Source: Bellilinea sp. (GTDB lineage: Bacteria > Chloroflexota > Anaerolineae > Anaerolineales > Anaerolineaceae). From it: 64,000 nt of DNA. The notes below the pieces were generated by a model that was given only the letters and a program-made list of their open reading frames with translations, did no database searches and was not told the origin of the DNA. This document shows positions 1-64,000 of this stretch, piece after piece. The stretch's first letter is position 1. Each line of letters begins with the position of its first letter. A program made the translations under genes and the position numbers. The DNA is taken from NCBI GenBank assembly GCA_026003615.1, contig BPHQ01000002.1, forward strand, positions 124,001-188,000, read 5' to 3'.

Positions 1-319
1 AAGTTCCCAAAGCATTGACTTCGAAGTCGTTTCGAGGGTCAACCACCGAGGTCGTCACTGCAACCTGCCCGGCCAGATGTACAATCACATCCGCTTGTGC
101 GGCAGCCTCTTGAATTGATTGAAAATCACGAACATCCGCCCGAACAAGTCGAAATGAGTTCTCACCATAGATATTTTTCAACCAATTCAGATTGCGGATA
201 GCGCCGGCACGGGACAAATTATCAAAAACAGTTACCTGCTCGCCTCTTTGTAAAAGCCGGGCAACATAATTTGAACCGATAAAACCCGCCCCGCCGGTGA
301 TTAAGTAGTTTCTCGGCAT
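1..319 (-). CDS. NAD-dependent epimerase, CDP-paratose 2-epimerase-like (3' part missing)
   Basis: The N-terminal 106 residues of a short-chain NAD(P)-dependent sugar-nucleotide epimerase; the gene runs off the left edge. The Rossmann motif TGGAGFIGS is at residues 8-16, and a block reading HLAGQVAVTTSV then DPRNDFEVNALGT follows near residues 80-106. That block is characteristic of the CDP-paratose/CDP-tyvelose epimerase branch, which acts on nucleotide sugars for surface polysaccharide. The active-site Tyr-Lys lies beyond the edge, so activity cannot be judged. The ATG at 319 was preferred over one at 325 because GGGGAGG then sits about 7 nt upstream. Substrate is inferred from family resemblance only. 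Confidence 0.8.
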   Translation of the reverse strand, partial: MPRNYLITGGAGFIGSNYVARLLQRGEQVTVFDNLSRAGAIRNLNWLKNIYGENSFRLVRADVRDFQSIQEAAAQADVIVHLAGQVAVTTSVVDPRNDFEVNALGT

Positions 320-337
320 ATACATTCCTCCCCGGTT

Positions 338-1357
338 TCAGTATGATGATGGATTAATGACCCTGGCTTGAATATCCTTCAAAAAAGTTCCAACAGATTT
401 TCCCTGTCGAACGAGGGCAGTTAGACCTAAAATGCCGGTAACCACGAATTGAATGAAGTGAAGAGTAATCGCATAAGCCAAAGCCGCAGTCTGATCAATC
501 CCCAAAATGGTTAGCGCACCAACTATAGAAGCCTCAAAAGTCCCCAAAGCCGCCGGAGCAGAGGGAATGGCGATTCCCATTGCCAGGACTGCATCGGTAA
601 ACATTCCCCACCAGAACGGTGCTTGAGGATTAATTGGAAGCAGGAAGACGTAATAAGTGGAAACGGCTACTCCCCAAGAAACGCCAACCCAAAACAGACT
701 GAGGAGAAACTGGCGCGGCTCAGACAAAGTTGACAACCCCTGCATGAGCGCGTTTAATTGGGGAACAACCACCCTGCGGACGAACCCCCACTTTGCCCCA
801 ACTTTCTCTACAATGCCAATAACCCATTCCTGGTTACGGGACATGAGAAATAATATCAATAAACCGGCGATCACCAATCCTAATGTCAGGAGAGCAACTG
901 ACCGCGCCCAGGCCATGCCCAAAGCCAGCGGTAAAGTTGCCAGCAATAACCCTGCTGCAATCGCCAGATCAAAGGCTCGTTCGATCACGATGCTGGAAAG
1001 TACGCGAGCAGGTGATAGATGCGCCGCCTGTCCTAACAACAAAGCCCGTCCAAATTCACCCGCTCGAAACGGGAATAAATTATTTAAGAGATAACCTTGA
1101 TTAATCGCCCAAAAGGTCTGGCTGATCGTGGCATGGTTGCCCAGAATAGCCCGCCATGCCACAGCCCGCACGATCAAGAAGAATATAGTCAAAAGCACCG
1201 CTGCCACGATGAAATGAATGGGTATTCTGGCAATGGCTGGCCCCAACTCATCCCATTGAGCCAGCCGAAAAACCACAAATAAAGCAATCATGCTGACCAG
1301 AACACCGGGTAGCCAACGTCCGATGTTTTTGACAGTTCCTTTTTGTTGAGTGTTCAA
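338..1357 (-). CDS. Flippase-like integral membrane protein (LPG synthase TM / YbhN family)
   Basis: A 339-residue polytopic protein with about eight hydrophobic segments. It belongs to the lysylphosphatidylglycerol synthase transmembrane-region family (also called YbhN or UPF0104), which includes lipid flippase-like proteins, and lacks the cytosolic synthase domain. Conserved blocks [14 protein letters not shown] and [18 protein letters not shown] are present. The open frame extends upstream into lepA, but the sensible start is TTG at 1357, which overlaps the lepA stop (TTGA arrangement) and implies translational coupling. A second family member lies at 56121-57110. The transported lipid is unknown. 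Confidence 0.8.
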
Positions 1358-3156
1358 TCTTCCTCCAAGCGAAGAATGGCCATAAAGGCTTCCTGAGGAA
1401 TTTCCACATTCCCCACCATTTTCATGCGCTTTTTGCCCCGTTTCTGCTTTTCGAGCAATTTTTTCTTTCGAGTGATATCGCCGCCATAACATTTAGCCAG
1501 CACATCTTTACGCAGGGCTTTGACATTAGCACGCGAGATAATCCGCCCGTTTGCAGAAGCCTGAATGGCCACATCGAATAATTGACGGGGAATCAATTCT
1601 TTCAATTTGCTGACCAGCGCTTGTCCTTTGTGATAGGCATTATCACGATGGACAATTGTTGCCAGCGCATCAACCGGTTCGCCTCCCACCAGTACCTCCA
1701 ATTTGGTCAGGTTACCCGGCCGGTAATCCGCAAAATGATAGTCCATGGAGGCATAGCCGCGAGTACGGGATTTGAGCTCATCAAAAAAATCTACAATTAA
1801 CTCGGATAGAGGAATTTCAAAAGTCAATTGGACCCGCGTAGGGGCAGGATATTCCTGTTCTTTAAATATCCCTCGTCTTTTCTTAACCAATTCCATTACG
1901 GTGCCATAGTAATCTACTGGTGTAATGATCTGAAGAATCATCCATGGCTCACGAATTTCGGCAATCTGAGATTCTTCCGGTAGTTGCGCCGGTGAATCAA
2001 TTCGGATCACTTCGCCATCAGTCAACACGATTTCATATTCAACCGAAGGTGCCGTGACGACAATATCCAGATTATATTCGCGCTCCAATCGTTCCTGAAT
2101 GATTTCCATGTGAAATAAACCAAGGAAGCCACAGCGAAAACCGAAATTCAAAGCCTGAGATTTTTCCGGCTCAAAAACTAGCGAAGCATCATTCAACTGA
2201 AGTTTTTCGAGTGCTTCCTTGAGGTCTTCGTAATCCTCACCCTCAACCGGATAAATGCCGGCAAAGACCATGGGTTTGGGGTGTCGAAAACCCGGTAACG
2301 GTTTTTCCGCTGGTCGGTTTGTCGCAGTTATTGTATCGCCCACGCGGCATTCCGAGACGGTTTTTAAACCCGTGGCAATATATCCCACATCGCCGGCTTG
2401 CAACTCTTTAACCGCTCGCATATCGGGTGAAAAAATTCCAATTTCAACCGGGCGTATATCTACATTGGTAGACATCATCCGCAACATGTCATTGGAATTT
2501 ATTTTTCCATGCATCACCCGCACATACGCTACCACCCCTTTATAGGAGTCGTAGTGTGAATCGAAAATTAACGCTTGTAAAGGAGCATCCAAATCGCCTT
2601 TTGGTGGTGGAATTTCCCTCACGACTGTTTCAAGGACTTGATCAACATTAATCCCTTCTTTGGCTGAGATGCGTAAAATTTTCTCCGGTTCAATCCCCAG
2701 TAAATTATGAATGTCCTCAGCAACTTCATCCACCCGTGCCGAAGGTAAATCAATTTTGTTAATAACCGGCACAATCACCAAATCCGCATCCAGGGCAAGG
2801 TATAAATTGGCCAGGGTTTGAGCCTCGATCCCCTGAGTTGCATCCACCACCAGTAAAGCCCCCTCGCAAGCCATTAAGGCTCGGCTGACCTCGTAACTAA
2901 AATCAACATGGCCGGGAGTATCAATCAGGTTGAGTTCATACGCCTCGCCATTTTTAGCCTCATAAATCATCCGCACTGCCGAAGCCTTGATGGTGACCCC
3001 CTTTTCTCGTTCAAGTTCCATTGAATCCAGCACTTGCTCCATCATCTCCCGATCTGAGATCGTGCCGGTCAATTGCAACATCCGATCGGCCAGGGTCGAT
3101 TTACCATGGTCAATATGAGCAATGATGCAAAAGTTACGGATATGTTCCTTTTCCAT
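1354..3156 (-). CDS. lepA: Elongation factor 4 (LepA), translational GTPase
   Basis: A 600-residue full-length LepA, the ribosome-associated GTPase that promotes back-translocation or ribosome biogenesis under stress. The GTPase motifs are intact: P-loop AHIDHGKS at residues 13-20, DTPGHVDF at 79-86 and NKID at 133-136. EF-G-like domains II, III and V follow, and the LepA-specific Lys/Arg-rich C-terminal domain ends with [16 protein letters not shown]. No ribosome-binding site is evident. A -10-like TATACT ends ten bases before the ATG, so the leader would be only a few nucleotides. The flippase-like gene follows with overlapping stop and start. Confidence 0.97.
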
Positions 3157-3192
3157 AATCGAGGCTAGTATACCCTAATTACCCTCAAAGCA

Positions 3193-3221
3193 ACAGAGCG
3201 CACCTTCTCGGTGCGCTCTGT
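3193..3221 (-). terminator. Intrinsic terminator downstream of CpaE-like gene
   Basis: A perfect 12-bp inverted repeat (ACAGAGCGCACC / GGTGCGCTCTGT) with loop TTCTC, between the stop of the CpaE-like gene and the lepA promoter. The tract after it on the minus strand is only weakly T-rich. Confidence 0.7.
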
Positions 3222-3246
3222 GTGATACGCGTTAGAACTAATCCGG

Positions 3247-4557
3247 TCAGGCAATTGAAAACAAGCGCATCCGAACCTCGTCAGAGCGCTCAATTGCAAT
3301 CCCTCTCTTGCGAACATTTTCCGCCAAAGTCACAATCGCCTGAGATAATTCTGCACCTTTATTCACCCTCAAAACCGGTTGGCCAAGGGCGTCAGATTTT
3401 TGAGTCAACTCCGGATCGTCGGGTAAAGTAACGGTCACAGCGTGCTTTAGTCGTTCGCTAATCTTTTCGACTGTTATCGGATTGTCTGGATTAAAGCGAT
3501 TAACCACCATGGCAACTCGATCGCGGGACATTCCAAAGGCATCCCACAAATCCAGGAATAAACGTGTATTCCGAATGGCGTTAATCTGTTGGGAAGTGAC
3601 CAGCACCACCACTTCTGCCGCATCTAATGCCGCCAATACCGGATCGGAAATGAACGAATCGGTATTCACCACAATATAATCGTAATAACGGCGCAGGAAT
3701 TCGAGAATGCGAGTGAAATTTTCACCACTGATTTTTTCAGCAAATTCGGGACGTGGGGGTGCCGGCAAAATATATAAACCTGTTGCTCGATTCAAGAGCA
3801 TGACACTTTCAACGAGTTGTAAATCCATATCATAAATGCGCGGCACCAAATCCAGTACCGATAATTGCCCCAATTCATTGAAGAATAAATGAACATCGCC
3901 AAACTGCATACTGCCATCCACCAAAACAACTCGCGCTTCGTGATCAATATCCATCAATGCCAGGGCAAGATTGGCCGCAATCGTTGTCGTTCCCACACCT
4001 CCCTTTGGACTATACACCGCAATCACCTGACCATTGGCGCCTTTGCCACCCATCGGTGTTGGAGCAATTCCGCCAGGTCCCAGCGCAGGAGCATTGATCT
4101 TTTGTCGCTCGGAACGAGCCAACGCAGCCGCGCGGTGAAGGACATCCGACAACTCCTTAATGGAGACCTCATGGGTGATAAAGTCACAAGCACCTGTGCG
4201 AATGGCTTGCAGAACGATATCGGTGTAATTGTCCTGCGAAATCAGCACCACCTGAGTTTGCGGGAATTCCTTTCGAATAATTTCTGTCAGGTTGATGCCG
4301 TTCATGTCCGGCAGGTTATACTCGATCAGAGCCACCTCCGGTTTCAAGTCGCGAATCGCCTCAATGGCTTCCTGAGCAGACATACATGAATTCACCAAAT
4401 CAATGTCATCAATCAAGCCAATGGTTTTTTGTAAGTGTTTGATCATTTGGGGGATATTTTCAACCAGTATGACCGATATAGAACTCAGATCACTGTGCAT
4501 ACCCACCTCCCGATGGCCAGTTCCGTTGTTTTTACTTTCATCAAGAAATTGATTCAT
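3247..4557 (-). CDS. CpaE/TadZ-like ATPase with degenerate receiver domain
   Basis: A 436-residue two-domain protein. Residues 25-150 form a receiver-like fold and residues 178-430 a MinD/ParA-type P-loop domain with KGGVGTTT, where Thr replaces the usual Lys before the final TT as in the CpaE/TadZ branch. CpaE/TadZ proteins position type IV/Tad pili, but no pilus genes lie nearby. The phospho-acceptor Asp of the receiver is Glu79 (IEYNLP) and the N-terminal acidic pair reads VEN, so phosphotransfer is unlikely. The ATG at 4557 fits the promoter at 4584-4612; an internal ATG at 4500 with GGGAGG upstream is a real alternative. Divergent from the HD-GYP gene. Confidence 0.85.
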   Translation of the reverse strand: MNQFLDESKNNGTGHREVGMHSDLSSISVILVENIPQMIKHLQKTIGLIDDIDLVNSCMSAQEAIEAIRDLKPEVALIEYNLPDMNGINLTEIIRKEFPQTQVVLISQDNYTDIVLQAIRTGACDFITHEVSIKELSDVLHRAAALARSERQKINAPALGPGGIAPTPMGGKGANGQVIAVYSPKGGVGTTTIAANLALALMDIDHEARVVLVDGSMQFGDVHLFFNELGQLSVLDLVPRIYDMDLQLVESVMLLNRATGLYILPAPPRPEFAEKISGENFTRILEFLRRYYDYIVVNTDSFISDPVLAALDAAEVVVLVTSQQINAIRNTRLFLDLWDAFGMSRDRVAMVVNRFNPDNPITVEKISERLKHAVTVTLPDDPELTQKSDALGQPVLRVNKGAELSQAIVTLAENVRKRGIAIERSDEVRMRLFSIA

Positions 4558-4583
4558 GGCACACCCCCGTAAAATTCTTTCTC

Positions 4584-4612
4584 ATTATACAAACAAAATT
4601 GATTGAAAACAA
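4584..4612 (-). promoter_or_regulatory. Sigma-70-type promoter for CpaE-like gene
   Basis: On the minus strand TTGTTT (4612-4607), a 17-bp spacer, then consensus TATAAT (4589-4584). The expected start of transcription gives a leader of about 20 nt before the ATG at 4557. The surrounding intergenic DNA is very AT-rich. Confidence 0.6.
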
Positions 4613-4732
4613 TGGACAATATTGAAGAGTTAAGAAAATTATAAACAATTTTTGAAGATAAAGTAACTATAATAAGGGTAATAAATTTTCGCGCAGGCAA
4701 AATTCAGGGGATTGTATTAGACAAATTTTGTG

Positions 4733-4738
4733 TATAAT
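4733..4738 (+). promoter_or_regulatory. -10 element for HD-GYP gene
   Basis: Consensus TATAAT 18 nt upstream of the ATG at 4757, followed by a purine-rich GGGGGATTAAGG stretch that can serve as ribosome-binding site. The -35 region is poor. Another TATAAT lies at 4669-4674 in the same divergent intergenic region. Confidence 0.5.
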
Positions 4739-4756
4739 GAAAAGGGGGATTAAGGT

Positions 4757-6583
4757 ATGAACACCCTCCACAATCAAAAATCATCGGATCACCCAGAATC
4801 TTACAGAGAGCCAGAACAGAGGGCGGACGTGAGTGATTTATCTTCTATTGAAACGGATCATCCGGAATTAGAAACCGGTAATATTGACCATTCTCTCAAG
4901 TCGGAGGCGGGGGACATTAGCGTGGTAGAACAGAACACCATCACGGATGAATCCACCCTCGTCACCGATACAGTGCAAGAAGAATCTGCTACGCCAAGGC
5001 AAAATTGGTTGCATAGCCGAATCCAGTCTATAACTGGCTCAATCGAGGAGTGGAAATGGCTTCGCCGCGAGATTCGGGCTTTCCCCTCGCGGACACAGCA
5101 GCGGATGAAAGAAATCGAAAAACACTTCATGGTCTACCGACTGACTTTTGCCAATCTGACTTACAAAGCCCCGCGGATTGAGGAAGAAATTCAGGAAGTA
5201 TATGATAGGATTGTCGGCCAGATTCCCCTCCTTGAAGAAAGGACCAAGAAGCGTTCGTTAATCTTTCGCAACCTGCAAACTTTGCGCAATTTGCATCAAG
5301 AATGGCTCAAAATATCTGAACAACAGGATCACTTAATCGCCCTGTTACAAAAAGCCCCCAAAGGCATGGATTTTTACAATCGCATGCAAATCATTCGCGA
5401 GCAGCGCCGACAGGAAGAACTTCGCCAAAAAGAAAATCAGGAACGCATCGAAGCTGCTTATGAGTCCCTTAAAAAAGCTTTGAGCTATGTTGAACATCAA
5501 TGCAAAGACGACGAACCAATTGTATACGGCAATGAAGTTCTCACCCTGGAAGATGCTCAAAAAGTTTGGAACGAGCATATTACTGAAATCCTTACGATGA
5601 AGGATTTGAAAAATGCCAGTGTAGAAGCCGTCCTTGCCCGAATTCGGTCACTGGAAGAAACCATTCGCGAATATCCTACCCTCTCCAAGCAAATTCAACG
5701 AGTAGGCGAACGTTTTTCGCGACTGATTGCCTTGCATGATCTGCTGTCCTCTTATGGAAAGAGGATTATTCCGCAAGCCGAAATCTCCCGCTCTTCAACC
5801 ATCATGTTTGAACAAATCCCGGCGCTCTGGTCAACTGGTCAATATCAAAACCTGAAAATTTTGTTGGAGCGCGTGGAAAACTTCCTGAACTTTTACGAGA
5901 ACACCGTTGAGCTGGAAGTTGCCATTGGCGAACGTCGCCGCTCCGGCTTTACCCAAGGGCTGGCACCTTCCATAATACCCGGCGTAGGTGGTTTATCCCC
6001 ATTGATTGGGTTGGCGCGGGTGCTGGTTGCCGCTATTGATCAACGCGACCGTTACATGATTGGACACTCCGAAAAAGTTGCCCGGTTAGCGGTGGAAACC
6101 GGAAAAAAGCTAGCCTGGTCGAGCGGTGACCTCGAATTCCTCGAAATTGCTGCGTTACTTCACGACATTGGTAAAATTTCCATACCAGAAACCATCTTGA
6201 CAAAGGTAAAACCCCTTACCTCCCAAGAATGGAAAATGATTCAGATGCATCCGTACTACGGTGCCCAAATCGTCAAACAGATGAATGTCTTCAACCGTAT
6301 TGTGCCATGGATTTATCACCATCAAGAACATTGGGACGGCACAGGGTACCCCGATCAACTAAAGAAGGAAGACATTCCTCTTGCCAGTTCCATTATCGCC
6401 GTTGCCGAAGCCTATACGGTTATGACCGCAGAACTGCCTTATCGGACTGCTGTAACAACCGAAGAGGCACTCAACAACCTGAAAGAATCGGCTGGTAAAC
6501 AATTTGCCCCCGAAGTTGTTGAAGCATTTGTGGAAGGCGTGATAGAATCAACCCAAGAAAAATCAAGCAATCCTCAAAAATAA
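4757..6583 (+). CDS. HD-GYP domain protein with coiled-coil N-terminal region
   Basis: A 608-residue soluble protein. Residues 1-75 are acidic and low complexity, about 75-400 are helical and coiled-coil-like, and about 430-600 form an HD-GYP domain. HD-GYP proteins are usually cyclic di-GMP phosphodiesterases. Seen here: HDIGK at 469-473, the HH pair at 521-522 and GTGYP at 529-532. The last metal-ligand Asp, normally in VADAYDAM, is Glu551 (VAEAYTVM), so catalysis may be altered. No sensor domain was recognised. It is transcribed away from the CpaE-like gene, and a small zinc-finger gene follows after 13 bp. Confidence 0.88.
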   Translation: MNTLHNQKSSDHPESYREPEQRADVSDLSSIETDHPELETGNIDHSLKSEAGDISVVEQNTITDESTLVTDTVQEESATPRQNWLHSRIQSITGSIEEWKWLRREIRAFPSRTQQRMKEIEKHFMVYRLTFANLTYKAPRIEEEIQEVYDRIVGQIPLLEERTKKRSLIFRNLQTLRNLHQEWLKISEQQDHLIALLQKAPKGMDFYNRMQIIREQRRQEELRQKENQERIEAAYESLKKALSYVEHQCKDDEPIVYGNEVLTLEDAQKVWNEHITEILTMKDLKNASVEAVLARIRSLEETIREYPTLSKQIQRVGERFSRLIALHDLLSSYGKRIIPQAEISRSSTIMFEQIPALWSTGQYQNLKILLERVENFLNFYENTVELEVAIGERRRSGFTQGLAPSIIPGVGGLSPLIGLARVLVAAIDQRDRYMIGHSEKVARLAVETGKKLAWSSGDLEFLEIAALLHDIGKISIPETILTKVKPLTSQEWKMIQMHPYYGAQIVKQMNVFNRIVPWIYHHQEHWDGTGYPDQLKKEDIPLASSIIAVAEAYTVMTAELPYRTAVTTEEALNNLKESAGKQFAPEVVEAFVEGVIESTQEKSSNPQK

Positions 6584-6596
6584 GCCCTGATACCCA

Positions 6597-6869
6597 ATGA
6601 CCAAAATTCAACCATTCATTCATTATGCACCCGAAACTTGTGCTTTTTGCAATGGCAATGGCAGCGGTCGTTGCCGGGATGGTAATATTTACGAATTATG
6701 CCCGGTGTGTAAAGGAATCGGCACTGTTTTAGTTGCCCAGGAACCTAAAAAATGTGCCTTTTGTTCGGGTGGCGGTAGCGGGTTATGTAAAGATGGGTAT
6801 GTTTATGATCGTTGTCCCGTTTGTAAGGGCTCCGGTTGGGCTTATGTTTACGAGGAAGAGACGGAATAG
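6597..6869 (+). CDS. Small tandem zinc-finger protein, DnaJ cysteine-rich-like
   Basis: A 90-residue protein made of two near-identical modules. Each has CAFC-x-G-x-G-x-G, a Cys-Arg/Lys-Asp-Gly, an aromatic, then CPVCKG-x-G. Module 1 has Cys15, 18, 35 and 38; module 2 has Cys53, 56, 73 and 76, with extra Cys26 and Cys64. The CxxCxGxG pattern is that of the DnaJ zinc-binding region, but there is no J-domain or substrate-binding domain. Two zinc ions are plausible. It lies 13 bp after the HD-GYP gene and 35 bp before a transglycosylase, so co-transcription is likely. Function unknown; a redox or protein-holding role is only a guess. Confidence 0.8.
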   Translation: MTKIQPFIHYAPETCAFCNGNGSGRCRDGNIYELCPVCKGIGTVLVAQEPKKCAFCSGGGSGLCKDGYVYDRCPVCKGSGWAYVYEEETE

Positions 6870-6904
6870 GGTTAAATTCTTAATTCGCGGGGGTAAGAAC
6901 CAAC

Positions 6905-8113
6905 ATGAGATTCTTCAAACCGGTCTTAGCAGCAGTTCTTGTTGGTGTCATTTTGGGTTTAATCCTCAATATTGTCCCTCTTAAGAGTCGTCTTCAACAT
7001 TTACAACAAACGTCCACCATTTCCACTCCCGTTCTTCCCCTTCCTGTACTTCGGAAAACCGAACAATCCCCTTCCATTAACCCAGCTTCCTTGCAGAATG
7101 TTGACAGCAGTCTTTCTGTTCAACAACCTCAAAATCAGACCGATGCAACCCCTACACCGAGTGCATCACCGACTCCCTTCACCTCAACCCCAACTTCTTC
7201 ATCGTTTGAAGAGTTTGAACCTCTTCCGCCGGCAGAAATTACTACCTGTGCCGAAATATGGTCAGTACCTGAATTGCCCCTCAACTTACCCTTGGTGTTG
7301 GAATATCCACGCAGCGTTGAGGAGCTGTATACCGAATACAACTATTATTATCTGGCAGCCATGTTGATCCAGAATAAGGTTGTGGATGCCAGTCAGTGTC
7401 CATATAACGGATTGCAATCTGCAACCACGGCAAATCAATGCGGGGTTGAAGTTGCCCGACCAGCGATCATTGAGTGGCAGAACCAATATGACTCAAAAAT
7501 CTTTGAAACCAGTGTCAAACACGGCGTGCCGGCTCGCTTACTGAAAAAGATTTTCGCCATTGAAAGTCAATTTTGGCCGGCAATTTACATTGATATTCTT
7601 GAGAGCGGCTTCGGTCAATTGAATGATACAGGAGCAGACGCCCTTTTATTATATAGCCCTTATTTTTATGCCCAATTCTGTCCGCTCATCCTTCATCCAA
7701 GAACTTGCGACCAGGGATATCTTGGAATACCCGAATCAGCTCGCGCTTTACTGCGAGGGGCGTTAGTACGTCAGGTCAATGCTACCTGTGCTGAGTGCCC
7801 CCAAGGAGTTAATCGCCAGCGTGCATTAAGCAGCATTCCAATTTTCGCAGAAGTGGTCAAAGCCAATTGCAGTCAAATCAACCAAATTGTACAGAATACC
7901 ACAAACCAAAAAGCCGGTCAGGTTGCCGATTACGTAGATTTATGGAAATTGACTATGGCAAACTACAATGCCGGCCCCGGCTGTACTGCCCGTGCAATTG
8001 AAAGCGCCTGGAAAGAAGAGGGGGAGCTTACCTGGACCATAGTAGCCAGTTATTTCACCTCGAAAGAATGCCAGAGTGCGCCTTTTTATGTATCCGATAT
8101 TTTCAAGGACTGA
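6905..8113 (+). CDS. Membrane-anchored lytic transglycosylase-like (SLT fold) protein
   Basis: A 402-residue protein with one N-terminal membrane segment (residues 7-24), a Ser/Thr/Pro-rich linker (about 45-105) and a C-terminal SLT-like domain. The likely catalytic Glu220 lies in IFAIESQFWP, followed by a GFGQLN block and NYNAGPGC, which are the Glu, GQLQ and NAGP motifs of lytic transglycosylases that cleave peptidoglycan. Several Cys pairs suggest disulfides outside the membrane. GGGGGTAAG precedes the ATG. Its 3' end overlaps the convergent tlyA gene by 28 bp. Confidence 0.8.
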   Translation: MRFFKPVLAAVLVGVILGLILNIVPLKSRLQHLQQTSTISTPVLPLPVLRKTEQSPSINPASLQNVDSSLSVQQPQNQTDATPTPSASPTPFTSTPTSSSFEEFEPLPPAEITTCAEIWSVPELPLNLPLVLEYPRSVEELYTEYNYYYLAAMLIQNKVVDASQCPYNGLQSATTANQCGVEVARPAIIEWQNQYDSKIFETSVKHGVPARLLKKIFAIESQFWPAIYIDILESGFGQLNDTGADALLLYSPYFYAQFCPLILHPRTCDQGYLGIPESARALLRGALVRQVNATCAECPQGVNRQRALSSIPIFAEVVKANCSQINQIVQNTTNQKAGQVADYVDLWKLTMANYNAGPGCTARAIESAWKEEGELTWTIVASYFTSKECQSAPFYVSDIFKD

Positions 8114-8898
8114 TTCGGTGATTTCGTAATATGCTCGATCACCACATCAGTATTTTCCAACCCAGTTCCGCTTAAAGATAACCAGATTAAGAATTCCACA
8201 TTCCCTTTTGGGCCAATCAGTGGTGAGCGCATCAGTCCGCGAACAACCCACCCCTCTTGCTGACAAAACCGGATCATTTCTTCCAGTATCTGTCGGTGAA
8301 TCCGACCATCGCGAATAACCCCTTCACCACGGGCAGCTTCCTGTTGACCTGCCTCAAATTGGGGTTTAATCAGGGCAATCACATTGCCTTTTTCCCCACG
8401 AAACCACCTGCGGATAACCGGTAATAGAATTTTCAAAGAAATAAAAGAAGCATCAATGGTCACAAGGTCAATATTTTCCTCAAATCCTTTAAGATAACGG
8501 GCATTTGTTCTTTCCATCACCACCACGCGTTCATCCCGGCGTAACCGCCAGTGCAATACGCCATAACCTACGTCCACGGCATAAACCCGTTTTGCTCCGT
8601 GTTGCAATAAACAATCCGTAAAACCTCCAGTTGAAGCCCCCACATCTACACACACTGTACTTTCGAGATTGGTCAAACCAAACTCAACCAAAGCCGCTTC
8701 TAACTTTTCTCCCCCTCTGGAAACAAACCGAGCAGGCTGGATGATTCCAATATCCCAATCGGAATCCACCATCTGGCCGGGTTTCAGTGCGATTGCATTG
8801 CCCACCCGAACCTGACCTGCCATAATCAACCTTTGGGCCTGACTGCGGCTTTCGGCTAAGCCCTTCTCTACCAGCAATACATCCAGTCTTTTTTTCAT
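8086..8898 (-). CDS. tlyA: TlyA-family rRNA 2'-O-methyltransferase
   Basis: A 270-residue TlyA/hemolysin-A family protein. An N-terminal S4 RNA-binding domain (KKRLDVLLVEKGLAESRSQA) is followed by an FtsJ-like SAM methyltransferase domain with the SAM loop DVGASTGGFTDCLL. Characterised members methylate the 2'-OH of cytidines in 16S and 23S rRNA. The open frame extends to 8949, but the S4 domain begins at the ATG at 8898. A TAGAAT box ends eight bases before that ATG, so the transcript is probably nearly leaderless, and no Shine-Dalgarno is seen. Confidence 0.92.
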   Translation of the reverse strand: MKKRLDVLLVEKGLAESRSQAQRLIMAGQVRVGNAIALKPGQMVDSDWDIGIIQPARFVSRGGEKLEAALVEFGLTNLESTVCVDVGASTGGFTDCLLQHGAKRVYAVDVGYGVLHWRLRRDERVVVMERTNARYLKGFEENIDLVTIDASFISLKILLPVIRRWFRGEKGNVIALIKPQFEAGQQEAARGEGVIRDGRIHRQILEEMIRFCQQEGWVVRGLMRSPLIGPKGNVEFLIWLSLSGTGLENTDVVIEHITKSPNQSLKISDT

Positions 8899-8985
8899 TT
8901 GACCATATTCTATCCTGCTTTTTGTGAGCAATAACATTTCTTTAACCAAAAGTTCTTAAAAATTCAGGATACTTATTTATGGTTG

Positions 8986-8994
8986 TGATATGAT
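8986..8994 (+). promoter_or_regulatory. Extended -10 promoter, leaderless ubiA-like gene
   Basis: TGA-TATGAT forms an extended -10 box. Exactly six bases separate it from the ATG at 9001, so transcription should begin at or next to the start codon. There is no ribosome-binding site. Confidence 0.6.
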
Positions 8995-9000
8995 TGGAAT

Positions 9001-9870
9001 ATGCTTTCTGCGTTGATCAAAAGCATGCGACCGCGCCAATGGAGTAAAAATGTATTCGTTTTGGCTGCGGTTGTTTTTGATAAAAAACTGCTTAACCCTG
9101 AAGCGGTGAGCAAATCGCTGGCAGGTATGATCCTGTTTTGCCTGATTTCCAGCAGTGTTTATCTGATCAATGATATTCTTGATGCTGAAGCAGATCGCAA
9201 CCACCCTCAAAAAAGAAACCGGCCAATCGCTTCCGGAAAATTGCCAATTCCAGTTGCAGCAATCGCTGCCATTGGTATTATTGTCGTTACAATCCCAGTG
9301 TCATTTTTACTTTCAACCTTATTTGGCTGGATAGCCTTAGTTTATTTTCTGGTCAATCTGGCTTATTCTACTCGCCTCAAACATATTCCTTTGATTGATG
9401 TATTAATCATAGCGGCTGGTTTTGTCCTCCGGGTTGCTGCAGGGGTTTCATTGATCGAAGTGGAACGTTTTTCACCGTGGCTATATGTGGTAACCACTTT
9501 GTTAGCACTTTATATCGGTTTTGGTAAACGCCGGGCCGAACTGACTCTGCTTCAAAATGATGCAAATAATCATCGCCGTGTTTTGGATGGCTACAATCTG
9601 ACATTATTGGATCAATTGATCACCATTGTTTCTGGCACAACGATTGTAGCTTATAGCCTTTACACCTTCTCTGCACCCAACCTTCCCGATAACCACAGCA
9701 TGATGCTGACTATTCCCTTCGTCATTTACGGAATCTTTCGCTATCTGTACCTGATTCAAGTGGAACAAGCTGGTGGCGCGCCGGAGGATATTGTTCTCAC
9801 CGATAGACCCTTACAGGCCACTATTCTCCTCTGGGGTATATCGGTTTTGTTTGTGTTTTACTTAAACTGA
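9001..9870 (+). CDS. UbiA-family prenyltransferase, decaprenyl-phosphate phosphoribosyltransferase-like
   Basis: A 289-residue polytopic membrane protein of the UbiA superfamily. The first Asp-rich motif NDILDAEADRNHP and the run KRNRPIASG match the branch that transfers phosphoribose to polyprenyl phosphate (DPPR synthase), the first step to polyprenyl-phospho-arabinose or ribose donors. The second polar motif lies near YSTRLKHIPLIDV. It heads an operon with mevalonate kinase and isopentenyl phosphate kinase, linking it to isoprenoid supply. The exact prenyl substrate is inferred. Confidence 0.85.
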   Translation: MLSALIKSMRPRQWSKNVFVLAAVVFDKKLLNPEAVSKSLAGMILFCLISSSVYLINDILDAEADRNHPQKRNRPIASGKLPIPVAAIAAIGIIVVTIPVSFLLSTLFGWIALVYFLVNLAYSTRLKHIPLIDVLIIAAGFVLRVAAGVSLIEVERFSPWLYVVTTLLALYIGFGKRRAELTLLQNDANNHRRVLDGYNLTLLDQLITIVSGTTIVAYSLYTFSAPNLPDNHSMMLTIPFVIYGIFRYLYLIQVEQAGGAPEDIVLTDRPLQATILLWGISVLFVFYLN

Positions 9871-9874
9871 AATT

Positions 9875-10831
9875 ATGCCTGCTGTCTCCGCATCAGCCCC
9901 GGGAAAAGTCATTCTGTTTGGCGAGCATGCTGTCGTATATGGGCAGCCAGCCATCGCCGCTCCCGTAACGGGGGTTGCGGTAAAGGTTATCGTACAACCA
10001 AACCTGCTTCAACCCCCTGGCAGTATTGAGATCGACTCACCCGCAGTAGATTTTCATGCCACCAGGTCTGAACTCCCCGAACAGCACCCTCTGAATATTC
10101 TCTTTCACCAAATTGAACAAACCCTTCACATCGCCCGCCTCCCGGCAATGAAAATTCGCATCAACTCCACATTACCAGCAGGGGCAGGAATGGGTTCTAG
10201 CGCAGCTGTAAGCGTCGCAATGATCCGCGCCATAACCCGGTTTATTGGCCTGCCGCTAAATAACGAACAGGTTAATCAGATTGCTTTTGAGGTAGAAAAA
10301 GCCTTTCATGGCACCCCCAGCGGAATTGACAATACGGTTATTACCTACCAGATGCCAATTTATTTTATAAAAAACTATCAGCCTCGCTTAATCCATCTTA
10401 AAGAACCCATCACATTGGTGATTGCAAATGCAGGCGAAGCCCCTTCAACCGCAGAGATGGTTGCCGGCGTTCGTCAGCGCTGGCAGCAATTCCCGCAAAG
10501 ATATGAACAGATCTTCCGTCAGATTGGGCGTGTGGTCGAAGCAGCCCTTCAGATTCTCGAAAATGGCAACTGGCAACAACTTCCGCCCTTGATGAGAGAA
10601 AATCATCAATTACTTCAGGAAATAGGGGTTTCTTCCCCATCCTTGGACAAACTGGTAAGCGCCGCTTTACAATGCGGTGCATACGGTGCAAAATTAACCG
10701 GAGGAGGTGGAGGCGGCAACATAATCGCATTGGTACAACCTGAACAAGCCGACTCAATCGCTCAAAAATTACGTGAAGAAGGTGCTTTGCACACCTGGCT
10801 GACCACACTCCACCCATCTGAAAATGGTTGA
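9875..10831 (+). CDS. mvk: Mevalonate kinase
   Basis: A 318-residue GHMP-superfamily kinase that phosphorylates mevalonate to 5-phosphomevalonate. N-terminal APGKVILFGEHAVVYG, the ATP-binding loop PAGAGMGSSAA near residue 105, HGTPSGIDN near 148 and the C-terminal glycine-rich LTGGGGGGN are all intact. It starts 4 bp after the ubiA-like stop, and its stop overlaps the next start (TGATG). Adjacency to isopentenyl phosphate kinase points to the alternative mevalonate route, in which phosphomevalonate is decarboxylated before the second phosphorylation. Confidence 0.95.
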   Translation: MPAVSASAPGKVILFGEHAVVYGQPAIAAPVTGVAVKVIVQPNLLQPPGSIEIDSPAVDFHATRSELPEQHPLNILFHQIEQTLHIARLPAMKIRINSTLPAGAGMGSSAAVSVAMIRAITRFIGLPLNNEQVNQIAFEVEKAFHGTPSGIDNTVITYQMPIYFIKNYQPRLIHLKEPITLVIANAGEAPSTAEMVAGVRQRWQQFPQRYEQIFRQIGRVVEAALQILENGNWQQLPPLMRENHQLLQEIGVSSPSLDKLVSAALQCGAYGAKLTGGGGGGNIIALVQPEQADSIAQKLREEGALHTWLTTLHPSENG

Positions 10832-11634
10832 TGAAAATGAGACGCATCTTTCTAAAATTGGGTGGTTCCCTGATCACTGACAAACATCGTCCCTCAACCG
10901 CCAAACCAGAAATCATTGAACGATTGGCTGATGAAATTCTTTATGCTATACGAAGCGACGATAAAGTTCAACTGATCATTGGCCATGGTTCTGGTTCCTT
11001 TGGTCACATCCCCGCCAAACAATACCAAACACGTCAGGGTGTTCATACACCCGAAGAATGGCAAGGATTTCTGGAAGTCTATCGTCAGGCACGTAAACTG
11101 AACCAAATCGTTTATGATATTTTCAGTCAAAAGGGTTTACCGGTTATCGCCTTTCCGCCTTCTGCAATGATCCTGGCAAATAACAAACACCTCTCCAAAT
11201 GGAATCCAAAACCGCTGGTTGCTGCCTTACAAGCAGGCTTCATCCCATTGGTCAACGGCGACGTGGTATTTGACACCAAAATTGGTGGAACCATTTTCTC
11301 CACAGAAGATGTATTCGCGACGTTGGCAGCTACCCTGCCTCCCACCGAAATTTTGTTATGCGGTATTGAAAATGGTGTATTTGCAGATTTTCCAGTATGT
11401 TCACAGCTACTGCCCAAAATCACAGCCACCGAAAAAGCCAGAATACTCCCGCTTTTACAGGGTTCAGCAGCGCCTGATGTAACCGGCGGAATGGTTGAAA
11501 AAGTCCGTCTGATGTTCGAATTAATCGAAACTTATCCGCTTTTGCGCGCGATGATTTTCTCCGGCTTGTATCCGGGTAATTTGCAAAATGCGTTATCCGG
11601 CATCCCTGCCGGCACCCTCCTCACCAAAGAGTGA
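10831..11634 (+). CDS. ipk: Isopentenyl phosphate kinase
   Basis: A 267-residue amino-acid-kinase-fold enzyme converting isopentenyl phosphate to isopentenyl diphosphate. It has KLGGSLITDK at the N-terminus, the diagnostic GSGSFGH loop (its His contacts the substrate phosphate), an NGDVVFD stretch and DVTGGM before the C-terminus. IPK is typical of archaea and known from some Chloroflexota. ATG at 10831 overlaps the mvk stop by one base, so translation is coupled; a TTG at 10828 is less likely. The phosphomevalonate decarboxylase expected for the pathway is not in the window. Confidence 0.93.
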   Translation: MKMRRIFLKLGGSLITDKHRPSTAKPEIIERLADEILYAIRSDDKVQLIIGHGSGSFGHIPAKQYQTRQGVHTPEEWQGFLEVYRQARKLNQIVYDIFSQKGLPVIAFPPSAMILANNKHLSKWNPKPLVAALQAGFIPLVNGDVVFDTKIGGTIFSTEDVFATLAATLPPTEILLCGIENGVFADFPVCSQLLPKITATEKARILPLLQGSAAPDVTGGMVEKVRLMFELIETYPLLRAMIFSGLYPGNLQNALSGIPAGTLLTKE

Positions 11635-11653
11635 AAAGAAAGGAGTTCTTAAC

Positions 11654-12802
11654 ATGGTCACCCGACAAGAATTAGAAGATATAGAAGATAAAATATTAGC
11701 CCCCTACGCCAGTCGCAGCAAATACTCCCGCGGCAGATTTTACCCCGAAGATGAACCAGCTTACCGCACTGTCTTTCAACGCGACCGCGACCGCATTTTA
11801 CACACTACCGCCTTCCGCCGATTGGAATATAAAACTCAGGTGTTCATCAATTACGAAGGAGATTACTACCGTACTCGACTGACCCATACGCTTGAAGTCG
11901 CTCAAATTGGCAGGACTCTGGCTCGTGCATTAGGCGCAAACGAAGACCTGACAGAAAGCATCTGCCTGGCCCATGATTTAGGTCACCCTCCATTTGGGCA
12001 TTCGGGTGAAATTGCGCTGGCTCGTTTGATGAAGGACTATGGCGGTTTTGAACACAATAAACAGTCCCTGCGCATCGTTACCGAACTGGAACAACGCTAC
12101 CCCGATTTTCCCGGTCTCAACCTCTCATGGGAAGTACTAGAAGGAATCGTCAAGCACGAGACCGAATACGACAAAACCGATGCCCGTGACTTCAACCCTG
12201 AATTACGTGGGCATATCGAAGCTCAAATTGCTAACGTAGCCGACGAACTGGCTTACACTGCCCACGATTTGGATGACGGCCTTCGTTCGGGAATGATCAC
12301 TCAGGATATGCTGGAGGAAATCGAAATCTGGCAGGTAATGAAAACCTCGATTGGCTGGCATGGTGATGGCCTGGACGATTTGACCCGCCATCGCATCATC
12401 CGCCGTCTGATAGGTAAAGAAGTGGATGATATTGTTGAAACGACCAGCCAAAAACTAAAAGAAAGCGGCGTTCAGTCCGTTGAGGATCTGCAGCGTTTGG
12501 AATATAACGTCGTTACCTTTAGCGAAACTTTTCACCGCCGAAACCGCCAGTTAAAGGATTTTCTTTACAAGAATCTCTACCGCCATTACCGGGTCGTTCG
12601 CATGGCGGTTAAAGCAGAACGTCTGATCGGCGAGCTATTTAATGCTTATTGCTCTGAGCCAACCATCTTACCGCACCATGTGCAAAAAAGAGTGGAAAAA
12701 TTTGGTATCCATCGAACAGTTTGTGACTACATCGCCGGCATGACCGATCGTTACGCGACAGAAGAATACCGTAAATTATTCAATGCCGAAACCCTCCCTT
12801 AA
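11654..12802 (+). CDS. dgt: dGTPase-like HD-domain dNTP triphosphohydrolase
   Basis: A 382-residue deoxynucleoside triphosphate triphosphohydrolase-like protein. It contains the family block FRRLEYKTQVF, the first metal His in RTRLTHTLEVAQI and the HD pair in CLAHDLGHPPFGHSGE, with the distal Asp in DELAYTAHDLDDG. Family members hydrolyse dNTPs to nucleoside and tripolyphosphate, controlling the dNTP pool. The open frame begins within ipk, but the ATG at 11654 has AAGGAG 8 bases upstream and is the true start. Last gene of the ubiA-like/mvk/ipk operon. Confidence 0.92.
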   Translation: MVTRQELEDIEDKILAPYASRSKYSRGRFYPEDEPAYRTVFQRDRDRILHTTAFRRLEYKTQVFINYEGDYYRTRLTHTLEVAQIGRTLARALGANEDLTESICLAHDLGHPPFGHSGEIALARLMKDYGGFEHNKQSLRIVTELEQRYPDFPGLNLSWEVLEGIVKHETEYDKTDARDFNPELRGHIEAQIANVADELAYTAHDLDDGLRSGMITQDMLEEIEIWQVMKTSIGWHGDGLDDLTRHRIIRRLIGKEVDDIVETTSQKLKESGVQSVEDLQRLEYNVVTFSETFHRRNRQLKDFLYKNLYRHYRVVRMAVKAERLIGELFNAYCSEPTILPHHVQKRVEKFGIHRTVCDYIAGMTDRYATEEYRKLFNAETLP

Positions 12803-12890
12803 CCGGTTAAATTTTCCGCTTTTAATTTTATTTCGAGAAAAATCATGGTATCATTATCGCTGTTAAGGTTATTGCTAGGAGAAAGTTTGT

Positions 12891-13358
12891 ATGGCTGAAG
12901 CATCCTATCTGACCCAAGAGGGTTTGGATCGTCTTAAACAAGAACTTGAATACCTCAAAGGCCCTGCCCGCGAACAGCTTGCCAAACGCCTGCGTGCAGC
13001 GATCGAACAAGGTGATCTTTCCGAAAATGCGGATTACTCCGCAGCGAAAGAAGAACAGGGCTTTCTAGAAGGACGCATTCGCGAATTGGAACAGTTGCTT
13101 TCCAATGTCATCATCATTGATCATGTTCAGAAAAACTTAAATGAAATTGGCATTGGGGATTACGTCACCATTCAGGAAGATGGCTTTGAACCCGAACGCT
13201 ACCATTTGGTTGGCCCCAAAGAAGCAGATCCCAGTAACGGTAGAATCTCCCATGAATCCCCAATTGGCAGAGCTTTGATGGGGCATAAAGTCGGTGACGT
13301 GGTTATTGTGGATACGCCTAACGGAGAAATTCGCTTAAAAATTCTCAAAATCGAATGA
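12891..13358 (+). CDS. greA: Transcript cleavage factor GreA
   Basis: A 155-residue GreA of normal length. The N-terminal coiled-coil (about 1-75) includes the tip acidic residues in LSENADYSAAKEEQ, and the C-terminal FKBP-like domain ends with SPIGRALMGHKVGDVV. It binds the RNA polymerase secondary channel and stimulates cleavage of backtracked RNA. TAGGAG lies upstream of the ATG, and a TATCAT box about 40 nt upstream may be its promoter. A strong terminator follows. Confidence 0.97.
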   Translation: MAEASYLTQEGLDRLKQELEYLKGPAREQLAKRLRAAIEQGDLSENADYSAAKEEQGFLEGRIRELEQLLSNVIIIDHVQKNLNEIGIGDYVTIQEDGFEPERYHLVGPKEADPSNGRISHESPIGRALMGHKVGDVVIVDTPNGEIRLKILKIE

Positions 13359-13378
13359 TCCTTTTTAGAGTCAATCAT

Positions 13379-13410
13379 AAAGCGGGGCTGCATATGAGCA
13401 ACCCCGCTTT
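13379..13410. terminator. Bidirectional intrinsic terminator after greA
   Basis: Inverted repeat AAAGCGGGG / CCCCGCTTT separated by 14 bases, lying between the convergent greA and the membrane-protein gene at 13431. A and T bases flank both sides, so it can serve either strand. Confidence 0.8.
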
Positions 13411-13430
13411 CTTCGTCAATCAGTATGTTT

Positions 13431-14429
13431 TTATGATTTAGGCCACACAGCCAGTTCGAGTGTCAATCGTTCAAAATAACTGTTTTCGGGCAAAGCACCA
13501 CCGCCCAGGCTGACATCTACCACTCTCGCTTCCAGTTGCAGGGTGGCCGTCTCCAGCAACACCCTTCGATCTTTGGCGACCTCAATCGGTTCACCTTTTG
13601 ATTCCAAACGCTGGCGAATGGCTGGATCATTGAAGGCATGGGGTGACATAAGCACTTTCGTTACCGTTTGAATGTCATTCTTATCGAACAGCCATACTTC
13701 AAAAGCGGTAACCTTCTTGGGATCCCCAACTCCAATCGTCTCTGAAATTCCGACCCCGCACTCCCCTAAGAACTCACCGGTTGGAGAGTCAATGCTGAAC
13801 GAATCGTCATACAGGTCATCTCCCATGATGTAAGTCGTCATGAATTGATTGATGGGAGCTTCTTGTCCCTCAGCAGTATAATCGGTACGCTCAGCCTGCC
13901 GGTTTAGATCCTGAGCCACCCCTGCCGGACTTTCAGTTTTTACTGGCCGCTTGCGAAGTACCAGGAGATAAACCAATCCTGCTCCAACTGCCAAGGTGAC
14001 CAAACAGAGCAGGATAACCAAACCCAGGCGTGATCCACCTCCCGCCGCAGGTGGTGTGGTCGGTACAGCCGTTTCACCCGGCAAAGGCACTGTTGGTCCC
14101 ATCACCAGCGCCCGAAATGAGTTGATGTCTCCCTCGCTCAAATTACAGGTACCGGGTTTCAGCGAATCAAGGAGGTCACCGCCTCCTTCTCCCAATGCTT
14201 CAAATCGCTGCAGGGCAATTGCAGTATCGCCTTTTCTGGCATACGAATCAATGACCAGACACAGGTATTCCTGTTTGAAATCATCCCGCAACTGACTGGG
14301 ATCGGCATTGACCCACTTAACCGGCCATAATCCCCACCCCAAGACAGGCAGGCCGATGATCAGACCGATCACGAAGCCTGTAATTGCCGAGATGAGCGGA
14401 TTGCGTAATTGCTCTCGAATCTTGTCCAT
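13431..14429 (-). CDS. Two-TM membrane protein of unknown function
   Basis: A 332-residue protein I do not recognise. There is a hydrophobic segment at residues 13-35, an extracytoplasmic region with two lone cysteines (about 57 and 95) and a Pro/Thr-rich stretch. A second membrane segment lies around 136-160, followed by a cytoplasmic C-terminal domain of about 140 residues starting near PINQFMTTYIMGDD. The C-terminal domain is acidic and appears beta-rich, with FEVWLFDKNDI. GAGGAG lies 11 bases before the ATG. It has its own promoter and is separated from topA by 141 bp. Confidence 0.75.
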   Translation of the reverse strand: MDKIREQLRNPLISAITGFVIGLIIGLPVLGWGLWPVKWVNADPSQLRDDFKQEYLCLVIDSYARKGDTAIALQRFEALGEGGGDLLDSLKPGTCNLSEGDINSFRALVMGPTVPLPGETAVPTTPPAAGGGSRLGLVILLCLVTLAVGAGLVYLLVLRKRPVKTESPAGVAQDLNRQAERTDYTAEGQEAPINQFMTTYIMGDDLYDDSFSIDSPTGEFLGECGVGISETIGVGDPKKVTAFEVWLFDKNDIQTVTKVLMSPHAFNDPAIRQRLESKGEPIEVAKDRRVLLETATLQLEARVVDVSLGGGALPENSYFERLTLELAVWPKS

Positions 14430-14494
14430 GATTTTTTGCTCCTCACTGGCTGTGGTTATCTCTGCCGTGCAGTTTTCACCAGATACTTGAATTT

Positions 14495-14523
14495 ATTGTA
14501 GAACAAGGTTTAGATTGGCGCAA
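14495..14523 (-). promoter_or_regulatory. Promoter for the two-TM protein gene
   Basis: On the minus strand TTGCGC (14523-14518), a 17-bp spacer, TACAAT (14500-14495), about 65 nt upstream of the ATG at 14429. Confidence 0.45.
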
Positions 14524-14570
14524 CTGCAATCAAGGCATGAATTTATGATCGAAAAATTGCGTTGCAATTT

Positions 14571-16946
14571 TCATGCCGATTCTGGAGAAGTCACTCCAAT
14601 TGTCTCTTGCAGGAAACTCTCCTGGCATTTTAAGCATTGCAATTCCCGTTTATTTGAGATAACCAGCATCCCGCCACAGTTCGGGCAGGGGGTTGCCACC
14701 GGTTTCTTCCATGTGGTAAATTGACAGGTTGGGTAATTTGAACACCCATAAAACACCCTGCCCTTCCGTGTTTTTCGTTCAATCAAATCACTACCGCATT
14801 CGGGGCAGGCAACCCCAATTTTTTCCAGCCATGGTTCGGTATAACGACACTCTGGAAAATTGCTGCAGGAAATGAACTTGCCATATCTGCCCCAGCGAAT
14901 GATGAGATCATGCCCGCATTGCGGACAGGCACGGCCAATTTTTTCCACAGTTTTAGTCACCGGCATGGCTTCCTGCGCTTTCTTTACACTTGGCTCAAAA
15001 TTCTCATAGAAAGCGCGGATTACATCCACCCACTCGCGACTGCCAGAAGCCACCTGGTCAAGATCATTTTCCATCCTGGCGGTGAATCCGACATCCACAA
15101 TGTCAGGGAAGTGCTGAACTAATAAATCATTCACCAATATGCCGGTTTCCGTGGGAATTAATTTTTTATTTTCACGAACGACATAACCCCGTTCTACAAT
15201 AGTGGAGAGAATTGGAGCATAAGTAGAAGGACGGCCAATCCCATATTCCTCCAGGGTTTGCACCAGTGTGGCCTCGGAATATCGCGGTGGCGGTTGAGTA
15301 AAGTGTTGTTCCGGCATTAAACGCTCCAATTCCTGTAATTGCCCCTCTTCCAAACCGGGTGGAATGCGGACATTCTCATCCTCCTCGCTTTTCTGGTCTT
15401 CCTCGCGCGATTCTTCATAAACAGCCAGAAAACCGGGAAATTTCAAGGTCGAACCCGTAGCTCGCAAGAGATAAAGATTGGCCTGACCTCTTCCTTCCAC
15501 CTCAACGGAAACCGTATCCATCACGGCTGCTTCCATCTGCGAAGCAATAAACCGTTGCCAGATAAGCATATATAACTTGTACTGTTCAGAACTTAGGAAC
15601 GGTTTAACTTTTTCTGGCAGTCGCAGCACCGAAGTGGGTCGTATCGCTTCATGCGCTTCCTGTGCACCCACTGCACGGGTTTTATATTGGGGTGGTGTAA
15701 CGGGGAGATAATCTTCGCCGTAGGTGTTAAGGATGTAATCACGTGCTTCTTTTTGCGCCAGTTCGGATATATTGGTCGAGTCGGTACGCATGTACGTGAT
15801 CAAACCGGTTGAACCGCCCTCACCCACATCCAATCCTTCATACAATTGTTGGGCAATCATCATCGTGCGGCGGGCAGTGTACCCCAATTTTCGCGAGGCT
15901 TCTTGTTGTAAGGTGCTGGTAATAAATGGAGGCTGGGGTTTTCGTTTACGTTCACCTCGCTTAATTCGTACAATCCGGTATATGGCCGACTCCATATCTT
16001 CAAGCAATCCCTGTACCGTTGTCTGGTCAGGTAACTGAGGTTCTTCTTCGTTAACCCTGACCAGTTTCGCAACATAGGATTGTTTGCCACCCTGCGGCTT
16101 TAATTCAGCGGCAATCGTCCAATATTCAACCGGCACGAAAGATTGAATTTCACGTTCCCGTTCCACAATTAACCTTAGGGCAACCGACTGCACCCGCCCG
16201 GCCGAAAGCCGACTGCGTACTTTCTCCCACAATAATGGGGTGAGGTTATAACCAACCAATCGGTCTAATATTCTTCGACCTTGTTGAGCATTGACCAGAT
16301 TCATATTGATATTGCGTGGGTGAGAGAATGCTTCTTCAATCGCTGGTTGGGTAATTTCATGAAACACCACTCGCCGGGAAAGATTTTCCGGAATTTCAGC
16401 AGCCTCCATCAGATGCCAGGCAATTGCTTCCCCCTCACGATCCGGGTCGGTTGCCAGATAGATTTCCTCAGCCTTCTTCACCAGGTCTTTTAGTTCTTTC
16501 ACAACTGCCCGTTTTTCATTGGGGACACGGTACTTTGGTTGAAAATTGTTTTCAACATCTACCGACAGCTCCGATCGCAGTAAATCGCGGATATGCCCAA
16601 CAGAGGCTTTGACGGTATAGCCTTTTCCCAAAAAACGTCCAACCGTGCGCGCTTTTGCAGGAGATTCAACGATAACCAGTTTTCCGCTTCGTCCCTCAAA
16701 GCCGTCATCTTTTCGATCTTTGGCTTTCCGCTTTGAATGGACTGCATTGGGTATTTTATCCGCAGTTTTTTCTTTTTTTTCTGGTACAGGTAAATTTTCA
16801 TGTTCGGGAGTATTTCCCATGCGAAATAATTGTGTGCCACATACCGGGCAAATTCCCCGCGTTACCGGCCTGCCTGCTGCATTAAATTCCGCTCGCGGAG
16901 AAACCATTTCTCGTTTTTCTTTACACTTTACACAATAGGCTTCCAA
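14571..16946 (-). CDS. topA: DNA topoisomerase I with N-terminal zinc domain
   Basis: A 791-residue type IA topoisomerase that relaxes negative supercoils. The Toprim domain begins at about residue 89 with LVIVESPAKA, and the catalytic Tyr is in LITYMRTDST. The C-terminus carries three zinc ribbons (CPQC...CSNFPEC, CPECG...CSNYPTC, CPNCG...CLKC). Unusual: an extra N-terminal domain of about 45 residues with Cys5, Cys8, Cys33 and Cys36, plus a charged linker. It resembles the small stand-alone AYCVKCK family (DUF5679). TTG start at 16946 with GGGAGG 7 bases upstream. End of the ffh-to-topA run. Confidence 0.95.
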   Translation of the reverse strand: MEAYCVKCKEKREMVSPRAEFNAAGRPVTRGICPVCGTQLFRMGNTPEHENLPVPEKKEKTADKIPNAVHSKRKAKDRKDDGFEGRSGKLVIVESPAKARTVGRFLGKGYTVKASVGHIRDLLRSELSVDVENNFQPKYRVPNEKRAVVKELKDLVKKAEEIYLATDPDREGEAIAWHLMEAAEIPENLSRRVVFHEITQPAIEEAFSHPRNINMNLVNAQQGRRILDRLVGYNLTPLLWEKVRSRLSAGRVQSVALRLIVEREREIQSFVPVEYWTIAAELKPQGGKQSYVAKLVRVNEEEPQLPDQTTVQGLLEDMESAIYRIVRIKRGERKRKPQPPFITSTLQQEASRKLGYTARRTMMIAQQLYEGLDVGEGGSTGLITYMRTDSTNISELAQKEARDYILNTYGEDYLPVTPPQYKTRAVGAQEAHEAIRPTSVLRLPEKVKPFLSSEQYKLYMLIWQRFIASQMEAAVMDTVSVEVEGRGQANLYLLRATGSTLKFPGFLAVYEESREEDQKSEEDENVRIPPGLEEGQLQELERLMPEQHFTQPPPRYSEATLVQTLEEYGIGRPSTYAPILSTIVERGYVVRENKKLIPTETGILVNDLLVQHFPDIVDVGFTARMENDLDQVASGSREWVDVIRAFYENFEPSVKKAQEAMPVTKTVEKIGRACPQCGHDLIIRWGRYGKFISCSNFPECRYTEPWLEKIGVACPECGSDLIERKTRKGRVFYGCSNYPTCQFTTWKKPVATPCPNCGGMLVISNKRELQCLKCQESFLQETIGVTSPESA

Positions 16947-16962
16947 CGCTTACCTCCCTGGA

Positions 16963-18048
16963 TTAAAGGTAATTTTCTTTTCCGCTTTGTTTCAAATTCT
17001 GGACAATCTTGCGTACAGACTGCGCTTTGTCTTTATGACAAACCAGCAGCACATTTCCACTATCTACGATGATCAAATTTTCAACCCCAATCGTTGCAAT
17101 CAGGCGCTGATCATCCTCACAAAGCACAAGAGTCCTATAGGTATCAAATGCAACCCACTCAGACGCTAATCGAATATTTCCATTTTCATCACGATCCAGC
17201 ACCTCAAACAGCGAATCCCAGCTGCCCACATCATTCCAACCCAAACCGGCTGCGGGGATGACAACCACATCGCGGGCATGCTCCATGATTCCGTAGTCAA
17301 TGGTTTCGGATTTCAGTTTCATCCATTGAGGCAACCAGGCTTCTTTGTTGTTGAAGCCGGCATTTTCAATTTTCAGCATTACCTGATATAGTTCGGGTAA
17401 TTGTTCCGCTATTTCCTGGCGTATCTGTTCAACCTGCCAGAAAAACATGCCCGAATTCCAGTCGTGATCACCGCTTTCCAACATCCGACGGGCAGTATCA
17501 GCGTCCGGTTTTTCTTTGAACCTGACCACACGATAGATCGTTTGTTGGTTAATTTCAGCCAATGCCTGCCCGCGCTGAATATAACCATAGCCGGTGGAGG
17601 GGTGGGTGGGGTGGATTCCCAACGTAACCAGGTAACCCATGCGGGCGGCCTCATCCGCTGCCTGTAAAATTTTTTGAAAGTAAGCCACATCCTGAATAAC
17701 ATGATCCGCTGTAAGGATAGCCATTACAGCCTGTCGGTCTTTTGGATACAAATAAGCAGCCGCCATTCCCACGACTGCAGCCGTCCCTTTGGGGGCCGGT
17801 TCTACCAAAAAATTTTCGGGCGGGATTTCAGGACAATCCCGCTTCAAATCTCCTGCCATTTCGAAGCCGGTAACCACCAGAATTCGTTCAGGGGGGACCA
17901 GGCCATACAAACGGTCAACTGCCTGTTGAAACAAGGTGCGTTCCGAGCCCAATTTAAGCATTTGTTTCGGGCGCGCCGAGCGCGAAAGGGGCCACAAACG
18001 AGTTCCTCCTCCTCCCGCCATAATCACCGCATAAAAGGATTTATTCAT
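16963..18048 (-). CDS. manC: Mannose-1-phosphate guanylyltransferase
   Basis: A 361-residue nucleotidyltransferase making GDP-mannose. The N-terminal signature AGGGGTRLWPLSR is followed by PKQMLKL, and the mid-domain LTADHVI, RFKEKPD and NSGMFFW blocks are intact. It lacks the C-terminal phosphomannose isomerase domain of long ManC/AlgA proteins. Two adjacent ATGs (18051 and 18048) overlap the dprA 3' end; the second has better spacing from GGAAGG. Together with the epimerase at the left edge it points to surface glycan synthesis. Confidence 0.92.
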   Translation of the reverse strand: MNKSFYAVIMAGGGGTRLWPLSRSARPKQMLKLGSERTLFQQAVDRLYGLVPPERILVVTGFEMAGDLKRDCPEIPPENFLVEPAPKGTAAVVGMAAAYLYPKDRQAVMAILTADHVIQDVAYFQKILQAADEAARMGYLVTLGIHPTHPSTGYGYIQRGQALAEINQQTIYRVVRFKEKPDADTARRMLESGDHDWNSGMFFWQVEQIRQEIAEQLPELYQVMLKIENAGFNNKEAWLPQWMKLKSETIDYGIMEHARDVVVIPAAGLGWNDVGSWDSLFEVLDRDENGNIRLASEWVAFDTYRTLVLCEDDQRLIATIGVENLIIVDSGNVLLVCHKDKAQSVRKIVQNLKQSGKENYL

Positions 18049-19159
18049 CATTCCTTCCGTAGTACTCCATTTCCTCTCGAACAGCTTGGTAATTTGTTCC
18101 ACCATGATTCCGCACCAGCCCTTTTAGTTCCATCATCATCAAGCAAGCGGATACTTTTTCAATCGGCACACCCGAAAGGAAACTGATTTCATCTGCTGAA
18201 AGATTATCTTCGCCCAAGACTTGCAATAGTTTAGCCTCAGTTTCATCAGAAGGCAATACCTTTCTGGCAATCCGCCGGGTATTTACCTGCTGGATATTCA
18301 ACGCTTCCAGTACATCCGAGGGGTCAAGCAGCGGACGGGCACCATTCTGGATTAGGCGGTTTACCCCTTTCGAATTGGGAGAGTGAATATTCCCCGGTAC
18401 GGCCAACACCTCGCGCCCCTGATCTGCTGCGAAAGAAGCCGTAATCAACGCTCCGCTGGTGTCACCGGCTTCAATCACAACAGTTGCCAGCGCCAAACCA
18501 GAAATAATCCGATTGCGGGGTGGAAAATTACTGCTATCTGGAGGAGTTCCGGGGGGATAATCACTGATCAGTGCACCGCTGGCAGCAATTTCCTCCGCTA
18601 ATCTGGCATGTTCCGGGGGATACACCAGATCTACCCCGCATCCTAACACAGCAAGCGTGCGTCCCCCTGCTCGTAAGGCAGATTGATGAGCCACTGCATC
18701 TGTACCGCGTGCCAATCCGCTTACAACCGTGACCCGATTGCGAGCCAGAAAGGCGGCAAGTTCTTCTGCTACTTGTTTGCCATAGGCAGATACTCGTCGC
18801 GTCCCAACCACTGCCACAGCCAGTTCATCTTCCGGCAGATATTCTCCTTTGAAATAAAGCACAGGCGGCGGCTGATCAATTTGACGGAGGATCGAGGGAT
18901 AATCATCATCATCCCATGTAATCACCCGGATTCCCTTCCGTTCAATATTTTCCCAAATTTTCTCCAAATCAAGCTGGGATCGAATTTTCACTAACCTTTC
19001 CACCAGAGTGGGATGCAGCCGTGCCGCAATCAATTTTTCGTAGGATGCGTGCCATGCGGCTTCCAAATCCCCCTCAAAGGTGTGTAAAATGCGGCTAAGG
19101 CGGACTGATCCAATCCCTTTGACGTAATTGAAAGCAACCCAATAGGCTTTGGGGTTCAT
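18041..19159 (-). CDS. dprA: DNA processing protein DprA
   Basis: A 372-residue DprA/Smf, which loads RecA on incoming single-stranded DNA during transformation. An N-terminal helix-hairpin-helix region precedes the Rossmann-like core (VVGTRRVSAYG, SGLARGTDAVAH, LGCGVDLVYP, FPPRNRIISGL). A winged-helix region at about 300-360 (LSADEISFLSGVPIEKVSACLM) closes the protein. It starts 15 bp after the rimM stop with GGAG upstream, and overlaps manC by 8 bp. Confidence 0.95.
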   Translation of the reverse strand: MNPKAYWVAFNYVKGIGSVRLSRILHTFEGDLEAAWHASYEKLIAARLHPTLVERLVKIRSQLDLEKIWENIERKGIRVITWDDDDYPSILRQIDQPPPVLYFKGEYLPEDELAVAVVGTRRVSAYGKQVAEELAAFLARNRVTVVSGLARGTDAVAHQSALRAGGRTLAVLGCGVDLVYPPEHARLAEEIAASGALISDYPPGTPPDSSNFPPRNRIISGLALATVVIEAGDTSGALITASFAADQGREVLAVPGNIHSPNSKGVNRLIQNGARPLLDPSDVLEALNIQQVNTRRIARKVLPSDETEAKLLQVLGEDNLSADEISFLSGVPIEKVSACLMMMELKGLVRNHGGTNYQAVREEMEYYGRNDE

Positions 19160-19174
19160 CCATTTCGCTCCAGA

Positions 19175-19738
19175 TTACAACCACTCTGGTGGAGAAATGA
19201 TTAGAATGCGCTCGGCCAATCGTATTTCAAGGAGAACTTCAGGGATTGCCGGTACCAGCAGTTCTTTTTCGGAGCCTTCATCCCGGATTATATAAACATC
19301 ATTTGCGCCAGTCTCGAGGATCTCGACAAGCGTTCCAAGTCGTTGACCATCGGGTGTAAAAACATTCAACCCAAGCAATTCATGATGATAATACTCACCC
19401 TCAGGTAAAGGTGGAATCTCATCCGACCGAACGAACAGATATTGATTCCGGTAAGGCGCAGTGGACTCGGGATCTCCAATTTCTTCGAAGGCGATTAATA
19501 CCTGCTTTCCTTTGGAGCGCAGTGAACGAATGGTCAGGCGGTTGTGTTCTTCTCCGGCGTAAACCACCTTGCCCCGCACCAAACGTTCAGGGAAATCGGT
19601 CAAGACGTCCATAACCATTTCGCCCTGGAGGCCATGCGCCCGCCTGAGAAAACCAACAGCCAGAAAGACAGGCTCGCCTAAGGGAGGCGAGCCTGACGGT
19701 TCCCTAACATTGTCCGATTGAGGCGGACGACCTTCCAT
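19175..19738 (-). CDS. rimM: 16S rRNA processing protein RimM
   Basis: A 187-residue RimM, which binds S19 and helps 30S head maturation. After a poorly conserved N-terminal tail of 25 residues comes VGFLRRAHGLQGEMVM, then the PRC-barrel half with YYHHELLGLNVFTPDG and LLVPAIPEVL. ATG at 19738 overlaps the khpA stop by one base (TGATG). The expected trmD does not follow; dprA is next. Confidence 0.94.
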   Translation of the reverse strand: MEGRPPQSDNVREPSGSPPLGEPVFLAVGFLRRAHGLQGEMVMDVLTDFPERLVRGKVVYAGEEHNRLTIRSLRSKGKQVLIAFEEIGDPESTAPYRNQYLFVRSDEIPPLPEGEYYHHELLGLNVFTPDGQRLGTLVEILETGANDVYIIRDEGSEKELLVPAIPEVLLEIRLAERILIISPPEWL

Positions 19739-19974
19739 CAACGCGGCTCCATCACATCCAGGGTTGCCTGTTTACCTTCACGAGCAGCTGCTACACGCAA
19801 TAAAATCCGCATAGCATTGGCTACCCGCCCGCTTTTCCCAATGATCCTGCCCATATCTTCTTTGGCAACCCACAATTCAAGCCGGGCTTTTCCACCAATC
19901 CATTCCTGGCGCACCCGCACTTGAGTGGGGTCATCCACTAATGAAGCGGCAATATATTCAATCAATTCCTTCAC
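19738..19974 (-). CDS. khpA: KH-domain RNA-binding protein KhpA
   Basis: A 78-residue single KH domain with the nucleic-acid loop GRIIGKSGRVANAMR. In other bacteria KhpA (partner of KhpB/EloR) binds RNA and affects cell division and elongation. It has the usual position between rpsP and rimM. GTG start at 19974 with AAGGA about 8 bases upstream. Confidence 0.93.
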   Translation of the reverse strand: MKELIEYIAASLVDDPTQVRVRQEWIGGKARLELWVAKEDMGRIIGKSGRVANAMRILLRVAAAREGKQATLDVMEPR

Positions 19975-20022
19975 GATTCATCCTTTCGCACAATGGCTTT
20001 GGACGATGTTTCAACCACAGAT

Positions 20023-20367
20023 TTATACGGCGTTGGTTTTTACATCTACTTTTCGGGAAGCGTAGTAGGCTTCCGCTTCCTTCAAAACTTCTTCCATTGG
20101 CTCACCAGCTTTGACGCGTGCCCAGCGCTTGCTCAAACCCACGCTATCGAACAATTTTTGTACGGATTCGGTTGGTTGAGCTCCGTTCTTCAGCCAATGG
20201 TAAATCCGTTCTTCATTCACCTGGAATGTAAACGGCTCTGTGCGCGGGTTGTAAAAACCAAGAATTTCAAGGAATCGACCATCGCGGGGGCTTTCTTTAT
20301 CAGCCGCCACAATTCGGTAACTGGGTTGTCCTTTTAAGCCAATTCGGCGCAATCGTATTCGAACCAT
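20023..20367 (-). CDS. rpsP: 30S ribosomal protein S16
   Basis: A 114-residue S16 with the conserved start [20 protein letters not shown] and the block [16 protein letters not shown]. It is longer than the roughly 80-90 residues typical because of a C-terminal helical tail, as in several Gram-positive lineages. GAGGAG lies 11 bases upstream. The 115-bp gap to ffh contains a structured element and a possible extra promoter. Confidence 0.97.
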
Positions 20368-20399
20368 AGTTGATCTTTTCTCCTCATTTCTACAGGATT

Positions 20400-20408
20400 A
20401 TTTTAGCA
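20400..20408 (-). promoter_or_regulatory. Possible extended -10 promoter for rpsP
   Basis: On the minus strand TGC-TAAAAT, about 33 nt upstream of the rpsP ATG and just downstream of the ffh-rpsP hairpin. No good -35 is seen. Confidence 0.35.
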
Positions 20409-20430
20409 TATACATGGCGATTCAAGTTGT

Positions 20431-20476
20431 CCTCTAAAAGTTGAGGGGCGCCGAAGGAAGCGCAATCTTTCAGAGG
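20431..20476 (-). ncRNA. Structured leader/hairpin between ffh and rpsP
   Basis: In minus-strand RNA, CCUCUGAAAG pairs with CUUUUAGAGG (10 bp, one G-U wobble), stacked on UUG/CAA and CGC/GCG inner helices. The wobble would be an A-C mismatch in plus-strand RNA, so the structure is better on the transcribed strand. No U-tract follows, so it is not a normal terminator. It may be an mRNA processing or regulatory leader. Confidence 0.4.
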
Positions 20477-20482
20477 CATTGA

Positions 20483-21805
20483 TCAGCCAAACAGGCGCGG
20501 TAAACCCCGACCTCCTGTTTTTTGTAAAGTCTTGAACATTTTCTGCGCATCACGAAACTGCTTAAGAACCCGATTGACATCCTGCACCTGAGTGCCGGAT
20601 CCGCGGGCAATCCTCCTCCGCCGGCTGGCGTTGAGGATTTCAGGATGACGGCGTTCTTCGCGAGTCATCGAGTTCAATATTGCTTCCGTAATTTTCAAGG
20701 AACGCTCGGCCTCTTGCGGTGAAATATTGCGTGCCATTTGCCCCAGTCCGCCGGGCAACATTTCTAAAATTTGCGCCAGAGGTCCCATCTTTCGGATTTG
20801 CTTGAGCTGTTTGGCAAAATCCTCTAGGGTAAAGGAACCAGAAAGCATGCGTTCAGCCTGCTCCTGCGCTTCTTTTTCATCGAAGGCCGCTTCAGCACGC
20901 TCAATCAGGCCGATCACATCTCCCATGCCCAGAATTCGCGAGGCTAACCGACCGGGATCATAAACTTCAATGGCATCAATGGCCTCACCGGTGCCAAGGA
21001 ATTTGAGGGGGACTCCAGTAACGGCCCGAATGGAAATCGCCGCACCACCGCGTGCATCCCCATCCATTTTCGTAAGGATCAAACCGGTCAGAGTAACAGT
21101 ATCCCGAAAGCCTTCCGCAACATGCAGAGCCTCCTGACCGATCATTGCATCCACGACCAGCAAAATTTCATTGGGGGTTACTCGCCGTGAAATCGCTTTC
21201 AGCTCCTCCATTAGTGCATTATCCAGCTGAGAGCGCCCCGCCGTATCCACAATTAAAACACTGACACCGCTCTTTTGCGCCTTCTCAAAGGCTCGCGCCA
21301 CCAATTCCGGAGGTTTTACACCGTTTTCTGTGTAAACCGGCACACCAATCCGCTCTCCAAGCGTTTGTAATTGCTTGATGGCAGCTGGTCGGTAGGGATC
21401 CGCAGCAACCAGTTCAACTCGTTCGCCCTGAGAGCGTAACAGCGAAGCCACTTTTGCGGCTGCTGTAGTTTTACCGGAACCCTGCAAACCAACCATCATG
21501 ATGACTCGCGGTTTGGGGCCAGTTAAGTTCAGCCGGGCTGGTTCGCCCAGAGTCTTAATCAACTCTTCATGGACGATTTTGATAACTTGCTGGGCAGGAT
21601 TTAGAGCCCTTGAAACTTCTGCCCCAACTGCCCGCTCACGCACACGGCTGATAAAATCCTTCACAACGCTGAAATGAACGTCTGCCTCAAGCAGCGCCAA
21701 ACGAACTTCGCGCATGGCGGCATCTACGTCCTGTTCGGATAGTTTGCCCCGCCGGCGAAGTTGTTGGAATACCTGTTCCAGCCGATTTGAAAGCGATTCG
21801 AACAC
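20483..21805 (-). CDS. ffh: Signal recognition particle protein Ffh (SRP54)
   Basis: A 440-residue SRP GTPase. N domain with VFESLSNRLEQVF, G domain with GLQGSGKTTAAAK, DTAGRSQLD and TKMDGDARGG, then an M domain with GGLGQM and the RRRRIARGSG RNA-binding stretch. It targets nascent membrane proteins to FtsY and the translocon. The open frame extends to 21880, but the family N-terminus fits the GTG at 21805 with AAGG 6 bases upstream. Likely first gene of the housekeeping run. Confidence 0.96.
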   Translation of the reverse strand: MFESLSNRLEQVFQQLRRRGKLSEQDVDAAMREVRLALLEADVHFSVVKDFISRVRERAVGAEVSRALNPAQQVIKIVHEELIKTLGEPARLNLTGPKPRVIMMVGLQGSGKTTAAAKVASLLRSQGERVELVAADPYRPAAIKQLQTLGERIGVPVYTENGVKPPELVARAFEKAQKSGVSVLIVDTAGRSQLDNALMEELKAISRRVTPNEILLVVDAMIGQEALHVAEGFRDTVTLTGLILTKMDGDARGGAAISIRAVTGVPLKFLGTGEAIDAIEVYDPGRLASRILGMGDVIGLIERAEAAFDEKEAQEQAERMLSGSFTLEDFAKQLKQIRKMGPLAQILEMLPGGLGQMARNISPQEAERSLKITEAILNSMTREERRHPEILNASRRRRIARGSGTQVQDVNRVLKQFRDAQKMFKTLQKTGGRGLPRLFG

Positions 21806-21963
21806 GCTGACCTTAATCCATAAGAAATCAACACCCCTGAGGGGCGTTACGCCACCCAATTCTAGTCGGATAAATTGCAATGGTCAAGGTTTAGGGGAAC
21901 GGATTTTTACTGTCCGGAAAGCGAAACTTTTTACAATAGATGGGGTTTAATGGACAGAAATAC

Positions 21964-21969
21964 TATAAT
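21964..21969 (+). promoter_or_regulatory. -10 element for degV
   Basis: Consensus TATAAT 32 nt upstream of the degV ATG; the -35 region is weak. AAGGAGAG immediately precedes the gene. Confidence 0.5.
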
Positions 21970-22001
21970 AACAAAATAACCTTGATTTAAGGAGAGAGAA
22001 C

Positions 22002-22859
22002 ATGTCAAAGGTTGCCGTCGTAACCGACAGCACTGCCTATATTCCAGAACATTTATCCAATGGTTATGCTTTACATGCCATTCCTTTGCAGGTAGTCTGG
22101 GGAGAAGAGACTTTTCGAGATGGGGTGGACATTACTCCGCTAGAATTCTATACACGGCTTCAGCACGCCAAAGTAATGCCCACAACCTCACAGCCTTCCC
22201 CCGCTGCATTTCAGCAAGTGTACACCTCCCTCCTGGAACAGGGATACGACATTCTGTCCATTCACATATCCGCAGCACTTTCTGGCACAATCGATTCTGC
22301 AACTCAGGCCAGGCAAAACCTACAAACAGATCGGGTGGTTATCATTGACTCTTTATCTGCGGGCATGGGGTTGGGCTTTCAAGCCCTGCAAGTAGCCCGC
22401 GCGGCGAAACAGGGGGCTTCCCTCGAGGAATGTAAAGCAATCGCCGAAAAAGCCGTTCATCATACGGGCGTTTTATTTGCGGTCAGCACTCTGGAATTTT
22501 TACACCGCGGCGGGCGTATCGGCGGGGCTGCTGCATTTCTCGGCACTGCCCTGGGGCTGAAACCAATCCTCGGTCTGGAGAATGGAAAAATTGTGGCCGT
22601 GGAAAAAATCCGCACGATGAACAAAGCTGTTGACCGGCTGATTGACATTTTTGTCGAGCGAGTTGGCAGCCAGCGCCCGGTGCGAATTGCTGCTTTACAC
22701 GCCAACGCCCCTGTCGAAGCAGAACGCCTGCTCGAAAAAGCCTGCCAGCGTTTCGCACCATCCGACATTGCAGAAGCCTTTGCAGCCACGGTATCCCCGG
22801 TAATTGGAACCCACACCGGACCGGGAACGGTGGGCATTGCCTACATGGCAGGAATGTGA
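22002..22859 (+). CDS. DegV family fatty-acid-binding protein
   Basis: A 285-residue DegV protein, the family that binds fatty acids and in Firmicutes acts as the FakB subunit presenting them to a kinase. It has VTDSTAYIP at the N-terminus, TTSQPSPAAF near residue 63, HISAALSGT and a C-terminal TGPGTVG. No FakA-like kinase is adjacent. AAGGAG precedes the ATG, and an intrinsic terminator lies downstream. Confidence 0.93.
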   Translation: MSKVAVVTDSTAYIPEHLSNGYALHAIPLQVVWGEETFRDGVDITPLEFYTRLQHAKVMPTTSQPSPAAFQQVYTSLLEQGYDILSIHISAALSGTIDSATQARQNLQTDRVVIIDSLSAGMGLGFQALQVARAAKQGASLEECKAIAEKAVHHTGVLFAVSTLEFLHRGGRIGGAAAFLGTALGLKPILGLENGKIVAVEKIRTMNKAVDRLIDIFVERVGSQRPVRIAALHANAPVEAERLLEKACQRFAPSDIAEAFAATVSPVIGTHTGPGTVGIAYMAGM

Positions 22860-22922
22860 TGGGTCAATCTTCCTGATATTGATTGACAGATTTCCTTTCC
22901 GCTTCAACACCTCTTTATTCTC

Positions 22923-22962
22923 AAACGGTCTTTGGTAAAATGAAAAAGACCGTTTTCTTTTT
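22923..22962 (+). terminator. Intrinsic terminator after degV
   Basis: Inverted repeat AAACGGTCTTT / AAAGACCGTTT with an 11-base loop, followed by TCTTTTT. The loop also contains a TGG-TAAAAT box that could start the next gene's transcript. Confidence 0.7.
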
Positions 22963-22990
22963 CCCTGTATCTCACCTTGAGGTTTTTACA

Positions 22991-24310
22991 ATGCGAATAT
23001 ACTCCGATATTGGCGTACAAGTTGCGGACATCCTCCTCCCCAAAAAGGGAATTGATTTACGGAAATGGGCAACAATTGCCTGCGATCAGTTCACTTCTCA
23101 ACCCGAGTACTGGGAACAGGTGGCCAAAGAAGTGGGCGATGCCCCTTCTACTCTTAACCTCATCTTACCCGAGGTTTATTTGGGCAAACCGGAGGAATTG
23201 GAACGCATCCAAACCGCCCAAACAACCATGCGCCAGTATTTAGATAATGGCATTTTCGATGTCCACAGCGGTTTGATTTATGTGGAACGAACGGTCAATG
23301 GAAAAACCCGTCATGGTTTGATTCTGGCGCTCGATCTCGAAAAGTATGATTATTCCCCCGGTTCACAAACCCTCATACGCGCAACTGAAGGGACCATTGT
23401 GGAACGTATTCCTCCCCGCATGCGTGTTCGGGAAGGGGCTGTGATTGAACTACCACATATCCTCGTGTTGATTGATGACCCGGAGAAAACGGTCATCGAA
23501 CCGGTTGGTCAGCACAGCGACTCATTGATCCCCCTCTATGATTTTGACTTAATGCAGGGCAGCGGCCATCTCAAAGGTGCTCTTGTCGCCAATTTAGAAG
23601 TTGAAAAACAAGTCATTCGAGCGCTGGAACGCCTGGCTTCACCTGAAGTCTTTTATCCCAAATACGGGGTTGGCTCGGAGAAAGGCATCCTTCTCTTTGC
23701 CGTGGGAGACGGCAATCACTCTCTTGCCACTGCCAAAGCCTGTTGGGAAAAATTGAAGCCTTGCGTCGGGATGTATCACCCGGCCCGATACGCCCTTGTC
23801 GAAATTGAGAATCTCCATGATCCCGGTCTGGTCTTTGAAGCCATTCACCGTGTGATTTTCAACGTGAAATATTCCCCACTCACAGCACTTAAGCGCTTCT
23901 TTGGTGAAGAAAGTATCACCTTAACCGCGTGTCCAAACGCTCACGAAATGGAAAAGACGGTACAAGAACAAGTCGGCAAAAGTCAGACCTTTGGCATCGT
24001 TTCACCCGAAGGTTACTCCACCGCCACTATCCATCATCCAATGTCAAACCTGGTTGTGGGAAGTTTGCAGGCATTTCTGGATGACTGGCTAAAACAAGGT
24101 GGAGCAGATAAAATTGATTATGTTCACGGCGAAGATGCGCTCTATCACCTTTCCAAACAACAAGGTAATTGTGGTTTCTATTTACCAGCGATGGATAAGA
24201 ATGAATTATTCCGAACCGTGATCCTGGATGGCGTTCTTCCCCGAAAAACCTTTTCGATGGGAGAAGCAATTGAAAAACGGTTCTATGTGGAAGCCCGTAA
24301 AATTATCTAA
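22991..24310 (+). CDS. DUF1015 family protein
   Basis: A 439-residue protein of the DUF1015 family, cytoplasmic and of unknown biochemical function. Family blocks include RKWATIACDQFTSQPEYW near the N-terminus, DGNHSLATAKACW near residue 240 and YVHGEDAL late in the sequence. The open frame extends upstream to 22883 through the terminator, so the ATG at 22991 with TGAGG 8 bases upstream is chosen. The next gene starts on the base after its stop. Confidence 0.88.
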   Translation: MRIYSDIGVQVADILLPKKGIDLRKWATIACDQFTSQPEYWEQVAKEVGDAPSTLNLILPEVYLGKPEELERIQTAQTTMRQYLDNGIFDVHSGLIYVERTVNGKTRHGLILALDLEKYDYSPGSQTLIRATEGTIVERIPPRMRVREGAVIELPHILVLIDDPEKTVIEPVGQHSDSLIPLYDFDLMQGSGHLKGALVANLEVEKQVIRALERLASPEVFYPKYGVGSEKGILLFAVGDGNHSLATAKACWEKLKPCVGMYHPARYALVEIENLHDPGLVFEAIHRVIFNVKYSPLTALKRFFGEESITLTACPNAHEMEKTVQEQVGKSQTFGIVSPEGYSTATIHHPMSNLVVGSLQAFLDDWLKQGGADKIDYVHGEDALYHLSKQQGNCGFYLPAMDKNELFRTVILDGVLPRKTFSMGEAIEKRFYVEARKII

Positions 24311-24655
24311 ATGAAGCGATTTCACCCCTTACAACCTCATCCACATGCTGTCCCACCAGAACAGGTCAGGTTTTTGGAATTAATGGTGGATCCCCGCGAA
24401 GACCGCCAGCGGGTTCGGGTACATGCCCGGCTCACTCCCTTTCAAAAACCACCCAATCTTGAATTTGAAATTCGAGATGCCAGCGAAACGGTGGTTGCCA
24501 GTGCTTACATTGTCGAAAACATAGACTTTGACCTGGTCATCACCATGCACCTGCGGGGGCTTGCACCACAGATGCAGCAATTTACTCTCTATGCCAATGT
24601 CCAGTATGAGGGTATTGGGCTGGTTTGCGAAGGCAAGACTGTTTTCTCACTGTAA
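24311..24655 (+). CDS. Conserved-looking hypothetical protein, 114 aa
   Basis: A 114-residue soluble protein not recognised. It begins with a Pro/His-rich segment (HPLQPHPHAVPPEQ), and the rest alternates hydrophobic and polar residues as expected for a small beta-sandwich. Its ATG follows the DUF1015 stop directly, so it is translationally coupled and belongs to that transcript. Confidence 0.65.
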   Translation: MKRFHPLQPHPHAVPPEQVRFLELMVDPREDRQRVRVHARLTPFQKPPNLEFEIRDASETVVASAYIVENIDFDLVITMHLRGLAPQMQQFTLYANVQYEGIGLVCEGKTVFSL

Positions 24656-24709
24656 AGAATAGAATTACTTTCTAGTATACATGAGGATCGGACTGAATCG
24701 AACTGAGCA

Positions 24710-26518
24710 ATGAAGAGACATCTTCTCAATCTGAAATCACTGGTCAAGCCGTATATTCGTCAAATCGTGCTTGCCAGTGTTTTTCTGCTAATCCTCACCT
24801 CGATTGAAATGGCTTTTCCCGCCATTATTCGGCAAGTGATTGATATCGGTTTGAAGGGGGGCGACAACCGATTTCTCGTCATGGCAGCTGGCCTGATTCT
24901 GGGTTTGGGGTTGATCAAGGCCCTCGTTAATTTTCGTGAGCAATACCTGACCGAATGGATTGCCCATCACGTGGCTTATGATCTGCGCAACCGCCTGTAC
25001 GACCATATTCAACGTCTGTCATTTCAATACCACGACCACATGCCGACCGGTCAGCTTATCAGCCGGGTAATTGAAGATGTGCGTTCTTTGCAAAATTTTG
25101 CCGGACACGGTTTGGTTGAATTAGCCCGAATTTTGATCCTTCTGATTGGAATTGGTATTTTGATGTTCAGCCGTCATCCTGTTCTGGCGGCAATTGCTAT
25201 TTCACCCCTGATTCCGATGGTGTTATTGACCACCGATTTCGGCAAGCGGGTGGGCAGGCTATTCCTGGCTGTGGACAATACTCTTGGTGAACTATCCTCG
25301 ATATTGCAAGAAAATGTAGTTGGTGTTCAGGTCGTGCGGGCTTTTGCCCAGGAAAAATACGAGACCGATCGTTTTGATCAAACCAACCGCAAGCTCTTTG
25401 ACCGCCAGATTACGGTTGTCCGCGAGTGGGCTAAAGTGATGCCCTCAACCATTTTTCTGGTTACTCTTGGCACGATTTTGATCCTGTGGTTCGGCGGTCA
25501 AATGGCGATCCGTGGGGAAATTACCATCGGAGAGCTGGTCGCCTTCAACAGTTACATGCTTTTGCTCGCTAATCCCGCTCAACAACTGGCCTGGTTGGTT
25601 AATGCCGCTGGCGAAGCCTATGCGGGTTTACAGCGAACCTTTGAAATTCTCGAAACCGAGCCGGATATCCAGTCTCCTCCGAACCCAATCGTTTGTTCCA
25701 CCTTTCGGGGTGAGATTCAATTTGAAGGGGTTTCATTCTGTTATAGCCAAAGGGACAAGCCAATCCTCTCAGACATCAACCTGAAAATTGAACCGAACCA
25801 GCGGGTAGCAATCATCGGCTCAACCGGGTCGGGCAAAACTACACTGGTCAACCTGATTCCTCGTTTTTACGATGTAAGCGAAGGTGCAGTGAAAATTGAC
25901 GGCATAGATGTTCGACAGATGGAATTAACCTCATTGCGCCGGCAAATCGGTATCGTTCTGCAAACATCCTTGCTTTTTTCAACTACCATCCGAGAAAATC
26001 TTGCCTACGGGCGACCGGACGCCAGCGAAGAGGAAATCATTGCCGCAGCCAAAGCTGCTCAGGCTCACGAATTCATCATGGAATTACCCCAGGGTTATGA
26101 CACAGTTGTGGGTGAAAGAGGGGTTACATTATCCGGTGGACAGCGCCAGCGAATCGCGATTGGACGCGCTTTATTGATGAATCCTCGCATCCTGATACTG
26201 GACGATTCTACTTCCAGTGTGGACACCCACACCGAACACTTAATCCAAAAAGCCCTCTCGACCTTGATGGAAGGACGCACAACTCTGATCATTGCTCAGC
26301 GGTTATCCACCGTCAAACAGGCCGATTTAATTTTGGTTATGGAACAGGGTCACATCGTTGAGAAGGGTACTCATTCCCAATTAATGGCATTGAACGGGCT
26401 TTATCGTCAAATTTACGATCTCCAACTAAAAAATCAGGAGGAATTGGAGGAGGACCTGATCATCCCCCAGGTAAACTTTTCCAAAACCAATTTCCGTTCT
26501 GGGAATTCACTGGAGTAA
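24710..26518 (+). CDS. ABC exporter half-transporter, degenerate-site subunit
   Basis: A 602-residue type IV ABC exporter: six-helix membrane domain (about 1-320) and ATPase domain (about 340-580). Walker A STGSGKTT and signature LSGGQRQR are canonical. The catalytic Glu after Walker B is Asp499 (LILDDSTSS) and the H-loop His is Gln530 (IIAQRLST). This subunit therefore forms the non-hydrolytic site of a heterodimer with the protein encoded 9 bp downstream. Substrate unknown; relatives export drugs, lipids or peptides. Confidence 0.93.
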   Translation: MKRHLLNLKSLVKPYIRQIVLASVFLLILTSIEMAFPAIIRQVIDIGLKGGDNRFLVMAAGLILGLGLIKALVNFREQYLTEWIAHHVAYDLRNRLYDHIQRLSFQYHDHMPTGQLISRVIEDVRSLQNFAGHGLVELARILILLIGIGILMFSRHPVLAAIAISPLIPMVLLTTDFGKRVGRLFLAVDNTLGELSSILQENVVGVQVVRAFAQEKYETDRFDQTNRKLFDRQITVVREWAKVMPSTIFLVTLGTILILWFGGQMAIRGEITIGELVAFNSYMLLLANPAQQLAWLVNAAGEAYAGLQRTFEILETEPDIQSPPNPIVCSTFRGEIQFEGVSFCYSQRDKPILSDINLKIEPNQRVAIIGSTGSGKTTLVNLIPRFYDVSEGAVKIDGIDVRQMELTSLRRQIGIVLQTSLLFSTTIRENLAYGRPDASEEEIIAAAKAAQAHEFIMELPQGYDTVVGERGVTLSGGQRQRIAIGRALLMNPRILILDDSTSSVDTHTEHLIQKALSTLMEGRTTLIIAQRLSTVKQADLILVMEQGHIVEKGTHSQLMALNGLYRQIYDLQLKNQEELEEDLIIPQVNFSKTNFRSGNSLE

Positions 26519-26527
26519 AACAAAAGC

Positions 26528-28315
26528 ATGGCAGTCACAGCCTCACCCAACATTCACGAGGATGTCCAGTTCAAGGGATACGATCCGCAGGTAGTTCGTG
26601 GATTACTGGCATTTGTCAAACCTTACTGGAGGCCGCTGCTTTTCTCCCTTTTCCTCATGGCAATCACATCTGCCGCTTCGGTTGCCGGGCCATATCTGGT
26701 CAAACTCGCCATAGATGAAGGTATTGACGCTGGCTCACTCCCTGCCCTTCGCAAGATTGTCCTCATTTACTTAACCATCGCCATCATGCAATGGTCGGCA
26801 ATTTATGGGCGGGTCTTCATCATGTCCCGCGTTGGACAATCTATCATCTATGATATCCGCTCCCAACTTTTCCATCATCTTCAGCGTCTTTCGCTTAGTT
26901 TTTTCACTCACTATTCTGTAGGACGCATTATTGTTCGTGTCATCAATGATGTCAGTGTCTTGCGGGAATTTATTACCTGGGCCATGCTTGCCATCGCGCG
27001 CGATCTGTTTGTGCTGATCGGGATCGTTTTCACCATGTTGAGCATGAATCCGCAACTGTCATTATTGACATTCAGTGTATTGCCGCTCATCATCCTGATC
27101 ACCCGCCTGTTTCGCAGTCGCGCCCGTGAGTACTATCGGGAAACACGCAAAGCCATCAGTTGGGTGAATTCCATCCTTGCCGAAAATATCAACGGACTTC
27201 GGGTTGTCCAGGCATTTTCGCGCGAAGATCGAAATTATGCCTATTTTCGGGATGTTGTCAATCGTCATAATCTTGATGTGAACCTCAAAGCAGCTCGTCT
27301 CGCTGCGCTCTTCTTTCCGAGTGTAGATTTTCTTGGCATAACTGCCATGGCGTTGGTCGTCTGGCTGGGTGGCAGTGCTGTGCTGGGAGAAAAACTCTCA
27401 CCGGGAACACTGATTGCGTTTGTTTTGTACATCAACCGATTTTTCGATCCCATTCGCGATTTGAGCCGCCGCTTTGACTCGTTTCAATCCACCATGGCCA
27501 GTGGGGAGCGCATTCTCAACCTTTTAAACACCCCTGTTGAAGTTCAAGATGCACCAGATGCCGTCGAAATGCCCCCAATTCGGGGTGAAATTCGTTTTGA
27601 GAATGTAAGTTTTCATTATTCCGACGATCCTACCCCCGTTTTGCGCAACATCAATCTGATCATTCCTGCCGGTCAAACCGTTGCACTGGTTGGTAAAACT
27701 GGCGCTGGAAAATCTACCTTCATCAAACTTGTTGCCCGTTTTTACGACCCCACCGAAGGAGTTGTACGCCTGGATGGTTACGATCTTCGCAAAGTAACCC
27801 AACAAAGTCTCCGCCGTCAGTTCGGCATCGTCCTGCAAGATCCCTTCCTGTTTTCCGGAACGGTGCGTGAGAATATCCGTTTTGGCAGGCTGAACGCCAG
27901 CGACGAGGAGGTTGAAGCCGCTGCGAAAGCCGTTGGAGCCGATGAATTCATCCGCCAATTACCACACGGCTACGACACCCCTGTGGAGGAGGGTGGAGCC
28001 ATTTTATCCGTCGGCCAACGCCAGCTGATTTCTTTTGCACGTGCCTTGCTTGCCGACCCCCGTGTTCTCATCCTCGATGAAGCCACGTCCAGCGTAGATA
28101 CCCAAACCGAACGCATTATTCAGGCAGGCCTTAGTCGCTTGTTGACTGGCCGCACATCTCTGATTATCGCCCATCGTCTCTCCACCATCACCAATGCCGA
28201 TCGTATCCTCGTCATCGAAAACGGACAAATTATCGAGGATGGTACTCATTCCGAATTGATTCAAAAAAGAGGGGTTTACTACAAAATGTACAGGCTGCGG
28301 TTCGAGGATGAATAA
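26528..28315 (+). CDS. ABC exporter half-transporter, catalytic subunit
   Basis: A 595-residue partner of the upstream gene, same architecture. Walker A GKTGAGKST, Walker B with catalytic Glu (LILDEATSS) and H-loop His (IIAHRLST) are intact, but the signature reads LSVGQRQ instead of LSGGQRQ. In the heterodimer that altered signature faces the degenerate Walker site of the first subunit, so the defects coincide in one site, as in TM287/288-type exporters. No regulator is adjacent. Confidence 0.93.
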   Translation: MAVTASPNIHEDVQFKGYDPQVVRGLLAFVKPYWRPLLFSLFLMAITSAASVAGPYLVKLAIDEGIDAGSLPALRKIVLIYLTIAIMQWSAIYGRVFIMSRVGQSIIYDIRSQLFHHLQRLSLSFFTHYSVGRIIVRVINDVSVLREFITWAMLAIARDLFVLIGIVFTMLSMNPQLSLLTFSVLPLIILITRLFRSRAREYYRETRKAISWVNSILAENINGLRVVQAFSREDRNYAYFRDVVNRHNLDVNLKAARLAALFFPSVDFLGITAMALVVWLGGSAVLGEKLSPGTLIAFVLYINRFFDPIRDLSRRFDSFQSTMASGERILNLLNTPVEVQDAPDAVEMPPIRGEIRFENVSFHYSDDPTPVLRNINLIIPAGQTVALVGKTGAGKSTFIKLVARFYDPTEGVVRLDGYDLRKVTQQSLRRQFGIVLQDPFLFSGTVRENIRFGRLNASDEEVEAAAKAVGADEFIRQLPHGYDTPVEEGGAILSVGQRQLISFARALLADPRVLILDEATSSVDTQTERIIQAGLSRLLTGRTSLIIAHRLSTITNADRILVIENGQIIEDGTHSELIQKRGVYYKMYRLRFEDE

Positions 28316-28364
28316 TGTGAAGTTAACAATATTGATAACCCAACCTTATTGAAAGCCAATTTAA

Positions 28365-28394
28365 TTGACCCTTCAATTTTTTGAATGCTACAAT
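28365..28394 (+). promoter_or_regulatory. Strong promoter for the 28.5 kb envelope gene cluster
   Basis: TTGACC (28365-28370), an 18-bp spacer ending in TGC, then TACAAT (28389-28394). The expected transcript begins near 28401, giving a leader of about 135 nt. Confidence 0.65.
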
Positions 28395-28403
28395 AAACCA
28401 TAA

Positions 28404-28425
28404 GTGAATTCAACCTTGAATTCAC
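28404..28425. promoter_or_regulatory. Operator-like inverted repeat at transcription start
   Basis: GTGAATTCAA-N2-TTGAATTCAC, two perfect 10-bp arms separated by CC, lying directly on the predicted start of transcription. The position suits a repressor site. Regulator unknown. Confidence 0.5.
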
Positions 28426-28536
28426 CCGAAGAAAACAGCATTTCTGAAAAAAAGATTATATGGATAACTTTGAGAATTTCAAAGGAGGGCTGCTTTTCTT
28501 CTTCACATTACGCCTGAATTCCGTATTGGGAGATAG

Positions 28537-30459
28537 ATGGCTACTTCTCCGAAAGAACATAACCAAAGACAACCTTTAGGTTGGTTGACCTTATTCTTTG
28601 CGCTATTGGTAGCAATTCTCTGGATTGGTATACCAATCCTCAGAGATCAATTCTTACTACTTCCCACCCCAACCTTGCCATCACTTCTGCCAACCATTCC
28701 ACCCATTGGGACAACCGTTCCATCAGACATTGCCTCACAAGCCAATCTTTTGAATGTAGCCCTTGGCGAATCAATAGCCCCACAAAACGGTTCGAATCCG
28801 GATGGGTTGATTGTTTTCGCAATGAGTGATGGTCCATTTACTCACATCTTTGCCTTTCATCCCAACCGATTACCCCTCTCTCGTTTGACCAATCATCCGT
28901 GGGATGACTTACATCCCGCTTTAAGCCCGGATGGCACTCGAATGGCCTACACTTCTCGCCGTAATGGGTATTGGGATATCTACATCTTCGACTTTCGCGA
29001 TGGCAACTTAGTCCGGGTGACCGACACACCAGAATACGATGGCTGGCCAACATGGTCTCCAGATGGACAATGGCTGGCTTATGAAACCTATGCCAATGGC
29101 AATCTGGATATCCTCATCCAGTCTCTTGCTGATTTGAATCAGAAGCCAATCCCTCTTACCAACACCGCAAGTGCTGACCATTCCCCTGCCTGGTCGCCAT
29201 TAGGACAGGAGATTGCCTATATTTCTGACCGGAACGGACAGGATGAAGTCTGGACAGCTCGACTGGATCAAATTGGAGAACGCTATACCAATATCAGCCT
29301 CGGTGTTGGCAGTCCCAATCGCTCCCCAGCCTGGTCACCGGACGGGCGCTTCTTGACATGGGGAGGGCAAAATAATGCCACAGATACCATCTTTCTTTGG
29401 GATAGCAAAGCTCCTCAAAAGCCTGCTATACCGGTAGTGGCAGGTCACAATTCAATCTGGAGCCCAGATGGGAAAGTTCTCCTCATACGTCAAACCGATT
29501 TTTTGCAGGATAATCTGGCAGGTTTTGAGCTCTCCTCCCAGAAACTGGCCCTGCCATTTTCGAACATGCCAGCTGCAATTCACGGCATGGATTGGAAAGG
29601 TGGGCAGATCAACGATTTGATCACAACCCATCTCAAAGACAGTCCAGCGGCCCTGCCTTCGTTGTACACGGTACAAACTACTCCTAAGCTCCAATCTCCC
29701 CCAGGCCGTTTTGGCCTGGCGCCTCTCATTGATATCAATGTCCCTTATCCATTCCTCCACGATGCTGTAGATGAATCCTTCCTTGCCCTCCGAAAAGAAG
29801 CTGCCCGTCAATCGGGTTGGGATGTATTGGGTAATCTGGAAAATGCGTACTTACCGATCACCGAGCCTCCTCACCCCGGCAGTGTAGATGAGTGGCTGCT
29901 GACCGGTAGAGCCTTCGCGGTAAATCCTCTTCCTGTTCAGGCTGGCTGGATGACCATCACCCGGGAAGAGCGCGGCGGCCAAACCTTCTGGCGTGTCTTT
30001 ATTCGTGCCCGATATCAGGATGGTTCCCAGGGAATACCCATGCGTGAGCACCCCTGGTCCCTGGATGCACGCTACAACGGCGACCCACGCACCTACGAAC
30101 AAGGCGGGGCTTTGATTCCAATTCCAGATGGCTACTGGATTGATTTTACCGAACTGGCCAGCCGATTCGGGTGGCAACCGGTAGCGGCTTTGCAAAACTG
30201 GCGTACTTTTTACCCTGCTGCTCGGTTTAATCAATTCGTTAAAACCGATGGTTTGAACTGGAGCGCAGCCATGGCGCAATTTTATCCACCTGAAGCACTC
30301 CAAACACCCACAGCCATCCCAACATTAACTCTCACACCGACCATATCACCCACCATCCGTTTTTATCGGACTTCAACTCCTCTACCAAGTCCAACACCAA
30401 CCAGCCAGCCAACCCGTCGCCCAACCTGGACTCCACTGCCCGGAGCCAGTCAGCCATGA
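28537..30459 (+). CDS. Membrane-anchored TolB-like beta-propeller protein
   Basis: A 640-residue protein with an N-terminal membrane anchor (about 16-36), PD40/TolB-type propeller repeats (LSPDGTRMAYTS, WSPDGQWLAYET, WSPLGQEIAYIS, WSPDGRFLTWGG) over about 85-350, a second globular domain and a Thr/Pro-rich C-terminal tail of about 45 residues. Probably displayed outside the membrane. GGGAG precedes the ATG. The next gene overlaps its stop (ATGA). Specific role unknown. Confidence 0.82.
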   Translation: MATSPKEHNQRQPLGWLTLFFALLVAILWIGIPILRDQFLLLPTPTLPSLLPTIPPIGTTVPSDIASQANLLNVALGESIAPQNGSNPDGLIVFAMSDGPFTHIFAFHPNRLPLSRLTNHPWDDLHPALSPDGTRMAYTSRRNGYWDIYIFDFRDGNLVRVTDTPEYDGWPTWSPDGQWLAYETYANGNLDILIQSLADLNQKPIPLTNTASADHSPAWSPLGQEIAYISDRNGQDEVWTARLDQIGERYTNISLGVGSPNRSPAWSPDGRFLTWGGQNNATDTIFLWDSKAPQKPAIPVVAGHNSIWSPDGKVLLIRQTDFLQDNLAGFELSSQKLALPFSNMPAAIHGMDWKGGQINDLITTHLKDSPAALPSLYTVQTTPKLQSPPGRFGLAPLIDINVPYPFLHDAVDESFLALRKEAARQSGWDVLGNLENAYLPITEPPHPGSVDEWLLTGRAFAVNPLPVQAGWMTITREERGGQTFWRVFIRARYQDGSQGIPMREHPWSLDARYNGDPRTYEQGGALIPIPDGYWIDFTELASRFGWQPVAALQNWRTFYPAARFNQFVKTDGLNWSAAMAQFYPPEALQTPTAIPTLTLTPTISPTIRFYRTSTPLPSPTPTSQPTRRPTWTPLPGASQP

Positions 30460-31553
30460 CCAAATCCGGTTATCTTTGTCTGGTGGTGATATTTGGTTTT
30501 CTGCTGAATGCCTGTCAAAGCAGTGCAGCAGCAGACACCTCTGCATTGACGATGATCGAAGCGGCAGATGCCATCCTGATCACACCCACAACCGATTCCA
30601 ACACCCTATCCTCATACAACAATGACTGGCAACACCTGGAAACGGAAGAACCGCTTAAATTCACTTTTCCTACTCCGTCCGATCCACCGGTTTCCCTTTG
30701 GCGCCCACCGCTTTACGAAGTTCCGTGGGCATTGAGTCCGCACGATCATTTTTACTTCATCCGTCCCATCGCTGCAGATGAGGTCAACTGGCCGCTGGCA
30801 GACTACCGTTATGGCTATTACTTTACCGGCACAACCATTGTCCACACCGGCATTGATATTGACGCAAAGCGCGGCACCCCGGTTATTGCTGCTGCCGATG
30901 GTACTGTCGTTTGGGCAGGTATTGGCCTGTACAAAGGACCCGATTCGCCGGATGATCCCTATGGAATCGCGGTAGCCATTCGCCATGATTTTGGTTTTGA
31001 TCGCCGTCAGTTATATACCATTTATGCCCACATGGATCGGGTTGACGTTTTTCCGGGACAAACCGTAAAAGCCGGCGATGTATTGGGCATTGTCGGAAAC
31101 ACTGGCTTCACTACAGGGCCGCACCTGCACTTCGAGGTGCGCCTTGAGCGGAATAGCTATTATGTTTCCCGTAATCCCGAATTGTGGCTAGCCCCACCGC
31201 AAGGATGGGGGGTTCTTGTCGGCCGCTGGATGAAAGCCGATGGATCACTCATCCGCTTGCTGGATGTACGGGTGTCATCCATCGAGCTTAAACGCAGTTG
31301 GGTGGTACGAACTTATGCCCCCGAAAGTGTCAACAGTGACGATTACTACCGCGAGAATCTGGTATTGAGCGACTTACCCGCCGGGGATTATACCCTTCAA
31401 TTCTCCTATAACGGAACCGATTATCAAACTCGCTTCAGTATTAATCCAGGAGCAATTACCTATCTTACCTTCCGGGAAGGATACGGATTTTCAGACCGCT
31501 TACCGGAAACCTCATCCTCCACGAACAACATCTGGCAGCCAGTAGACCCATAA
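30456..31553 (+). CDS. M23 family (LytM-like) metallopeptidase lipoprotein
   Basis: A 365-residue lipoprotein with a signal peptide ending in lipobox LNAC (Cys at about residue 20). The M23 domain (about 115-245) has the zinc ligands HTGIDID and, later, GPHLHFEV with YAHMD between, so it is probably an active peptidoglycan endopeptidase. A C-terminal beta domain follows. ATG overlaps the propeller gene stop. A wall-modifying role is inferred from family and export signal. Confidence 0.88.
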   Translation: MTKSGYLCLVVIFGFLLNACQSSAAADTSALTMIEAADAILITPTTDSNTLSSYNNDWQHLETEEPLKFTFPTPSDPPVSLWRPPLYEVPWALSPHDHFYFIRPIAADEVNWPLADYRYGYYFTGTTIVHTGIDIDAKRGTPVIAAADGTVVWAGIGLYKGPDSPDDPYGIAVAIRHDFGFDRRQLYTIYAHMDRVDVFPGQTVKAGDVLGIVGNTGFTTGPHLHFEVRLERNSYYVSRNPELWLAPPQGWGVLVGRWMKADGSLIRLLDVRVSSIELKRSWVVRTYAPESVNSDDYYRENLVLSDLPAGDYTLQFSYNGTDYQTRFSINPGAITYLTFREGYGFSDRLPETSSSTNNIWQPVDP

Positions 31554-31652
31554 AGCCTTGACAATTTGAGCTGCCTGGCACAGAATCGGGGGATTGCCTG
31601 CCAGCCAAATGACAGGTATCATTTAGGTTGATTTGAACACGGAGGATAAACG

Positions 31653-32378
31653 ATGTTAATAAAGAAAATTTTGAAACAGGCACTCCCATTTGTCCTGTTA
31701 TTGGGCTTATTATTGCTTTCGGCGTGCAGCCGTTCTGAGGCTGCCCCTACGACAGATCCCGCCTTAATTTTCACTCAAGCGGCTGAAACCGTTGCAGCAG
31801 GTCTGACTCAAACCGCAGCCAGCTTGCCAACCGCGACTCCAACCCTCACTTTACCCCCAACCAACACTCCCGAACCAACACAGGCTGTTTCTCCAACCAG
31901 TGCCGTCAGTCCAACACCCACCCTTCCCCCGACCGCAACCCGTCCCTCGGTGGCAGACCGGGCAGATTTTGTAACCCAATCCCCCTTGGATGGCACGGTC
32001 ATGTACCCGGAGCAACCATTCACCCTGACATGGACTGTAAAAAATTCCGGTACAACAACATGGACGACCGCTTATCAAGTGAGGTACTTCCTTTCCGATC
32101 CCGCATTGCGTTTTGGGGCATCCGATATTCGCTTTCCCAAAGAAGTTAAACCCAATGAAAATGTAGATTTGGTGTTAAGCATGAAAGCACCGGCCAAAGC
32201 CGGAGATTACCGTACCATTTGGGTTTTGACCAATGCTGATGGTCAGAACTTCTTCACACTGACTCTCGATATCAAAGTTTCTGGCAGCGCCCCCTCTCCG
32301 ACCCAGACGGCTGTCCCCGCCACCGACACCCCTCCTCCGGCACCGACTGAAACAGAGACACCTTCCCCAACACCCTGA
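31653..32378 (+). CDS. Lipoprotein with NBR1-Ig-like domain
   Basis: A 241-residue lipoprotein: signal peptide with lipobox LSAC near residue 25, a Thr/Pro-rich linker (about 50-95), an NBR1-type Ig-like (FW) domain with FTLTWTVKNSGTTTWT and WVLTNADGQNFF, and a Thr/Pro-rich tail. The fold is common in secreted Chloroflexota proteins and presumably mediates binding. GGAGG lies upstream of the ATG. Confidence 0.82.
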   Translation: MLIKKILKQALPFVLLLGLLLLSACSRSEAAPTTDPALIFTQAAETVAAGLTQTAASLPTATPTLTLPPTNTPEPTQAVSPTSAVSPTPTLPPTATRPSVADRADFVTQSPLDGTVMYPEQPFTLTWTVKNSGTTTWTTAYQVRYFLSDPALRFGASDIRFPKEVKPNENVDLVLSMKAPAKAGDYRTIWVLTNADGQNFFTLTLDIKVSGSAPSPTQTAVPATDTPPPAPTETETPSPTP

Positions 32379-32389
32379 TTGTATTTCTT

Positions 32390-33556
32390 ATGGTGGAGGA
32401 TTCGCTGAACCTCAAGGAATTCATCAAAGCCGAGGCTTTCCGTCTCGGCTTTGATCTTGTGGGGTTTACAACTCCATCACCGCCCGCTTCTTTTCCGGTC
32501 TATAAAAATTGGCTGGAACGAGGCTTACACGGCGATATGGCCTATCTGGCTCGTTCGGATGCGGTTGCCCGCCGGGCTGATCCTTCTCTAATCCTTCCCG
32601 GAGTTAAAACTATCCTTGTGGTAGCCATCCGCTACCCCCGTCCACAAGATGCCCCTCCTGCAACAACCGAACCACATGGCAGGGTAGCAGCCTACGCCTG
32701 GGGGCAGGATTACCATGAGATCATTCCGGTGCGATTAAGGGAATTGATCGCTATGGTACAACAAAAAAAAGAAAATCAGCCGTTTGAGTGGAAAATTCTC
32801 ACCGATAGCGGCCCCGTTTTGGAACGCGACTTTGCCCAGCGCGCCGGCCTCGGCTGGATTGGTAAGAACACCTGTCTGATCCATCCCCAAATTGGTTCTT
32901 ATTTCTTGCTGGGTGAATTATTCCTGACGCTGGAACTGGAAGCGGATTCGCCCTTTACTGCCGATCATTGCGGTTCGTGTCAACGTTGTATTGAAGCCTG
33001 CCCAACTCAATGTATTTTACCGGATCGTACGCTGGATGCCAAACGATGTATCTCTTATCTGACCATCGAAAATAAAGGCGAAATTCCATCGGAACTACGT
33101 CCTGCCATTAACAATTGGATTTTCGGATGTGATATTTGCCAACAGGTATGTCCGTGGAATATTCGCTTCGCCTCTTCCCATTATGACTCCGCTTTTTCCC
33201 CGCAAAAAAACACTGCTCGTCCTCCACTTAGCCGTGAAATCCGCCTTTCCCCGTCGGAATTTAAGCAAAAATTCGAGCGGAGTCCAATCCGACGTGCCAA
33301 ACGACGCGGTTACTTGCGAAATGTTGCCGTTGCCCTTGGCAATTCAGGCGACAAGCGCTTCTTGTCGGATCTGTTCGCATGTCTGAAATCAGATGATGAC
33401 CCACTGGTTCGCGCTCACGCCGCCTGGGCAATTGGTCGAATGGGCAGCCCTGAGGCTCAGGCTGCCTTGCAAGATGTTTTACAAGTCGAAACGGACCCAC
33501 AAGTAATCAAAGAAATCCAATCCGCCCTGGAATCTTTGAGTATATCGGGGAGATAA
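32390..33556 (+). CDS. queG: Epoxyqueuosine reductase QueG
   Basis: A 388-residue cobalamin-dependent iron-sulfur enzyme that reduces epoxyqueuosine to queuosine in tRNA. An N-terminal DUF1730-type region is followed by LTDSGPVLERDFAQRAGLGWIGKN, then two 4Fe-4S clusters (CGSCQRCIEACPT and CDICQQVCPWN), and HEAT-like repeats at the C-terminus (about 330-385). No clear ribosome-binding site is seen 11 bp after the previous stop. Other queuosine genes are not in the window. Confidence 0.95.
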   Translation: MVEDSLNLKEFIKAEAFRLGFDLVGFTTPSPPASFPVYKNWLERGLHGDMAYLARSDAVARRADPSLILPGVKTILVVAIRYPRPQDAPPATTEPHGRVAAYAWGQDYHEIIPVRLRELIAMVQQKKENQPFEWKILTDSGPVLERDFAQRAGLGWIGKNTCLIHPQIGSYFLLGELFLTLELEADSPFTADHCGSCQRCIEACPTQCILPDRTLDAKRCISYLTIENKGEIPSELRPAINNWIFGCDICQQVCPWNIRFASSHYDSAFSPQKNTARPPLSREIRLSPSEFKQKFERSPIRRAKRRGYLRNVAVALGNSGDKRFLSDLFACLKSDDDPLVRAHAAWAIGRMGSPEAQAALQDVLQVETDPQVIKEIQSALESLSISGR

Positions 33557-33563
33557 ACCGATT

Positions 33564-34931
33564 TCACGGCATCCATTGGGGAAAAGCCCCATTTTCAAAT
33601 ACTCTTTCTATTCTTTGATCTTCAATTTGCCAGATAAAAATTTTGGGTGAATCGTCTGACTGACCGAGATTGACCTCCTGAAACACCACTCTTTTTCCAT
33701 CCGGCGACCATTGGTAGGAAGAATAATTCATTTGGGGTTGGTTGGTTATCTGATTGACGGCATGCCCCCGTTTGTCAAACAACCACAATTGCTTTCCCTC
33801 TTGGCGGCTCTGCGTTTGAACCGCGCAAATAACCCATTCCCCATCAGGTGACCATACCGGTAAAGACACATCGAATACTTCGAACGACTCTTCAAAAAAA
33901 CGGCTGACCGAACGGGTTTCCAGATCCAGCCGAAAAAGATTGCTGCGGGGGATTGCATCTTGGCCCTCCCAATCTGCAACCAGAAATGTGCGTCCGTCCG
34001 GCGACCAGCTGCCTCGTCCCGCCACCCGGCTGGGAACAATCGAACTGCTGCCATCAAGCAAATTGACAAGGCGGATAGCCTGTTCACCGAAATCATAGAA
34101 CGACACCGCTGAACCATCCGGCGAAAACACCGGCAAAGCCCCAAATAAACCAGGGTTATTGAAAAGGAGATTACTGGTGCCGCTTTCCACATCAACTATA
34201 TAGACTTTACCGACACCATCCATCAAACTCGCTGTCAGGCTGCTTTCGTAGCGAGTATATGCCAAAAATCGGCCGTCCGGCGTCCAAGCAGGTTCTATAC
34301 AGGCAAAATCACCGCATTCCACCAGCACTTTTTCTTCTGTTCCATTGCGGTTGATCAAGATCAGGTCGCTGCCGTCCCGAAGGTTGATTCTTGAATAGAC
34401 AATTTTTTCTCCATCTGGAGATACGGCAAAATCGAAAACCCTGCCTCCGCTGGCGGTTAGAAGTTGATACTCGCCTGTCAACGGATTCATCCCGCCCAGT
34501 TCCGGCGAAATGAGAGGATCGTTTAGAAAAATGAGAAGGGTGGGACGAATACGCAGTTCAGCTGAAAATGGATGACGAAAGACCCGCCCATCCCGGCTGC
34601 GAGCACCCTGTTCGAGAATCACTCTAAGCAACGTTCCCTCACCGAGGGTAACTTTTGGGAAAAAGCGAATTGTTCGATCATCCGCCCAACGCCAGGTACC
34701 ATCCCAGGCCGGCTCAAATGAAAGGCGGCTCTCAACAGATGAACGATCCATATCTTGTTGAAATCGCAGTTCAACCGGTCCGCGCCCCCCGATCAATCCT
34801 GCCTCACCCGGGAAAACGACCTGTGGATCGGGCAGCCCCATTTGAACGGCAATCCAGGCCAACCCTGCCAGGATAACCACAAGGAAGAAAATTGTGATCA
34901 GGACAACTCGTTCAAAACGACCGAATTTCAT
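33564..34931 (-). CDS. Membrane-anchored propeller protein with Ig-like (Big_5) domain
   Basis: A 455-residue protein with an N-terminal membrane anchor (about 10-30), an Ig-like domain with VELRFQQDMDRSSVE, typical of the SbsA/Big_5 family, and a PD40/TolB-type propeller (WTPDGRFLAYTR, FSPDGSAVSFYD, WSPDGEWVICAV, WSPDGKRVVFQE). Convergent with queG with 7 bp between. Its start overlaps the stop of the DUF1980 gene (ATGA), so it is co-transcribed with the permease pair. Confidence 0.82.
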   Translation of the reverse strand: MKFGRFERVVLITIFFLVVILAGLAWIAVQMGLPDPQVVFPGEAGLIGGRGPVELRFQQDMDRSSVESRLSFEPAWDGTWRWADDRTIRFFPKVTLGEGTLLRVILEQGARSRDGRVFRHPFSAELRIRPTLLIFLNDPLISPELGGMNPLTGEYQLLTASGGRVFDFAVSPDGEKIVYSRINLRDGSDLILINRNGTEEKVLVECGDFACIEPAWTPDGRFLAYTRYESSLTASLMDGVGKVYIVDVESGTSNLLFNNPGLFGALPVFSPDGSAVSFYDFGEQAIRLVNLLDGSSSIVPSRVAGRGSWSPDGRTFLVADWEGQDAIPRSNLFRLDLETRSVSRFFEESFEVFDVSLPVWSPDGEWVICAVQTQSRQEGKQLWLFDKRGHAVNQITNQPQMNYSSYQWSPDGKRVVFQEVNLGQSDDSPKIFIWQIEDQRIERVFENGAFPQWMP

Positions 34932-35671
34932 GGAAAAAGATAAGGTTGCTCAGGGGGCGGGACCGCCTCAACCGAATCGGCCAGGATGAGCGGCAGCAAG
35001 CGACCTTCCCGCTCCATTACACCGATTTTTCCTTGAACCCGCACCCAGGTATGTTGTTTCAACACTGCGGCTTGTGGATAGTCAACGATCATTCCCAAAG
35101 CGGTGGCATCGGCAACACAACAGGTGATTGTGAAACGACCCACCATGAATTGACTCTCGCTCAAACGACCATCCGAAAATACAAAACCGGTCACGTCTAC
35201 AGGTTGGTCAACGAATTGTTCCAAATTCTCCGAAAAACTGAATAAACGGATCCAATCCAACACCGTTCTTTCGGTGGGGCTGAGGGAAAGTAAAACTCCA
35301 GTATCTTCAATCCGTGCCGAAAGAGGAGCATCTATGCTGATTCCACGATTGACCACAGCCGAAGGACTCAGAGGTTTTGCCGGCACCAAGAAACCGATTA
35401 AAACAGGAAGGGCCAACCACCATAAAGTTGATATTGAAAAATTCTTAGAATGTTTCTCGTCATTTTGAGTCGATAAACGCTCCGAATAAAGAACCTGTGC
35501 AAAAATGACAAAGCCTAAACTGGCCAGAAAGACCAAAAATACAAAGCGCTGATTAATATATAACAAAATAGTCCCGCTCCAGATTCGACTGAGCAAAAAC
35601 AGCCCGATCAGCGCCATCAATAAAGCCTGAAAACTTCGTCCAGCCCGAAGAGTCACATTTACCTCATCCAC
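34928..35671 (-). CDS. TIGR03943/DUF1980 family membrane protein (YcgQ-like)
   Basis: A 247-residue protein with about three membrane segments in the first 110 residues and a soluble C-terminal domain with ITCCVADATALGMIVDYP, the conserved CC block of the TIGR03943 family. These proteins are nearly always encoded beside a DUF318-type permease, as here (13-bp overlap), and are thought to form a two-part transporter. Substrate unproven; a metal is often suggested. Confidence 0.85.
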   Translation of the reverse strand: MDEVNVTLRAGRSFQALLMALIGLFLLSRIWSGTILLYINQRFVFLVFLASLGFVIFAQVLYSERLSTQNDEKHSKNFSISTLWWLALPVLIGFLVPAKPLSPSAVVNRGISIDAPLSARIEDTGVLLSLSPTERTVLDWIRLFSFSENLEQFVDQPVDVTGFVFSDGRLSESQFMVGRFTITCCVADATALGMIVDYPQAAVLKQHTWVRVQGKIGVMEREGRLLPLILADSVEAVPPPEQPYLFP

Positions 35672-36738
35672 AAATTAATCACTGTACTGGAAATTATTGT
35701 AAGCAGCCACGGTAAGATTACCAACACCCCAACAGTTCTTCGATTGAACACTCGTAAATACATCAGTGTGGCTTTGATATCTACCATGGGTCCGTAAACG
35801 AGAAAAGCCAACACGGCTCCGCTGGAAAAAGTACCGCTAAATGCCAGTGCAATAAAAGAATCGACTGTGGAGCAAACTGAAAGCAGCACCGCCAGCAATG
35901 AAAGCACAACCGCCGAGAGAATTGGTCCTTGTCCCAGTGACAGCAACCAGCTCTGCGGCACGACGGTTTGCATCAGTGCAGCAAGGAAAGCCCCGATGAC
36001 CAGAAACCGCCCCATTTCAAAAAACTCATCAGCAGCGATGATCGTCACCTTTTTTAACTTCTGAATGACCGAGGAAGTTGAATTACCGAAATCATGATCA
36101 TGTTCACCATGAAAGTGGAAGGATTGGGAAAGTTCCACATTCAACGAGCGAATAACGCGGTTGCCGTCCGACTCAAACATGAACAACAACCCAACTCCAA
36201 TGGCTATCAGCAAAGTAAGCCCAAAACGCAGCCAAAAAATGGGCGTATTACCAAAGGCTGCAAAAGTACTGGCTATCACGATTGGGTTAATGACTGGTGC
36301 TGCCAGCAAAAAAGCAATTCCAACCGGCACTGGTAAACCTTTTCTCATCAATCGGCGCGCCAACGGGATACTTCCACATTCACACACCGGAAAGAACAAC
36401 CCCAACAACCCACCGAAACCAATTGAGAGAAATCGGCTGCGCGGTAGTAACCGGGTGATTTCTTCCGGGCTGAAAAATACTTCAACCAGCCCGGATGCCA
36501 ATGTTCCCAGCAAAAGATATGGGGCTGCCTCAATAAATATACCGAGAAATACCGCTGAAAAATTGCTCACACCCTCGGTCAACTTGAGGAGCCATTCGCC
36601 CTGCCAGTTAAACATTTGTTGTAAACGGGTAAGAGCTGCCATGACAAGTACACCCGCTACAATAATCACCGGTAAATGAAAAGTAGTAATCCGGGCGACC
36701 CGCCCTACGATACCAGCACCAGGAGTTGATGGAACCAT
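35659..36738 (-). CDS. DUF318/ArsP-type permease (YcgR/YraQ-like)
   Basis: A 359-residue permease with eight or so membrane helices. Diagnostic motifs: FPVCECGSIPLARRLMRKGLPVP in the first half, and VCSTVDSFIALAFSG and YGPMVDIKA in the second. A His-rich cytoplasmic loop (FHFHGEHDHDFG) lies between the halves and could bind metal. The open frame begins at a TTG at 36774, but the promoter at 36779-36787 would start RNA at about 36772, so the ATG at 36738 is preferred. Confidence 0.88.
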   Translation of the reverse strand: MVPSTPGAGIVGRVARITTFHLPVIIVAGVLVMAALTRLQQMFNWQGEWLLKLTEGVSNFSAVFLGIFIEAAPYLLLGTLASGLVEVFFSPEEITRLLPRSRFLSIGFGGLLGLFFPVCECGSIPLARRLMRKGLPVPVGIAFLLAAPVINPIVIASTFAAFGNTPIFWLRFGLTLLIAIGVGLLFMFESDGNRVIRSLNVELSQSFHFHGEHDHDFGNSTSSVIQKLKKVTIIAADEFFEMGRFLVIGAFLAALMQTVVPQSWLLSLGQGPILSAVVLSLLAVLLSVCSTVDSFIALAFSGTFSSGAVLAFLVYGPMVDIKATLMYLRVFNRRTVGVLVILPWLLTIISSTVINLWMR

Positions 36739-36778
36739 TTCGCTGATTATTTGCTCTAAAAAACGGTATTTCAAAGAA

Positions 36779-36787
36779 TTTATACCA
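36779..36787 (-). promoter_or_regulatory. Extended -10 promoter for permease operon
   Basis: TGG-TATAAA on the minus strand. The expected transcription start at about 36772 gives a 34-nt leader before the ATG at 36738. Confidence 0.5.
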
Positions 36788-36809
36788 TACTATTCGCATC
36801 AAAGAGTTA

Positions 36810-36836
36810 AGGGGCTTTCCTGACGTGAAAGCCCCT
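36810..36836 (-). terminator. Intrinsic terminator after LysM gene
   Basis: Inverted repeat AGGGGCTTTC / GAAAGCCCCT with a 7-base loop, downstream of the LysM gene on the minus strand. The following tract is mildly T-rich. Confidence 0.65.
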
Positions 36837-36862
36837 ATTTAAGTTCCCAAATATAAAATTTT

Positions 36863-37600
36863 TCAGGAACCGCTGGTCGGTGACGGGGTTATCGTCGGTT
36901 GTTGATCTCCGGTAGTGGGGGTCAAGGTCGGGGGACGTGTAGGTGTGGGTGTAACCAAATTGACCCGCACAACGAGGACCTGCCCGGCAGAAATCAGATT
37001 TTTGTCGGTGATGTTGTTCTGCTGCATGATGTCCTCAACAGTCGAATTGAAAATTGACGCAATGTAATCCAATGTGTCACCGGTTTTGACCACATATTCA
37101 ATTCGAGTACCGCGCGGCAGACCGGTGGGCAAGGGTGTTTCGGTGGGCAATTGCTGGTTGGGGGCCGGGATCAGGATTTTATCTCCTTCCCGAATTGGGC
37201 ACTGGCCGGCAGGAAAATTATTCAACGCCAGCAACACCAGCAAATCAACTTCATATTTGACTGCAATATCAAAACAGGTATCACCGCTTTGGACAGTGTA
37301 TTCAAACGGCCCCGAAGGCGTGAAAGTGAGCGTGGGAGTTGGCGTTTCCGTTTCGGTGGGGGTCATCGTCGCGGTAGCCGTCGGCGGTACGGGGCTTGGG
37401 GTCAATGTTAATGTAGCCGTCGGGGTTGGGGAGGAAAAGAAGGCAATTTGCGGTCGGTTTCCTCCACTGACCCATAAAATGATCAGGATAATGCCCATCA
37501 ACACCAGCAATCCTGCCAACCCCCAGGTGATATAGGGCATCATTTGCTGTCGTTTGCGATAGGAATCGATCACGCTTTGAGGCGAATTTTTTCCACTCAT
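36863..37600 (-). CDS. Membrane-anchored double-LysM protein
   Basis: A 245-residue protein with a cytoplasmic N-terminus, one membrane segment (about 23-46), a Thr/Pro-rich stalk (about 58-95), LysM 1 (about 98-147, YTVQSGDTCFDIAVKY), a short linker, LysM 2 (about 165-212, YVVKTGDTLDYIASIF) and a Thr/Pro tail. LysM binds GlcNAc-containing glycans such as peptidoglycan. No enzymatic domain, so probably a wall anchor. Confidence 0.85.
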   Translation of the reverse strand: MSGKNSPQSVIDSYRKRQQMMPYITWGLAGLLVLMGIILIILWVSGGNRPQIAFFSSPTPTATLTLTPSPVPPTATATMTPTETETPTPTLTFTPSGPFEYTVQSGDTCFDIAVKYEVDLLVLLALNNFPAGQCPIREGDKILIPAPNQQLPTETPLPTGLPRGTRIEYVVKTGDTLDYIASIFNSTVEDIMQQNNITDKNLISAGQVLVVRVNLVTPTPTRPPTLTPTTGDQQPTITPSPTSGS

Positions 37601-37745
37601 GATTTTCCTGCTCCATTTCCGGGATGAATCTTGTGCTCCGGTGAAATTAGGATGGGACTTACAGGCTTACGAGAAGTATTCTACACTAAAAAGTTGAAAT
37701 CGGGATAGCCTTGATTTCTGTCCAGCCCTGATTAAGGGTCGGTCA

Positions 37746-37754
37746 TGATATAAT
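37746..37754 (+). promoter_or_regulatory. Extended -10 promoter for partner-switching operon
   Basis: TGA-TATAAT 41 bases before the STAS gene ATG; no clear -35. CTGGAGG precedes the start codon. Confidence 0.6.
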
Positions 37755-37795
37755 GTACAAAACAACCGCCCAATCTAAAAAACTGGAGGAAATCC

Positions 37796-38131
37796 ATGGA
37801 ACTCAATCACACAGAATTTAAGCGCTGTGATGTGGTTAAAGTGTCCGGTCGGGTAGACAGTGCCACAGCGCCGCGTCTTGCCGAGAAGCTCAGCGAAATC
37901 ATGGACGCAGGTCGCTACCGAATTGTATTAGACCTTCAGGATTTGGATTTCATCTCCAGTGCCGGATTGAGAGTGTTGATCGGGGCGCAAAAAAACTGCA
38001 AGCGCTACAACCGTGGCGAAGTTGTCCTTGCCAATGTCCAGCCAAATATCCTTTCCGCTCTTGACCTGGCTGGATTCACCCCCTTCTTCAAGATTTTTGA
38101 GGATACCGTTTCCGCGGTGGGAAATTTCTAA
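37796..38131 (+). CDS. STAS-domain anti-sigma factor antagonist
   Basis: A 111-residue single STAS domain of the SpoIIAA/RsbV family. DLDFISSAGLRVL places the phospho-acceptor Ser at residue 54 or 55. In its dephosphorylated form such a protein binds the anti-sigma kinase and frees its target. It is followed 19 bp later by a kinase of that family and then a SpoIIE-type phosphatase, giving a complete switch. No sigma factor gene is adjacent. Confidence 0.93.
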   Translation: MELNHTEFKRCDVVKVSGRVDSATAPRLAEKLSEIMDAGRYRIVLDLQDLDFISSAGLRVLIGAQKNCKRYNRGEVVLANVQPNILSALDLAGFTPFFKIFEDTVSAVGNF

Positions 38132-38150
38132 AATCACAGGTTCTGGATTA

Positions 38151-38570
38151 ATGCCCACCTTCGTTTTCCCAGGCAAATACGAAAGCCTGGCTAAAATTGC
38201 AGAACTGGTTCAAATTGCTACCCGAGAATTTGGGCTGGATTCTTGTGCTGCTTATGGGGTCGAAACAGCAGTGGATGAAGCTTGTTCTAACATCATCGAG
38301 CATGCTTATGGCGGTGAAAATAGAGGTGAGATCGAGTTTTCCTATGAGATTACCTCCAATTCCTTAATCATTACCTTACGTGATCAGGGAAAGAAATTCA
38401 AACCGAAAAAGATCGAGAAACCAAAAACAAATGTTCCTCTAAAAAATCGTTCGGATCATGGATTAGGATTGTATTTCATTCATCAATGGATGGATGAAGT
38501 CCATTATGATCATCGCGAAGGCTACAACATCCTGACATTGATCAAACACAAAGGCACGATGAATACATGA
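38151..38570 (+). CDS. Anti-sigma regulatory factor (RsbW-like Ser/Thr kinase)
   Basis: A 139-residue GHKL ATPase/kinase of the RsbW/SpoIIAB type. N box ETAVDEACSNIIEHAYGG, G1 LRDQGKKF and G2 HGLGLYFI are present. The open frame extends upstream into the STAS gene, but the ATG at 38151 gives the normal family length. Expected to phosphorylate the STAS protein and bind an unknown sigma factor or other target. Its stop overlaps the next start (ATGA). Confidence 0.9.
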   Translation: MPTFVFPGKYESLAKIAELVQIATREFGLDSCAAYGVETAVDEACSNIIEHAYGGENRGEIEFSYEITSNSLIITLRDQGKKFKPKKIEKPKTNVPLKNRSDHGLGLYFIHQWMDEVHYDHREGYNILTLIKHKGTMNT

Positions 38571-41500
38571 GCCCCGCTCGCAAGCAGACGATTGAACCGG
38601 ATTGGAAGGAATTTCTCCGCTTCGGGGAAACGCTGCTATCACAGGCCGACGTGACAAGCCAATGTGAGGCAATTTGCCGCTGGGTTGAAAATAAACTGGC
38701 GGTCAGCGCCGATTTATGGCTGGCAAAGCCTTTATATCCCCTCCCTGGAGTAAATTATCCGAAAATCCTGCCGGCAGAGAATCCACTCCCCCTTTTGCAG
38801 GAATGTTTCGAAAAACGAAAACTTGTCTTGCAAAGGCACAAAATTCCATCCTCACCCGAAGATAAACAATTTACTCACCAAATTGCCATACCTTTATTGA
38901 CCCAGGACAATCTCCTGGGAATTTTACATGTTTGGCGGACGAATCATAAACCTTTTCGTCCTCAGGAAATTGAATATCTTGAGAGAATCGCATCTCATGC
39001 AGCCCTTGCCATGCAGGTAATGCGGCAGTCCGTCTTGAAAAATTGGCGGTTAGAACAATTGTCACTGGTTCGTAACATCAGTACGGAGGTAACCCGTTTA
39101 CGAAATCTTGATCAATTTTGCCGGCTTTTGACCAGGACAATTCTGGAAAGATTTGATTACTTTCTGGTTTCAATTTACACATTTGATCCGCTTTCTAAAA
39201 TGCTGGTCCACCGCGCCAGTGCCTCCAAAAACGAGAGCATAGTCAATCAGCCACCTGTTTTACATATCCTGCCGGGCGAGGGAATAATAGGACAGGTTGC
39301 CGCAACCGGTGCAGAGATCATTGCGCAAAAAATTGAAGGTGATCCGAATTACCGTTCATTACCGGGCTGGGAGATTATTCAGGCTGAAGCAGCCATTCCA
39401 ATTCAAATTGGCGGACGGCTTTTAGGAGTGTTGGATTTACAAAGTGATCAAAAAGACGCCTTCCACGACGTTGATTTGGTGGTTTTACGCGCTCTCGCGG
39501 ATTATCTTGCCTTTGCCATGGAAGGAATGCAGTTGATTAACGGTCTGGAAAAGCGAACTCACCAGATTTCAGCACTGCTGGATATCACCCACAAACTGAC
39601 CTCCATTCTCGATTTTGACCGTTTGTTAGAAGAAGTTGTTGAGGCAATCCAACAGCATTTCGGTTATCCCTATGTTCATATTTTTATCCTGCACGCCGGC
39701 AGAAGAAAATTATTTTATGAGGCTGGCAGCGGCGCCCGAAGTCATGCTCTGGAGGAAAAGCAGGTCTCTTATGATTTAGATGACCCTCATGGTATCATCC
39801 CCTGGGTTGCACGCACGGGCAAAACCTTGCTGGCCAACGACGTCAGTCAGGAACCGCTTTACCGCCCCTCAGACCTTCCTCCCTCCGATACCCGCGCCGA
39901 ATTAGCCATCCCTCTGGCGTATGCGGGTGAAATTCTCGGTGTTTTGGATTTACAGTCCGATCAAGTCAACAGTTTTGATTTTCGGGATATACCCCTGTTG
40001 GAGTCTCTCGGCTCCACCATTGCCATTGCCATTCGCAATGCTCGCCTTTACCGTTCCGAAGTGTGGCGGCGCCAGGTCGCCGAGTCATTTCGAGAAATCG
40101 CCGGTTTGGTATCTGCTAACCTTGCTCTGCCCGATTTGTTGGAAAGGATACTCAACGAGGTTGATCGAAATCTACCCTGTGAAGCCAGCGCCATCTGGTT
40201 GATTCAACCCGGTACCGAAAGGAACCAAACACCTACGTTGATGCTGGCCGCGGTGCATGGAGCTCCAGCGGAAAAAGTATGGGAGGTGATTCAAGCCAAC
40301 CCAAACGCCCGCCAATATTTACTGAGTGCCCTGAATGCCACCTCGCCGCTAATTCGTCAACCGACTGATCCAATCGGACCGCTTGGACAAGCACTGGGTT
40401 TTCCAAAGGACTATTCCTCTCTTGCAGCCCCGTTGCGCGCCGGTGATGAACCGCTTGGGCTATTGACTCTCGCCCATCACATGCCAGGCCGCTATGGCAG
40501 CGAAGCCAGTTTAATCACCATGACTTTTGCAAATCACGCTGCGGTTGCCATTCAAAACAACCGTCTGTTTATGGCTTCTCAAGAACAAGCCTGGATTTCG
40601 ACCATTCTGCTGCAAATTGCCGAAGCAACGCAGGGAACCCAGAACGTCGAGGAACTGTTGGATACCATGGCAAGACTCACTCCCATGCTGGCGGGTGTCA
40701 AAAAATGTGCCTTCTTCGTTTGGGATGAAAGCCGTCAGATTTTTATTCTCCAATCCGAGTATGGGCTGAACCTGACCAGCAACACCCGACCACTCACTTT
40801 TGATCTGTCCATACCGCTGGTACAACGGCTGGTTGAAAACCGCGAGATCATTTTTATTCAGGATGTATCCAAAGAATTACACCTTGCCGAAGCCGGCTTA
40901 GAGGAAGAAAGCGGCACATTGGTGATTCTACCGATGATCTCTCGGGGAAGATTGCTGGGAGCCTTTTTGGTAGCCCACATGCTGGAAAACAATTTGCATT
41001 CAACCCGGATTTTCGATCAACAAACGCTCGACCTGTTGCAGGGAATTGCCCGACAGACCGCTCTGGCTATGGAAAATCTCATGTTGATTGAAGCCCGTCA
41101 GGAGGAGGCTTACGTAACGGCGGTCATGCTTCAAGTAGCACAAGCGGTTGTCAGCCAAAACAACCTGGAAGACATTCTGGATACCATTGTTCACCTGATG
41201 CCCATTCTGGTCGGAATTGACGCTTGTGTAATATACCTCTGGGAGGAACATCTTGAAATTTTCCGCACCGCAAAAGTGTTTACCGGCTCCCAGCGGGAAG
41301 AGATGATGATTGAAGGAGAAACCTACCGGATCGGTGAGTTCCCCTTACTGGATGCCGTGTTAGAAAGTGAACAACTGATTGCCTGTAAAACGACGAAGAA
41401 AGACGCTTCCATCCAAAACTGGAAAACCCTCGATTGTCTGTTGCCCGCTGAAGAAATCGAACAGCAGTACGACCCACAAGATCAATGGATTCTTGGTGTA

Positions 41501-42433
41501 CCGCTCTCGGTCAAAGGGGAATTTTATGGCGTGCTGGTTGCCAGCGAGTCGAATGTACCGCTTTCTTTCCATGATCGCCGATTAGAAATTCTTTCAGGCA
41601 TTGCTCAACAGGTTTCATTGGCGATTCAGAATGATCGCTTAAACCGTGAAATGATCCAACGTGAGCGCCTCGAACGGGAAATCCAACTCGCCCGGCAGAT
41701 TCAAAAAACCTTCTTACCCAATCGTCTTCCCAAAATTCCCGGCTGGGAAGTAGACATTCACTGGCAGACGGCTCGCGAAGTTGGCGGAGATTTTTATGAT
41801 GTTTTCCGAATTAAGGGAGATCGTTTTGGTGTGGTAATTGCAGACGTTTCTGATAAAGGTATGCCAGCCGCCCTGTATATGACTGTGACCAAAACGCTCA
41901 TTCGCGCCTTTTCGCAGAATGCCGAATCACCCGCGCGTGTGCTGGAACGTGTGAATCGCGCATTGACCTTTGAACCCCAAAACACCATGTTTGTTACGGC
42001 GGTCTTTGTTATCCTCAATGCGAAAGATGGCACCCTGCGATATGCCAACGCCGGCCACAATTTGCCCTTTATATATCGCCGCCAAAACAATTCCGTCGAA
42101 GAATTTCCCAAAGGTGGTATGGCGCTGGGGGTTTACTCATCCAACAAATTGAGTGACCATATTCTTACTATTGATGCCGATGACTGGCTGATTTTCTACA
42201 CTGATGGCGTTACTGAAAGTTTCTCACCCAGCGGAGAAACTTTTGGAGAACAGCGTTTACGAGCGACCATTGAACACGCTTCCAAAAAGAGCCCGGCTGA
42301 CTTTCTCGATTATGTCAGGGAACAATTGAGTGACTTTCGTGAAGGAAACCCACCTTCAGATGATTTGACTTTGGTTGTGCTTCACCGTCTCCCCCCAGAA
42401 GAAATTAGAGAGGAAACGAACGGTCAACCCTAG
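38567..42433 (+). CDS. Multi-GAF SpoIIE-type (PP2C) phosphatase
   Basis: A 1288-residue soluble sensor phosphatase. I read six consecutive GAF-like domains (roughly 15-155, 165-325, 335-495, 505-680, 685-860, 865-1040) and a SpoIIE/RsbU PP2C domain from about 1060. The helical linker ends in LARQIQKTFLPNRLP. PP2C metal residues are intact: GGDFYDV (Asp at about 1072), ADVSDKG, FYTDGVTES and SDDLTL. It should dephosphorylate the STAS protein upstream in response to ligands of the GAF domains. No membrane segments, so signals are probably cytoplasmic. Confidence 0.93.
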   Translation: MSPARKQTIEPDWKEFLRFGETLLSQADVTSQCEAICRWVENKLAVSADLWLAKPLYPLPGVNYPKILPAENPLPLLQECFEKRKLVLQRHKIPSSPEDKQFTHQIAIPLLTQDNLLGILHVWRTNHKPFRPQEIEYLERIASHAALAMQVMRQSVLKNWRLEQLSLVRNISTEVTRLRNLDQFCRLLTRTILERFDYFLVSIYTFDPLSKMLVHRASASKNESIVNQPPVLHILPGEGIIGQVAATGAEIIAQKIEGDPNYRSLPGWEIIQAEAAIPIQIGGRLLGVLDLQSDQKDAFHDVDLVVLRALADYLAFAMEGMQLINGLEKRTHQISALLDITHKLTSILDFDRLLEEVVEAIQQHFGYPYVHIFILHAGRRKLFYEAGSGARSHALEEKQVSYDLDDPHGIIPWVARTGKTLLANDVSQEPLYRPSDLPPSDTRAELAIPLAYAGEILGVLDLQSDQVNSFDFRDIPLLESLGSTIAIAIRNARLYRSEVWRRQVAESFREIAGLVSANLALPDLLERILNEVDRNLPCEASAIWLIQPGTERNQTPTLMLAAVHGAPAEKVWEVIQANPNARQYLLSALNATSPLIRQPTDPIGPLGQALGFPKDYSSLAAPLRAGDEPLGLLTLAHHMPGRYGSEASLITMTFANHAAVAIQNNRLFMASQEQAWISTILLQIAEATQGTQNVEELLDTMARLTPMLAGVKKCAFFVWDESRQIFILQSEYGLNLTSNTRPLTFDLSIPLVQRLVENREIIFIQDVSKELHLAEAGLEEESGTLVILPMISRGRLLGAFLVAHMLENNLHSTRIFDQQTLDLLQGIARQTALAMENLMLIEARQEEAYVTAVMLQVAQAVVSQNNLEDILDTIVHLMPILVGIDACVIYLWEEHLEIFRTAKVFTGSQREEMMIEGETYRIGEFPLLDAVLESEQLIACKTTKKDASIQNWKTLDCLLPAEEIEQQYDPQDQWILGVPLSVKGEFYGVLVASESNVPLSFHDRRLEILSGIAQQVSLAIQNDRLNREMIQRERLEREIQLARQIQKTFLPNRLPKIPGWEVDIHWQTAREVGGDFYDVFRIKGDRFGVVIADVSDKGMPAALYMTVTKTLIRAFSQNAESPARVLERVNRALTFEPQNTMFVTAVFVILNAKDGTLRYANAGHNLPFIYRRQNNSVEEFPKGGMALGVYSSNKLSDHILTIDADDWLIFYTDGVTESFSPSGETFGEQRLRATIEHASKKSPADFLDYVREQLSDFREGNPPSDDLTLVVLHRLPPEEIREETNGQP

Positions 42434-42500
42434 CTGGCATCAATAATGCACCCATCACCCAAAAATGAGGATGATGACAGCATGCGGCCAGAAAGAATGC

Positions 42501-42875
42501 TCATTCACCAAAAAACAACGCCCACCACACATCTACATTGCGCACCGGTAAAGGCGTTGGTTCGGGCTGGATGTTCCCCAGACTTTGCGGAGTACCTTCC
42601 CCGATGGGAACAATTAGCTTTTCCCCTTCCCGAATTAATCCGTGATTTCGAGCGTATTCGTTTACGGCAGCCTCGGAGGTGGAGTAAATGATCTGCGTAC
42701 TGAGCGCTGACTCGGTTGCTTTCAAACCGGCAACCTGGGTTTCAATCTTGGTCAGCTGGCTATTCAAACGACTTAAATCCCCCAATCGGTTATTTAAGTC
42801 CATCAACAAGAAAAATAAAACGACAAATGCCAGCAACACAAGAAATTGTTTCCAATGGGTAAATATTCTCTTCAT
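42501..42875 (-). CDS. FtsB/DivIC-like septum formation initiator
   Basis: A 124-residue bitopic protein: short cytoplasmic N-terminus, one membrane segment (about 10-27), a coiled coil (about 28-65) and a C-terminal region with YARNHGLIREGEKLIVP typical of the DivIC/FtsB family, which links the divisome complex. A Pro-rich tail follows. Downstream of tRNA-Leu on the same strand but separated by a terminator. Confidence 0.85.
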   Translation of the reverse strand: MKRIFTHWKQFLVLLAFVVLFFLLMDLNNRLGDLSRLNSQLTKIETQVAGLKATESALSTQIIYSTSEAAVNEYARNHGLIREGEKLIVPIGEGTPQSLGNIQPEPTPLPVRNVDVWWALFFGE

Positions 42876-42925
42876 GCTCTTATCTTACAATAAACCTACC
42901 CAACGGACAAGTGAATTTTACCGGG

Positions 42926-42954
42926 GAAAAATGAACCCCGCTTTTCGCGGGGTT
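42926..42954 (-). terminator. Intrinsic terminator of tRNA-Leu
   Basis: On the minus strand AACCCCGC-GAAAA-GCGGGGTT followed by CATTTTT, a few bases after the tRNA 3' end. Confidence 0.85.
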
Positions 42955-42958
42955 ATAG

Positions 42959-43043
<85 letters not shown>

Positions 43044-43157
43044 GTTCATCGTATGGTATTTTATCTTGATTTGCCAATTTGTCAACCTTTATGCCGTGCA
43101 TACGACAAATCATTTGTTTTCAAAGCCGAACCTCGAATTGTCTCGTAATACCGACCA

Positions 43158-43166
43158 TGCTATAAT
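43158..43166 (+). promoter_or_regulatory. Extended -10 promoter for HK-like gene
   Basis: TGC-TATAAT, 21 bases before the ATG at 43188. The predicted leader is about 15 nt and has no Shine-Dalgarno. Confidence 0.55.
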
Positions 43167-43187
43167 CTCTTCTGAATAATCCAGCCC

Positions 43188-45545
43188 ATGAATACCCTGA
43201 TTTCGCAAATCTTCAATTTGATAACCCAGCCACCGGGGAACCTGATTTATCATCTCATCCTGGTATTTTCGATTCTCGCCGGCCTTCAAACCATTGCTTT
43301 GATTCGAACCGTCGAAAATCGTGAAACAGCCAAGCGATTGATCATCGGCTTTGTGATACTACTGGCGGGGCAAATTGCGCTTTTTCTGACGAGTGCATCG
43401 GTGTGGCAAAAACTGATCCCTAATCCGGCAATTCTTTTTCCTCTTGACAGAGCCATCACGACCCTCTCTTTAATCGTCATTGCATGGATGTGGAGTTTTA
43501 CCCAATCGCCGCGTAGAGCAAATCTCATCCTGATTTCATTGTTTTTTTTAGTCACCCTCTTCTTTTTTGCAGATATATCTCTGTTGTTGAGTTCACAAAT
43601 TTCGCTGCCATTTCAATGGGTTTGGTCATTGGTAAATCTACTCATTTCTGGTCTTTCGCTGCTGTTGCTACTTAGCCGTAAAGAGAAGACGTGGGAAATG
43701 GGGGTCTCCTTTTTTTTGATCGTTTTTATTGGTGCAGTAGCCAGTTTGTTTAACTTACAAGATGGAGCAAGTAATTTTTCTCCTACCATGCGGCTGGCAT
43801 TAATCTGTGCCTTCCCCCTCCTTCCATCCGTGGCAAAAACCTTACTCCCATTGTCAATGGCCGTTTCGTCAACGCAGCAAATCGCGGCGGAAAAAATGCC
43901 ATCCCGAAGCACTCCTGTGGGAAGCCCACTGATCTTGCCATGGTTGCGTTTATCAAAGGCCGAATCCGCACAAGAAGCAACTGTTCTGCTCACCGCGGCA
44001 ATCGGTAAAACCTTTTCTTCGGATCTGACTTTTCTCATCAGGCAGGACAATCCTTACCGTCCCATTCTTCTCGATTCAGGCTATGATCTTATTCGTGATG
44101 AGGCATTGCCCCTCTTACAGGTCGAGGCAGAGGCCTGTCCGCTCATCACCAACGCATTACAAAAGGGCAAAAACCTCAAGCTAGTTGCTGAAAGTGACTC
44201 CCCCTTACAGGATTTACTCGCCCTTACCAAAGCCGTGGGGCTGGCCGTGCCGGGACACATTCTAATCTCACCCATACCCGATACGACGAATGGAAAGCGG
44301 GCAATCCTTCTTTTTACTCCTTATTCAAGGCATGAATGGACAATTGAAGAGCAAGTACTTTTGAATACCATTACGGAAGAACTTTCTGGTTTGTTTTCAC
44401 AAATAGCTCACAAAGAAAAACTTGAAGCAACCGTTCAATCCTTACAGGAACAACTGTTGATTACTCAGGAACAACGAAAAGCAAAAACCCAGGAGCGGGA
44501 AGAAATTAAACCACGTGAATCAGAAATTCCAGGCGTTTCCGCAGGTGATCCTGCTTTGGAGATTGCCGGCTTATTGGCAATTCAACGCGAAGCGCAGGAA
44601 ACCATCCATCGTTTAGAAACCGAAAATCGCTCCCTACGTGAGGCTTTGAGAGATCTCAAAGGTAAAAACAATCAGTCCTCCGAAGTCGAACATCTGGAAA
44701 AAGAGCTCCGACAGGCACTCGAAGAAGTTGCCCGCCTGCAAAATGCACTTGCTAATGCCAACATGCGTATCGTTGAATTGCAAACCTCGCCCGGACAAAG
44801 CGCAAATCTCAACATCAAAGATACCGAAGCAGTTCTATCCATTATTCAGGAATTGCGGCAACCCGTCTCTTCCGTGATCGGTTATACCGATTTACTCATT
44901 AATGAATCCATTGGAAATCTTAACAATCAACAACGAAAATTTCTCGAACGAATCCGTACTTCATCGGAACGAATGCAATCCTTGCTGGATGATTTACTGC
45001 AAACCTCCGTTTTTAACATTAGCCCCATCGAACTAGCGCCCCAGCCGCTCGATGTTGAGACCCTTTTAGATCAAGCCATCACGGACATGTCCGACTTGCT
45101 GCGGGAAAAAGAAATTAACATATTGATGGATATTCCTCCTGAATTGCCAACTTTTTACGCCGACCGTGATGCACTCCACCAGGTTCTTATTCATCTGCTA
45201 CAAAATGCCGGCAGTGCTACACCACCCGAAGGTAATATCACCCTCAAAGTAAAAATTGAGCAGGGAGAGAAAAACACCCTCTTTGTTCTGTTTCAAATAA
45301 CTGATGAAGGTGGTGGAATCCCCGCGGATGAATTATCGCGTGTATTTTCGCGGCGCATCAAACACGACACACCTTTTATTCACGGGGTTGGCGACTCGGG
45401 TGTAGGACTTTCTATCGCTAAAACGCTCATCGAAGCCCATGGTGGAAGAATCTGGGTTGAAAGCGACGGGGAAAGAACATCCACTTTCAGCATCTTGTTA
45501 CCGGTTAAAACCCCCGCTTTTACCTCAAAAACCCTGGTTGCATAA
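43188..45545 (+). CDS. Membrane histidine-kinase-like protein lacking the phospho-acceptor His
   Basis: A 785-residue protein: about seven membrane segments (1-230), a GAF-like region (about 245-405), a coiled coil (about 405-540), a HisKA-like helical hairpin (about 545-615) and a HATPase domain (about 640-780). The H box reads IIQELRQPVSS, with Gln554 where the autophosphorylated His should be. The ATP site looks usable: HLLQNAGSAT (N box), DEGGGIP (G1) and GVGLSIA (G2). So it may bind ATP without His phosphorylation. No response regulator is adjacent; a LysM gene follows with no gap. Confidence 0.88.
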   Translation: MNTLISQIFNLITQPPGNLIYHLILVFSILAGLQTIALIRTVENRETAKRLIIGFVILLAGQIALFLTSASVWQKLIPNPAILFPLDRAITTLSLIVIAWMWSFTQSPRRANLILISLFFLVTLFFFADISLLLSSQISLPFQWVWSLVNLLISGLSLLLLLSRKEKTWEMGVSFFLIVFIGAVASLFNLQDGASNFSPTMRLALICAFPLLPSVAKTLLPLSMAVSSTQQIAAEKMPSRSTPVGSPLILPWLRLSKAESAQEATVLLTAAIGKTFSSDLTFLIRQDNPYRPILLDSGYDLIRDEALPLLQVEAEACPLITNALQKGKNLKLVAESDSPLQDLLALTKAVGLAVPGHILISPIPDTTNGKRAILLFTPYSRHEWTIEEQVLLNTITEELSGLFSQIAHKEKLEATVQSLQEQLLITQEQRKAKTQEREEIKPRESEIPGVSAGDPALEIAGLLAIQREAQETIHRLETENRSLREALRDLKGKNNQSSEVEHLEKELRQALEEVARLQNALANANMRIVELQTSPGQSANLNIKDTEAVLSIIQELRQPVSSVIGYTDLLINESIGNLNNQQRKFLERIRTSSERMQSLLDDLLQTSVFNISPIELAPQPLDVETLLDQAITDMSDLLREKEINILMDIPPELPTFYADRDALHQVLIHLLQNAGSATPPEGNITLKVKIEQGEKNTLFVLFQITDEGGGIPADELSRVFSRRIKHDTPFIHGVGDSGVGLSIAKTLIEAHGGRIWVESDGERTSTFSILLPVKTPAFTSKTLVA

Positions 45546-46430
45546 ATGAATCCGATCGTGCGGGGTTTAATTTCAATTCTTATCTCGGCAGCCTTGGGGT
45601 TGATCGTGTTTGGGGCGATTATCGCCAGCCTTTCAGAAGGCCAGGTCATAAACCCACCCACACCCACACAATTCCCAACCCTACCACCACCCAATCTTAC
45701 TCCAATCAGTCAAATCCAATCTGCCACTGTAATCCTTGCTTCACATACCCCTCTTCCAGCCACTCAAACCACCTGTCCACCACCTCCGGGTTGGCAAGCC
45801 TACACTGTCCACGCCGGCGATTCCCTGGAAGAATTAGCCCAACAATATGGCATCGGTTTATCTGATTTACTCGTCGCTAACTGCCTGTCATCTGCCATCA
45901 GCATTCCAGGAACTCAAATCTTCTTACCCCCAACAAACACCTCTACCGTCTCACCTCTTCCTACACTATCGTTGACCATTACCTCCACACCAACGAAGTG
46001 CGTTCCTCCTCGCGGATGGGTTCGATACACCGTCAAGGCAGGAGATACACTGACCCGTCTGAGCGGTCTCTACCGGGTCTCGGTCTGGGAATTGAAACAA
46101 GCTAATTGTTTATGGAGTGACTTCATCCGTACAGGCCAGCGCTTATATGTACCTAATGTTGCTACCAGCACCTTTACCGATGTGCCAGAGAGACCACTAC
46201 CAACTCAAACGGCGTTGCCTTCAGCAACCAATACAATCCTCCCATCCATAACCAGTACCCCCACTTCCACACCTTCTGCAACTCCCATTCCACCAACAGC
46301 ATCTCCCACCTTAGCCCCCAGTGGAACTTTTACTTTTACTCCAACGTCTATACCAACGGCAACGGATACTCCTGTGCCTTTGACGCCGACCGCTGAACCC
46401 ACCCTGACGGAAACCACCGTCACACCTTGA
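45546..46430 (+). CDS. Membrane-anchored double-LysM protein
   Basis: A 294-residue protein: one N-terminal membrane segment (about 8-30), a Pro/Thr stalk, LysM 1 (about 85-130, YTVHAGDSLEELAQQY), a linker, LysM 2 (about 160-208, YTVKAGDTLTRLSGLY) and a long Thr/Pro/Ser tail of about 80 residues. Both LysM modules carry Cys residues that may form disulfides. Same architecture as the protein at 36863-37600. ATG follows directly on the kinase-like stop. Confidence 0.85.
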   Translation: MNPIVRGLISILISAALGLIVFGAIIASLSEGQVINPPTPTQFPTLPPPNLTPISQIQSATVILASHTPLPATQTTCPPPPGWQAYTVHAGDSLEELAQQYGIGLSDLLVANCLSSAISIPGTQIFLPPTNTSTVSPLPTLSLTITSTPTKCVPPRGWVRYTVKAGDTLTRLSGLYRVSVWELKQANCLWSDFIRTGQRLYVPNVATSTFTDVPERPLPTQTALPSATNTILPSITSTPTSTPSATPIPPTASPTLAPSGTFTFTPTSIPTATDTPVPLTPTAEPTLTETTVTP

Positions 46431-46440
46431 GGAACTTTGT

Positions 46441-47466
46441 ATGCGTAAAACCTTCTGGATAATGGTTTTGATTTTTCTGATTTCGACAGCTTGCAACCTG
46501 CCGATATCCAACTTTAACGGGGAGCCAAGTCCTCGAGCCGTCGCTCAGCGAATCGTCACACTTGACCCCAACGCTCCGCCAACCCCCACCCCTTTTATGC
46601 CGGTTGCACCCACCCCGACCCCTGAAACGGAACAATCCACACCACCAGGCCTTACCCCCGCTCCCGAACAACAAGATACGCCTTCTCCCCTTGTTCAGCC
46701 AGAAGACACGATCAGCATTCTCGTTCTCGGTTCGGACTGGCGCCCCAATTCCGGTTTTCGTACCGATGTTATCCTGCTTACTATCATAAACACCCGCTCC
46801 GGTGCCATCAGCCTGGTTTCCTTTCCACGTGATTTATATGTAGAGATTCCAGGAGTTGGACCACAGAGAATCAACACATCCCAACAATTTGGTGGATTTC
46901 CCCTTACGCAGGCAACTTTCCAAAATAATTTTGGAATAAAGCCTGAGTATTATGTCATGACCAACTTTCAAGGATTCGTCAACATTATAGATCGGCTGGG
47001 CGGGATAGAAGTTGAAACAGCCATGAATCTTACCGACACCTGCAAATTACCTCAGGCAGTCAATGGATATTGTTCGGTAGGTCCCGGTCGGGTGTATATG
47101 AACGGCGAAACCGCCTTGTGGTATGTCCGCTCGCGATATAGTAGCAGCGATTTTGATAGAACGCGACGTGCTCAGGAAATAATCCTGGCAGTATTTAAGA
47201 AACTGATGAGCCTGGATGCCATCTCCAAAGCTCCGCAGTTGTATCAGGAATTTCGCAGCAATGTCGAAACCGACATCCCGCTGGATTTAGCAATCAAATT
47301 GACCAGTTTTGCACCGGGATTGATTTCCAATCCCGAACGGATTAATCGTTTTACAATTGGTCCTTCGGATGTGTGGCATTATACGACCGATACCGGTGCT
47401 CAGGTTTTAATACCTGTACAGGAACGCGTTCAAGCCATATTACAGGAAGCTTATCAGGTTAAATAA
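46441..47466 (+). CDS. LytR-CpsA-Psr (LCP) family lipoprotein
   Basis: A 341-residue LCP protein. Signal peptide with lipobox STAC (Cys at about 18), a Pro/Thr linker (about 45-85), then the LCP domain with ILVLGSDWRPNSGFRTDVILL, SFPRDLYVEIPG, RINTSQQFGG and RSRYSSSDFDRTRRAQ. LCP enzymes transfer polyisoprenyl-linked glycopolymers to peptidoglycan; the Arg and Asp residues of the core are present. GAGG overlaps the previous stop. Fits with ubiA-like, manC and epimerase genes in envelope glycan supply. Confidence 0.92.
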   Translation: MRKTFWIMVLIFLISTACNLPISNFNGEPSPRAVAQRIVTLDPNAPPTPTPFMPVAPTPTPETEQSTPPGLTPAPEQQDTPSPLVQPEDTISILVLGSDWRPNSGFRTDVILLTIINTRSGAISLVSFPRDLYVEIPGVGPQRINTSQQFGGFPLTQATFQNNFGIKPEYYVMTNFQGFVNIIDRLGGIEVETAMNLTDTCKLPQAVNGYCSVGPGRVYMNGETALWYVRSRYSSSDFDRTRRAQEIILAVFKKLMSLDAISKAPQLYQEFRSNVETDIPLDLAIKLTSFAPGLISNPERINRFTIGPSDVWHYTTDTGAQVLIPVQERVQAILQEAYQVK

Positions 47467-47487
47467 ACCTCGCCTTCGGGAAATGAA

Positions 47488-47516
47488 TTGACTTTCCCTG
47501 ATTTCTGTTGTATATT
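47488..47516 (+). promoter_or_regulatory. Sigma-70-type promoter for recombinase-like gene
   Basis: TTGACT (47488-47493), a 17-bp spacer, TATATT (47511-47516). The leader is about 38 nt with GAAGGG near the start codon. Confidence 0.65.
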
Positions 47517-47560
47517 CATTTCATGTAAGGCTATACGAAAACGAGAAGGGATTACCGACT

Positions 47561-48472
47561 ATGGCTTCCGAATTGTCACCTTCAGTTCACATTACCTCGC
47601 AGACTCCCTTATTGCCCGCCATCCGCTCTTGGGAAATTTATCTACTTGATCAAGGCAAATCTCCCTATACGGTCAGAGCCTTTCAGAACGATTTACAACT
47701 GCTGGCAAGTTATTTGCCACCAGATCGTGCAATTGGCTCCATCAGCACCCGGGATATCAACAACTTTCTCAACTGGCTACAACAAGGACGAGGTGTCCCG
47801 TGCAGCCCCAAAAGTCTTTCCAGACGAATAACTTCCATCAAGTCCTTCTTCCGGTGGTTGCACCAATCTGGCCGTATTCTGGTTGATCCGGCTGAAAAAG
47901 TAGTGCAGCAATCCGTTATCAGTCCCTTGCCAACGGTATTGACCAACGAGGAGTTCGATAAAGTTTTAGAAGCCGCTAATACCTACCGCTCCGCAAAAAA
48001 GCCGGATGCCCGTCCCTACACTCTGTTGCTTCTCTTATTATCTACCGGCATCAAGAAAGGTGAATGTTTGGCAATTCAGAACAATCACATAGATTTGGAA
48101 ACACCGGCAGGTCCTGTTTTATTCGTCCGCTACGCAAGCCCGCGTAACCGCTATAAAGAACGGAAAATACCCTTACCCGACGAATGGGTTATCAGCTACA
48201 AGGAGTATCTTGCTCAATATCAGCCGAAGGATGTCATCTTTCCCTGGTCACCGAGACGGCTGGAATACCTGTTGGAAGACATTGGAGAAAAAGCAGGATT
48301 GGAAAAGCATCTTTCCTTTGACATGTGCCGCTGGACCTGTGCGTTACGGGACTGGAACGCCGATATGAACCGCGAACACCTTCGCCAGAAATTAGGGATT
48401 TCCAAAATCCAATGGCGTGAAATCAGTCTTAAATTGAACCAGCTCAGCCAAATGGGAGTGAAAGAAAATTAA
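47561..48472 (+). CDS. Tyrosine-recombinase-fold protein with degenerate active site
   Basis: A 303-residue protein with an N-terminal SAM-like core-binding domain (about 18-115, SPYTVRAFQNDLQLL and SLSRRITSIKSFFRWLH) and a C-terminal integrase fold (about 130-295). Catalytic positions are altered: box I TGLRxxE reads TGIKKGE (Lys165), the HxLR motif reads FDMCR, the LGH motif reads LGIS, and no Tyr lies where the nucleophile should be. Only the beta-hairpin Lys (RYKERKIPL) fits. Probably a DNA-binding protein derived from XerC/D. Single gene with its own promoter and no att-like repeats seen. Confidence 0.82.
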   Translation: MASELSPSVHITSQTPLLPAIRSWEIYLLDQGKSPYTVRAFQNDLQLLASYLPPDRAIGSISTRDINNFLNWLQQGRGVPCSPKSLSRRITSIKSFFRWLHQSGRILVDPAEKVVQQSVISPLPTVLTNEEFDKVLEAANTYRSAKKPDARPYTLLLLLLSTGIKKGECLAIQNNHIDLETPAGPVLFVRYASPRNRYKERKIPLPDEWVISYKEYLAQYQPKDVIFPWSPRRLEYLLEDIGEKAGLEKHLSFDMCRWTCALRDWNADMNREHLRQKLGISKIQWREISLKLNQLSQMGVKEN

Positions 48473-49893
48473 ATCCGTCCCAGCTTCAGGTGCAATACTG
48501 CCTGGCTGTGTGGTGTGAGACGTACCGGATCGGCAATTTGTAAACCGGGCAGCCATATCACCTCTTCACCGCACAAAACCAATGGGTACTGTGAGCGCAG
48601 GGAGCGCGGGATTTTCTTTTCAGCAAAGAAATCCGCAATCTTTACGCTCCCCTTGTTCATCCCCAAAGGACGGAAGCGGTCACCCCTCCGCCAACCCCGC
48701 ACGCTCAACGGAAATTGGATTTTTTGTGCATCCAGCCAGGCTTCCAATGGGTCATCTTTCCATGTTGGTGGAATTTCTTCAATCCTGATTAATTCTGCCT
48801 GAAGAAACCAGTCTTTTCCCAATCTGATTTCCCCAATGCCAGCAAGCGTAAATTCTTCATTCAAGGGAATGGATGGAAATCGTGGATCAACCATTGCAGT
48901 CCACTCGTATTTCAGGTAAATCCAATCCTGAGAAAACAGCAATTCAAGCTCATCTCCAAGTTGTATAGTTCCTGTGCGACGGCCTGATCGAATTTCCCCA
49001 GCTGCCCTATTCAAACTTTGCCAGTCAACTTCTTCGCTGGCAGGTTTCAATTCCCGAATTGCCTCTCTCAAAACCAGATTAAGCATTTCTTTCGACAAAT
49101 CTTTTAGTCGGCTTGCAGAAAAGATCAACCATTCGCCCGCCCGGCGATCCATACAAACCTCTTGAAGGGACCTTTTGACCATCGGTTTGAGGAGCAGCAG
49201 ATGATCTTTTACCACCTGGCTCATCGTCCAAATCCTGTTTTTGATTTGTGGATTATAGTGCTGCAAGTGAGGGATTAGATCATGGCGAATTCGATTACGT
49301 GTGAATTCAAGACTTCGATTAGTCTCATCTACAAGGGGTTGAATACTGTTTTGCCGACAATATTGTTCAATATCATTCCGCCAAAAACCTAACAAGGGAC
49401 GAATTAGAGGTATGGTTGGGGAAAATTCATCAAGAGTAGTACAGTAATCCATCCCCCTCAGCCCATCTAATCCACTCCCGCGAACCAGGTGCATCAGAAC
49501 AGTCTCAACCTGATCATCGGCTGTATGCCCAACCGCAACCGCTTGTGCATTGACCTCGTTGGCTGTTTTGAATAAAAATTGATAGCGAGCCTGACGGGCA
49601 GCAGCCTCCAGGGAACAGCGACCCTGTTCAGCCAGACGGTGCACATCTTCCCGCCCTGTAATAAACCCTTCTGCCCCCCAAGCCCTCGCCAATTGCTGAA
49701 CAAAAAGGGCTTCATCCTTAGATTCAGGACGCAACTGATGATCAAAGTAAACCACCCAGGTAGGAACCTTCGAACGAAGCAAAAGGTGAAGCAAGGTAAG
49801 GCTATCTGCCCCGCCCGAAACTCCGGCAACAACTGGTTTGCTTAAAGAGACTCTGCAATTAGTTAGTAAAGTATTCTTAAATTCTTCAAGCAC
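48469..49893 (-). CDS. tilS: tRNA(Ile)-lysidine synthase TilS
   Basis: A 474-residue TilS, which converts C34 of tRNA-Ile(CAU) to lysidine using ATP and lysine. The PP-loop VSGGADSLTLLHLL, HTADDQVETVLMHLVRGSG and RPLLGF blocks are present, with a C-terminal TilS domain (LSVRGWRRGDRFRPLGM). The open frame extends to a TTG at 49914, but a TATAAT box at 49900-49905 lies inside that extension. The GTG at 49893 coincides with the expected transcription start, so the mRNA is probably leaderless. Confidence 0.93.
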   Translation of the reverse strand: MLEEFKNTLLTNCRVSLSKPVVAGVSGGADSLTLLHLLLRSKVPTWVVYFDHQLRPESKDEALFVQQLARAWGAEGFITGREDVHRLAEQGRCSLEAAARQARYQFLFKTANEVNAQAVAVGHTADDQVETVLMHLVRGSGLDGLRGMDYCTTLDEFSPTIPLIRPLLGFWRNDIEQYCRQNSIQPLVDETNRSLEFTRNRIRHDLIPHLQHYNPQIKNRIWTMSQVVKDHLLLLKPMVKRSLQEVCMDRRAGEWLIFSASRLKDLSKEMLNLVLREAIRELKPASEEVDWQSLNRAAGEIRSGRRTGTIQLGDELELLFSQDWIYLKYEWTAMVDPRFPSIPLNEEFTLAGIGEIRLGKDWFLQAELIRIEEIPPTWKDDPLEAWLDAQKIQFPLSVRGWRRGDRFRPLGMNKGSVKIADFFAEKKIPRSLRSQYPLVLCGEEVIWLPGLQIADPVRLTPHSQAVLHLKLGRI

Positions 49894-49899
49894 GTTCCC

Positions 49900-49908
49900 A
49901 TTATAGCA
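49900..49908 (-). promoter_or_regulatory. Extended -10 promoter, leaderless tilS
   Basis: TGC-TATAAT on the minus strand, then six bases (GGGAAC), then the GTG start codon at 49893. Confidence 0.65.
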
Positions 49909-50031
49909 TGTCAAAATATGCCTCGAATCCTCTAAAACCGAAAAAGCAACTGAATTAAAACAATAAATCGTCTTGTATGAGATTTAAGATTGTGCTAGAC
50001 TGTTTTAAGTATTATCTTCGGTGAGGCAGGG

Positions 50032-51183
50032 ATGACAGAAAAAATTTTGATCGTAGATGACGACCTGGAAACATTGCGCCTTGTTGGATTGATGCTTCAG
50101 CGGCAGGGATATCAGGTCATTTCTGCAAAAAATGGAAAAGAAGGTATGGTCCTGGCGGTTAAGGAGCATCCTGATCTGATCGTACTGGATATTATGATGC
50201 CAGATGTGGACGGCTATCAGGTAGCCAGAGATATTCGCGCCAACCCTGAAACAGCCGATATCCCCATCTTGATGTTCACTGCAAAATCTCAAGTAGATGA
50301 CAAGGTTACCGGTTACGAAGCCGGTGCGGATGATTACTTGACCAAGCCCGTTCACCCTGCCGAATTAATCGCTCACATCAAGGCTTTGCTCAGCCGAACA
50401 CGCGCAAGAGTTGGTAAGCAGGTTCAAAAAAGTGCAACTGTGATCGGACTTCTGGCAGCAAAAGGAGGGATGGGGACTTCAACACTCACCCTCAACCTGG
50501 CGCTGGCCTATTTTCAGCGTACTCGCAAAGAAATCATCGCTGCCGAGATTCGTGCTGGCCAGGGTACCTGGGCAGGAGAATTAAACTTCCCCAACGCGGA
50601 AGGATTAAACAACTTGTTGAACATGCGTAGCGGTGAGGTTACCCGTGCAGCAGTCGAAAAAGAATTGGTCAGGACAACCTTTGGCATCCGCCTGCTCCTG
50701 GCAAACCATCGAATCAAGGACTTTGTACTCCTTCAAAATGCCGTCCATCAATTGGAGGCAATTCTCCATCACCTTTCCACCCTCGGTGATGTGGTATTCG
50801 TGGATATTGGCAATCCCTTTTTACCCGGTTTTGAAAAAGTGATCACCTCCTGCGATGAGATGATTTTAATTGCTGAACCTCAGCCTTTTTCGCTGAAGCG
50901 CACCAATCAATTGATGGATGAGCTTGCCGAGTACGGATTTGGAAAATCAAAAATTCTTAATGTAGTGATTGTCAATCGCGTTCGAGCCGACTTACAACTC
51001 TCCGCACTTCAAATTCAGGAAATGTTGGGTAAGCCAATCACTCTGGTCATTCCGCCTGCACCCGAACAGTCCTACCACGCCGCTCTGCGTAATGTTCCCT
51101 TGATTCAGTTACAGCCCGATGGCATCCTGAGTCAACAGATCAACCGTCTGGCAGCCCTATATGCAGATCGCTTGAATAAATGA
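50032..51183 (+). CDS. Response regulator receiver fused to CpaE/TadZ-like ATPase
   Basis: A 383-residue protein: a receiver domain (1-120) with intact acidic pocket DDD at 9-11, phospho-acceptor Asp53 (VLDIMMP) and Lys in LTKP, then a MinD/CpaE-type domain (about 140-380). Its P-loop is KGGMGTST, with no Lys before Ser/Thr. Unlike the homologue at 3247-4557 the receiver should be phosphorylatable. No cognate kinase or pilus genes are adjacent. GGTGAGG precedes the ATG; the sirtuin gene overlaps its stop. Confidence 0.88.
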   Translation: MTEKILIVDDDLETLRLVGLMLQRQGYQVISAKNGKEGMVLAVKEHPDLIVLDIMMPDVDGYQVARDIRANPETADIPILMFTAKSQVDDKVTGYEAGADDYLTKPVHPAELIAHIKALLSRTRARVGKQVQKSATVIGLLAAKGGMGTSTLTLNLALAYFQRTRKEIIAAEIRAGQGTWAGELNFPNAEGLNNLLNMRSGEVTRAAVEKELVRTTFGIRLLLANHRIKDFVLLQNAVHQLEAILHHLSTLGDVVFVDIGNPFLPGFEKVITSCDEMILIAEPQPFSLKRTNQLMDELAEYGFGKSKILNVVIVNRVRADLQLSALQIQEMLGKPITLVIPPAPEQSYHAALRNVPLIQLQPDGILSQQINRLAALYADRLNK

Positions 51184-51944
51184 CAACTCTTTCAATGGCA
51201 GAAGCCGCCCAGCAGGCGGCTGAACTCATCTCCAAATCAAAGTGGATGGTTGTATTGACCGGAGCGGGAATTTCAACCCCATCGGGTATCCCAGATTTTC
51301 GCTCGCCAAACACCGGTTTATGGTCGCGCAGCGACCCCATGGAGGTTGCTTCCCTCTCCGCTTTCCAATTCCACCCCGAAAAATTCTACAACTGGCTGCG
51401 CCCTCTGGCACGGGAAATGATCAAAGCCCTTCCAAATGCGGCTCATTTCGCACTGGCAAAATTAGAAGAAAAAGGTGTTTTGAAGGCGGTCATCACCCAA
51501 AATATTGATGGACTTCACCAAAAAGCCGGTTCGAAAGAGGTCTACGAAGTCCATGGCTCCATGCAGAGATTAAATTGTCTGTCATGCCGTAAAAATTATC
51601 CACTCCAGGACTTTCTCGGACTATTCAATTCACCGCAGGACATACCACGCTGTCCCAACTGCTGTGCAATTCTAAAGCCCGATATCGTTCTATTCGAGGA
51701 GCTACTACCTGCAGATGTTTGGAATCAGGCTGAACAAACCTCCACAAAAGCCGATTTGTTTGTGGTGATTGGCAGTGCCTTGGAAGTCACACCCGCTGCG
51801 CATCTGCCCTTGTATGCACTGGAGAATGGTGCGCGTCTCATCATCAACACCTTCTCATCCACATATCTCAATTCTCGGGCAGATCTATTACTGCCCTTTG
51901 ATGTTGCCCAAATCTGGCCGGAAATTGTTGCCCGGTTAGATTGA
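51180..51944 (+). CDS. cobB: Sirtuin, NAD-dependent protein deacylase
   Basis: A 254-residue class III deacylase. NAD-binding LTGAGISTPSGIPDFRS, TQNIDGLH, catalytic His in VHGSM, a four-Cys zinc site (CLSC and CPNC) and KPDIVLFEE are present. It removes acyl groups from lysines, releasing nicotinamide and O-acyl-ADP-ribose. Overlaps the receiver-CpaE gene (ATGA) and converges on mutL with 6 bp between. The symbol is by family; substrate preference is not predictable. Confidence 0.92.
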   Translation: MTTLSMAEAAQQAAELISKSKWMVVLTGAGISTPSGIPDFRSPNTGLWSRSDPMEVASLSAFQFHPEKFYNWLRPLAREMIKALPNAAHFALAKLEEKGVLKAVITQNIDGLHQKAGSKEVYEVHGSMQRLNCLSCRKNYPLQDFLGLFNSPQDIPRCPNCCAILKPDIVLFEELLPADVWNQAEQTSTKADLFVVIGSALEVTPAAHLPLYALENGARLIINTFSSTYLNSRADLLLPFDVAQIWPEIVARLD

Positions 51945-51950
51945 GAGAAC

Positions 51951-53687
51951 TTAGCGGCTGCCGCGCCGCCCAAATTGACGTTCCAGTAAATCCACCGACA
52001 GATGAATCATAGTTGGCCGCCCATGCGGGCAGGTGCGTGGGGATTGACAGCGTTCCAGATCACGCACCAACGCATTTTGCTCTTCCGCAGAGAGAATTTG
52101 GCCAGCTTTGACTGCCGCCCGTTTACAAACCCGGGCAATTACCCGCGCTTCAATTTCGGTTTGTAAAGGAGTCTCGTCTTCCTCAAAATCCTCTACCAGC
52201 GAGCGCACGAGAACCACCGGATCGAGACCGCTCAACATCGCCGGTATGCGCCGTACTCGAAACGCATTTCCACCAAAATGTTGCACCTCAAAACCCCAGC
52301 GATTGAGCAAAGACAAATGAGTTTGGAGCAGTTCAGCCGCTTGAGGGGGTAGTTCAAAAGTTTGTGGTTGTAATAAAGCCTGTGAGGGAATTTCTTTGTC
52401 GGCCTCGCGCATGAATTTTTCGAACAAAACCCGTTCATGCGCAGCGTGCTGGTCAATCAAATATAGCCCATCCGGCCCCTCAGCAACCAGATAAGCCGCT
52501 CCAACCTGGCCAATTACTCGCAGAAGTGGTAAAGAATCAACCGGAAGTTGGATGGATTGTGGTTCCCCTGCCTTTTCAGGCGATGCTGTCTCGATGCCAG
52601 CCACCCTCGGTTCAGTTTCGTGAGCGATTTCCCATCCGGGGTCGAGAACGCTTTCACCCGACCGATTTTGCCAGGTGTTGGAACCCAGTTGTGGCGCAGG
52701 TGAATAGGCCAGCAAGGCTCGCTTAACCGCCCTTTGCACCGCCCGGAAGACATGGTCTGCATCGCGAAATCGCACTTCTGCTTTTGCAGGGTGGACATTT
52801 ACATCCACCATGTCGGGAGACAATTCCACAAACAGGAAAGCAATCGGATAACGCCCCACCATGAGCAAGGTGTGATAAGCCTGAATAAGGGCTGTTGAAA
52901 GACCAACATCCTGCACCCATCGCCCATTGACAAAGAAGATAATTTCTCGACGATTAGAACGACTTATCCCAACCGGGCTGATGAAACCCGTAATGCGGAT
53001 ATCGCCGTCCTCTAATTCCACCTCCAACAACTGTCTGGCAAGATCATTACCATAAAGTTGAGCCAATACCTCACGCCGATTGTTTTTTCCATGGGTGATA
53101 AAAACGTCACGATCATCCTGCATTAAGCGGAAGCGAACCTGTGGGTAAGCCAGTGCATAACGAGATACGAATTGAATGATTTGATTTTTTTCGGTCAGAT
53201 CGCTTCTTAAGAATTTCAAACGTGCCGGCACATTGAAAAACAGGTTTTCAACCCGCGCCACTGTACCAACCGTCGTACCAACTGCTTCATTGGCAATCAG
53301 TTTTCCGCCCTCAACGATGATTTTCCTTCCCTCCTCAGCGTTTTTTTCACGGGAGATGAGAGTCAAACGTGAAACTGAACCAATCGAAGCCAACGCCTCA
53401 CCCCGGAAACCCAGCGTTGCAATCCGAAAAAGATCTTCAGCGCTGCTTAATTTACTGGTAGCGTGACGGGCAACCGCCAGGTTCATCTCACCAGCAGGTA
53501 TACCGCAGCCATCATCGGCCACCTCAATTAACGTCTTACCCGCGTTGGCTATGCGAATTTCTATCCGCTCTGCTCCGGCGTCCAGCGAATTTTCCATCAG
53601 CTCTTTCACCACCGAAGCTGGCCTTTCAACGACCTCACCCGCGGCAATTTGTGAGGCAACCGCCTCTGCTAAAATCCGAATTGGCAA
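51951..53687 (-). CDS. mutL: DNA mismatch repair protein MutL
   Basis: A 578-residue MutL. GHKL ATPase N-terminus with IAAGEVVERPASVVKELMENSLDAGA, DDGCGIP and TLGFRGEAL, then a variable linker and a C-terminal dimerization domain with LIDQHAAHERV. The endonuclease motif DQHAxxER is present, with ACKxAVK-like CKRAAVKAG and CPHGRP, so this is the nicking type. TTG start at 53687 with AGGGAG upstream. No mutS nearby. Confidence 0.95.
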   Translation of the reverse strand: MPIRILAEAVASQIAAGEVVERPASVVKELMENSLDAGAERIEIRIANAGKTLIEVADDGCGIPAGEMNLAVARHATSKLSSAEDLFRIATLGFRGEALASIGSVSRLTLISREKNAEEGRKIIVEGGKLIANEAVGTTVGTVARVENLFFNVPARLKFLRSDLTEKNQIIQFVSRYALAYPQVRFRLMQDDRDVFITHGKNNRREVLAQLYGNDLARQLLEVELEDGDIRITGFISPVGISRSNRREIIFFVNGRWVQDVGLSTALIQAYHTLLMVGRYPIAFLFVELSPDMVDVNVHPAKAEVRFRDADHVFRAVQRAVKRALLAYSPAPQLGSNTWQNRSGESVLDPGWEIAHETEPRVAGIETASPEKAGEPQSIQLPVDSLPLLRVIGQVGAAYLVAEGPDGLYLIDQHAAHERVLFEKFMREADKEIPSQALLQPQTFELPPQAAELLQTHLSLLNRWGFEVQHFGGNAFRVRRIPAMLSGLDPVVLVRSLVEDFEEDETPLQTEIEARVIARVCKRAAVKAGQILSAEEQNALVRDLERCQSPRTCPHGRPTMIHLSVDLLERQFGRRGSR

Positions 53688-53733
53688 ATTGCACTCCCTT
53701 TACATTTTCTTTTCAGATACCTGCTTTATGGAT

Positions 53734-53739
53734 TATACT
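53734..53739 (+). promoter_or_regulatory. -10 element, leaderless HAD gene
   Basis: TATACT followed by five bases and the ATG at 53745; no ribosome-binding site. Located in the 57-bp region divergent from mutL. Confidence 0.5.
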
Positions 53740-53744
53740 CAAAA

Positions 53745-54413
53745 ATGAATATGAAACCTGAATTGCTGATATTCGATTTGGATGATACCCTCTATCCTCC
53801 TGAATCGGGGTTGTGGCACGCCATTGGTGAGCGTATCAATCTTTACATTCAAAATAAGCTCGGCCTGACTCTTTCAGAAGCCATTACCCTTCGTGACCAA
53901 ATGTACCATCAATATGGTACTACCCTCAGAGGGCTTCAATCGCACTACAGTATCCCTGCAGAGGAATACCTTGCTTTTGTTCACAATGTGCCGGTTAATC
54001 TTTTCCTCAAACCCGATCCTGTGTTGCGAACCATTCTTGTAAACATCCCTATCCGAAAGATCATCTTTACCAATGGCGACCGGGCTCATGCTCATCGGGT
54101 TTTAAGTGCTTTACAACTGGAAGATTGCTTCGATGAAGTCGTTGATATCCAGGATATTGAGCCTTACTGCAAGCCAATGCCCCAATCCTTCCAATTAGCT
54201 CTTCAAAAAGTCGGGGTTGAGGATATTTCCCGATGTGTCTTGTTTGAAGACTCTCCCCGCAACCTTTCTGTTGCCCGCTCTCTGGGCATGTTTACCATTC
54301 ATGTTGGAAAGAACGGCGTTTCTTCGGAAGCACATCTCCGAATTTCAGATATTCATGAATTGATTTCCCTGTTCACCCCTGAATTTTCCATTTTACATAG
54401 GAGAGAGGAATGA
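53745..54413 (+). CDS. HAD-superfamily pyrimidine 5'-nucleotidase-like hydrolase
   Basis: A 222-residue HAD hydrolase. Motif I FDLDDTLYP (nucleophile Asp and general acid Asp), motif II FTNGD, motif III Lys in CKPMPQSF and motif IV FEDSPRN. The FDLDDTLYP start and cap resemble pyrimidine 5'-nucleotidases (Sdt1/PynA-like). Likely dephosphorylates nucleotides or a small phosphometabolite. A short membrane-protein gene overlaps its stop. Confidence 0.88.
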   Translation: MNMKPELLIFDLDDTLYPPESGLWHAIGERINLYIQNKLGLTLSEAITLRDQMYHQYGTTLRGLQSHYSIPAEEYLAFVHNVPVNLFLKPDPVLRTILVNIPIRKIIFTNGDRAHAHRVLSALQLEDCFDEVVDIQDIEPYCKPMPQSFQLALQKVGVEDISRCVLFEDSPRNLSVARSLGMFTIHVGKNGVSSEAHLRISDIHELISLFTPEFSILHRREE

Positions 54414-54661
54414 ACGATATCCCCCTAATCGGCTGGGTTGGCATTGGGATCATTGCCATCTTACTGCTCGCCACCAACTTAAGTCTTTTTTCCCTTCTTC
54501 GCCGAAAGGACTCGGAAAAATCCGGTGCATCCATCCTCTCGGAAACAATGAAGACTCTCAAAAATCCGTGGGAGAAGGAAGACCAGCCGTTACGAGAACT
54601 TTCTGAACGGGTTGCAAGAATAAAAGGATTCAATCAAGAAAAAGACCCAACTAAGGAATGA
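54410..54661 (+). CDS. Small single-span membrane protein
   Basis: An 83-residue protein with one membrane segment (about 8-30) and a charged cytoplasmic tail that is probably helical. No family recognised. ATG overlaps the HAD gene stop (ATGA) with GAGAGAGG upstream, supporting real translation. Confidence 0.65.
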   Translation: MNDIPLIGWVGIGIIAILLLATNLSLFSLLRRKDSEKSGASILSETMKTLKNPWEKEDQPLRELSERVARIKGFNQEKDPTKE

Positions 54662-54671
54662 TTTTTTCATT

Positions 54672-54694
54672 TTGACTTAACCATATCGTGATAT
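54672..54694 (+). promoter_or_regulatory. -35 box and palindrome upstream of S41 protease
   Basis: TTGACT at 54672-54677, followed at 54683-54694 by the palindrome ATATC-GT-GATAT, which would lie in the promoter spacer. The matching -10 is weak, so the assignment is tentative. Confidence 0.35.
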
Positions 54695-54735
54695 TTATTG
54701 TGCTAGGTCAAAATTAATTTAATGGAGACAAGATC

Positions 54736-55980
54736 ATGAATTCAAAAGTAATCCGAACCATTTTGGTTTTACTGGTTCTGGGTCTCTTGATGGGAGCCAG
54801 TTTTAGTATCGGTTTAGCGGCGGGCATTAGCTTGCCTTCCACCGTCAGTCTGCCCAACATTCCTTTCCTCTCCAATAACTCCTCAAGCGGGACTCCATCT
54901 GCCACCCAACAAGCCGTTGACCGGGAAACATTATTTGAGCCTTTTTGGCAAGCCTGGGATCTGGTTCACGAAAATTACGTGGATCAACCCGTTGATGACC
55001 AGTTGTTGATGCAAGGTGCCATCCGAGGCATGTTAGAGGCTCTGGGTGACCCTTATAGCGGCTACCTGACAATTGATGAATATCAACAAGCCAATGCACC
55101 ACTGCGAGGTGAATATGATGGGATTGGTGCCTGGGTAGATACCAGCGGTAAATACCTCACCATCATTAGTCCCATGGAAGGTTCCCCCGCTGAAAAGGCG
55201 GGTTTGAAAGCCGGGGACCAGATCATCGCCGTGGATGGGGAAGATGTCACATCGCTCGATCCACAACTGGTTTTACGCCGTGTTCTCGGCCCGGCCGGCA
55301 CCACGGTTCGTTTGACCATATTGCGAGAAGGTGAAGAAAGTCCTTTTGAAGTCAGTATCATTCGTCAAAAAATCACCCTCGAAACAGTCAGCGCTGAAAT
55401 GCTGGATAATGACATTGCCTACATCAAAATTACTCAATTTGGAGAAAGAACTGACCGTGATTTACGCACCAAATTGCGTGAATTGTTGAGAAATAATCCC
55501 AAAGGGATTATTCTCGATTTACGAAATAACCCCGGTGGTTTTCTAAACACAGCCATCAACATTACCTCTCAGTTCATCGGCGATGGCATTATCATGTACG
55601 AGCAATATGGAAATGGCGAGAAAGTCTCCTATCAAGCCCGCCCCGGAGGTTTGGCAACCGACATTCCGCTGGTTGTTTTGGTCAATGAAGGCTCCGCTTC
55701 TGCGTCGGAAATTACGGCGGGCGCCATCCAAGATCGCGACCGTGGATTACTGGTGGGCACCCAAACATTTGGTAAAGGTACGGTTCAAACCTGGCGGCAG
55801 CTGAAAGATAATGCAGGAGCAGTGAAGATCACGATTGCCCGCTGGCTCACTCCGAATGAACGTCAAATCAACGGAGAGGGACTAGTGCCTGATGTTGTTG
55901 TAGAACTAACCGAAGAAGATCAAAAAGCGAACCGCGATCCCCAGTTGGAGAAAGCCATTGAATTGCTTCTGAGTCAATAA
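54736..55980 (+). CDS. S41 family C-terminal processing peptidase (CtpA-like)
   Basis: A 414-residue exported serine protease. N-terminal membrane segment (about 8-30), a PDZ domain (about 115-200, EGSPAEKAGLKAGDQIIAVDG) and the S41 core with LRNNPGGFL. Catalytic Ser is in NEGSASASE and Lys in TFGKGTVQ, the Ser-Lys dyad of tail-specific proteases. It processes or degrades envelope proteins from the C-terminus. GGAG lies upstream, and a strong terminator follows. Confidence 0.93.
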   Translation: MNSKVIRTILVLLVLGLLMGASFSIGLAAGISLPSTVSLPNIPFLSNNSSSGTPSATQQAVDRETLFEPFWQAWDLVHENYVDQPVDDQLLMQGAIRGMLEALGDPYSGYLTIDEYQQANAPLRGEYDGIGAWVDTSGKYLTIISPMEGSPAEKAGLKAGDQIIAVDGEDVTSLDPQLVLRRVLGPAGTTVRLTILREGEESPFEVSIIRQKITLETVSAEMLDNDIAYIKITQFGERTDRDLRTKLRELLRNNPKGIILDLRNNPGGFLNTAINITSQFIGDGIIMYEQYGNGEKVSYQARPGGLATDIPLVVLVNEGSASASEITAGAIQDRDRGLLVGTQTFGKGTVQTWRQLKDNAGAVKITIARWLTPNERQINGEGLVPDVVVELTEEDQKANRDPQLEKAIELLLSQ

Positions 55981-56029
55981 ACACCCCTCCAGACCAGGTA
56001 AAAATTTTTCCTCAAACTACTCTAATCAG

Positions 56030-56062
56030 GCACTTCCTGCTCAAACGCAGGAAGTGCTTTTT
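56030..56062 (+). terminator. Intrinsic terminator after S41 protease
   Basis: GCACTTCCTG / CAGGAAGTGC, a perfect 10-bp stem with an 8-base loop, followed by TTTTT. Confidence 0.9.
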
Positions 56063-56108
56063 CCGGTTTTCTTCCGGTATTTTTTTACTCATTGGGCGTA
56101 TTCTCATT

Positions 56109-56114
56109 TATAAT
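56109..56114 (+). promoter_or_regulatory. -10 element, leaderless flippase-like gene
   Basis: TATAAT, six bases (CTACCC), then the GTG start codon at 56121. The -35 is poor. Confidence 0.6.
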
Positions 56115-56120
56115 CTACCC

Positions 56121-57110
56121 GTGAGAAAATTGATTTTCGCCCTGGCGGTTTTATTGGGCATCCTTTTTATCATTAGCCGGTTCACCGAAGTACAAGAGGT
56201 CTTGCTGGTTTTGCAAAATGGCAATTGGCTCTGGCTTGGAGCAGCTTTTATTCTTTTACTCGGATGGATTTTAGTCACCGCTGCCACTTTTCAATCACTG
56301 TTTTCCATTGTAGGGGTTGTCAAACCTCTTGCCCAGGTTCTTCGTTTGTTTTTAGCGGTCAATTTTATCAATCTGGTTGCGCCAAGTGCCGGAATGAGCG
56401 GCATGGTTGTGTTTTACTCAGATGCCCAAAAAAATGGGCATTCCACTGCACGGATTATGGTTGGTAGTGCTTTATTTCTCATTTTCGATTACTGCGGTCT
56501 TCTGACCATTATTTTTTTGGGTTTGATTATTCTTGCCTTTTATCAGGTCTTGTGGGCATTTGAGATCTTTGCATTTCTTCTTTTCGTGGTATTTGTTTCC
56601 GTAATGATTTCGGTGGTTTATCTGGCATCGCAATCAGAAGATCATTTGACTCGCCTGTCATTGAAAATGACCCGCTTCGTTAACCGCTATGCTTCTTTGC
56701 TACTCAAGAAGACAATAATCAGCGAAGAAAGGGTGATTCGGTTCGCCGCCGAGACCTGCGAAGGGGTTAAAGCCATTCAAAACCTTCGTCATGCCTGGTT
56801 GCGTCCAGCCGGCTTTACTCTTCTGAATAAGATGCTCCTGGTTAGCATCCTCGGTTTGATGTTTTTAGCTTTTGGTACACCCGTGACCCCCGGTCAGTTA
56901 ATTGCCGGCTTTTCGATTGCTTACCTTTTTGTAATCATTTCCCCCACACCGGCGGGCATTGGCATTGTTGAGGGGCTTCTAACCTTTGCTCTTAATTCTC
57001 TATCTATCCCTATCGAAGCCGCTGCGGTCATTACTCTTGCTTTTCGGGGATATACTTTCTGGTTACCTTTTTTCCTTGGAATGATTTCTTTTCGCAGTCT
57101 TCACTCCTGA
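56121..57110 (+). CDS. Flippase-like integral membrane protein (LPG synthase TM / YbhN family)
   Basis: A 329-residue polytopic membrane protein with about eight hydrophobic segments, of the same family as 338-1357. Characteristic blocks are AVNFINLVAPSAGMSGMVVF and SPTPAGIGIVEGLLTFAL. Transported lipid unknown. GTG start; the -10 box lies six bases upstream, so the mRNA is probably leaderless. Monocistronic by context. Confidence 0.8.
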   Translation: MRKLIFALAVLLGILFIISRFTEVQEVLLVLQNGNWLWLGAAFILLLGWILVTAATFQSLFSIVGVVKPLAQVLRLFLAVNFINLVAPSAGMSGMVVFYSDAQKNGHSTARIMVGSALFLIFDYCGLLTIIFLGLIILAFYQVLWAFEIFAFLLFVVFVSVMISVVYLASQSEDHLTRLSLKMTRFVNRYASLLLKKTIISEERVIRFAAETCEGVKAIQNLRHAWLRPAGFTLLNKMLLVSILGLMFLAFGTPVTPGQLIAGFSIAYLFVIISPTPAGIGIVEGLLTFALNSLSIPIEAAAVITLAFRGYTFWLPFFLGMISFRSLHS

Positions 57111-57161
57111 TTTTGCGGTCTTCGGACAAACACGGATTTTTTCAGCTTTTCATTCCTTTAA

Positions 57162-57190
57162 TTGACAGTTCCATCGGCTGGGGGTATAAT
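57162..57190 (+). promoter_or_regulatory. Perfect consensus sigma-70 promoter for S1-domain gene
   Basis: TTGACA (57162-57167), exactly 17 bp, TATAAT (57185-57190). The expected transcript starts near 57197, giving a 34-nt leader with TTGGGAG before the ATG at 57231. Confidence 0.85.
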
Positions 57191-57230
57191 CAACCCTCGC
57201 AGTAATAATGACCTTTGGGAGAAAAGTATT

Positions 57231-58082
57231 ATGGAAAATACCGCGGTTGCGGAGAGCAACTCAAATATTGAAATCAAACCGAAGATGAAGTTTGCCGGAA
57301 AGGTTATTAAGACAACCCTTGCTGGCGCTGTCGTTGAAATTGCGGAAGGTCAAAAAGCCGTCCTCCATATTTCACAAATCTCCACCTTCACCGATCAACC
57401 CATCAAAAGCGTCAAAGATGTTTTACAGGTTGGTCAAATCATTGACGTATGGGTGCGCCGTATCAAGGATAATCGTATCGAATTAACCATGATCAAACCG
57501 CTTGATCTGGAATGGCGCGAAATTAAGCCAGATATGGTGGTAAAAGGCAAGGTTGTCCGCATTGAAAATTTCGGTGTGTTTTTGGATATTGGCGCAGAAC
57601 GTCCCGGTTTAATTCATATCAGTGAACTGGCGCATGGCTATGTACGAACCCCCTCCGATGTTGTCAAGGAAGGGGATGAATTGGAAGCCAAAGTCATTGA
57701 TGTCAATAAAAAGAAAAAACAGATTAAACTCAGCGTAAAGGCTCTTTTACCCGAACCGGTTCAAGAAGAAGCAGTCGAACCCATCCGAGAACCCAAAAAA
57801 GAATCGGGCAAGGAGAGACCCCGCCGCGGCAAGAAAAACGCTCCCCGCCAGGATTATCTGAATGAGGGCAAACCGTTGAACGCAGAACTGTCTCAGAGTG
57901 GTGAGGAATCCTCCTCTGAAAATGAACCGACCGCCATGGAAATTGCCCTTCGTGAAGCCATGGAACGCGCCAAAGACCGCAAAAAAGCCGAAAAAGCAAA
58001 AAAAGAAAAGGCAAAAAACCTTTCTGCCGAACAAGAAGAAATTTTGGCACGCACATTAGAACATAAAAGCACGACCCAATGA
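57231..58082 (+). CDS. S1 RNA-binding domain protein with charged C-terminal tail
   Basis: A 283-residue protein with two S1 (OB-fold) domains: about 20-80 (FAGKVIKTTLAGAVVEI, ending IELTM) and about 95-170 (VKGKVVRIENFGVFLDIG, ending IKLSVK). A Lys/Glu/Arg-rich, probably disordered tail of about 110 residues follows. It resembles small bacterial S1-like proteins tied to ribosomes or RNA metabolism. The open frame reaches back to 57162, but that part is the promoter. The perfect promoter suggests high expression. Confidence 0.87.
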   Translation: MENTAVAESNSNIEIKPKMKFAGKVIKTTLAGAVVEIAEGQKAVLHISQISTFTDQPIKSVKDVLQVGQIIDVWVRRIKDNRIELTMIKPLDLEWREIKPDMVVKGKVVRIENFGVFLDIGAERPGLIHISELAHGYVRTPSDVVKEGDELEAKVIDVNKKKKQIKLSVKALLPEPVQEEAVEPIREPKKESGKERPRRGKKNAPRQDYLNEGKPLNAELSQSGEESSSENEPTAMEIALREAMERAKDRKKAEKAKKEKAKNLSAEQEEILARTLEHKSTTQ

Positions 58083-58166
58083 TTTCAGCCTTCTCATAGC
58101 TTAAGGTTTGCTGGAAGCCTTATATTAAGCATAACACTCCCGGGTCTACTATCTGGTTTTACCGAT

Positions 58167-58202
58167 CAACTCTGCTTCCTCAAAAAAGCAGAGTTGTTTT
58201 TT
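58167..58202 (+). terminator. Intrinsic terminator after S1-domain gene
   Basis: CAACTCTGCTT / AAGCAGAGTTG, an 11-bp perfect stem with an 8-base loop, followed by TTTTTT. Confidence 0.92.
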
Positions 58203-60065
<1,863 letters not shown>

Positions 60066-60079
60066 AGCGTTTGGGGTAG

Positions 60080-61433
<1,354 letters not shown>

Positions 61434-61454
61434 GCCACGCGGGATGATTTATTT

Positions 61455-61488
61455 CAGCGGGCAGGAATGTCCTGCCCGCTGATGTTTT
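61455..61488. terminator. Bidirectional terminator after eno
   Basis: CAGCGGGCAGGA / TCCTGCCCGCTG, 12-bp perfect arms around ATG, then ATGTTTTAATTTTTC; between convergent eno and the hydrolase gene. Confidence 0.88.
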
Positions 61489-62743
61489 AATTTTTCATTC
61501 GAAATTGTTCTGCAAAGCCTATCACTGCGGCTTCCGTTGCGGCGTAGCCGGGGTTTGATCGCTGATTAATATTGTGATCTCCCTCTGTTTCGATATATTC
61601 GAGGGGTGCACGAATCTGTCGAATTAAGGCTTTGGTGCCTTGAGGTAATACGACAGGATCGAATTTCCCTTGCACTACCAAAGTTGGAACACGGATATTG
61701 CTTAAGCCTTTGATGATCAGCTGGCTCAGCCGTCGGAATTGTTCTAAAAACACCATCGGTAAACGGATGTCCATCAAAGACCGCCGCACCTGTGGATCAT
61801 CCAGATTGAAGCCCGGCAGAAGTTCGGTTGAAGCAGCCCGAAATTGCTCAGGTCGCAGCCAACGCGTCCGAAACGGGTAGATGGAAACCGGTAGTATTGT
61901 TCTAACCGGCAGCGCCAGCCATTTGACCCACCAGGGTTCTGCCTTCCAAAAGGGAGAAAGCAAGATTAAACCATCCGGTTTGGTGCGGCTGGCTACCGCC
62001 AGAGAAATGCCCCCTCCCAGCGAGTATCCCATCAGTACAAGACTGGTGCATAATTTTTGCGCAATTCCACCAGATTCTTTTCCACCTCAGTCAGCCACTC
62101 CGTTACCCGTGTCTGGAACAGTTGAGAAAATGCCGGGCCGTGACCGGGCAGACGCAAGAGACGCACATTCCAGCCGGTTTTGTTTAATGCCTCGCCCAGT
62201 GCTCTCATTTCAGCCGGGCTACCGGGGAAGCCATGCACTACCAGCACTGCACCGCTATGCCAACCCCTCAAATCAGTGGTGTCATGCTGGGGTTCTTTGA
62301 ATATCCCCAGATCAGGGAGAAGGCTCTCCAAAGGGGTATGAAGAGCATGCCACAGATCGAAAAGGAGCAAGAAACCCCCTCTGTACAATTATGCCCGCCC
62401 CCGTACCGGCCAAAAATGGCTCAGCCATTGCGTTTTGGGAATAAAGCAATCCCCCGCCAGCAATATAAAGGACGTCCAAACCAGTATTAATCCATAATAT
62501 CTTTCGTAATTTTTTCGTTTCTTTTTCAGCCACCTTCAAGTCCACTGGTTGATACAATTTGGGCAAAGAAGAGCGCAAACCCCACATTGCAATCAATGCG
62601 TCCACAGCAGCCCAAACCAATGCCTGAATGGCAAACCCGCGCCAGAAATCCCCCCTCCCAAAAACCAGTAACCCTGCAAGAACGCTGATGAAACTCCACA
62701 GCAGCAGCCGCCTGGAAATAAGATGCTGATAATCCCAAACCAT
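61487..62743 (-). pseudogene. Membrane domain plus alpha/beta hydrolase, broken by two frameshifts
   Basis: Three overlapping frames read as one locus. 62743-62380 encodes a membrane protein with about four hydrophobic segments; its frame is lost at a run of five G (plus-strand C at 62375-62379). With four G the sequence continues IIVQRGFLLLFDLWHAL. The next frame carries the hydrolase N-terminus (VLVVHGFPGSPAEM, LRLPGHGP). It is lost near 62036, where one missing base would give APVLVLMGYSLGGG, the Ser-nucleophile elbow. The last frame has the acid FDPVVLP and the His in EGDHNI. The shifts cancel, so the product could be a roughly 418-residue fusion, or two adjacent genes. ATG lies 1 bp after the SDR stop. 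Confidence 0.72.
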
Positions 62744-62744
62744 G

Positions 62745-63377
62745 TCAATCCAAAAACAGTTCTTTATAATTATTTTGATAAGCCGAATACATTTTTCGAG
62801 CCAGGTCTTCTGCTCTGAGTGCAGTTACGGGTAACCGGAAGGGTACTTTTTTCCATAATTCAGTGCTAACTGCTCCCGGTCGCACAACCACAACAGTTCT
62901 TTTGGTTTCCTTACGCAACACCTCGGCAAAAGATTCCAATCCGGCTTTGGCGGCTGCATATACCGCCAGACCAGGAAGGCGCATTCGTTCGCTGACCGCA
63001 CCCAAAATGTAAATTGGCGCGCCTTCGCTCAGGAGTGGCATACTTTCATGGATGGCATAAAAAACACCAGTCAAATTAGCATTTAAAATTTGCTGCCATT
63101 CGTTTTCATTCATCTCGCTAATCGGTTTCGATAGTATATCACCAATTGCGTAGACCCACCAATCTACGCCGCTTATCTCCTGGGCCATGGCCGCCACGCC
63201 TTCCCGTACAGTAGTTGGATTAGAAACGTCCACTTCAAAGGCCAACGGCACGATCTGGCGCGCCTTCACTTCGTTTCTCGTGGTGCCGGCCACCTCCCAG
63301 CCCTCACTCTGCAACAATTTTGCCAGCGCAGAGCCAATTCCACCGCTTACTCCCCATATTAATGCTGTTTTAGTCAT
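62745..63377 (-). CDS. Short-chain dehydrogenase/reductase
   Basis: A 210-residue classical SDR. The NAD(P) loop reads GVSGGIGSAL, followed by the NANLTGVFYAI stretch, a catalytic Ser in LGAVSE and YAAAK (Tyr-x3-Lys). Oxidises or reduces an unknown alcohol/carbonyl substrate. ATG at 63377 overlaps the peroxiredoxin stop and has TGAGGAA upstream; the longer open frame to 63401 is not needed. Confidence 0.88.
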   Translation of the reverse strand: MTKTALIWGVSGGIGSALAKLLQSEGWEVAGTTRNEVKARQIVPLAFEVDVSNPTTVREGVAAMAQEISGVDWWVYAIGDILSKPISEMNENEWQQILNANLTGVFYAIHESMPLLSEGAPIYILGAVSERMRLPGLAVYAAAKAGLESFAEVLRKETKRTVVVVRPGAVSTELWKKVPFRLPVTALRAEDLARKMYSAYQNNYKELFLD

Positions 63378-63852
63378 ACTGTTCCTCGTTGATTTGATCA
63401 ATAACCTTTAAGACTTCTTCATTTTCTGGAATATCCGACATGGATGAAGCGTAATGCTTATATCGAATGATTCCATCCTTATCAATCACAAACACAGCCG
63501 GCATCCTGCCCATTTTGAATAAATTTACTTCCTGGTAATATCTATCCGCAATTTTCGATTTGATATCGGGTATCCCGATAAAAGGCATGTTTTCCTCTTC
63601 CCAAAATCGCTTATACGCACGTGGCCCATCAGGCCCCAAAGCAATTATTTCAGCACCTCGGCGGCGAAACTCCTCGTAGTCCTGACGCAACTGCGCCATA
63701 TGCTTCACGCAGTATGGTCACATAAATCCGCGATTGAAAACCAAAACAATGATATTTTGACCTCGAAAATCAGACAATTTCACGGTATTCCCATGGGTAT
63801 CAACCCCTTCAAAATCGGGTGCAGGAATGTTGATTTTTAGTTGCCTGGTCAT
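63370..63852 (-). CDS. Peroxiredoxin (AhpC/TSA family), probable selenoprotein with TGA-encoded Sec45
   Basis: A 160-residue thiol peroxidase if the TGA at 63720-63718 is read through. From the ATG at 63852 the frame gives INIPAPDFEGVDTHGN and VLVFNRGFM, then TGA, then PYCVKHMAQLRQDYEEF and a normal C-terminus (GRMPAVFVIDKDG). The TGA occupies the peroxidatic Cys of the RGF-x-C-PYC motif, leaving U-x-x-C. Without the upstream part the remaining frame (GTG at 63708) lacks the active site. A SECIS-like hairpin lies 25 nt after the TGA. Shine-Dalgarno-like GGGAAG precedes the ATG. Alternative: a Cys codon mis-sequenced as TGA. The flanking hydrolase and SDR genes are tightly spaced. Confidence 0.78.
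63683..63698 (-). promoter_or_regulatory. SECIS-like hairpin in the peroxiredoxin mRNA
   Basis: UGGCGC-AGUU-GCGUCA on the minus strand: a 6-bp stem with one G-U pair and a tetraloop with G second, U third. Its loop begins 25 nt after the UGA, within the range of bacterial selenocysteine insertion elements, whose loops also carry a GU. Confidence 0.5.
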
Positions 63853-63865
63853 ATGATCTTCCCAT

Positions 63866-64000
63866 TTATTTATTGATATCTGAAAGAAAATTAACTACCG
63901 CCTCCAAAAAAGGCTGAGGACACTCTTCCTGCGGAACATGACCACAATTTGGAAAAACCACCAGTCTTGCACCAGGAATTTCGTTTGCCAACCGAAGACT
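63866..64000 (-). CDS. Alpha/beta hydrolase C-terminus (5' part missing)
   Basis: The last 44 codons of a gene entering from the right edge: ARLVVFPNCGHVPQEECPQPF followed by a short helix and stop. The NCGH block is the catalytic-His end of an alpha/beta-fold hydrolase. It ends 13 bp before the peroxiredoxin ATG on the same strand, suggesting one transcript. Confidence 0.7.
   Translation of the reverse strand, partial: SLRLANEIPGARLVVFPNCGHVPQEECPQPFLEAVVNFLSDINK

Follow-up and report, generated by a model that had tools for sequence, protein, structure and literature searches.

An in-frame TGA read as selenocysteine in a peroxiredoxin-like gene of Bellilinea sp.

Does the TGA that interrupts a peroxiredoxin-like reading frame in Bellilinea sp., an uncultured member of the Anaerolineaceae (Chloroflexota), end a gene, or is it read as selenocysteine (Sec)? 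The frame lies near one end of the 64,000-nucleotide stretch of DNA analysed here (the window), and a preliminary description, made from the sequence alone, had proposed that a selenoprotein is hidden by this stop codon. The evidence that the gene encodes a real selenoprotein is strong, and every test that we could apply upholds the Sec reading.

The interrupted frame and its neighbours

The features on which the argument turns are these:

63370 to 63852, minus strand: Sec-containing peroxiredoxin-like gene, 160 amino acids followed by TAA; active site R41-G-F-M-U45-P-Y-C48
63718 to 63720, minus strand: TGA codon 45, read here as Sec; TGA in 37 of 37 aligned Sec homologues, TGC in five Cys homologues
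63683 to 63698, minus strand: bacterial SECIS (bSECIS) hairpin; stem UGGCGC (63698-63693), loop AGUU (63692-63689), stem GCGUCA (63688-63683)
63858 to 63863, minus strand: GGGAAG, a putative Shine-Dalgarno-like sequence 5 nt upstream of the ATG
62745 to 63377, minus strand: downstream short-chain dehydrogenase (SDR), with an ATG that overlaps the 3' end of the preceding selenoprotein gene (ATGACTAA)
63866 to 64000, minus strand: 3' end of an upstream alpha/beta hydrolase, 323 amino acids, continuing past the window

The minus-strand sequence agrees with the 160-codon frame and lone TGA at codon 45 that had been described: the frame opens with an ATG at 63852, closes with a TAA ending at 63370, and has the TGA at 63720-63718 as its single internal stop. 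The surrounding residues read FNRGFM-U-PYCVKHM, and the second cysteine, Cys48, is indeed present in the translated frame. Protein similarity had been claimed on both sides of the TGA, and a Pfam AhpC-TSA match (PF00578) runs continuously across it from residue 10 to residue 131 (5.2e-28; 97.9 bits, cut-off 26). Plain annotation, it had been predicted, would give only a truncated piece from 63708; an ORF finder run without re-coding does start at GTG 63708, and returns 112 amino acids that lack the first active-site residue.

That output is what a pseudogene would give, or true termination followed by a functional C-terminal fragment that starts at GTG 63708, since the ORF caller delivers exactly this 112-residue piece. 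The piece, however, is without the N-terminal fold elements and U45, and the window gene carries no other stop. Amino acids are strongly conserved on both sides of the TGA in homologues at 40-86% identity, and synonymous positions downstream of it are constrained. On the conservation across the TGA, the single stop and the synonymous constraint we reject the pseudogene, and leave this explanation as a whole almost no probability.

The start codon of the SDR overlaps the stop of the selenoprotein gene, and the two are therefore probably co-translated. The order hydrolase, selenoprotein, SDR is kept in two genomes of the genus (G002 and G006), and in Ornatilinea apprima the gene likewise has the SDR beside it; elsewhere the neighbours differ, and they offer no functional clue beyond this conserved SDR partner. 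The SDR itself ends in TGA (62747-62745), so that UGA also serves here as an ordinary stop. This bears on the idea that UGA has been reassigned genome-wide to another amino acid, or is leakily read by a near-cognate tRNA, either of which would leave the frame open if UGA were a sense codon. Besides the SDR stop, a tRNA-Sec with SelA and SelB, the exchange of Sec for Cys at codon 45 and a positioned SECIS hairpin all speak against it; on these four grounds we reject reassignment, and consider the explanation very improbable.

Two further genes in the window are broken. An enolase (60143-61433, plus strand) is cut in two by a frameshift near 61090 and is a single 429-aa ORF in G002 and G006; the frameshift is probably an assembly indel, one sign of indel errors in this genome. 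A DUF6992/alpha-beta hydrolase gene (61487-62743, minus strand) falls into three ORFs through two compensating frameshifts, at about 62390-62310 and about 62090-62030, and has 416 amino acids in G006.

Codon 45 among the relatives

The frameshifts in the enolase at about 61090 and in the DUF6992/hydrolase gene between about 62390 and 62030, both genes being intact in relatives, could be taken to mean that the TGA is itself a sequencing or assembly error and that the real codon is TGC or TGT for Cys. The errors seen in this window assembly are indels, though, not substitutions. The same TGA stands in all 37 aligned homologues, from the window and from other genomes, and in the isolates Ornatilinea apprima and Longilinea arvoryzae, and the SECIS hairpin behind it is under selective maintenance. 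Because homologues share the TGA we reject a sequencing error, whose likelihood we put close to nil.

The homologue search covered 201 relatives, and of the best 102 matches in them (those of at least 98 bits) 96 have a TGA in the aligned stretch, five have no stop and one has both TAG and TAA. Aligned codon by codon, every one of the 37 Sec homologues, the window gene included, has its TGA at codon 45, where five others have TGC. A further 24 loci from named organisms, some in the same genomes, all carry TGA at codon 45, and the two isolates are among them. The preliminary description had proposed comparing this codon in relatives, and the comparison came out as TGA in dozens and Cys in a few; the TGA is kept across several families, in homologues whose identity ranges from 86% to about 40%. 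In an alignment of 26 sequences R41, U/C45, P46, R116 and P118 are invariant and C48 nearly so.

In a tree of 65 proteins (midpoint root, one long-branch join) the Cys forms require three state changes, on the starred branches; one coincides with the deep split to distant proteins, and the others fall within the Sec clade. This fits an ancestral Sec here that was lost to Cys at least twice, for which the sequences provide moderate evidence. One homologue (L061; G096:C3:1523840-1524301) has an internal TAG and TAA and a disrupted active site, and is probably a second paralogue turned pseudogene.

Outside the Chloroflexota, Facklamia (Bacillota, Aerococcaceae) encodes the same Sec protein (L092:4001-4453 and L095:4001-4450), and its genomes have a tRNA-Sec (68.7 bits). 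In the tree Facklamia and a KSB1 sequence are sisters within Chloroflexota, and lateral transfer is therefore likely.

The decoding machinery and the SECIS hairpin

The preliminary description inferred that the organism decodes UGA as Sec, pointed to selA, selB, tRNA-Sec and selD as the genes to look for, and held that a lack of both selB and tRNA-Sec would count against it. The genome to which the window belongs (G000; 1.65 Mb in 2 contigs, 71.5% complete) has a tRNA-Sec at 72.3 bits (cut-off 47), also called by ARAGORN as tRNA-SeC with anticodon TCA, a selB at 345 bits (cut-off 242) and a selA at 438 bits. With TGA conserved in relatives, these bear out the inference. Within the window, Rfam finds one tRNA only, a tRNA-Leu by ARAGORN.

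The exception is selD, no true copy of which was found in this 71.5%-complete assembly. Two candidates reach 76 and 55 bits against a cut-off of 125; they look like related AIR-synthase-type proteins, and one adjoins a HypD-like gene and is therefore probably HypE. A true selD, mostly with an in-frame TGA of its own, is present in the same-genus genomes G001-G004 and G007 (91-99% complete), and among the genomes of the genus it is missing only in G000, G005 and G006 (71-77% complete, the latter two 76-77%), which is why we read its absence as an assembly gap. When the selD region of G002 was sought at the DNA level in G000 and G006, with no positive control, nothing was found. G020, which is 98% complete, has a tRNA-Sec and a TGA-containing homologue, yet nothing in it passes the cut-off for selD.

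Under the published bSECIS model the apical loop has 3-9 nt, with a G among its first two positions, the stem has 4-16 bp, the distance from the UGA is 16-37 nt and the minimum free energy (MFE) is at most -7.5 kcal/mol (PMC13188914). The window hairpin has a 4-nt loop, AGUU, with G at its second position, a 6-bp stem, a distance of 25 nt from UGA to loop and an MFE of -8.1 kcal/mol, and thus agrees with that model, although it is the best fold only for the shorter segment. When 40 nt are folded from the UGA, a longer alternative pairing that involves the UGA is preferred, at -16 kcal/mol. We nevertheless favour the upper hairpin, because a translating ribosome occupies that region and because of the conservation data.

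Across the 37 Sec genes, the ratio of observed to background synonymous-codon entropy drops to 0.27, 0.00, 0.24 and 0.52 over codons 53-56; most other conserved codons give about 0.8-1.0, and a few 0.5-0.7. The frozen codons are GCG CAG TTG CGY, whose bases form UGGCGC-AGUU-GCGYCA. Counting stems of at least 5 bp in 55 non-redundant bacterial Sec genes, we find the hairpin kept in 50, with 45 at the 25-nt place and 5 at a second place, where the loop lies 16 nt after the UGA; synonymous-codon shuffles lead one to expect 6.3 +/- 2.4 hairpins, and the maximum in 500 trials was 15 of the 55. The stem is compensated in Ardenticatenaceae L079 (GCAC/GUGC), and in Facklamia it reads AUGC/GCAU around the loop AGUU, with MMQLHK replacing MAQLRQ, so that the stem was kept while the protein changed. 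In the Cys homologues the hairpin is absent or altered and the codons have drifted.

In five genes (L063, L064, L065, L091 and L035), at two separate places in the tree, the hairpin sits about 9 nt nearer the UGA, as GCGCGC-AGUUG-GCGCGC and GUGAGC-AGUUG-GCUCAC; we interpret this shift as relocation of the SECIS within one gene family.

Converging computational evidence thus supports decoding of the UGA as Sec, and we regard it as highly likely that the gene makes a UxxC redox selenoprotein through SelB-delivered Sec at codon 45 and an in-gene bSECIS. SelB would bring Sec-tRNA-Sec to the in-frame UGA, guided by the hairpin 25 nt downstream in the coding region. The predicted product is a small thioredoxin-fold protein of the peroxiredoxin superfamily, probably cytosolic, with U45-P-Y-C48 as its redox pair.

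Active site and relation to known families

An AlphaFold2 model built on the 26-sequence alignment (pLDDT 94.7, pTM 0.91) predicts, with high confidence, a fold of the peroxiredoxin superfamily. The nearest solved structures are the Bcp/PrxQ proteins Bcp1 and Bcp4 and the AhpE peroxiredoxins (Z about 24, rmsd 1.5-1.8). In the alignment with BCP, the Thr of TPGC is matched by U45 and the peroxidatic Cys by C48. The preliminary description had placed Sec at the peroxidatic position, the first Cys of the motif; that wording is inexact, and does not stand, because U45 corresponds to the TxxC Thr, and C48 to the peroxidatic Cys. Aligned with ResA-like proteins of the same genome, U45-P-Y-C48 lies on their CxxC, with U45 on the first Cys.

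The alignment with BCP invites another reading of the chemistry, that of a true peroxidase in which Cys48 attacks peroxide first and Sec45 serves as the resolving or recycling residue. In its favour, Cys48 corresponds to the peroxidatic Cys of BCP/PrxQ and U45 to its Thr, the fold is closest to that of peroxiredoxins, and R116 is invariant. Position 45, be it U or C, is nonetheless the invariant one, whereas Cys48 is lost in two homologues, L050 (G024; active site CPFA) and L098 (Lokiarchaeia; UPYA). The loss of the second Cys there, with position 45 kept, points to residue 45 as the primary nucleophile, and the ResA-like CxxC geometry, together with a cis-Pro-type RMPA motif, favours disulfide chemistry. 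We hold a Cys48-first peroxidase to be unlikely, while giving it a real minority share of the probability. In the cycle that we prefer, which we infer for both substrate and catalysis, Sec45 would most likely make the nucleophilic attack in a UxxC thiol(selenol)-disulfide/peroxide oxidoreductase, Cys48 would resolve the selenenyl-sulfide, and a thioredoxin-like system would then reduce it.

Proteins of this kind have been catalogued before. The "Prx-like thiol:disulfide oxidoreductase", PF00578 with UxxC/UxxU, is a predicted selenoprotein (PMC13188914, Table 1; PMC9312934) represented by WP_010940744.1 (PMC13188914). A "Prx-like protein, UXXC" was reported from the Sargasso Sea (PMC1088965) and "Prx-like 1", a Prx-like UXXC selenoprotein, in the GOS study (PMC2398784). 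Prx-like UXXC selenoproteins are known from Geobacter and other deltaproteobacteria, in an early survey that counted only three selenoproteins in Chloroflexi (PMC1794560), and an Asgard survey lists a Prx-like selenoprotein (PMC11227280). By domain and motif (PF00578, UxxC) the window protein would fall in this published family, with which it shares UxxC in place of TxxC/TxxU and a predicted Sec with bSECIS; likened to it on that basis, it sits in a Chloroflexota-centred clade with a conserved SECIS of its own. Since Sec in UxxC Prx-like proteins is already on record, the finding is less novel than first rated: the protein adds to a catalogued selenoprotein family and is not a new kind of system.

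Other families resemble it less closely. Its best NCBIfam match is NF040769 (SelL-related redox protein), which all 26 family members match; the window protein scores 72.6 bits against a curated cut-off of 120, over residues 10-94 only, and we reject membership on that score. BCP/PrxQ and AhpE peroxiredoxins (3drn, 3hjp, 1xvw) have the same fold, with about 30% identity to Bcp1/Bcp4, but TxxC where the window protein has UxxC, Sec replacing Thr. A classical Sec peroxiredoxin (TxxU, PxxxTxxU) is rejected, as Sec takes the Thr position and Cys48 the peroxidatic one. The ResA/TlpA thiol-disulfide oxidoreductases align their CxxC with U45-x-x-C48 and have the xxPxxFxID motif in common with it, whereas the window protein looks cytosolic, with no signal peptide by eye, and has a conserved Prx-type core and Sec. 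The Asgard Prx-like selenoproteins (L096-L098) are 35-36% identical and have UGA at the same codon but, in contrast to the window gene, no bSECIS behind it; archaeal SECIS elements are placed in the 3' UTR by the literature.

A limited literature search found no paper on the selenoproteomes of Anaerolineae or Facklamia, though such papers may exist; within that search, less seems to have been described of how widely the protein occurs in Anaerolineales, of the SECIS relocation and of the transfer to Facklamia. We tentatively sketch a history that we think possible, if somewhat less than probable: in Anaerolineales the Prx-like protein would be ancestrally Sec; its bSECIS would have moved inside the coding sequence on two or more occasions (loop 16 rather than 25 nt from the UGA), the protein drifting to keep the stem; gene and Sec decoding would have reached Facklamia by lateral transfer; and Sec at the Thr position beside a Cys at the peroxidatic position would make a hybrid of peroxiredoxin and thioredoxin chemistry. 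The finding adds a widespread Sec-containing Prx-like clade to Chloroflexota, one whose members stop-codon-based annotation would truncate, and the family offers a good natural experiment in the way an RNA signal placed in coding sequence constrains a protein gene and shifts its position there. Since Ornatilinea apprima and Longilinea arvoryzae are cultured hosts, the enzyme is open to testing.
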